Below are positions 1-26,090 of a stretch of DNA of 26,090 nt, piece after piece. Source of the DNA: a virus. Positions within the stretch are counted from its first letter, which is position 1, and the number at the start of each line of letters is the position of its first letter. The position numbers and the translations under genes were made by a program. The DNA lies in the IMG/VR virus record IMGVR_UViG_3300006920_000207, positions 1 to 26,090 of that record, one strand, 5' to 3'. The notes beneath the pieces were generated by a model that saw only the letters and a list, made by a program, of their open reading frames with translations, was not told the DNA's origin and made no database searches.

Positions 1-54
1 AATGGATTTACTGTGGATGTAATAGCGCATTTACTAAAGGGAATAAACAAATGA
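1..54 (+). CDS. C-terminal end of an unidentified phage protein (partial)
   Basis: The frame open from base 1 ends at a TGA (52-54) that overlaps the ATG of the next gene as ATGA. Only the last 17 residues are visible, ending in HLLKGINK. The ATGA coupling and the ribosome-binding site for the next gene (AAAGGG, 36-41) inside this tail fit an operon junction like the others in the block. No function can be assigned from so short a tail. A second frame is also open up to base 51, so the frame choice rests on the ATGA junction. Confidence 0.4.
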   Translation, partial: NGFTVDVIAHLLKGINK

Positions 55-218
55 GAGTAAGGAAGATACGTAGGCATAGGGATAATGAGCAGACACAGTT
101 CGGCAATCCCGTAGCTAAACATTCTTGGAAGATAAATAGAGCAAAGAGATTTGCTGACAAGACAAAGTATGATCGTAAACGAAAGGCTCCTATATCTAAT
201 GACCTTAGATCTGACTGA
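51..218 (+). CDS. Small basic protein, 55 aa
   Basis: The ATG follows AAAGGG at a spacing of 9 and overlaps the preceding stop. The product is strongly basic and hydrophilic, with a core reading NPVAKHSWKINRAKRF followed by a Lys/Arg-rich stretch. This reminds me of small conserved phage proteins with a PVAKxxxKFNRAxxxxDKxKxxKR pattern, though that resemblance is from memory. No membrane segment or catalytic motif is visible. It lies directly upstream of the primase and overlaps its start region, so it belongs to the replication operon. Nucleic-acid binding is plausible from charge alone. Function is unknown. Confidence 0.6.
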   Translation: MRVRKIRRHRDNEQTQFGNPVAKHSWKINRAKRFADKTKYDRKRKAPISNDLRSD

Positions 219-948
219 CATAAGATCTGGTGAAACCAAAAGAGGTGGATGTCCTAAGTGCCATAGGCATAACACGTTCACCCTAACCAAGACAGGTAAT
301 ACTACGATGTGGAACTGTTACTCTGCATCGTGTGGTTATCGTGGAGTAAAACATAATTCAGATATGTCAGTCGAGGACATACGACACAAAATGAAACGAG
401 AGGATATAGTATATGATAGAATTTATTTTGATGATAAACTGGTTTTTGCTGATAGTATTCGCCATTTTCTAAGACGGTACGAAGTGGAGGAAGCCCCTGT
501 CTTGTACGATCCCATCGAGAAAAGGATGGTGTTTCTTATACAGGACAGGGGAGAGCCAGTAGATGCAATAGGTAGATCAATGGGGTGTAGGATGCCCAAG
601 TGGAAACGATATGGCAACAGCACAATGCCAGTTGTCGTACCATTTGATACTCCCCCTAAACTTAATCTAGTTATAGTAGAGGACATCATATCTGCATGGA
701 AAGTATGTACTCACGTACCAGACACAGATGCTATGGCTCTACTAGGTACATCGCTATCTACAGAAAACTTAAATAAGATATGGAAAGACTACGATAACAT
801 AACTATCGCCCTAGATAAAGATGCTACGGACAAAGCTATACAAATGTCTAGGAGAATATCTATAGGAGTTGACAAGTGTAGGGTAGTTATGTTAGACATT
901 GATCTAAAGGATATGACAGTAGAGGAAATAAACAAATGCTTGAATTAG
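199..948 (+). CDS. DNA primase (T7 gp4-like zinc and TOPRIM domains)
   Basis: This is the primase half of a T7-type replication engine and would make RNA primers at the fork. An N-terminal zinc ribbon reads CPKC, then about 18 residues, then CYSASC, like the template-recognition finger of T7 gp4. Further on, a TOPRIM core is visible: the acidic motif VIVEDIISAWKV (E is the expected catalytic Glu) and the second motif ALDKDATDKA (expected metal-binding Asp residues). The helicase is a separate gene overlapping the stop by 13 bases, whereas T7 fuses primase and helicase. The start is uncertain. ATG 199 has GAAAGG 12 bases upstream and overlaps the preceding gene by only 20 bases. ATG 169 and TTG 151 are in-frame alternatives. 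Confidence 0.88.
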   Translation: MTLDLTDIRSGETKRGGCPKCHRHNTFTLTKTGNTTMWNCYSASCGYRGVKHNSDMSVEDIRHKMKREDIVYDRIYFDDKLVFADSIRHFLRRYEVEEAPVLYDPIEKRMVFLIQDRGEPVDAIGRSMGCRMPKWKRYGNSTMPVVVPFDTPPKLNLVIVEDIISAWKVCTHVPDTDAMALLGTSLSTENLNKIWKDYDNITIALDKDATDKAIQMSRRISIGVDKCRVVMLDIDLKDMTVEEINKCLN

Positions 949-2162
949 TCAAGGCACTATGTAACAAAAGCATCTACGATAGCGTAGGTAATATACCCGT
1001 AACTGCATTTGATAAAGAGCCAAAGCGTATAGTTGAGGCCATCATCTCTGCACAAGATACATACAACAAAGACCTACAAGTATCTGAGATAGAAACTTTA
1101 TTTTATAGTTCTAACTCTAGTTTAACTAAGGCACAAGAGGATAGCTACAAGCTACTGTTCGCAAAGATAAAACAGTCTGACGATATAAACATTGATGTAG
1201 CCAAGGATGCTATGCAATCACTATGGAGACAGGAGGTAGGGCGTAAGGTATCTGAGTTAGGTTTCTCCCTGATGGAGGGGCAGGTACTATCGCTTGACCC
1301 ACTAGCTAAACTAGTAGATGACTATGCGTCTGGGTTTGTTACGGATGCATCGCCATTCTCAGGTATAGACCTAGACCCACAGAACTTAATTAAGTCTTTA
1401 GATATACAAACCAAGTGGGCATTTAATGTTAGTTCACTCGCGGAGAAAGTATCGGGTGTATCGGCAGGACATTTCGTAGTGATAGGTTCTAGGCCAGAGA
1501 CAGGTAAAACATCTAGCCATGCATCATTTGCAATGGGGCCTAACGGATGGATAGAACAGGGGGCCACAGTACACGTACTATGTAATGAGGAGCCACCTAA
1601 CAGGGTTGCCATGCGCTACTTGAGTTCTGCTACAAACCAGAGTCAGGATCAGTTAGCAGAAGGTGAGTCTAAGATAAATGGTGAGTGGAAAAAGGAGAGG
1701 TTATTCATAGACAGGATAGAAGAGGAGGATGGTATAGATGGTATTGAGGCTCACCTAAAAGAGCATCGCCCTGACATACTAGTAATAGATATGTTAGACA
1801 AAGTAACTTTACCTAGCAGTGTAGCCAGTGGTTCTATACCACAACATGAAAAGCTAAGAGAAGTATACCGTAGGACTAGGGATCTAGCTACAAGGTATTC
1901 ATGCTCTATCTTTGGATACTCTCAGCTATCGGCAGATGCAGAGGGCAGGGTAAATCTTAATCTATCTATGATGGAGAACAGCCGTACAGGTAAAGCATCT
2001 GAGGCTGACCTTATGATACTCATAGGTAAGTATGCTATGATTGAGGGGGCCAGTGAGAATGATCCCCGTAGAGTATTCAATATAGCTAAAAATAAAATCA
2101 GTGGATGGCATGGACAAATCAATGTCATGTTAGATGGAAGGGTAGCAAGGTATGACGATTAG
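936..2162 (+). CDS. Replicative DNA helicase (DnaB/T7 gp4-type RecA fold)
   Basis: Residues 184-192 read GSRPETGKT, the Walker A loop, with K191 and T192 binding the ATP phosphates. A Walker B strand, DILVIDMLD, follows near residue 285. The final third (YSQLS, then a glycine-poor loop and NSRTGKASEADLMILI) matches the motif H3/H4 region of DnaB-type hexameric helicases. The 408-residue length suits a helicase domain with a short N-terminal linker, roughly residues 1-150, that could contact the separate primase. It starts inside the primase gene and its own stop overlaps the polymerase start, so primase, helicase and polymerase are probably translationally coupled. Identification is secure. 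The hexameric state is inferred from the family. Confidence 0.9.
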   Translation: MLELVKALCNKSIYDSVGNIPVTAFDKEPKRIVEAIISAQDTYNKDLQVSEIETLFYSSNSSLTKAQEDSYKLLFAKIKQSDDINIDVAKDAMQSLWRQEVGRKVSELGFSLMEGQVLSLDPLAKLVDDYASGFVTDASPFSGIDLDPQNLIKSLDIQTKWAFNVSSLAEKVSGVSAGHFVVIGSRPETGKTSSHASFAMGPNGWIEQGATVHVLCNEEPPNRVAMRYLSSATNQSQDQLAEGESKINGEWKKERLFIDRIEEEDGIDGIEAHLKEHRPDILVIDMLDKVTLPSSVASGSIPQHEKLREVYRRTRDLATRYSCSIFGYSQLSADAEGRVNLNLSMMENSRTGKASEADLMILIGKYAMIEGASENDPRRVFNIAKNKISGWHGQINVMLDGRVARYDD

Positions 2163-4221
2163 ATTAGTAGTAGATGTAGAGAACAGCGTAACTCATTTAG
2201 ATAATAGACGCATAGATAACAGGCCACATAATAAAAACAATGACCTAGTATCTATTGGTATACTTAATGTGGATACGGGAGAAGAAGACTACGTAGCAGT
2301 GTATCACAATGAGAAGGCTCACAGTGCAGATCGTAGGGCTGAAGTAAAAAATAAAATACAGAGTGCTGACATTCTTATAGGACACAATATAAAGTATGAC
2401 CTACAGTGGCTATGGGCATCGGGCATAGAGTACGATGGCATGGTGTACGACACAATGATAGGCGAGTACATACTTGCAAGAGGTGAGCGTATGTCTATAT
2501 CCCTAGCTAACTCATGTGAGCGCAGAGGATTAGAGAATAAAAAATCAGACATAACAAAAGAGTATTGGGATAAGGGTATAGGATATGAGGCTATGCCTTG
2601 GGATATAGTAGAGGAGTATGGGAGAGCAGACATACGTGCTACCCGTGACTTATACCTAGACCAACTAAAAGAGTTAGAGGGTACAACCTTGATGGCTACA
2701 GTAAACCTTACAAACAATATGTGTATGTGCCTATCAGAAATAGAATACAAAGGCTTGGCTATTGATGTAGCAAAGTTAGATGAGGTTGAGTTTGACTATC
2801 GCATGGAGAAAAAAGAACTGACTCGCAGACTACAAGAGATGGTGCATTCGTACATGGGTGATACACCTATCAACCTAAGTAGTCCAGAGCAAATATCTTC
2901 TATGGTATTCTCATACGTACCTAGAGATAAAAAAAACCATGCCATGTTATACCAGCTAGACAGACCGTTCAGACCTAAGATAGCTAGTGCTAAGTTCAAA
3001 GACATGGTTAGGAAGGGCTGTAAAAAAATAAAAAAAACAATAGCATCACACTGTAATCACTGCAATGGTACGGGCAAACTACGTAAGGTACGTAAGGATG
3101 GCTCACTCTACAAGAATGAACACACCTGTTCGTACTGTGGTGGTAGTGGCATGAGATACTTTGAGACAAGTGAGACAGCAGGGCTTAACATATTCCCACC
3201 TGATTCTACTTGGGCTACTGCTAACGGGTTCAGTACAGATAAAACTAAATTAAGAATACTAAGTAAACAACTAACAGCATTGAATGCAGAAAAGTATTCT
3301 GATGCTATAGAGTTCCTAGAAAAAATAGTTAGGCTAGGTGCAGTAGAAACATACTTGTCTTCATTCGTAGAGGGTATACGTAAGCGAACTATAGATGGTA
3401 TGCTGTATGCTGAGTTCAACCAGTGCCGTACTTCTACAGGTAGGCTATCATCTTCATCACCTAATATGCAGAATATGCCTAGAGGTAATACGTTCCCTGT
3501 TAAGGAGGCATTTATATCTAGGTATGGTAAGGACGGTACACTGTTAGAGTTTGACTTTGCACAGTTAGAATTTAGGGTGGCTGCATTCTTGTCCGAAGAT
3601 CAAATAGCAATGGATGAAATAGAAACAGGCTTTGATGTACACACGTACACTGCAAATTATCTTACTGAGCAGGGCCAACCCACCAGTAGACAAGATGCTA
3701 AAGGCAGAACCTTTGCCCCTCTATACGGAGCCATGAGTGGTACTCCTGCTGAACGTGCATACAATGCACACTTCATAGAGAAGTACTATGGTATACGTAA
3801 GTGGCATGACAAGCTACAGACTGAGGCAATAAAAAATAAAACTATAACCCTACCTACGGGCAGACAGTTTGCATTTCCTAATGCACGTAGGACAAAGACA
3901 GGAGGATCAACCAATGCAACCAAAATAAAGAACTACCCAGTACAGGCACTCGCAACGGCAGACATAGTACCGCTATGTTTAGTAGCCTTGCGAGATGCCC
4001 TACTAAAAAATAAATTAAAAAGTACAATAGTAAATACTGTACATGATAGTGTGCTATTAGATTGTTTGAATGAAGAAGTGGAAGCAGTAAAAAAATTAGT
4101 AGAGGATGTACTGTCACCCACTTCAACAAAAGACCGTATCCATTTGTATTATAACATTAATATGAATGTGCCGTTGATTATTGAAACAAAGACAGGAGAC
4201 AATTGGTTAAATATGTCTTGA
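2152..4221 (+). CDS. polA: Family A DNA polymerase with 3'-5' exonuclease and inserted DnaJ-type zinc finger
   Basis: This is the replicative phage polymerase, 689 aa. The exonuclease domain is complete: D8/E10 (VDVENS), N79/D83 (GHNIKYD) and Y156/D160 (YGRAD). Between exonuclease and polymerase lies a DnaJ-like zinc finger with two CxxCxGxG motifs, at 301-308 (CNHCNGTG) and 326-333 (CSYCGGSG), flanked by Lys-rich stretches. The polymerase domain has motif A DFAQLEFR (D468), motif B R513-K517-F521-Y525 (O helix) and motif C HDS (D632). The residue aligning with E. coli Pol I 762 is Phe521. Motif C normally reads HDE; here the Glu is Ser. The start is supported by GGAAGGG at 2136-2142. As I recall, the DnaJ insertion is typical of the HMO-2011 phage group. 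Confidence 0.96.
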   Translation: MTIRLVVDVENSVTHLDNRRIDNRPHNKNNDLVSIGILNVDTGEEDYVAVYHNEKAHSADRRAEVKNKIQSADILIGHNIKYDLQWLWASGIEYDGMVYDTMIGEYILARGERMSISLANSCERRGLENKKSDITKEYWDKGIGYEAMPWDIVEEYGRADIRATRDLYLDQLKELEGTTLMATVNLTNNMCMCLSEIEYKGLAIDVAKLDEVEFDYRMEKKELTRRLQEMVHSYMGDTPINLSSPEQISSMVFSYVPRDKKNHAMLYQLDRPFRPKIASAKFKDMVRKGCKKIKKTIASHCNHCNGTGKLRKVRKDGSLYKNEHTCSYCGGSGMRYFETSETAGLNIFPPDSTWATANGFSTDKTKLRILSKQLTALNAEKYSDAIEFLEKIVRLGAVETYLSSFVEGIRKRTIDGMLYAEFNQCRTSTGRLSSSSPNMQNMPRGNTFPVKEAFISRYGKDGTLLEFDFAQLEFRVAAFLSEDQIAMDEIETGFDVHTYTANYLTEQGQPTSRQDAKGRTFAPLYGAMSGTPAERAYNAHFIEKYYGIRKWHDKLQTEAIKNKTITLPTGRQFAFPNARRTKTGGSTNATKIKNYPVQALATADIVPLCLVALRDALLKNKLKSTIVNTVHDSVLLDCLNEEVEAVKKLVEDVLSPTSTKDRIHLYYNINMNVPLIIETKTGDNWLNMS

Positions 4222-4245
4222 CATTTTTAGCCATTATAGTATAAC
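4218..4245 (+). promoter_or_regulatory. Sigma70-like promoter
   Basis: A perfect -35 box, TTGACA (4218-4223), overlaps the polymerase stop codon. It is followed after 16 bases by TATAAC (4240-4245), one base off the -10 consensus. It lies in the only sizeable gap of the replication block (4222-4284) and about 40 bases before the next gene. It would drive the ssDNA-binding-protein and nuclease genes with host RNA polymerase. This is a sequence match only; the transcription start has not been shown. Confidence 0.65.
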
Positions 4246-4284
4246 TATGCTTCTAATAATAACATAGAGAAAGGAGTACCATAT

Positions 4285-5142
4285 ATGAGTACTGAGATGA
4301 CAACTGTAGACCAACAGATGCTAGAGGAACTAGCCAAGAACTTAGGAGACTCTGAGGGGTCAAGTAGTTCAAGTAACCTAGCCCGACTACGTATCGAGCG
4401 AGAGAATGTAGAGGATGATAGTGGAGACATACTCTGTCCTGCTGGACACTTCTCTATTAATACAGGTGAAGGTAAGCTGTATGCAAAGGAGATTGCCTTT
4501 CGCTACTACGAACATAGGTATCGTTACAAGCGGTATGACAACCTAGCAGAGCGTACTACCAAGGATGGCACTAAAGTACAGGGTGCATACACACACTCTG
4601 TATTAGTTAAAGGGCCACGGGATGAGGCTCCCTCTGATGATGGTGGCTTCCAATGTGGTAGACCATTAGAGTACATCAAGGATTGGAATGCTCTAGCTAA
4701 AGACCAACAGGAGTACATCAAGTCCTGCCGACTTATGATTATCTTCTATGGTGAAGCTACTGTAGATGGTATTGATGAGAGTGGTAATAAGGTTCAGACT
4801 ACTGTGCCTATAGAGATGGAACTATCTGGTAAGACTTCAGGTAAGACACTGGCTAGGTTCTTCTTGGATATGGTTCAGAAGCGTAGGACTATGCCTAACT
4901 CTAGGTCAGTTATACTGAAGAGTAAGAAGGTAAAGGGTGGTGTCACGTACTATGACATGGATGTATCTGTAAAAGATGATACTGTCTACGCCATAGACGA
5001 AGAGACAACGGGCCTCTACACTAAGTTTGGTGAGCATATAGCACAGATAAACAAGTGGATTATGGAGAAACACTTAAGCGCATCTGGCAATTCATCTGAT
5101 GATGATGATAATGAGATTCATCTAGGTGAGGCTGCTGAATGA
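4285..5142 (+). CDS. Putative single-stranded DNA-binding protein
   Basis: A strong ribosome-binding site (AAAGGAG at 4270-4276) precedes the ATG. The 285-residue product has a Ser-rich N-terminal stretch and a central beta-rich body with aromatic and basic runs such as FRYYEHRYRYKRYD. It ends in a very acidic tail, SSDDDDNEIHLGEAAE. An acidic C-terminal tail after a beta-rich DNA-binding body is the hallmark of phage SSBs such as T7 gp2.5, whose tail recruits replication partners. Its place between polymerase and a recombination nuclease fits. I recognise no signature motif, so the assignment rests on tail, size and context. It is expressed from its own promoter at 4218-4245. Confidence 0.55.
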   Translation: MSTEMTTVDQQMLEELAKNLGDSEGSSSSSNLARLRIERENVEDDSGDILCPAGHFSINTGEGKLYAKEIAFRYYEHRYRYKRYDNLAERTTKDGTKVQGAYTHSVLVKGPRDEAPSDDGGFQCGRPLEYIKDWNALAKDQQEYIKSCRLMIIFYGEATVDGIDESGNKVQTTVPIEMELSGKTSGKTLARFFLDMVQKRRTMPNSRSVILKSKKVKGGVTYYDMDVSVKDDTVYAIDEETTGLYTKFGEHIAQINKWIMEKHLSASGNSSDDDDNEIHLGEAAE

Positions 5143-6014
5143 TGGATATGAAGTTAGCTAAAGTATTGACTTGGCTACATAAAAATATGGAAGGGGAGGT
5201 GTCCATGACGGAGGACACCATCTCCACCGTATGTAACGATGTTGCTGATGCACTACGTAAACAGTTTGCTTCTAGTACAAATAGGAGAGAGTTCTCTGCT
5301 AGGCCATCAAACTTAGGCAGACCCTTGTGCCAACTACAGATGGAGAAAAAGGGAGCCAGTGGAGTACAACCATCATATAACTTTATACTACGTATGATGG
5401 TAGGAGATATAGTTGAGGCTGTATTGAAGGGAGTGATAAAGGAATCTGGTATAGAAGGATACGAGTCTTCCCAGAAACTCAGCACCCAACTAGGTAAGCA
5501 CACAATAACTGGAGAAGCTGATCTAACTTTTGATGGTAAGGTTGATGACATTAAATCATGTTCAGACTATGCTTTCAGAAACAAGTTTGTTAGTTGGCCC
5601 TCTCTAAAAGACAGAGATTCTTTTGGGTATGTAACTCAGCTACACGTATACGCATCTGCTACGAACAAACCTGCTGGTGGTATATGGGCATTGAATGTAG
5701 CTACGGGTGAACTTAACAGAATAGAAAGCACTGATACGGATGCTGATGTAAAAGATATATTAGCTGAAGCAGAAGAAAAGGTAGAGGCTTTAACATCTGA
5801 CGCACCATTCAAGCGGTGCTTTGATGATGAGCCTGAGACATTTAACAGGATTCTAACTGGCAATAGAAAGCTAGGTATGGAATGCTCTTGGTGTAAATAT
5901 AGATTTAGTTGTTGGCCCAACTTACAGGAGAGAGAGTCAGTATTCTCCAAGGCTAAGAGTAAACCTATTGTAGCATACACAGAGCTAAACAACATGGAAG
6001 GAGAAGTAGCATGA
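5139..6014 (+). CDS. PD-(D/E)XK exonuclease, Cas4/RecB-like, with probable 4Fe-4S cluster
   Basis: The nuclease core is GEAD (D128) followed by VDDIKS (D137, K139), the D...DxK metal site of the PD-(D/E)XK fold. Four cysteines bracket it in the Cas4/AddB arrangement: C64 (PLCQL) before the core, and C249, C252 and C258 (CxxC, then five residues, then C) near the C-terminus. This pattern normally binds a 4Fe-4S cluster. The likely role is a DNA end-resecting exonuclease for recombination or host DNA breakdown, like T7 gp6 by position but a different family. No cas genes are nearby. The ATG overlaps the preceding TGA. ATG 5205, with a strong GGGGAGG at 5192-5198, is an alternative start that keeps all motifs. 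Confidence 0.82.
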   Translation: MMDMKLAKVLTWLHKNMEGEVSMTEDTISTVCNDVADALRKQFASSTNRREFSARPSNLGRPLCQLQMEKKGASGVQPSYNFILRMMVGDIVEAVLKGVIKESGIEGYESSQKLSTQLGKHTITGEADLTFDGKVDDIKSCSDYAFRNKFVSWPSLKDRDSFGYVTQLHVYASATNKPAGGIWALNVATGELNRIESTDTDADVKDILAEAEEKVEALTSDAPFKRCFDDEPETFNRILTGNRKLGMECSWCKYRFSCWPNLQERESVFSKAKSKPIVAYTELNNMEGEVA

Positions 6015-6274
6015 ATAGTACAGTAGATGATAAAATAAACCCATACGAAGATGTAACTACAGAAGAGTTACGCTCTCGTATAATTGAGCTTAATGATGAG
6101 CTTAGAGGATTGAGAGTAGAACTTAAAGAGCGACAAACTTCTTTAGCTAGAGAGGCATGGGAAAACCTACAAGAGGCACAAGCCAATTACAGAAATGTAA
6201 CTGGTGGTAGCACTGTATCTAGAATATACAGTATACCTCGTAGTCCTTTTGGTTTAATTAATGGTCGCTTTTGA
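6011..6274 (+). CDS. Small coiled-coil protein, 87 aa
   Basis: The ATG overlaps the nuclease stop as ATGA and follows AAGGAGAAG. Residues about 15-60 are rich in Glu, Leu and Arg with heptad-like spacing (EELRSRIIELNDELRGLRVEL), predicting a coiled coil. The last 20 residues are Gly/Ser/Pro-rich. The gene overlaps the start of endonuclease I by 14 bases, and endonuclease I has no clear ribosome-binding site of its own. Translation of this gene probably feeds the next. It could be an accessory partner of the flanking nucleases. I do not recognise the family. Confidence 0.72.
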   Translation: MNSTVDDKINPYEDVTTEELRSRIIELNDELRGLRVELKERQTSLAREAWENLQEAQANYRNVTGGSTVSRIYSIPRSPFGLINGRF

Positions 6275-6734
6275 TTATAGAATAGCGCATGGTTTTAGAT
6301 CTGGATTGGAGGAAAGGGTAGCTGAACAACTAGCATTCTTAGATATAATAGATTGCTACGAGATAAAGAAGATACCCTTCCTTCAGCCAGAGAAGAAGAG
6401 AAACTATACGCCTGACTTCTGGTTGCCCAATGATATAATAGTAGAGACTAAAGGTTTGTTTACTGTACAGGACAGGCAGAAGCACATATGGATTAAGGAA
6501 CAGTACCCTAAGTTAGATTTAAGATTTGTGTTTTCCAATTCTAGAAATAAATTAAGGAAAGGTAGTAAGACTACGTATGCAGATTGGTGTAATAAATATG
6601 GATTTAAATTTGCTGACCAAAGTATCCCTGAAGAGTGGATATTAGAAAAGAAAAAAGGAGTAAATAATAATGCCAAAGGATTACATAAAACTAAACGAAG
6701 ACGAGATGTGCATACTAATAAAAATAAGAAGTGA
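6261..6734 (+). CDS. Endonuclease I, Holliday junction resolvase (T7 gp3-like)
   Basis: This enzyme cuts branched DNA, resolving replication and recombination intermediates before packaging and helping degrade host DNA. All four catalytic residues known from T7 endonuclease I are in place and evenly offset: E17 (SGLEERVAEQL), D52 (TPDFWL), E62 and K64 (VETKG). The downstream KGSKTTYADWC and FADQSIPEEW also match the family. T7 gp3 is about 149 residues, and here the catalytic part fits within about 135. The last 20 or so residues form a Lys/Arg-rich tail encoded in the overlap with the next gene. The start lies within the preceding gene and lacks a good ribosome-binding site, so it is probably translationally coupled. 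Confidence 0.94.
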   Translation: MVAFDYRIAHGFRSGLEERVAEQLAFLDIIDCYEIKKIPFLQPEKKRNYTPDFWLPNDIIVETKGLFTVQDRQKHIWIKEQYPKLDLRFVFSNSRNKLRKGSKTTYADWCNKYGFKFADQSIPEEWILEKKKGVNNNAKGLHKTKRRRDVHTNKNKK

Positions 6735-7002
6735 AGACTCAAGTGATGGTACTGTAGAGTTTGACTTGTATCCACTAGTACATAAAGATAGAGGTATACT
6801 AACTAAAGATGGACATGATACTCTAACTGATATATTAAAGGCTATGTGTGCAGTAGCTACGCTACCACCAGAAGACTTAGATATGTTACTTGAAAGATAT
6901 TATGATAACTTTGAAGACATGGAAAGAAAGCGTAAAGAGGAATGGCTAGAGAAATACAAAGATGAAGTAGTTATTCCTTTCCCCTCTGTAACTAAACACT
7001 AA
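6670..7002 (+). CDS. Unknown acidic protein, 110 aa
   Basis: A very strong ribosome-binding site (AAAAGGAG, about 8 bases from the ATG) supports the start even though the first 65 bases lie inside the endonuclease I gene in another frame. The product is acidic, with a helical C-terminal half (DLDMLLERYYDNFEDMERKR) and no cysteine cluster or membrane segment. It sits between endonuclease I and the DUF3310-type gene, in the nucleotide and recombination part of the operon. I do not recognise a family. Confidence 0.75.
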   Translation: MPKDYIKLNEDEMCILIKIRSEDSSDGTVEFDLYPLVHKDRGILTKDGHDTLTDILKAMCAVATLPPEDLDMLLERYYDNFEDMERKRKEEWLEKYKDEVVIPFPSVTKH

Positions 7003-7015
7003 AGGAGAGTAAGTA

Positions 7016-7285
7016 ATGAAGGTAATAGAAGACATGGTTAATAGCCCACCTCACTACAATCAGAATGGCATAGAGTGCATTGATGCTATCGAGTCTGCTA
7101 CAGGTCATAACTTTAAATACTATTTACAAGGAAACATAATGAAATACTTGTGGAGATTTGATTACAAAGGTAAGCCTGTAGAAGATTTAAGAAAGGCTAG
7201 GTGGTACTTAGATGCTCTTATACAGAACGTAGAGTCTGAGCAACTAGAGACAGATGTAGCGCAGAGTATTAACTATGTCAAATAG
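7016..7285 (+). CDS. DUF3310 (SaV-like) protein
   Basis: The 89-residue product has the DUF3310 pattern. An early PPHYNQNGIECIDAIES is followed by the central GNIMKYLWRFDYKGKPVEDL and the closing KARWYLDALI. The family is common in phages and often labelled nucleotide kinase-like, but its activity is not established as far as I know. AAAGGAGAG precedes the ATG at a good distance. It is followed by a small gene and the ribonucleotide reductase, so a role near nucleotide metabolism is a reasonable inference from context only. Confidence 0.88.
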   Translation: MKVIEDMVNSPPHYNQNGIECIDAIESATGHNFKYYLQGNIMKYLWRFDYKGKPVEDLRKARWYLDALIQNVESEQLETDVAQSINYVK

Positions 7286-7451
7286 CAGATGCACATTTAA
7301 GTTGTCTATAACAGTAGACAGTGATAGTTTTCCTGTACCTACTGATGGTAACATAACTCAAGAACTACAAGAAATACTGAATGATTTACTGTATGATGTA
7401 GATGGTTTAGAAAGTTTTAACATAACACAATTAAATGGCAGAAGGAGGTAG
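7275..7451 (+). CDS. Small unknown protein, 58 aa
   Basis: The ATG lies 11 bases inside the DUF3310-type gene, and the stop (7449-7451) falls just before the reductase GTG. The product begins MSNSRCTFKLSITVDSDSF, which suggests a beta strand pair, then continues as an acidic helix (ELQEILNDLLYDVDGLES). Its final codons contain the GGAGG that serves the next gene, so the reading frame and the ribosome-binding site share bases. I recognise no family. It is supported by tight packing without gaps rather than by homology. Confidence 0.6.
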   Translation: MSNSRCTFKLSITVDSDSFPVPTDGNITQELQEILNDLLYDVDGLESFNITQLNGRRR

Positions 7452-7457
7452 CGTACA

Positions 7458-9164
7458 GTGTCATCATTTAAATCTAACACCAATCCCCAGTTTAGAAACA
7501 AGTTCTCAGAAGATATATTTAAATACAAGTATGCCCATGAAGGTTGTGATACTTGGTCACAGTTAGCAGATACACTTGTTAAAGATGTGTGTGGGTCTTT
7601 ACGTCCTGATGAGGAGAACCTGATGGATGTAGAGGAACAGCAGGAACTGATTAAATACATATCAGACTTTAAGTTTGTACCCGGCGGTAGGTATTTGTAT
7701 TATGCAGGTAGGAAGAAGAGGTTCTATAACAACTGCTTTCTATTAGGTGCAGAAGAAGATACGCGACAGGATTGGGCTAACCTATCTTGGAAAGCTGAGT
7801 CCTGCCTGATGACAGGTGGTGGTATAGGCGTTGACTACAGTATATATAGGGCATCAGGTAGAATACTTGGTGGCTCTGGAGGTGAGGCATCAGGCCCCGT
7901 ACCAAAGATGCAAATGATTAATTCTATTGGGGCAAACGTAATGCAAGGGGGGTCACGTAGATCTGCCATATACGCATCGCTGAATTGGAAACACAATGAC
8001 ATACCTAGCTTTTTGGTAGCAAAGAACTGGGGGGATATGCCAGTAGGTACAACTGGATTTACTTTTAAAGATATAAAGGAGCAGGACTTTAACTTCCGCG
8101 CACCTTTAGACATGACTAACATCAGCGTCAACTATGATACTGAATGGCTTATGAACTATTGGAAGACAGGTGACGTTGGCGAAGTGTTTGTAAACAATGT
8201 CAAACAGGCACTGTTCTCTGGCGAACCCGGCTTCTCTTTTAACTTTATGGAGAACGAGAATGACACATTACGTAACGCCTGTACTGAAGTTACTTCTGCT
8301 GATGACAGTGATGTATGCAATTTGGGGAGTGTCAACTTTGGAAATATTGACTCGATAGAAGAGTTGTCTAGGGTAGTAGAGTTAGGTACTAAGTTTTTAA
8401 TATGTGGTACTCTTAGGGCTGAGTTACCTTACCAGAAAGTCTACGATGTAAGAGAGAAAAACAGACGGTTAGGACTTGGACTAATGGGTATGCACGAATG
8501 GTTAATTAAGAGAGGAGAAAAATATGAGGTTACTGATACCCTTCATCAATGGCTTTCTGTATATAAAGGAGTTAGTGATAGATTTTCTAGACGATTTGCG
8601 GATGAACTATCCATATCTAGGCCAGTGGCGAACCGTGCTATTGCTCCTACTGGCTCTATTAGTATACTCGCTGGTAGCTCCAGCGGGATAGAACCTATCT
8701 TTGCTGTTGCATATAAGCGTAGGTATCTTACGGGTGGTACTAAGTGGAAGTATCAATACGTAGTAGACTCGTCAGCACAAGAGTTAATTGATATGTATGG
8801 AGTAGATCCTGATAGCATAGAGTCGGCACTAGACTTAGCTGAAGACTATGAGAGAAGGATTAAGTTTCAAGCTGATGTACAAGACTACGTAGATATGTCT
8901 ATCAGTTCTACAATTAACTTACCTTCTTGGGGTTCTAAGCTAAACAACGAGGATACAGTAGATGACTTTGCTAAGACACTAGCATCCTATGCACATAGAC
9001 TTAGAGGATTTACTGTGTACCCAGATGGAAGTAGAGGTGGACAACCTTTGTCAGTTGTGCCATACTCTGAGGCAGTAGACAAGCTAGGCACAGAGTTTGA
9101 TGAACACGTAGAGACACATGATATTTGTGAGATAAGTGGAACAGGAGGTGTATGTAGTGTTTAA
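7458..9164 (+). CDS. nrdJ: Class II adenosylcobalamin-dependent ribonucleotide reductase
   Basis: This enzyme reduces ribonucleotides to deoxyribonucleotides for phage DNA synthesis. The barrel motifs are visible: NNCFLL (C93) and CNLGS (C287) should form the redox pair, and the finger loop NACTE holds the thiyl-radical cysteine C275. The stretch APTGSISILAGSSSGIEP and the later SSTINLP are typical of the B12-dependent class. There is no ATP-cone and no NrdB-like small subunit nearby. C557 and C566 at the C-terminus can act as the shuttle that re-reduces the active site. At 568 residues it is a compact form. The finger loop reads NACTE where NPCGE is usual. The GTG start is set by GGAGG at 7444-7448. 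Confidence 0.94.
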   Translation: MSSFKSNTNPQFRNKFSEDIFKYKYAHEGCDTWSQLADTLVKDVCGSLRPDEENLMDVEEQQELIKYISDFKFVPGGRYLYYAGRKKRFYNNCFLLGAEEDTRQDWANLSWKAESCLMTGGGIGVDYSIYRASGRILGGSGGEASGPVPKMQMINSIGANVMQGGSRRSAIYASLNWKHNDIPSFLVAKNWGDMPVGTTGFTFKDIKEQDFNFRAPLDMTNISVNYDTEWLMNYWKTGDVGEVFVNNVKQALFSGEPGFSFNFMENENDTLRNACTEVTSADDSDVCNLGSVNFGNIDSIEELSRVVELGTKFLICGTLRAELPYQKVYDVREKNRRLGLGLMGMHEWLIKRGEKYEVTDTLHQWLSVYKGVSDRFSRRFADELSISRPVANRAIAPTGSISILAGSSSGIEPIFAVAYKRRYLTGGTKWKYQYVVDSSAQELIDMYGVDPDSIESALDLAEDYERRIKFQADVQDYVDMSISSTINLPSWGSKLNNEDTVDDFAKTLASYAHRLRGFTVYPDGSRGGQPLSVVPYSEAVDKLGTEFDEHVETHDICEISGTGGVCSV

Positions 9165-9396
9165 TAGAAAGACGTTTACTAAACGGAGGAAGGGTGCTGT
9201 ACGTAAGCATCTTAATGAGAAGGCATTCTTCTCTGGTAGGGAAGGGTTCAAGGTCAATAGCCATAACCCTAACCGAAGAAACACTCTAGAGTATAAGGAA
9301 TGGGAGAGAGGATACAACCGTGAGTATTTTATTAACTTAAATAGAGTCGTAAAGATCGAGCAAAATGAATCAGCTAGACCTATTCATAGAGCATGA
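9157..9396 (+). CDS. Small basic protein with Rmf-like spacing, 79 aa
   Basis: GTG 9157 is chosen because AGGAGG (9143-9148) sits 8 bases upstream. An in-frame GTG at 9136 would place that site inside the gene. The product is basic at the N-terminus, then shows an FFSGREGFK segment, an NP pair, and KEWERGYNREYF. Ribosome modulation factor and related small proteins share a G-rich helix, an NPY and a closing WxxGW/GY. The resemblance is weak and from memory. If real, the protein might bind ribosomes or ribosomal RNA. It overlaps the reductase stop by 8 bases and the next gene by 32. Confidence 0.65.
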   Translation: MFNRKTFTKRRKGAVRKHLNEKAFFSGREGFKVNSHNPNRRNTLEYKEWERGYNREYFINLNRVVKIEQNESARPIHRA

Positions 9397-9799
9397 GGAT
9401 CTAGGAGCAGGAGAGGGTAAGGTATGTAGCAAGTGTAATACGTATCTCCCTCTAACTGCATTCTCTCCTAGTTCAGGTGCTAACTTTTTAAGACCTGAAT
9501 GTAGATCTTGTAATAACGAACTGACTAAAGTAAGAAAGAGGTTGAGAGAAAAACATGGTATGCCTCCCGAAGGATATGTATGTCCTATCTGTAACTGTAA
9601 TGAGGAGCAGGTAAAGGGTAAAGGTAATACTAAGAATGGTTCATGGGTATTAGATCATTGCCATGACACTGAAACCTTTAGAGGGTGGCTATGTCATAAA
9701 TGTAATAGGGCATTGGGTGGATTTAATGATGACCTAGAGACACTAGATAGAGCCAAAGAATATATTACAAACCATTTGAAAAGGATATTCTTAGTATGA
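9365..9799 (+). CDS. Recombination endonuclease VII-like HNH resolvase
   Basis: The C-terminal half carries the endonuclease VII pattern: C73-x-x-C76, then the active site LDHCH (D97, H98, H100), FRGWLC, and C110-x-x-C113 followed by NRALGGFND. T4 endonuclease VII uses the same fold to cut Holliday junctions and mismatches. A second cysteine set, C21/C24 and C46/C49, forms an extra N-terminal zinc knuckle. The gene overlaps the preceding one by 32 bases and has only a weak GAG before the ATG. With endonuclease I at 6261-6734, this is the second junction-cutting enzyme in the block. A homing HNH role is possible, but there is no intron nearby. Confidence 0.9.
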   Translation: MNQLDLFIEHEDLGAGEGKVCSKCNTYLPLTAFSPSSGANFLRPECRSCNNELTKVRKRLREKHGMPPEGYVCPICNCNEEQVKGKGNTKNGSWVLDHCHDTETFRGWLCHKCNRALGGFNDDLETLDRAKEYITNHLKRIFLV

Positions 9800-9891
9800 T
9801 ATTGAGAGCATCTATTATGTTATGCATCCTAGCTTTGTGTCATGGGTGTACCAGCAACCAAGGCTATCACGCCAGTTTTATAATGATATAA
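9796..9891 (+). CDS. Tiny hydrophobic, lipoprotein-like peptide, 31 aa
   Basis: The ATG overlaps the endonuclease VII stop as ATGA. The peptide starts with a short charged end, then a hydrophobic stretch, IMLCILALCHGC, followed by TSNQG. This looks like a signal peptide ending in an imperfect lipobox (C18 after Gly, but His at -2 and Cys at -3). The gene fills otherwise empty space before a secreted protein. It is too short to identify. A lipidated membrane peptide is the best guess. Confidence 0.4.
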   Translation: MILRASIMLCILALCHGCTSNQGYHASFIMI

Positions 9892-9908
9892 CACAAAGGA
9901 GATTACCA

Positions 9909-10229
9909 ATGACTAAAACATTTATAGGAGGTTTAATTGCTATATGTAGTATTGCATTCAATGCGTCATCATCGTACAGCCAAGTACCACTACGAACAGG
10001 GTGTCACGATCTGGCAGAAGCTAAAAAAATTATTAAAGATAAACACGGAGAGAACATAATCTTTCGGGGCATCTCTGCTAGAGGACACGTAACTTTTATA
10101 TTTCATAATGCAGATACTGCAACGTGGACGGCTGCTATTGTAAAACCAGAAGCATCACAACAGCTATGCTGGGTAGACTCAGGATTTACTGGAGAAAGTG
10201 TGTCTAATAATAATCCTGTAAGGTGGTGA
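9909..10229 (+). CDS. Small secreted (periplasmic) protein, 106 aa
   Basis: The ATG follows AAAGGAG at about 7 bases. The open frame extends upstream to 9822, but that part overlaps the tiny gene and lacks a ribosome-binding site. The first 25 residues form a classic signal peptide: a Lys, then GGLIAICSIAF, then NASSSYSQ as the likely cleavage region. The mature part of about 80 residues has two cysteines (TGCHDL and LCWVDS) that could form a disulfide in the periplasm. I do not recognise the fold. Expression with the replication genes suggests that it alters the envelope early in infection. Confidence 0.72.
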   Translation: MTKTFIGGLIAICSIAFNASSSYSQVPLRTGCHDLAEAKKIIKDKHGENIIFRGISARGHVTFIFHNADTATWTAAIVKPEASQQLCWVDSGFTGESVSNNNPVRW

Positions 10230-10231
10230 TT

Positions 10232-10510
10232 ATGGGAGAGGACGATCACAGTGGAACTAGTATCACTACTAAGACCCCATTGTATACATTCGATTGGTAT
10301 ATCAAATGGGTTTCAAGTATAATATTAATGGTGTCTACTATTCTTACTGCTAATAACATCTATCCTATTAACTTATACTTTCATGCTGTAGGTATTGGGG
10401 GTTGGTTAATGGTAGGTATGCTATGGAATGATAGGGCATTGATGGTAGTAAACGCTTTTGCTCTAGCAACTTTACTTATGGGCCTATTTAAAGTACATTA
10501 TACTATGTAA
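10232..10510 (+). CDS. Small inner-membrane protein, three TM segments, 92 aa
   Basis: ATG 10232 is chosen because AAGGTGG lies 6-8 bases upstream. A hydrophilic N-terminus (about 20 residues) precedes three hydrophobic segments: IKWVSSIILMVSTILT, the region around FHAVGIGGWLMVGMLW, and ALMVVNAFALATLLMG. It resembles a family of short three-helix proteins with WYIKW...GWLxVGxLWxDRAL that I have seen in marine phages and bacteria (possibly DUF6552; the name is from memory). It is the last gene of the plus-strand block. A role in envelope modification or superinfection exclusion is only a guess from position. Confidence 0.72.
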   Translation: MGEDDHSGTSITTKTPLYTFDWYIKWVSSIILMVSTILTANNIYPINLYFHAVGIGGWLMVGMLWNDRALMVVNAFALATLLMGLFKVHYTM

Positions 10511-10530
10511 AAATAGGCAAATCAAATGTA

Positions 10531-10614
10531 AGGCATTTTAAGGGGGGCTACAAAAGAAGTGTCTATAATCTGGACACTACCTACCAGAGGGTATCTTAGC
10601 ACCCCCTTGTGCCT
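10531..10614. other. Nested inverted repeat, three-way-junction fold between convergent operons
   Basis: The gap 10511-10618 holds no gene. An outer stem pairs AGGCA (10531-10535) with TGCCT (10610-10614). It continues with 10540-10550 (AAGGGGGGCTA) against 10597-10608 (TAGCACCCCCTT, one bulged A). Inside are two hairpins: AGTGTC/GACACT (10558-10578, 9-base loop) and TACC/GGTA (10582-10593, 4-base loop). The element can fold in transcripts from either strand. There is no clear U-run directly after the stem on either strand, so it is not a textbook intrinsic terminator. Its position between two convergent operons still makes termination, or protection of 3' ends, the most likely role. Confidence 0.6.
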
Positions 10615-10618
10615 CATC

Positions 10619-10960
10619 CTACGAGTCCGTTTTCTCCGACTCCTTAACTAATTTCTCTAATTTGTAGAATTTTATGCGATCATTAGGTAAGTATCGCCAC
10701 ACTGTACCTCTGCCATTATCAATCTGTATTATAGTTTCATAGAAACCTATTTTAACTATGATAGCTTTCTCTCCATCTAGTACACAGGTATCACCCTCGT
10801 TAAAACTAGAGTGCATTCTAAACTTCAACCCGTTCATAAAGTTGGTAGCAAAGTCTCTGACCATGAGAGTAAGGATCAAGGCTAACATAATAACTAGCAT
10901 AGGAGTTATTAGCTCTACAAATTCTATTGACATACTGTTTATATCTGTAAGTTCTTTCAT
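10619..10960 (-). CDS. Miniature MscS-like membrane protein, 113 aa
   Basis: One hydrophobic helix (residues about 13-34, LITPMLVIMLALILTLMV) is followed by DFATNFMNGLKFRMHSSF. The protein then has a small beta domain, NEGDTCVLDGEKAIIVKIG, and ends with a YLPNDRI strand. This tracks the pore helix and beta domain of MscS (DLANNL, FRAGEYV, IPNGKI in the E. coli protein). The other TM helices and the large C-terminal cage are absent, so it is about 40 percent of MscS length. It is the last gene of the minus-strand block, after the endolysin. It may form a small channel or adapt membrane tension during lysis. It may be translationally coupled to the preceding 51-residue membrane protein by ATGA. 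Confidence 0.65.
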   Translation of the reverse strand: MKELTDINSMSIEFVELITPMLVIMLALILTLMVRDFATNFMNGLKFRMHSSFNEGDTCVLDGEKAIIVKIGFYETIIQIDNGRGTVWRYLPNDRIKFYKLEKLVKESEKTDS

Positions 10961-11112
10961 TTTTTATTTGAGTTCCATAATTCAAATAGGACTTTAACTT
11001 TTTCTTTTAAAGTCTCTAACTCACCGTGCATTTTTGCCAGTACTATAATCAGCGTTATTATACCAAACGCTATAGGCCATCCTGAAACAATCACTGACCA
11101 CGTATCTTCCAT
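10957..11112 (-). CDS. Small single-TM protein, candidate holin or spanin-type, 51 aa
   Basis: The ATG at 11112 follows GAGGATGAG, and the stop overlaps the next ATG as ATGA. A hydrophobic segment covers roughly residues 6-26 (VIVSGWPIAFGIITLIIVLA). It is followed by a charged helix, KMHGELETLKEKVKVLFELW, and a Lys-rich end. This layout (short N-terminus, one TM, charged amphipathic C-terminus) is typical of tiny phage holins and of some spanin-like proteins. It lies near the endolysin, with two basic-protein genes between. There is no sequence family I can name. Confidence 0.6.
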   Translation of the reverse strand: MEDTWSVIVSGWPIAFGIITLIIVLAKMHGELETLKEKVKVLFELWNSNKK

Positions 11113-11124
11113 ATCTCATCCTCA

Positions 11125-11379
11125 TTATTTGCGATAGCCCCTAGTTTTTTTAGCTATCCGTTTAGGTTGCTTTACGTGTTGCTTACCTGCTTTTGTACCT
11201 TTTCTTTTTGCCTTTGTAGTTGCTGCATACTCAGCAGAACTAAGAGATTTTATTGCGCTACTAGGCAGGTATCTTTCTCCTGTAGCCTTTGGCCCTTGAG
11301 TAGAGGGCTTACCTGACTTAGTACGCCACTTCTGCTTAGTCCAGTTTTTAAGGCTTTTTTGTGATTTTTTTAGAGCCAT
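11125..11379 (-). CDS. Small Lys-rich conserved phage protein, 84 aa
   Basis: The ATG at 11379 follows GGAGG at a good distance. The product is very basic and starts with KKSQKSLKNWTKQKWRTKSG, then GERYLPSSAIKSLSSAEYAA, then a run of Lys and Arg to the end. I recall this WTxQxWRTKSGKPS...ERYLP..AIK.LSxAEYAATxxxK pattern from small conserved proteins of marine phages, without known function. No membrane segment is visible. Charge suggests nucleic-acid contact or a virion DNA-associated role. Confidence 0.75.
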   Translation of the reverse strand: MALKKSQKSLKNWTKQKWRTKSGKPSTQGPKATGERYLPSSAIKSLSSAEYAATTKAKRKGTKAGKQHVKQPKRIAKKTRGYRK

Positions 11380-11382
11380 TCT

Positions 11383-11574
11383 TTATTTGTATCCTCCACC
11401 TTTTGCTTTATATTGCTTGGCTAACATCTGGGCTTTTCTCCCAGACCATTGTCCCGGCTTACCACCCTTACCACCAGCCTTTATTCTATTAAATAAATTC
11501 TTACGCATGGTAGGTTTTGTGTAGTTACCAGCCTCGTTTACTTTACTCTTTGTTGTTTTCTTTTTCGCTGCCAA
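11383..11574 (-). CDS. Small Lys/Gly-rich conserved phage protein (DUF5872-like), 63 aa
   Basis: The start is TTG (11572-11574), set by GAGGAGG 6 bases upstream. No ATG is available before the conserved part. The product reads NYTKPTMRKNLFNRIKAG, then GGKPGQWSGRKAQMLAKQYK and a GGGY end. I associate this pattern (R..L...IKAg.kGGkPGQWSaRKaQlLa..Y...GGGY) with DUF5872-like proteins in phages and bacteria. It is strongly basic. The gene lies between the endolysin and another Lys-rich gene. Function is unknown. Confidence 0.78.
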   Translation of the reverse strand: MAAKKKTTKSKVNEAGNYTKPTMRKNLFNRIKAGGKGGKPGQWSGRKAQMLAKQYKAKGGGYK

Positions 11575-11584
11575 GTTAGCCTCC

Positions 11585-12022
11585 TCACCCTATAAACATT
11601 AATCTTTCATGCGCTCTTCTTTTAATTAAACCCTTCAGTTTCCTACCCCCTGCAAATACCCAACGTGGAAATTCGTCTGCCGCCCCAATGTAGTCACCCC
11701 TGTTAATCTTTCTACGTAGTGTACTGCTCTGTAGACTTCCGCTACCTAAGTTGAATACGAATGAGCAAAGCGCATTGAACTGCCCATCCTCTAGTGGCAC
11801 TCGTATAAGCCTGAGTACAGTCTTTTCAGACTTACTTACATCTCTACGTAGTAATTGATCTGCCTGTCCCTCATTTATATCAGGATGCTCTTCTGTTACC
11901 CTAGTACCGTCTAGGCCCCAGATAGCTCCATACCCTATTGTCCAGTGTGCAGCAGGGCATAGGTAGGCAGAAGGGCTGTAACCCTCATATAATTTAATTA
12001 AGTCCAGCCCCTCGTCAGTCAT
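11585..12022 (-). CDS. Endolysin, GH24 lysozyme (T4/R21-like muramidase)
   Basis: This enzyme cleaves peptidoglycan to release progeny. From ATG 12022 the catalytic set is E13 (KLYEGY), C22 and T28 (CPAAHWTIGYG). It follows the E-8aa-(D/C)-5aa-T rule of GH24 phage lysozymes, with Cys in place of Asp, as in many P22- and R21-type enzymes. The 145-residue length is typical. No TM or signal-anchor segment leads the protein, so it needs a holin; one candidate is at 16343-16804, another at 10957-11112. A GTG at 12031 is an alternative start three codons upstream. Neither start has an ideally spaced ribosome-binding site. Confidence 0.93.
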   Translation of the reverse strand: MTDEGLDLIKLYEGYSPSAYLCPAAHWTIGYGAIWGLDGTRVTEEHPDINEGQADQLLRRDVSKSEKTVLRLIRVPLEDGQFNALCSFVFNLGSGSLQSSTLRRKINRGDYIGAADEFPRWVFAGGRKLKGLIKRRAHERLMFIG

Positions 12023-12033
12023 GTGCCTCACTG

Positions 12034-12162
12034 TTACTTAGTCTTTTTTTTCTTCATAGCACCACCATACATCATCTTGGCAGCTGGTTTCTTTTTCTTC
12101 ATCATCATTTTCTTTTTGTCAGCCATACTCATTGACTTCTTTTTTCCGTAATGTCCGGGCAT
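12034..12162 (-). CDS. Tiny Lys/Met-rich protein, 42 aa
   Basis: The ATG at 12162 follows GGAGGAGAG at a good distance. The peptide starts MPGHYGKKKSMSMADKKK and then is almost all Lys and Met, with an AAKMMYGGAM segment. MPGHYG followed by a Lys-rich run is a start I have seen in small marine phage proteins. It is hydrophilic and highly basic, with no predicted fold. It sits immediately upstream (in transcription) of the endolysin. DNA or RNA binding is possible from charge. Confidence 0.65.
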   Translation of the reverse strand: MPGHYGKKKSMSMADKKKMMMKKKKPAAKMMYGGAMKKKKTK

Positions 12163-12165
12163 AGT

Positions 12166-12369
12166 TTACTCTCCTCCTACACTAATCAGTTGGTCTTTGT
12201 TTGTGTGACAACCACACCTACAGACCTCTGGGTTACAATTACATTCGATGCAACTATCGCAGTTACAACCTCCTGTAATAGTATCTCTATTGTCTTCTAT
12301 AATTACGCTGTTCTCATCTGTTATCATTGTAGTACTAGCTCCCCCATAAAATACTTTTCCGCTAATCAT
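12166..12369 (-). CDS. Cys-rich metallothionein-like peptide, 67 aa
   Basis: ATG 12369 follows GGAG at about 10 bases and overlaps the preceding stop as ATGA. Residues about 35-55 pack nine cysteines and a histidine: CNCDSCIECNCNPEVCRCGC, then H. The CxC and CxxC spacing resembles metallothioneins, which hold Zn or Cu in thiolate clusters. No other metal domain, TM or signal peptide is visible. The first 33 residues are acidic and Ser/Thr-rich. The gene lies in the late block between a giant virion protein and the Lys-rich peptide next to the endolysin. Metal binding is inferred from sequence only. Confidence 0.65.
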   Translation of the reverse strand: MISGKVFYGGASTTMITDENSVIIEDNRDTITGGCNCDSCIECNCNPEVCRCGCHTNKDQLISVGGE

Positions 12370-12512
12370 TGTCTGTTTCTCCAGAACTCTTTGTTCTTTA
12401 GATACTTCTCTTTGTCTACTGGTTTTATTTTAATCCACGTATCTTCTACTAATACTTTTTCACCCTTATCTTCTATTAATGATCCTGTAGAATCAAACAT
12501 AGGTTTAGTCAT
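12366..12512 (-). CDS. Small charged protein, 48 aa
   Basis: The ATG lies within the last codons of the giant gene upstream, and the TGA overlaps the next ATG. The peptide is hydrophilic (DSTGSLIEDKGEKVLVEDTW, then KIKPVDKEKYLKNKEFWRNR), with a mix of Lys and Glu and two Trp. I see no known motif. The continuous coding chain from 16071 down to 12166 with 4-8 base overlaps supports it as real. Function is unknown. Confidence 0.55.
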   Translation of the reverse strand: MTKPMFDSTGSLIEDKGEKVLVEDTWIKIKPVDKEKYLKNKEFWRNRQ

Positions 12513-15500
12513 TAAATAGTTGCCCCATTTCTTTGTCTATCATTCCCCCTTTATTAAATTCTATTCCTCTTGGAAAACCTTCACTAAAAAGTTCTTTTAA
12601 TTCTGGGGTTACATCCATTACCCAGTAAGGTGCGCTATCAAATACAAAAGGATGGTTCTCCCCGTAGGTATTTATAAAATCTGTTAGAATTACCTGTAGA
12701 TCATCTATTTTGTTACTATTACCTACCATGTCAGGCGACCCATAGGTAATCCTCAATCTATCTTTTAATTCTTTTGTATATCTGCTTATACTTTTCATTG
12801 TTCTAGTTATATTAATAATCTCTTCATCAGGTAGCCAACTAGTATCTAGTTTACCAGTAGATATAAGTTTTTCTTGAGCATCTATTAATTCACCTATTTC
12901 AATTAAATCTCGTATAGGAGGATTAGTTCCCGGTCTAATTTGAAATTGATTTAATTTTATATAATTTTGACGTAAGTTTACATTAATACCATTTTCTTTT
13001 GCAATTTTTTCTATTGTTTTAGGTAATATACTACTATAATATTGTTTAGTTCCCTCCCCTATATTTCCATTGTATCTAATTGATTGAACCACATCAGTTG
13101 CAAATAGTATTTCATCTGATCCATTTTCTATTGCTTCTTTTATTGCTCTTTTAACTCCTAGAGTAGACCACTGTGGTATTTTTCCTACACGTTTTTTAAA
13201 TGGAAGATCTGGAATTATTTGAGGATTATCTATAGATCTTTCCTGTTCAGGTATATCTTGATAACGTATATCTGTACGTGTTGTTGGTGATTCTTGATAA
13301 AACTCTAATTGCTCTAAAAGATTTTCATATTCTTTTTCTGATAAAGTACCTCTCTTTAAGCCTACTGATCCTTTAATTTTACTTAGAAGTTTATTTCTTT
13401 TTTCATCCTCAGATAAAACTTTTTTAGCAGTCTCGTCAAGCATTTCAGTATTACTATAGGTTTCTTCTATGCTTTTAGCGATACCTGTTTTTGGATTTGT
13501 TTCATCAGCTACAACATTTTTTCCTTTATTTGCATCTGATTGAATTTCACTAACTATAGTTCTTTTTATTTCTGATTCAGGATTAGACCAATCACTTGTT
13601 TTAGTGACATTATTATATAATCTTACGTGAACTATAGGAGTGACATCAACGTCTGTTGCATCTCCAAAATGATCTATATTTTTATAATCTCTTCTAACAC
13701 GCATTGCAACTTTTGGTTCGGGCATATTTAAAACATAAGGCGGTATTTCTTGAACCTCACCTAAGTTATCAATATACGTGCCTGATTCTATTTCTGCTTT
13801 AGTAAGTGGTCTTTCTTTAAATTGAAGAGGTGTTCCGATTGTTATTTCTTTATACTGTCTATCATCTATGTAACCTACTACAGTGTTTGTAATCTTTTTT
13901 TCCATATCTCTTGTAGAAGGTTTCATAGCATTAGGTTCCATATCATGTACACCTCTCATAAGAATATAAGAAGGTTTTCCTTTTATTTTAGTTCCTGTTA
14001 CAAGTTCTGACATTTTTTCTGTATCATCCAATAGCTCACTATACTGTATCCATTGAGGTCTACCAACAATAGCATTATCTTTATCTAAAGAGCTTGTGCC
14101 TCGCATCCTGCTATAAGGAGGTTCATTATAATATACAGTATCCGTAAGTATAATTTGATTATTGTCAATTCTTTTTCGTATATCTAACCTACTAATTTTT
14201 TTAACATCTTTTTCTATAGCCTCTTCTAGTAGATTTATAAGACCAAGATGTTTAGCTTGATCTGAAGGTATTGTACTTACAAACTTCTTAAACTCATTAA
14301 GAGGTATTGTTTCCTTTAAATTATCTATTTCTTTGTCAACTTTAGCTCTATACAAAAGACTGTTAGGAAATTCTTTTTCCATTCCTCCCGGTGTGCTAAC
14401 ATCTATTTCTCTAGTAGTAGAGGGGTTAATATTTGCTCTTTCATAAAATGCTTGTATATCAGGATCATTATAACTAGCATAATACTTATTTGGTAAATTA
14501 TATGTATTTAAAGATGTTATAGGTTTTTTAGAATTTTCAATAGCATCAGTATCCTTTGCTACTTCCCTACTTAACTTCTTAGCTGCTGGTTTAGTTACAA
14601 CATCTGATCCGGGTATAAGACCTAATAATGTTAATGCAGCATAGGCTGATCCTGTGCCATATCTGCCCTCCTCAAAAGCCTTTTTTGTTTCTCCAAATAT
14701 AGGATCAATACCGGGTAGGGGGGGTGTAAATAATGCAGCTAAATCTTGGCTATCTAATTTTTTATCAGGCCCACCATACATAGGGCCGTACTCAGGGTTT
14801 TCTTTCCCTCCTGCTATATCTAATAACATATCAGTTTCTTGTGCTATAAGTCTAGGATCTCTCTCAGGCTCTCCCCTATACACACCTAGCGCATCTGTTT
14901 GTGCGTCAGTTAAAGGATCGTCACCTTCTACGTTAAGTATCTCTTTCATCTGATCGTCTAGAAGACCACCTTTATTTAACCTATACACTACATTAGTATC
15001 GTGTCCTCCAAGTGCCTTTGGAGCGTCTCGTTTTCTAGCATAAATTAAATCATCTTTTAAAGCATATATTCTATCTGCAATAACTAAAACTTTTCCTTTA
15101 GATCCTACTAGGGCTTCATTAGTATCTGCTCTAATTGCTAGGTGTTGTAGTGCAGGATTGAATTTTATTTCTATAACGTTAGGATCATTAATAGAAAATT
15201 TACTTATGTCATACTCAGTGTAATCACCTCTAACAGCCATCAAACGATCTTTATTAGCTCCTCCTGCAACTTCTGCCCTCAAGTTTTGATCTACAGTAAA
15301 AGATACTACACCTTTATCTTTAGTAGGATTTACAAGCACATAGGGTTGATCTGCATATACAGTTCCTTTTACTTTCCCTCCTTCTTGTACAGATAAGAGA
15401 GGTTGTTTCTTAGGCTCATCTGGTTTTCCTATCTTAGGAATAGGTACAGCCTCATCATTTATATCTGAATTTAAATTAGGTCTTACTGCAACAAGTTTTC

Positions 15501-16071
15501 CTTCTGGAACTTTTTTACCTAGCCCTGCTTTTCTAGCTGAAGTAAGACCTTTTACAGTAGTGCTATCATATGTAGTATTAATAATTTTTATTATATCATC
15601 ACTATATTTAAAAGGGGCTTCTGATATAATAGTACCATCTGGTAATTCTATTTTTCCTTGCGCTTCTAATGCTTGTTTAGCATAGTCAGCAAATTGTATA
15701 TCTGAACCTCTACCTTGTGGTTTTATAATATCTTTTTTAGCTTCGCGCCTAATAGCATTAGAAGCTAGTGCATTTATAGGGGCTTTAGCACCAGACCCAA
15801 CACCTGCTCCAATAATATCAGCAGCAGGAAAAATTCTAAGCAAACGCTCTGTGTTACTCATAGGTTCATAATTCATTGCGTCTTGATAACGCATAGCCAT
15901 TTCTGGTACGTCTAAACTTCGTATTACATCTGTTGCAACATCACCAATATCTTCGGCTATGTTATCTGTTTGTTGGGTAATTAAACGATCACCCATAGCA
16001 TCAGATAGCGGATCATCGCCCGTTACGTTAAGTATCTCTTCCATTTGTTGATCTATGTTTGCATCTACCAT
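12505..16071 (-). CDS. Giant putative internal or ejected virion protein, two fused modules, about 1189 aa
   Basis: ATG 16071 is preferred because the open frame above it only reaches a TTG. The first module (about residues 1-360) ends at LNKGGLLDDQM. The second starts MKEILNVEGDDPLTDA, much like the protein's own start (MEEILNVTGDDPLSDA), and ends FNKGGMIDKEMGQLFND. Module 1 carries IEIKFNPALQHLAIRAD and DRIYALKDDLIYAR. Module 2 carries VSEIQSD (near 837) and WSTLGVKRAIKEAIENGSDE, then a YYSSILPKTIEKIAKENG stretch (about 965-1027). I recall such segments from large polyvalent proteins of phages, which are thought to enter the host with the DNA. No toxin site is recognised. The second module looks more AT-rich than its surroundings. 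Confidence 0.78.
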   Translation of the reverse strand: MVDANIDQQMEEILNVTGDDPLSDAMGDRLITQQTDNIAEDIGDVATDVIRSLDVPEMAMRYQDAMNYEPMSNTERLLRIFPAADIIGAGVGSGAKAPINALASNAIRREAKKDIIKPQGRGSDIQFADYAKQALEAQGKIELPDGTIISEAPFKYSDDIIKIINTTYDSTTVKGLTSARKAGLGKKVPEGKLVAVRPNLNSDINDEAVPIPKIGKPDEPKKQPLLSVQEGGKVKGTVYADQPYVLVNPTKDKGVVSFTVDQNLRAEVAGGANKDRLMAVRGDYTEYDISKFSINDPNVIEIKFNPALQHLAIRADTNEALVGSKGKVLVIADRIYALKDDLIYARKRDAPKALGGHDTNVVYRLNKGGLLDDQMKEILNVEGDDPLTDAQTDALGVYRGEPERDPRLIAQETDMLLDIAGGKENPEYGPMYGGPDKKLDSQDLAALFTPPLPGIDPIFGETKKAFEEGRYGTGSAYAALTLLGLIPGSDVVTKPAAKKLSREVAKDTDAIENSKKPITSLNTYNLPNKYYASYNDPDIQAFYERANINPSTTREIDVSTPGGMEKEFPNSLLYRAKVDKEIDNLKETIPLNEFKKFVSTIPSDQAKHLGLINLLEEAIEKDVKKISRLDIRKRIDNNQIILTDTVYYNEPPYSRMRGTSSLDKDNAIVGRPQWIQYSELLDDTEKMSELVTGTKIKGKPSYILMRGVHDMEPNAMKPSTRDMEKKITNTVVGYIDDRQYKEITIGTPLQFKERPLTKAEIESGTYIDNLGEVQEIPPYVLNMPEPKVAMRVRRDYKNIDHFGDATDVDVTPIVHVRLYNNVTKTSDWSNPESEIKRTIVSEIQSDANKGKNVVADETNPKTGIAKSIEETYSNTEMLDETAKKVLSEDEKRNKLLSKIKGSVGLKRGTLSEKEYENLLEQLEFYQESPTTRTDIRYQDIPEQERSIDNPQIIPDLPFKKRVGKIPQWSTLGVKRAIKEAIENGSDEILFATDVVQSIRYNGNIGEGTKQYYSSILPKTIEKIAKENGINVNLRQNYIKLNQFQIRPGTNPPIRDLIEIGELIDAQEKLISTGKLDTSWLPDEEIINITRTMKSISRYTKELKDRLRITYGSPDMVGNSNKIDDLQVILTDFINTYGENHPFVFDSAPYWVMDVTPELKELFSEGFPRGIEFNKGGMIDKEMGQLFND
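14930..16040 (-). repeat. Direct repeat flanking module 1 of the giant virion protein gene
   Basis: The 16-mer ACGTTAAGTATCTCTT occurs at 14930-14945 and again at 16025-16040, 1095 bases apart. Similarity extends about 15 bases to each side with mismatches. Both copies encode the EILNV(T/E)GDDPL start motif of the two modules. The pair is coding sequence, not a mobile-element end. It is probably the footprint of a gene duplication or of a fusion of two related genes. Confidence 0.7.
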
Positions 16072-16343
16072 TTTACTTTGTTCGCCCAATATGCTGCTGA
16101 CATTTTACCTTTGGCAATGTTCTTACCATGTCTAGCTTTGAATGATTTTCTTCTAGCCTTTTGCTTTGCCGATTCTCCTGTCTTAGGTTTACCAGCAGTC
16201 TTTACACCCTGTTGACCAAAGCGTATCAACTTCTCCTTACCACCCTCTCTAGCTAGTACGGCATGAGATTTCTTAGGGTGGTCAGGTGTCCTCTTAGGTT
16301 TATTGTAACCAGAGAATGTTTCTTTGCCCTTCTTTACAGTCAT
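16065..16343 (-). CDS. Small basic conserved phage protein, 92 aa
   Basis: The ATG (16341-16343) follows AAGGAGT and overlaps the holin stop as TAATG. The product is basic. It has ETFSGYNKPKRTPDHPKKSH near the start, then LIRFGQQGVKTAG, then a closing block, ARRKSFKARHGKNIAKGKMS, with a Trp-Ala-Asn-Lys end. I recall this RFGxQGV...RRKSFKARH...YWANKVKW pattern from many phages of marine bacteria as a protein of unknown function. No TM or catalytic residues are evident. It sits between the holin and the giant virion protein. Confidence 0.78.
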   Translation of the reverse strand: MTVKKGKETFSGYNKPKRTPDHPKKSHAVLAREGGKEKLIRFGQQGVKTAGKPKTGESAKQKARRKSFKARHGKNIAKGKMSAAYWANKVKW

Positions 16344-16804
16344 TACGAACTACTCCTTGATCTTTGCAAGGCCCTACTTCCAAACCAGAATGATATGATG
16401 GCAGCAAATATGCCTTGCGTTTCTTCATCCCACAGTGTCTGGATAGCCATCTCCCATACAACGCCATCTGTATATATTAGTCCGTATATGGCTGTACCTT
16501 TTATTACGGCAAAAAGCGTAAAGAACAGATACGTTATAACGGGGCGAACAGATGCCCTCAGTGCAGACATAAATCCCGTAGTCTTGAGAGACTGATCGTG
16601 TTTGTATATCGCCTTAGTCTCGCTTATGTCAGCCTCTATGTTAAGGGCCTCTATCTTTTGTACGTGCTGTAGCTTAGATGCTTCTAACTGGCGATCCATC
16701 ATAGCTAACTCATGCTTACGATCCTGCCAATCATTTACCATATCAAATACTTTAGGCAGTGCAGATCCAGCAAATCCTATCAGTGATCCTAATATTGTAA
16801 TCAT
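16343..16804 (-). CDS. Holin, GTA-type three-TM family
   Basis: The 153-residue product has three hydrophobic parts: residues about 1-15, about 88-112 (around SVRPVITYLFFTLFAVIKG) and about 131-146 (IFAAIISFWFGSRAL). The central part is a charged helix with many Lys, Glu and His. The RASVRPxxTYxFF and FWFGSRAL motifs match, from memory, the holin family first noted in gene transfer agents (GTA_holin_3TM). It would permeabilise the inner membrane so that the endolysin can reach the wall. The gene is about 4.3 kb away from the endolysin, with the second giant virion gene between. The ATG overlaps the preceding TGA as ATGA. Confidence 0.82.
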   Translation of the reverse strand: MITILGSLIGFAGSALPKVFDMVNDWQDRKHELAMMDRQLEASKLQHVQKIEALNIEADISETKAIYKHDQSLKTTGFMSALRASVRPVITYLFFTLFAVIKGTAIYGLIYTDGVVWEMAIQTLWDEETQGIFAAIISFWFGSRALQRSRSSS

Positions 16805-19800
16805 TGTAAGTTACGTGCCTTTCCCATTAGTTTTTCTTGTTCTTCCATAAGAACTTCAAAACGTCTTTCTCTAGTAGTCTGGTCATTTACGATACCATCG
16901 TATATGTCACCCTCATCTATCTTTAATAATTTATACACTTCTTTACTGTGCATTACTGCATCTGTTACTTCTATTGCCATTTTTCTAGCATTTTCAAGTA
17001 AACCTTTACGTAAATTATTAGCAACCTTATTGCCCTCACCCATTTGTTTTAGATTTTGATACTCAGTAGAATTTATAGTTTCTTCTAGATATTCTCTGTA
17101 TCTTTCACCCTCATACATAGATCTTTTATAATATAAGAAAGAGTTTAGTTTTACTTTTTTAGAAGTATTAGGTAGCTTTAAATACGGATCAGTTCTTTTT
17201 TCTTTTACTCCTAATGATGCAAGTTCAGCAGACAGAGGAGCAGTTTCTTTTCTTGTACCCGGCCTAGTTACCACTACTGTATTAGCTATTTTTGTAAGTG
17301 CGTATGCTGGCCCAGATAGATTATCTGTACCACTAAATATTTCAGAAGGTCTTTCCCTATTTGTGTGATTACCAAACTCGTTTATTCTAGGAAATAATTC
17401 TAAATCTTCTCCAAATACATCTACTAAACTTTTTCTTGCACCGGGAATCTTAGATGTTATTTTAGATACAAATAATTTAAGTGCGCTCATATTTATATAC
17501 GAATCTTTTATTATAGGATCATAAAACATATTAGCTTGTTTGTTACCATTTTCATCTACACTGGCAAAAGACTCTGCCGTTCTAGATACTATGTTAGGTA
17601 TAAGACCCCCTATAATACTACCACCTGATTTTGCAGATGCAGCCATAATTTTTTCTATTATATTACCTCTAGGAGAATATACAGTATCCATTATCTCACC
17701 CATACTTTTTAAGTAAGTTTTATCTGTAATCATAATAGACAAATTCTTTGCCATCTGTGATACTACGTAGAAAGCTAGTACACCTGCTTCATCTTTTTCT
17801 GCTGGAGTTAGATCTGCATTACTCAATTCATTGGTTATAAACTGGTAGTCTGAGGCTAATGCTGCTATCTGTGAGAAAGGATCTAATCTAGATATAGGAT
17901 AATATTCTTCTCCTATTTTAATAGAGTAGGGCCTCCATCCAGTTTCCATCATTCTTTTTCTTTCTGTTGGATCAGTAGGCCCACCACCATTTATTATACC
18001 TAACTGTGCTAACTGATATGCACCTGTCATGTATACCATACCTGCAACCTGACGATTAATTCTTTTTTCTTTTATTAGTTTTTCATCGCCTATTAATTGC
18101 CTATATCTTACAAGTTCATCGTCTGTTAGTTTGTTTTGGTCTACACCCTCTAACTTACGTAACATTTTTCTATTTTTAAATGCTGATGGTGACATTAAAC
18201 CTATGGGTGTTCTATCTAGTGAATACGCCAGTAGATTTAAAGGAGTACGTACAAAGGGCATTAGAGCCGTACCTAATCCTATACCAGACTTATCTAGTAT
18301 TCTACGAAATGCTTCACCACCTTTAGTTGCCCAGTTCTCCTGTTGGAAAGTAGCCTCTAAAAACTCTCTTTCAGCATTCTCTAGCATCTTAGGTGTAGGA
18401 TTAGCAACCAAGTATTCTATCATTTCAGATGCAGTTAAGTTCTGAGGAGAGCCTTTATCGCCTACGCCTTTATCTCCTAGTATTGTAAAGTTATCCTCAC
18501 CATAAAATACTTTTTTACCGTTTGGTAGCTCCATAGTAACAGGCCCAAACTGTTTAGTCTTACCTACTTCATATTTATAAGAGCGTACCATCCTGTATGC
18601 CTGTTCGTACATAGCCATGTTGTCTGCTACAGATTTAAATGCAGTATCAAATGCAGACATAAAAGTAGTTGGTAGTCTAATAGCTCTACCTATTACGGGT
18701 ATGCTTATAGCTTTTTCTTTACCTGCCTGTTCTGCTATTTCAAACTTACCATATCTAGGATCTACAGGCATTTCTTTTTTTAGTATCTCTAAAAATAAAC
18801 GTCCTGCTTTTACAGAGTTAGATACAGCTGCTCCTTGAGAATCTATTATAGCATCAGCTTCTTTCTTATATATCTCATCAAACTTTTTAGGATCATCTAA
18901 TATCTTAACATCTTTATCAGGCCCATACTTACCTTTTTTTACATTCATTATCATGTTGTCTAAAACTATAGGATTTTGTTTACCTGCTAGTACGTCTTTC
19001 TGTACTTGTGATAAATCACCTACACCTGTTTTAGCACCCATGCTACGTAATCTTTGTGCTACATCTCCAAATACCATGACACTAGATGGGTCTATATCTT
19101 CACCTGTCATCTTAGCACCTAACAGTCTTAGGTTACCCCTAGTAGCACCTATACCACCTTCTATTACTGTACGTGCAAATTGAACACCAAAGTTACCTGC
19201 AACATTAACTACCTGTGTATCAATAGCTGACAATATAGAATTATACCAGTACTCTCCTATACCTGCTTTTACTTTTTGTAGCCAGTTCTTCCTTACGCCT
19301 TTTTCCATAAGAGCTATTCTTTTTTGTAACATATCGTTACCTATAAATTCTTTCTTACCCATATCGTCAATGAGCGAATCTATATCTTTACCACCTGATT
19401 GTACTAAGTCATTTATATATCTTGCTTTATTTGCATTACCTATATTAATATTAAACGATTGTAGTATTCTACCTGCCTCATTAGATACACCATTTACAGT
19501 ATTCTGTATTGTCTCATATGCAAGTAACTGTTGTGTGTACGCAGCTTTAACTTGTCTATATTCAGATAGTGACTCCCTACCTCCTGCTTTTAGAACCTTT
19601 GCCTCTCTAGCCAAAGAAAACAATACATCACTAGTATCTATTAATAACTGTCGGGCAGCCAATGCATATCCTGTAGCACCCTCTAATCCGGGGCCTAACA
19701 CAACCTCCCCATTCTTACCTACTTGTAACCTTAATGTATTTTCGTTTTTAGATACTACATCTAACATACCATTAGTATCTTTATGTCCTAGTAATTTGGC

Positions 19801-20976
19801 TGCTTCAGCTAAAGATTCAGCGTTAGTTTTTGAAGGGGGCCACGTACCATTAGGATTATCTCGTAGATAGTTATCGCGCAATGCAATACCTGTCTCATTA
19901 ATTAAGTTATATGTTTCACCTTGACCAGAGTTAATCCTATGTAAGTTTATTGATCCTACATATTTATCTATATACTCTGTAGATTTACCCTGTTTATTTA
20001 GAGTTTCTTTTATAACCTGTGCAGATCGTGCGCTTATCTCACCCGTTTCTGACTCATCTATACGTGTCTTACCTGCCAACTCCTCTAGGGCATCGATGCT
20101 CATTGGCTTACCTTTTTTAGCTAGAGGATCTTCATCTATGCTTTTAGGTTTAACAACCCTACCAAATAATGTAATACCTTGTATTGCACCATCAAATACT
20201 ACGCCAATACCTAGACCCTCTACTGCCATCTTTAAACGTGCAGTAGCTTCAGAGTCACCCTCATTGTATTTTAGTTGTTCGCCTATATCTTTTAGTATAG
20301 GTATATCAGAGTTGGCAGCTAAGTCAGCTAGTCTAGCGTCAGATGGATCAAACACTAACTGCTCTGCTACGACACCAGCAGCTCCAGATTCAGCCATAGA
20401 CTTTAATACTTTGTTGTTACCTAAAGATACAGCCTTTCTACCTACGTTATCTGCCAATAGATTAGTAGAGCCTTTTGTTATACCTAGTTTAGATAAGCCA
20501 TACATACCCGCCTTAGTTGCCCACGTTGCACCTCTTACTATTTGTAGGCCGGGAATCATGCCAACGGCTACTTGACCAATACCAGAAGTAACTTGACCTG
20601 CCATAGTTTTAGGTGCATCTATTTCTACCTCGTATTCATCGTCTACATCTATAATGCCCTCTTCCCTAGTAAACCCTAGCATATCTTCTTCTACATAATT
20701 AGCTCCGCGCAATGCCATGTTATACATTTCACCAAAGCCTTTTGATGCACCATATGCTAATCCTCTGGCTGCATCCCCTAAGTAATCCATAGTTTCGTAT
20801 TCTTCTACGGGTTTAGGCGGGTCAGGAGTTTCGCCATCTATCATTTTATCTACGGCTTTACTCATAGTTTTAGGGTCTTTAAAAAAATCAGGATTAGGTA
20901 AAGAAGGTAATTCCTCTATAGGAGTACTATCTACTAAAGCATCTATTCTATCAATATCTTCTTGTGTTAGTGTCAT
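16801..20976 (-). CDS. Giant internal virion protein, 1391 aa
   Basis: This is the largest gene in the window. The ATG follows GAGGAGG at about 10 bases. Hydrophobic Gly/Ala-rich stretches near residues 65-90 and 125-165 may be membrane-active. The region about 580-615 (SAIDTQVVNVAGNFGVQFAR) resembles the S-xx-TxxxNxxxN motif that I recall from phage polyvalent virion proteins. The region about 876-930 has TFQQENWATKGG and later MPFVRTPLNLLAYSL, also typical of that class. The many charged helices fit a protein ejected through the portal, like T7 gp15 or gp16. No lytic-transglycosylase or protease active site is evident. It stands just before the holin. Confidence 0.75.
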   Translation of the reverse strand: MTLTQEDIDRIDALVDSTPIEELPSLPNPDFFKDPKTMSKAVDKMIDGETPDPPKPVEEYETMDYLGDAARGLAYGASKGFGEMYNMALRGANYVEEDMLGFTREEGIIDVDDEYEVEIDAPKTMAGQVTSGIGQVAVGMIPGLQIVRGATWATKAGMYGLSKLGITKGSTNLLADNVGRKAVSLGNNKVLKSMAESGAAGVVAEQLVFDPSDARLADLAANSDIPILKDIGEQLKYNEGDSEATARLKMAVEGLGIGVVFDGAIQGITLFGRVVKPKSIDEDPLAKKGKPMSIDALEELAGKTRIDESETGEISARSAQVIKETLNKQGKSTEYIDKYVGSINLHRINSGQGETYNLINETGIALRDNYLRDNPNGTWPPSKTNAESLAEAAKLLGHKDTNGMLDVVSKNENTLRLQVGKNGEVVLGPGLEGATGYALAARQLLIDTSDVLFSLAREAKVLKAGGRESLSEYRQVKAAYTQQLLAYETIQNTVNGVSNEAGRILQSFNINIGNANKARYINDLVQSGGKDIDSLIDDMGKKEFIGNDMLQKRIALMEKGVRKNWLQKVKAGIGEYWYNSILSAIDTQVVNVAGNFGVQFARTVIEGGIGATRGNLRLLGAKMTGEDIDPSSVMVFGDVAQRLRSMGAKTGVGDLSQVQKDVLAGKQNPIVLDNMIMNVKKGKYGPDKDVKILDDPKKFDEIYKKEADAIIDSQGAAVSNSVKAGRLFLEILKKEMPVDPRYGKFEIAEQAGKEKAISIPVIGRAIRLPTTFMSAFDTAFKSVADNMAMYEQAYRMVRSYKYEVGKTKQFGPVTMELPNGKKVFYGEDNFTILGDKGVGDKGSPQNLTASEMIEYLVANPTPKMLENAEREFLEATFQQENWATKGGEAFRRILDKSGIGLGTALMPFVRTPLNLLAYSLDRTPIGLMSPSAFKNRKMLRKLEGVDQNKLTDDELVRYRQLIGDEKLIKEKRINRQVAGMVYMTGAYQLAQLGIINGGGPTDPTERKRMMETGWRPYSIKIGEEYYPISRLDPFSQIAALASDYQFITNELSNADLTPAEKDEAGVLAFYVVSQMAKNLSIMITDKTYLKSMGEIMDTVYSPRGNIIEKIMAASAKSGGSIIGGLIPNIVSRTAESFASVDENGNKQANMFYDPIIKDSYINMSALKLFVSKITSKIPGARKSLVDVFGEDLELFPRINEFGNHTNRERPSEIFSGTDNLSGPAYALTKIANTVVVTRPGTRKETAPLSAELASLGVKEKRTDPYLKLPNTSKKVKLNSFLYYKRSMYEGERYREYLEETINSTEYQNLKQMGEGNKVANNLRKGLLENARKMAIEVTDAVMHSKEVYKLLKIDEGDIYDGIVNDQTTRERRFEVLMEEQEKLMGKARNLQ

Positions 20977-20985
20977 ATTATAAAT

Positions 20986-22140
20986 TTAACCTCCTCTACT
21001 TAAATTCATTAGTGGTGCATTTCTAATTTTAGAAGTTAATATTTGAGATCTTCTTCTAGGTACTCCTAAAGTACTAGCCGCTGTTTCTGACTCTAATTTT
21101 TTAGCAGGATTAAATTTAGATATATTTGTTTGATACATAGGTATGTATTGAAGAGCTATTTTCTTTTGTCTATTATCTAAATTTTTTGAAGAATTTATTA
21201 TATCTCTTGCTTGAATTACAGGATTTCTTGCTATAATATCTAGTACCCTTGCTACGTTTTCTTGTTGGTTTTCTATTATTGCATTTGTTCTTGCAACTTG
21301 TTTAGCAAAAAGTTTTCTTGCTTTTTCTTTATCTTGTGGAGATCCTTTTTGTAAAGCCTCTTGTTGTTTAGCTAAATCTGCAATACCATCAACTAATTTT
21401 TGATCTGCAAAATCTAAAGAAAGAGGTGCAGACAAATCAGATATAGCACTAATCTGGGTAGTCCCTAATGCAGTCTGTGTTTTACGTATATTTAAAGGTA
21501 GTCCAGAATCGGTTATACCTCTAGTAGGTACGCCATACGCATACTGTAGATCGTCAGGGCCTATCGCGTTTCTGCCACCCATAGCTATTTTCTTGTATAC
21601 TTTAGTCATTACCTGATTAGGATCTAGTCTCATACCCAGTATAGTTCTCTTCCAATCCTGACTATCATCTCGCTCTAGGTCAGCCTTAGAAGGGCCAGTA
21701 GTAGTTCTAGTACGAATGTCAGATAGCTTAACTTTTTTACCACCCTCATCTAATGCTCTGTATATGCTAGAAGGGTCAGATATACCAAACTCTGAGGCAC
21801 TATCTCTGAACCAAGAGCCTGTCTTATTTACATCATCGTCTGCTGCTTTCATTACCCTCTTAAAATTAGCGTCAGAAGACATTGCAGTTTTATAAAAGGC
21901 AAGATTACCACCCGGTAAAGCAGTTCTTAGCGTAGTTAATTTACTTTTTAAGTCGGCAGTTATTTTAGCATCAGCAGCTTTATTTCTAGCTATAGTACCT
22001 TTTAGTTCTTTAGTAGCATCTAGAATATCTTTACGATCTCTTTCACCTGCTTCTCTTATATTTTCTGCTAATTGTGTACCAGCACTTAATAAAAAGTTTT
22101 GACCAAATTCTTTTAGGTCACTCATTAATCCATTAGCCAT
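20986..22140 (-). CDS. Putative internal virion protein, helical, 384 aa
   Basis: The ATG follows GGAGATA. The protein is mostly charged helix, with an early AGERDRKDILDATKELKG coiled-coil section and a later block rich in Lys, Gln and Ala (DLAKQQEALQKGS, then KEKARKLFAKQVAR). A basic, Ser-rich C-terminal end reads VPRRRSQILTSKIRNA. Its place between the 1391-residue protein and the acidic protein is typical of an internal or tail-tube component. I recognise no named family. The last third appears more AT-rich than the first. Confidence 0.6.
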   Translation of the reverse strand: MANGLMSDLKEFGQNFLLSAGTQLAENIREAGERDRKDILDATKELKGTIARNKAADAKITADLKSKLTTLRTALPGGNLAFYKTAMSSDANFKRVMKAADDDVNKTGSWFRDSASEFGISDPSSIYRALDEGGKKVKLSDIRTRTTTGPSKADLERDDSQDWKRTILGMRLDPNQVMTKVYKKIAMGGRNAIGPDDLQYAYGVPTRGITDSGLPLNIRKTQTALGTTQISAISDLSAPLSLDFADQKLVDGIADLAKQQEALQKGSPQDKEKARKLFAKQVARTNAIIENQQENVARVLDIIARNPVIQARDIINSSKNLDNRQKKIALQYIPMYQTNISKFNPAKKLESETAASTLGVPRRRSQILTSKIRNAPLMNLSRGG

Positions 22141-22141
22141 T

Positions 22142-22750
22142 TTATATCTCCAATAGTTCGTCTTCTTCTTCTGCTATTTCCATTTCTTGAGGTAACTCTT
22201 CCATATCCATCATGTCCATGTCATCACCCATTGACATCATGTCCATATCGTCTGGTGGAGCCATCATACCCATAGGTGACATAGCATCATCTTCCATAGA
22301 CATAGCTTCCTCACCACCTTCAGCACCCTGTTCTTCTTCTTGTGCTATAGTCATTAATGCCTGATCTAAGAGAACGCTCTGTTTACTTTCACCCTCAACA
22401 TCTTTACGTACAGCATCAATACCTGCTTCCTGTGCGATAAGAAGTACGAGTTCCGTAATAGGCTCTTTACTTACGATAGCAGTATCTGCTGATATTTGCC
22501 CTATCATAAATGAGTTCATAAGAATAACATCTACAACAGTTTCTACGGGTATCTCCATCTCAAGTAGTCGTACTACATTCATAAGATTACCTTCATCATT
22601 CATTAACTTATCTTGTGTAAACAGGTAAAACTCATCTGGGTCTGGAAAATCAGCAGGTGTTTCCCAAGGATATGATCCCATAGGTTCTCCTGCTAGGGAT
22701 TGCCCCGGTACAAATGTTTCAAACTCGTTATATTCATCTTCCATTGCCAT
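22142..22750 (-). CDS. Acidic virion protein with Met/Asp-rich tail, 202 aa
   Basis: The N-terminal part, FVPGQSLAGEPMGSYPWETP, resembles a PGQSLTxEP...PWExP motif that I have seen in virion proteins of marine phages. A helical section of about 90 residues follows (MNVVRLLEMEIPVETVVDVI and similar). The last 60 residues are a low-complexity tail built mostly of Met, Asp, Glu and Pro (for example DDMDMMSMGDDMDMM), ending in a run of Glu. The tail is unlikely to be folded and might be a metal-, partner- or DNA-mimicking segment. Two neighbouring ATG codons serve the start, preceded by AGGAATGG. Confidence 0.65.
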   Translation of the reverse strand: MAMEDEYNEFETFVPGQSLAGEPMGSYPWETPADFPDPDEFYLFTQDKLMNDEGNLMNVVRLLEMEIPVETVVDVILMNSFMIGQISADTAIVSKEPITELVLLIAQEAGIDAVRKDVEGESKQSVLLDQALMTIAQEEEQGAEGGEEAMSMEDDAMSPMGMMAPPDDMDMMSMGDDMDMMDMEELPQEMEIAEEEDELLEI

Positions 22751-22752
22751 GA

Positions 22753-22935
22753 TTATTTATCCATTCCTATTTTCTGTTGGCCCTGTAATATCTTACGTAT
22801 TTCTTCTTGATATATCTGAGCTGCGCTATATCTGCTTTTTGTTGTTGGCGTAGCAGTTATTGGTTTATATCTGTCTCTAACAAATCGCATTGATCTTGCA
22901 TCTGAACTAACTCTACTAAATGGGTTTATTGCCAT
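22753..22935 (-). CDS. Small basic structural-type protein, 60 aa
   Basis: The ATG at 22935 follows AAAGGAG at a good distance. The product is basic at first (FSRVSSDARSMRFVRDRYK), then Thr/Pro-rich, and ends with a short helix (AAQIYQEEIRKILQGQQ). It fits neatly in the gap between the acidic virion protein and the large FNA-repeat protein. I recognise no family. A role in virion assembly is inferred only from the neighbours. Confidence 0.6.
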   Translation of the reverse strand: MAINPFSRVSSDARSMRFVRDRYKPITATPTTKSRYSAAQIYQEEIRKILQGQQKIGMDK

Positions 22936-22950
22936 ACGTCTTCTCCTTTA

Positions 22951-24687
22951 TTAATCTATTTTAAAATTAAATAATTTTTCGCTTATTAATTTACCGCCAG
23001 CATCAGTACCTGCAAAACTGGCTCCTATCTTACCAAGTATAGATCCAGCAACTCCTAAGAAACTACCTCCATCACCATTCTTTGCGGCCGCTGCCCTAGC
23101 CTGTGCATCTGCCTGTAGTGTAGCAATTGCTAGATTGTTTGCCCTACTTGCATCATTCTGTGCAGAGTTATATACGTAGTCTGCATTATCTCTAGCTAAC
23201 TGTAATAAATTATTGTGGGCAGTATTAGATTTATTAAGTACGTTGGCTGCATTGAACTGATTTGTAGCATTAATTGCTGCCGTGTTAGCCGTGTTTACGC
23301 TTCTTCTCCATTGTGCATTTGCCTGATTAATAACTAGTTGGTTTCTAGAGTAGAACTCATCTGCTGCCCTCTCTGCACTAGCATTAAACTGGGATATGGC
23401 ATTACCTTGACCTGCATTAAATTGAGATATAGCGTTTCTTTGGTTAGCAGTATTTAAATTAACTGCCTGTTGTAGGTTAGCAAAGTACTGGTCTGTCTGC
23501 TGTATATTAGTAGCGTTGAACTTACGTGCTGCATTTACCTCAGAGGCATCTGTAAATAGTGCCTGTACGTTTTTGTTTGTATTTAGTACGGCAGTTTGTT
23601 GTCTTATGTCTAGCTCTTTAATGTCTGCATTTAGCAGATTGTTTGCATTGACTACCTCTGCCTGTTGCCTATTATTTAAATTAAGTTCTTGAAACCTAGC
23701 GTTTAACTGTGCATCTGCTTGGGCGATAGGTATACCAGCTTTCATGGCTGCATCAACTAAAGCTCCCTGATATATGCTACTACCGGGAGTAATTCCCCTT
23801 GCTGCCAATATTGACTCTGCACCTGCTATTGCACCTGATGCCCACAAAGGAATAGTATCTCCTGCAAAGTCCTCCATCAACATACCTAGTTGACCCTTAA
23901 CAGTAGATCGTTCTTCTAGTTGTGCAGACTGTGCGCGAACCTGTTGTATATCATTTAAAAACTGTTCTGCTTCCATGTCCTGCTGTTTTATGGCATCAAA
24001 AGTTTTTTGTGTAGCTACAGTTTGTGCAGTAGCTTTTTGTACTTGATCTGCATCAGTTGCTACAGCCTGTGTCTGGGTAGCAGTTACGTCAGGCATTGTT
24101 AGGGCAGGATCATTTACATTTAGTAAAGTGCCTTGTGCATTAGGATCTATCGTTGCAGTTCTAAGTATTCCCCCTTCTGGAATTAATGCGTCAGGGTCGT
24201 TTGCTATATCTGTCTGTACGCCTTTAGCTGACCTAAATCCAAACGGATCTACTAACCCTCTTTGCCCTGCTGCATCCTGTATATACGCTTGAGTTAATGC
24301 ATCTGTAGGTGTTCCTTGAAACCCTTGGTTTAGTGCAACTGCCCTAGTATCTAACTGTTGTGTAGTTACGTTAGGGTTTACGGATGGATCACCTAGCCTC
24401 TGATCTACAATTTCACCACCTAGTAAGTCACCTCTTATCTGAAATGCCTGTTGTCCTGTAGTAGGATCAGTAGTTACAACTGGATTACCTTCTTCATCTA
24501 CGTTAAATAGATTAGGGTTTGTAGTTGGGGTAGGCCCTCCTTGAGGTATTACAGGTGCAGTAGGATCAGGTGCATCTCCTTCTTGACTAGGTAGATTACC
24601 TGCTGCCTCACGTATCTCTGCATCAGTTAGGTTGCGATATTCCCCTTCTTGTCCTAAACTAGGGTCAAATATTTGTGGTCTTGCCAT
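22951..24687 (-). CDS. Virion structural protein with FNA-type repeats, 578 aa
   Basis: The N-terminal 200 residues are rich in Pro, Gln and Asp and likely extended. A middle part holds TVKGQLGMLMEDFAG, IPLWASGAIAGAESILAARG and GIPIAQADAQLN. Then come repeats of N-x-x-x-A-x-x-Q-F-N-A type (residues about 400-500), forming long helices. I recall this order (VxGQLxxLMxDFxG, PxWAxGAxxxAxxxxAARG, IAQADA, then FNAxQxNA repeats) from virion proteins of many marine phages, including T4-like cyanophages. The end is Gly/Ala/Ser-rich and hydrophobic (GSFLGVAGSILGKIGASFAG), which could insert in membranes. A tail or internal-core location is inferred. Confidence 0.75.
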   Translation of the reverse strand: MARPQIFDPSLGQEGEYRNLTDAEIREAAGNLPSQEGDAPDPTAPVIPQGGPTPTTNPNLFNVDEEGNPVVTTDPTTGQQAFQIRGDLLGGEIVDQRLGDPSVNPNVTTQQLDTRAVALNQGFQGTPTDALTQAYIQDAAGQRGLVDPFGFRSAKGVQTDIANDPDALIPEGGILRTATIDPNAQGTLLNVNDPALTMPDVTATQTQAVATDADQVQKATAQTVATQKTFDAIKQQDMEAEQFLNDIQQVRAQSAQLEERSTVKGQLGMLMEDFAGDTIPLWASGAIAGAESILAARGITPGSSIYQGALVDAAMKAGIPIAQADAQLNARFQELNLNNRQQAEVVNANNLLNADIKELDIRQQTAVLNTNKNVQALFTDASEVNAARKFNATNIQQTDQYFANLQQAVNLNTANQRNAISQFNAGQGNAISQFNASAERAADEFYSRNQLVINQANAQWRRSVNTANTAAINATNQFNAANVLNKSNTAHNNLLQLARDNADYVYNSAQNDASRANNLAIATLQADAQARAAAAKNGDGGSFLGVAGSILGKIGASFAGTDAGGKLISEKLFNFKID

Positions 24688-24704
24688 ATCAATATCTCTT
24701 TCTT

Positions 24705-25967
24705 TTACTGTGTTCCTACAGGGCCTAGCGCATTACTTACTAATCCCTGATTAGCTGCACTAGTTAGATTAGAACTTATGTTTTGTCCTGTAGCTTGAGC
24801 TGCCCTCTCCGCTGCAAGTATTGAGTTTAGTGAGCCGGGGTCAGTTGCAGGAGGTTGCATCATACCGGGCTGTAGTCCTGTAGAGCCTGTGTTACCTAGT
24901 TGTGCCTCTACTAGTCGGTTAGTCTGGAATCCATACATATTCTCTAGGTTCTCTAGCTCTTGCGCTCTAGTGTTTAGAGTAGATAATAGGTTAGCTCTTT
25001 CCTGACTAGATATGTTTTCAAAGTTAGCTAACGCACTAGCTATGCCAGATACGTCCTGACCTACCTGAGTTACATTACCTCCTACATCAGATATATTTGT
25101 ACCTAATGTTTGTTGACCAGCAAATAATCCAGTAGGTGCAACAGCTGCCTGAGTAGCAGTTCCCGGTGTACCTGCCGTTCCGACTGCTCCTATCAGACCT
25201 GTAGCTTCTCTAGTATCTGTAGCAGTATCACCTATCCTAGACATAAGACCTGCCTGTGTACCTGCTAGTCCTTCTTGGCCCGTTAATATATCTGCCTGTG
25301 TATCTGCTAGTCCTTGTTGACCTGACATAATACCTTCTTGGCCCTCATACAAACCAGTGGCCCCTGCTGTATCGGTAGCTTTAGTACCTACTTGTGTACC
25401 TACGTCTGTTATCTGTGTACCTAGTCCTGTCTGTCCTGTTGCTAGGGCTTGAGTTTGTTCCATTAAAGTATCAGCTTGACCAGTTCCAGCAGTTCCTATA
25501 TTACTTTGTACACCTGCTATATCAGAAGCTAAACCTGCCTGTCTTCCCATAAGTGTAGATTGACCTGTATCACCAGTAGCTCCAATTAAATCAGTTACAG
25601 GGTTTAACTGTCCTGATTGTAATTCCACTGGCCCTGATGACATCATTCCAGTTGTACCTGTAGTACCAGTTGTACCCGTAGTACCAGTTGTACCTGTAGT
25701 ACCAGTTGTACCTGTAGTACCAGTTGTACCTGTTCCATCACCACCTGTATCGCCAGTAGGAACAAAAGGTGCTAAACTATTAGCAGGTCTTGCACCTCTT
25801 TCAATTTCTCTTGCTCCAAAAGCATCATAATGTGCTGAAGCAAATCTAAGAACATTTCCACCATAAAGGGCTTCTTGTGCTGTTCCTGCTATGTTATCTC
25901 TATAGTGTTGAAGCAAATCATTATTATTTGCTAAATAGTTAGTAGCTTCATTAGTTCCTAATGGCAT
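24705..25967 (-). CDS. Virion or tail-associated protein with collagen-like GTT tract, 420 aa
   Basis: The N-terminal 60 residues include NYLANNNDLLQHYRD and RFASAHYDAFGAREIERGAR. They resemble a YLxxNPDL...HYxxFGxxEGR repeat often found in bacterial and phage surface proteins. Residues about 75-105 are Gly-Thr-Thr triplets, a collagen-like Gly-X-Y run. The next 200 residues have a loose repeat of GQxGLxxTQxxI and GTxITDVGTQ type. The C-terminal third has a coiled-coil segment (around NTRAQELENLENMY). Phage collagen-like tracts usually connect or stiffen tail fibres. Assignment to the tail is an inference. No ribosome-binding site is clear; the nearest is GAGGAAA. Confidence 0.65.
   Translation of the reverse strand: MPLGTNEATNYLANNNDLLQHYRDNIAGTAQEALYGGNVLRFASAHYDAFGAREIERGARPANSLAPFVPTGDTGGDGTGTTGTTGTTGTTGTTGTTGTTGTTGTTGMMSSGPVELQSGQLNPVTDLIGATGDTGQSTLMGRQAGLASDIAGVQSNIGTAGTGQADTLMEQTQALATGQTGLGTQITDVGTQVGTKATDTAGATGLYEGQEGIMSGQQGLADTQADILTGQEGLAGTQAGLMSRIGDTATDTREATGLIGAVGTAGTPGTATQAAVAPTGLFAGQQTLGTNISDVGGNVTQVGQDVSGIASALANFENISSQERANLLSTLNTRAQELENLENMYGFQTNRLVEAQLGNTGSTGLQPGMMQPPATDPGSLNSILAAERAAQATGQNISSNLTSAANQGLVSNALGPVGTQ
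25648..25733 (-). repeat. 18-bp tandem repeat, about 4.8 copies
   Basis: The plus-strand unit CCAGTTGTACCTGTAGTA is repeated at 25648, 25666 (one mismatch, C for T), 25684 and 25702. It ends with a 14-base partial copy at 25720-25733. On the minus strand each unit encodes two Gly-Thr-Thr triplets of the virion protein. Near-identity of the copies points to recent slippage or recombination, so copy number may vary between related genomes. Confidence 0.92.
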
Positions 25968-25968
25968 T

Positions 25969-26090
25969 TTATTTTCCTCTTTCTAATACTTTATCTAACT
26001 TATCCTCTAACCTATGTAGAGCTTCTGTAACCATTCTCATATCTTCTCTTAGCTCTGCTTTAGTAGAGTAATCTTCTCTAGTTCTATTTA
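25969..26090 (-). CDS. C-terminal end of a coiled-coil protein (partial)
   Basis: The minus-strand frame is open from the right edge to a TAA at 25969-25971, just before the next ATG at 25967. The visible 39 residues are charged, with heptad spacing of Leu, Val and Met (ELREDMRMVTEALHRLEDKL, then DKVLERGK), predicting a coiled coil. The start lies beyond the window. It could be a small complete gene truncated by the window, or the end of a larger virion protein. Confidence 0.6.
   Translation of the reverse strand, partial: NRTREDYSTKAELREDMRMVTEALHRLEDKLDKVLERGK

Follow-up and report, generated by a model that had tools for sequence, protein, structure and literature searches.

Reduced and virus-encoded relatives of mechanosensitive channels have been described in several settings. 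TcMscS of Trypanosoma cruzi lacks TM1 and the cage, yet it assembles as a heptamer and gates under tension with a conductance of 478 pS; it is described as the smallest characterised channel, with TM2 kept (PMC12334622). Since TcMscS works as a channel, a miniature MscS can function. MscS-like genes have also been reported from large DNA viruses, including one for a 261-aa protein of Aureococcus anophagefferens virus (PMC6163359), and MscL genes from estuarine viruses, mainly Caudoviricetes, where they rise with salinity (PMC13288924). The 113-residue phage protein presented here resembles each of the MscS-type systems in part. Like TcMscS (PDB 9bgq), it presents a reduced MscS with TM3 and the beta-domain and without the C-terminal alpha/beta cage; unlike TcMscS, which keeps an N helix and TM2, it has a single TM, is viral and lies among lysis genes. 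Compared with EcMscS, with which it shares a gap-free TM3-beta core, it is without the TM1-TM2 paddle, the cage and the C-terminal barrel (113 versus 286 residues). It is virus-encoded like the Aureococcus anophagefferens virus protein, which differs in having three predicted TMs, in belonging to an algal giant virus and in that no link to a lysis cassette is described in the available sections of its report. Three-TM holins (PF11351, GTA_holin_3TM) and one-TM holins such as T of phage T4 are likewise small membrane proteins of lysis modules, but they have no MscS core. A phage MscS-like lysis protein was not found in the open-access PMC literature, and if this one-TM protein, which stands one membrane helix below TcMscS, forms a pore, we know of no smaller MscS architecture.

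The window, that is, the whole 26,090-nt stretch of viral DNA analysed, codes for a DNA polymerase with 37-45% identity over nearly the full length to those of HMO-2011, CRP-1, CRP-345, HTVC033P and others. Because of this identity, we read the window as an HMO-2011-type podophage, a member of a group that has been described as dominant and widespread in the ocean (PMC9038755). The MscS-like gene closes a late block on the minus strand that runs in the order endolysin, 63-aa basic protein, 84-aa basic protein, tm51 and MscS-like gene, and plus-strand genes converge from the opposite side (Table 1). A sequence-only reading had placed the gene last in the late block, after the endolysin and a one-TM protein; this holds, and two small basic genes that the reading leaves unmentioned lie between the endolysin and tm51. 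The motifs DFATNF, EGDT and LPNDRI given in that reading are all present in the 113-aa ORF. The number of promoter and terminator sites found by a scan of positions 10300-12100 was no higher than in shuffles, and nothing was matched in an Rfam scan of positions 9000-13000. The 84-aa and 63-aa proteins (11125-11574) are both very basic, and neither has a Pfam match; in HMO-2011, a 79-aa protein that by eye is like the 84-aa one precedes the lysis genes.

Table 1. Coordinates of the MscS-like gene, its predicted parts and its neighbours in the window, and of c11 copies in other records.
Feature	Record	Coordinates	Strand	Remarks
MscS-like gene	Window	10960-10619	minus	ATG start; 113 aa; one predicted TM
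Predicted long helix, residues 2-49	Window	10814-10957	minus	TM3a/TM3b-like; P20, D36 and G44 invariant in 35/35
Predicted beta-domain, five strands, residues 56-103	Window	10652-10795	minus	G56, W88, N93 and R95 invariant in the family
tm51, 51-aa one-TM protein	Window	10957-11112	minus	Charged tail; its stop and the MscS-like start overlap as ATGA
84-aa basic protein	Window	11125-11379	minus	phrog_14910 (no assigned function); between endolysin and tm51
63-aa basic protein	Window	11383-11574	minus	PHROG match, phrog_17747 (no assigned function)
Endolysin	Window	12031-11585	minus	Phage_lysozyme PF00959, E 7.9e-42
c6, 153-aa 3-TM holin-family protein	Window	16343-16804	minus	GTA_holin_3TM-like family
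c11 copy	L057	6428-6772		
c11 copy	L072	6380-6661		
c11 copy	HMO-2011 (L085)	35724-35924	minus	

Taken alone, the window protein scored 13.5 bits against PF00924, the MscS beta-domain (E 0.078), which is below the gathering score of 20.2, and the whole window record likewise gave no match above the cut-off (0/1). It matched the MscS of H. pylori at E 0.078. Across the 35 aligned family members, PF00924 matched 14 (best E 0.0022) and the NCBIfam MscS models matched 11 (best E 9.2e-5), and when the family profile was compared with PDB sequences, eight of the nine matches were MscS-type channels, all of them weak (0.4 and worse). The sequence-only reading had proposed a profile search that might have found no MscS at all; in hhalign, the 35-member family aligned to 12 cellular MscS proteins over residues 25-84 with a probability of 95.3 and a score of 55.2, while none of 40 column shuffles exceeded 19.3 and the reversed profile scored 15.7. 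Removal of the helix lowered the score to 26, and the beta part alone gave 24%, which places the similarity in sequence in the TM3 helix and in the beta-domain's first half. For the second half of the beta-domain, the likeness to MscS rests on the predicted fold. Run on the cellular proteins, the same 35-member profile matched 7 of the 12 at E 4e-5 to 0.11; the run also matched three unrelated phage ORFs at E 0.017-0.031, so only the three best cellular matches (E <2.5e-4) count. The profile matched none of the named-phage stretches regarded as possible carriers (L084-L088), nor L089 and L090.

The AlphaFold2 model of the window protein, built from 16 sequences, consists of a helix at residues 2-49 followed by five strands (pLDDT 81.5, pTM 0.53). 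In a Foldseek search against the PDB, the top 50 rows for this model were all MscS-type (E 3e-4 to 7e-3). In VIA, MscS-type channels filled the first 46 rows, at Z 9.5-7.0 and with an rmsd of 2.4-9.9 A over 66-110 residues. The next rows, at Z 6.8, were unrelated chains, a modest gap in a score that long helices inflate. For this reason, the divergent relative L057 (146 aa) was modelled separately (pLDDT 77.6). Its top 50 Foldseek rows were again all MscS-type, and its first 43 VIA rows were MscS-type at Z 9.5-7.3, with 2.9-3.5 A over about 88-90 residues in the best rows and the first unrelated row at Z 7.2. Both phage models matched TcMscS. The matches in BFVD include A0A076FGK6, the MscS-like protein of Aureococcus anophagefferens virus. 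The C-terminal extension of L057 was modelled as one helix (residues 111-142), and the idea that the cage is restored in longer relatives was therefore unsupported. The MscS pattern, first guessed by eye, is thus borne out by the profile comparison and by the PDB matches of two AlphaFold2 models, and the window protein is almost certainly a distant relative of MscS that comprises the TM3-beta core.

The alignment to EcMscS is ungapped, with each EcMscS position equal to the window position plus 77, so that residues 25-84 correspond to EcMscS 102-161; identity over the aligned core is 18%. The equivalents of EcMscS G121, F130 and G133 are G, F/W and G, respectively, in 35/35 members, and that of N117 is N in 25/35. 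At the positions of L105 and L109, which we take to form the closed gate of EcMscS, as we take G121 to be a hinge, all 35 members carry L/I/V/M and F/L, respectively, and Q112-G113 is replaced by [KR]D in 35/35. The TM3-beta organisation of MscS is accordingly present, with a helix leading into the beta-domain, conserved Gly/Asn in TM3b and F..GD before strand 1. The TM1-TM2 sensor paddle is absent, as the stretch ahead of the single TM is no longer than about 15-20 residues, and so is the C-terminal alpha/beta cage, since the protein stops after the beta-domain. TM2 is missing here though TcMscS keeps it, and gating may therefore be lost in the phage protein. Because positively charged residues follow the helix, the topology is probably single-pass with the N-terminus out and the C-terminus in, as for TM3. 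Given the score below the Pfam cut-off and the absence of paddle and cage, we file the protein as a distant relative with the MscS core fold, not as a canonical channel.

Relatives with 35-100% identity were found in at least 80 IMG/VR loci. The scans, begun with the single protein and continued with growing alignments, returned 21, 44 and 80 loci, the last being the best 80 of 87. All family members have a single TM and the common core, and their lengths range from 107 to 157 aa when the first start codon is used; some groups are extended at the C-terminus. Within the window group, residues 1-41 are nearly constant and the remainder is variable. The ratio dN/dS within groups was about 0.02-0.14 wherever dS was unsaturated, and the gene is under strong purifying selection. 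The number of loci (at least 80), the low dN/dS and the alignment of the family profile to MscS above shuffles show that the gene is real and beyond chance. Among the candidates from GTDB genome contigs, the single sequence and a 16-member alignment found no relative in a pattern-based scan that distant relatives can escape; the same scan gave no sign of a cellular reservoir of the short protein. Four tblastn queries against 50,697 named-phage records found nothing convincing (one of them gave seven weak matches, none better than E 0.4), and no copy was detectable in the named HMO-2011-type isolates.

Among the 80 IMG/VR loci, 68 have at least 300 nt on both flanks. With labels assigned by HMMs trained on these same loci, a c6, c11, tm51 or lysozyme gene lies within 100 nt of the MscS-like gene in 57/68 and within 3 kb in 63/68, leaving 11 and 5 loci, respectively, in which no lysis gene was recognised. 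Three of these five are L047-L049, and in L047 a different membrane protein of 150 aa follows 1 nt after the MscS-like gene. Several arrangements recur. In the window group (A), the endolysin is followed at some distance by tm51 and the MscS-like gene, the last two joined by an ATGA overlap in 19 relatives as well as in the window. In arrangement B, a gene for a large protein, the MscS-like gene and c6 follow one another, with an ATGA overlap between the last two in 17 loci. In arrangement C, the order is c6, tm51, MscS-like gene and lysozyme (L058, L060 and also L052, with tm51, as well as L071, in which the sequence ends upstream), and the MscS-like and lysozyme genes overlap in four loci. 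In D, a spanin pair (Rz-like phrog_739, E 6.9e-12, and phrog_812, E 1.7e-11) stands at some distance before the MscS-like gene and c11, whereas in E a small gene takes the place directly before them; across D and E, the MscS-like gene overlaps c11 in 21 loci, by lengths that vary with the choice of start. In the window itself, c6 lies 5.4 kb away from the MscS-like gene. Like a holin, the product is predicted to be a small one-TM membrane protein, and lysis-type genes adjoin its gene in the 57 loci. In PHROG, the window protein was unmatched, and the 35 members were scattered over mostly unnamed PHROGs, none of them a holin. Taken together, the various gene orders in which relatives occur lend further weight to the placement in a lysis region proposed by the sequence-only reading, and the MscS-like gene is probably a member of the lysis module.

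Searches were also started from the neighbouring families. PF11351 matches 13 of the 19 aligned c6 relatives (best 1.6e-5) and the PHROG holin phrog_3427 matches 8 of them (best 5.4e-4), while the window copy itself is unmatched by PF11351. Relatives of c6 stand right before the lysozyme gene in Vibrio phage PS25B.1 and ctXG6705, and among the best 80 of 129 c6 relatives surveyed, with lysozyme queries, the c6 start lies less than 600 nt from the lysozyme start in 7/80. The 27 close relatives in this survey (identity >=78%) are window-lineage records and all have the MscS-like gene, 26 of them in the fetched locus and one (L114) through a shared contig with L009, which has the gene. Among the 53 more distant relatives of the same best 80 of 129, it was found in two. 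One of them (L176) shows overlapping MscS-like, c6 and lysozyme genes, in this order, in an otherwise different phage, and in the other (L182), whose neighbourhood is T4-like, a PAP2 gene comes next. This PAP2 phosphatase-like gene (3652-4209; PF01569 at E 4.2e-7) and the end of the MscS-like gene overlap. Genes for Fe-S carrier-like proteins were also observed in lysis neighbourhoods, at L046 6774-7100, L050 1893-2219, L176 6330-6656 and L182 8121-8507 (minus); the L046 copy matches PF01521 Fe-S_biosyn (3.9e-11), and the others were recognised by eye or by cluster.

The c11 family corresponds to phrog_10198, which has no assigned function, and resembles a two-TM holin of wide occurrence. HMO-2011 has a c11 relative in a 66-aa ORF that exceeds the annotated gp57 in length and shares 4 nt with the start of the lysozyme gene. 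In the survey started from c11, the MscS-like gene was present in 4/80 loci, each time just upstream of c11, and the idea that it is an obligate partner of c11 was rejected on this count. Pelagibacter phage Mosig has a small baseplate gene in direct overlap with c11, which leaves no room for an MscS-like gene, while L068-type relatives have a 41-46-aa gene, then the MscS-like gene, then c11; by size and position, the Mosig baseplate gene probably corresponds to this 41-46-aa gene. The tm51 family is widespread in phages, with at least 545 relatives. Among its best 80 loci, 7 carry the MscS-like gene, 25 have a lysozyme gene no farther than 2.5 kb away, and in 5 the distance to c6 is under 400 nt; given the wide spread of tm51 and the 7 loci, a general two-gene module of tm51 and the MscS-like gene was rejected. 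Possibly tm51 is a lysis component that has yet to be described. Both c11 and tm51 appear holin-like in their position and TM content. The three surveys show that the MscS-like gene is fixed in the window lineage as sampled and is elsewhere an occasional accessory, found repeatedly at lysis-type genes.

The reading that we prefer, although it falls slightly short of being probable, is that of an accessory lysis-module protein that would build a minimal pore or ring of MscS type in the inner membrane and tune turgor or membrane potential, and so the timing of the holin. The beta-domain and the TM3 helix would drive oligomerisation into a small inner-membrane ring, as in MscS, and the ring might enclose a narrow pore, either leaky or opened by tension. 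As late proteins build up, it would limit turgor, drain the membrane potential or do both, and might thereby set or sharpen the moment at which a separate holin fires and lysozyme reaches the wall. The protein would then be an accessory regulator of lysis, not the main holin, a role to which the observed gene linkage points. Pore formation itself we regard as evenly balanced, and an action on lysis timing as a somewhat weaker possibility. A role as the sole holin is unlikely because the same phage has a separate 3-TM holin-family gene, c6; the suggestion of the sequence-only reading that the protein is a channel-type holin is accordingly weakened where the phage's own holin is meant. A stronger version of the accessory reading, in which the one-TM pore opens at a turgor threshold in a virion-filled cell, collapses the membrane potential and so fires the holin of the same module, would make membrane tension, and not holin concentration alone, the trigger of lysis; we consider such a mechanical clock speculative and rather improbable.

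Other roles fit parts of the same evidence. The MscS fold might have been kept only for its capacity to oligomerise into a ring, one that does not conduct but binds the holin in the manner of an antiholin or chaperone. The overlaps with a holin-family or holin-like gene in several arrangements would suit such a partner, as would the near constancy of residues 1-41 in the window group and a one-TM topology in which the loss of paddle and cage makes classical gating doubtful. However, large hydrophobic residues at the pore-leucine positions in 35/35 members are what a kept gate would show, and the 5.4 kb between the two genes in the window also argues against it, so that we hold this alternative to be unlikely. 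Somewhat less likely still is a safety valve by which the phage guards against early bursting as turgor rises, and which would be no lysis component. The relationship to emergency valves, the loci without a lysis neighbour and the salinity trend reported for MscL genes of estuarine viruses (PMC13288924) are in its favour, but the adjacency of lysis-type genes in 57/68 loci speaks against it. Hosts, moreover, usually have an MscS of their own.

What the phage protein retains is precisely the part of MscS that forms the ring, with neither sensor nor cage, which raises the further idea that this TM3-beta fragment jams the MscS rings of the host and keeps turgor high for an explosive lysis; with 18% core identity to EcMscS, mixing of subunits is unlikely, and we consider this poisoning very improbable. 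Hardest to maintain is a merely superficial resemblance, in which a small beta-barrel from a different family, anchored in the membrane, happens to look like MscS. Single-sequence scores under curated cut-offs, unrelated barrels at VIA Z 6.8-7.2 and the low hhalign value of the beta part could be cited for it. The profile, NCBIfam and both fold searches nevertheless rank MscS first, with no unrelated beta-barrel family matching better, and the sequence alignments share one register, which leaves such a coincidence scarcely credible. The repeated occurrence of this MscS core beside lysis genes suggests that phages reused the core of a pressure valve in lysis. If the accessory protein does form a pore, it would be the smallest MscS architecture known to us and a natural test of what MscS gating needs, and lysis in HMO-2011-type phages would gain a component of a new kind, one that ties lysis timing to membrane mechanics.

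Two further features of the window lie outside the late block. The ribonucleotide reductase ORF (7458-9164) codes for 568 aa, and the HMO-2011 gene has 1,944 bases. A tandem repeat with an 18-base unit, present in about 4.8 copies with 97% matches (25648-25734), sits within a 420-aa ORF (24705-25967) and encodes a Gly-Thr-Thr run.
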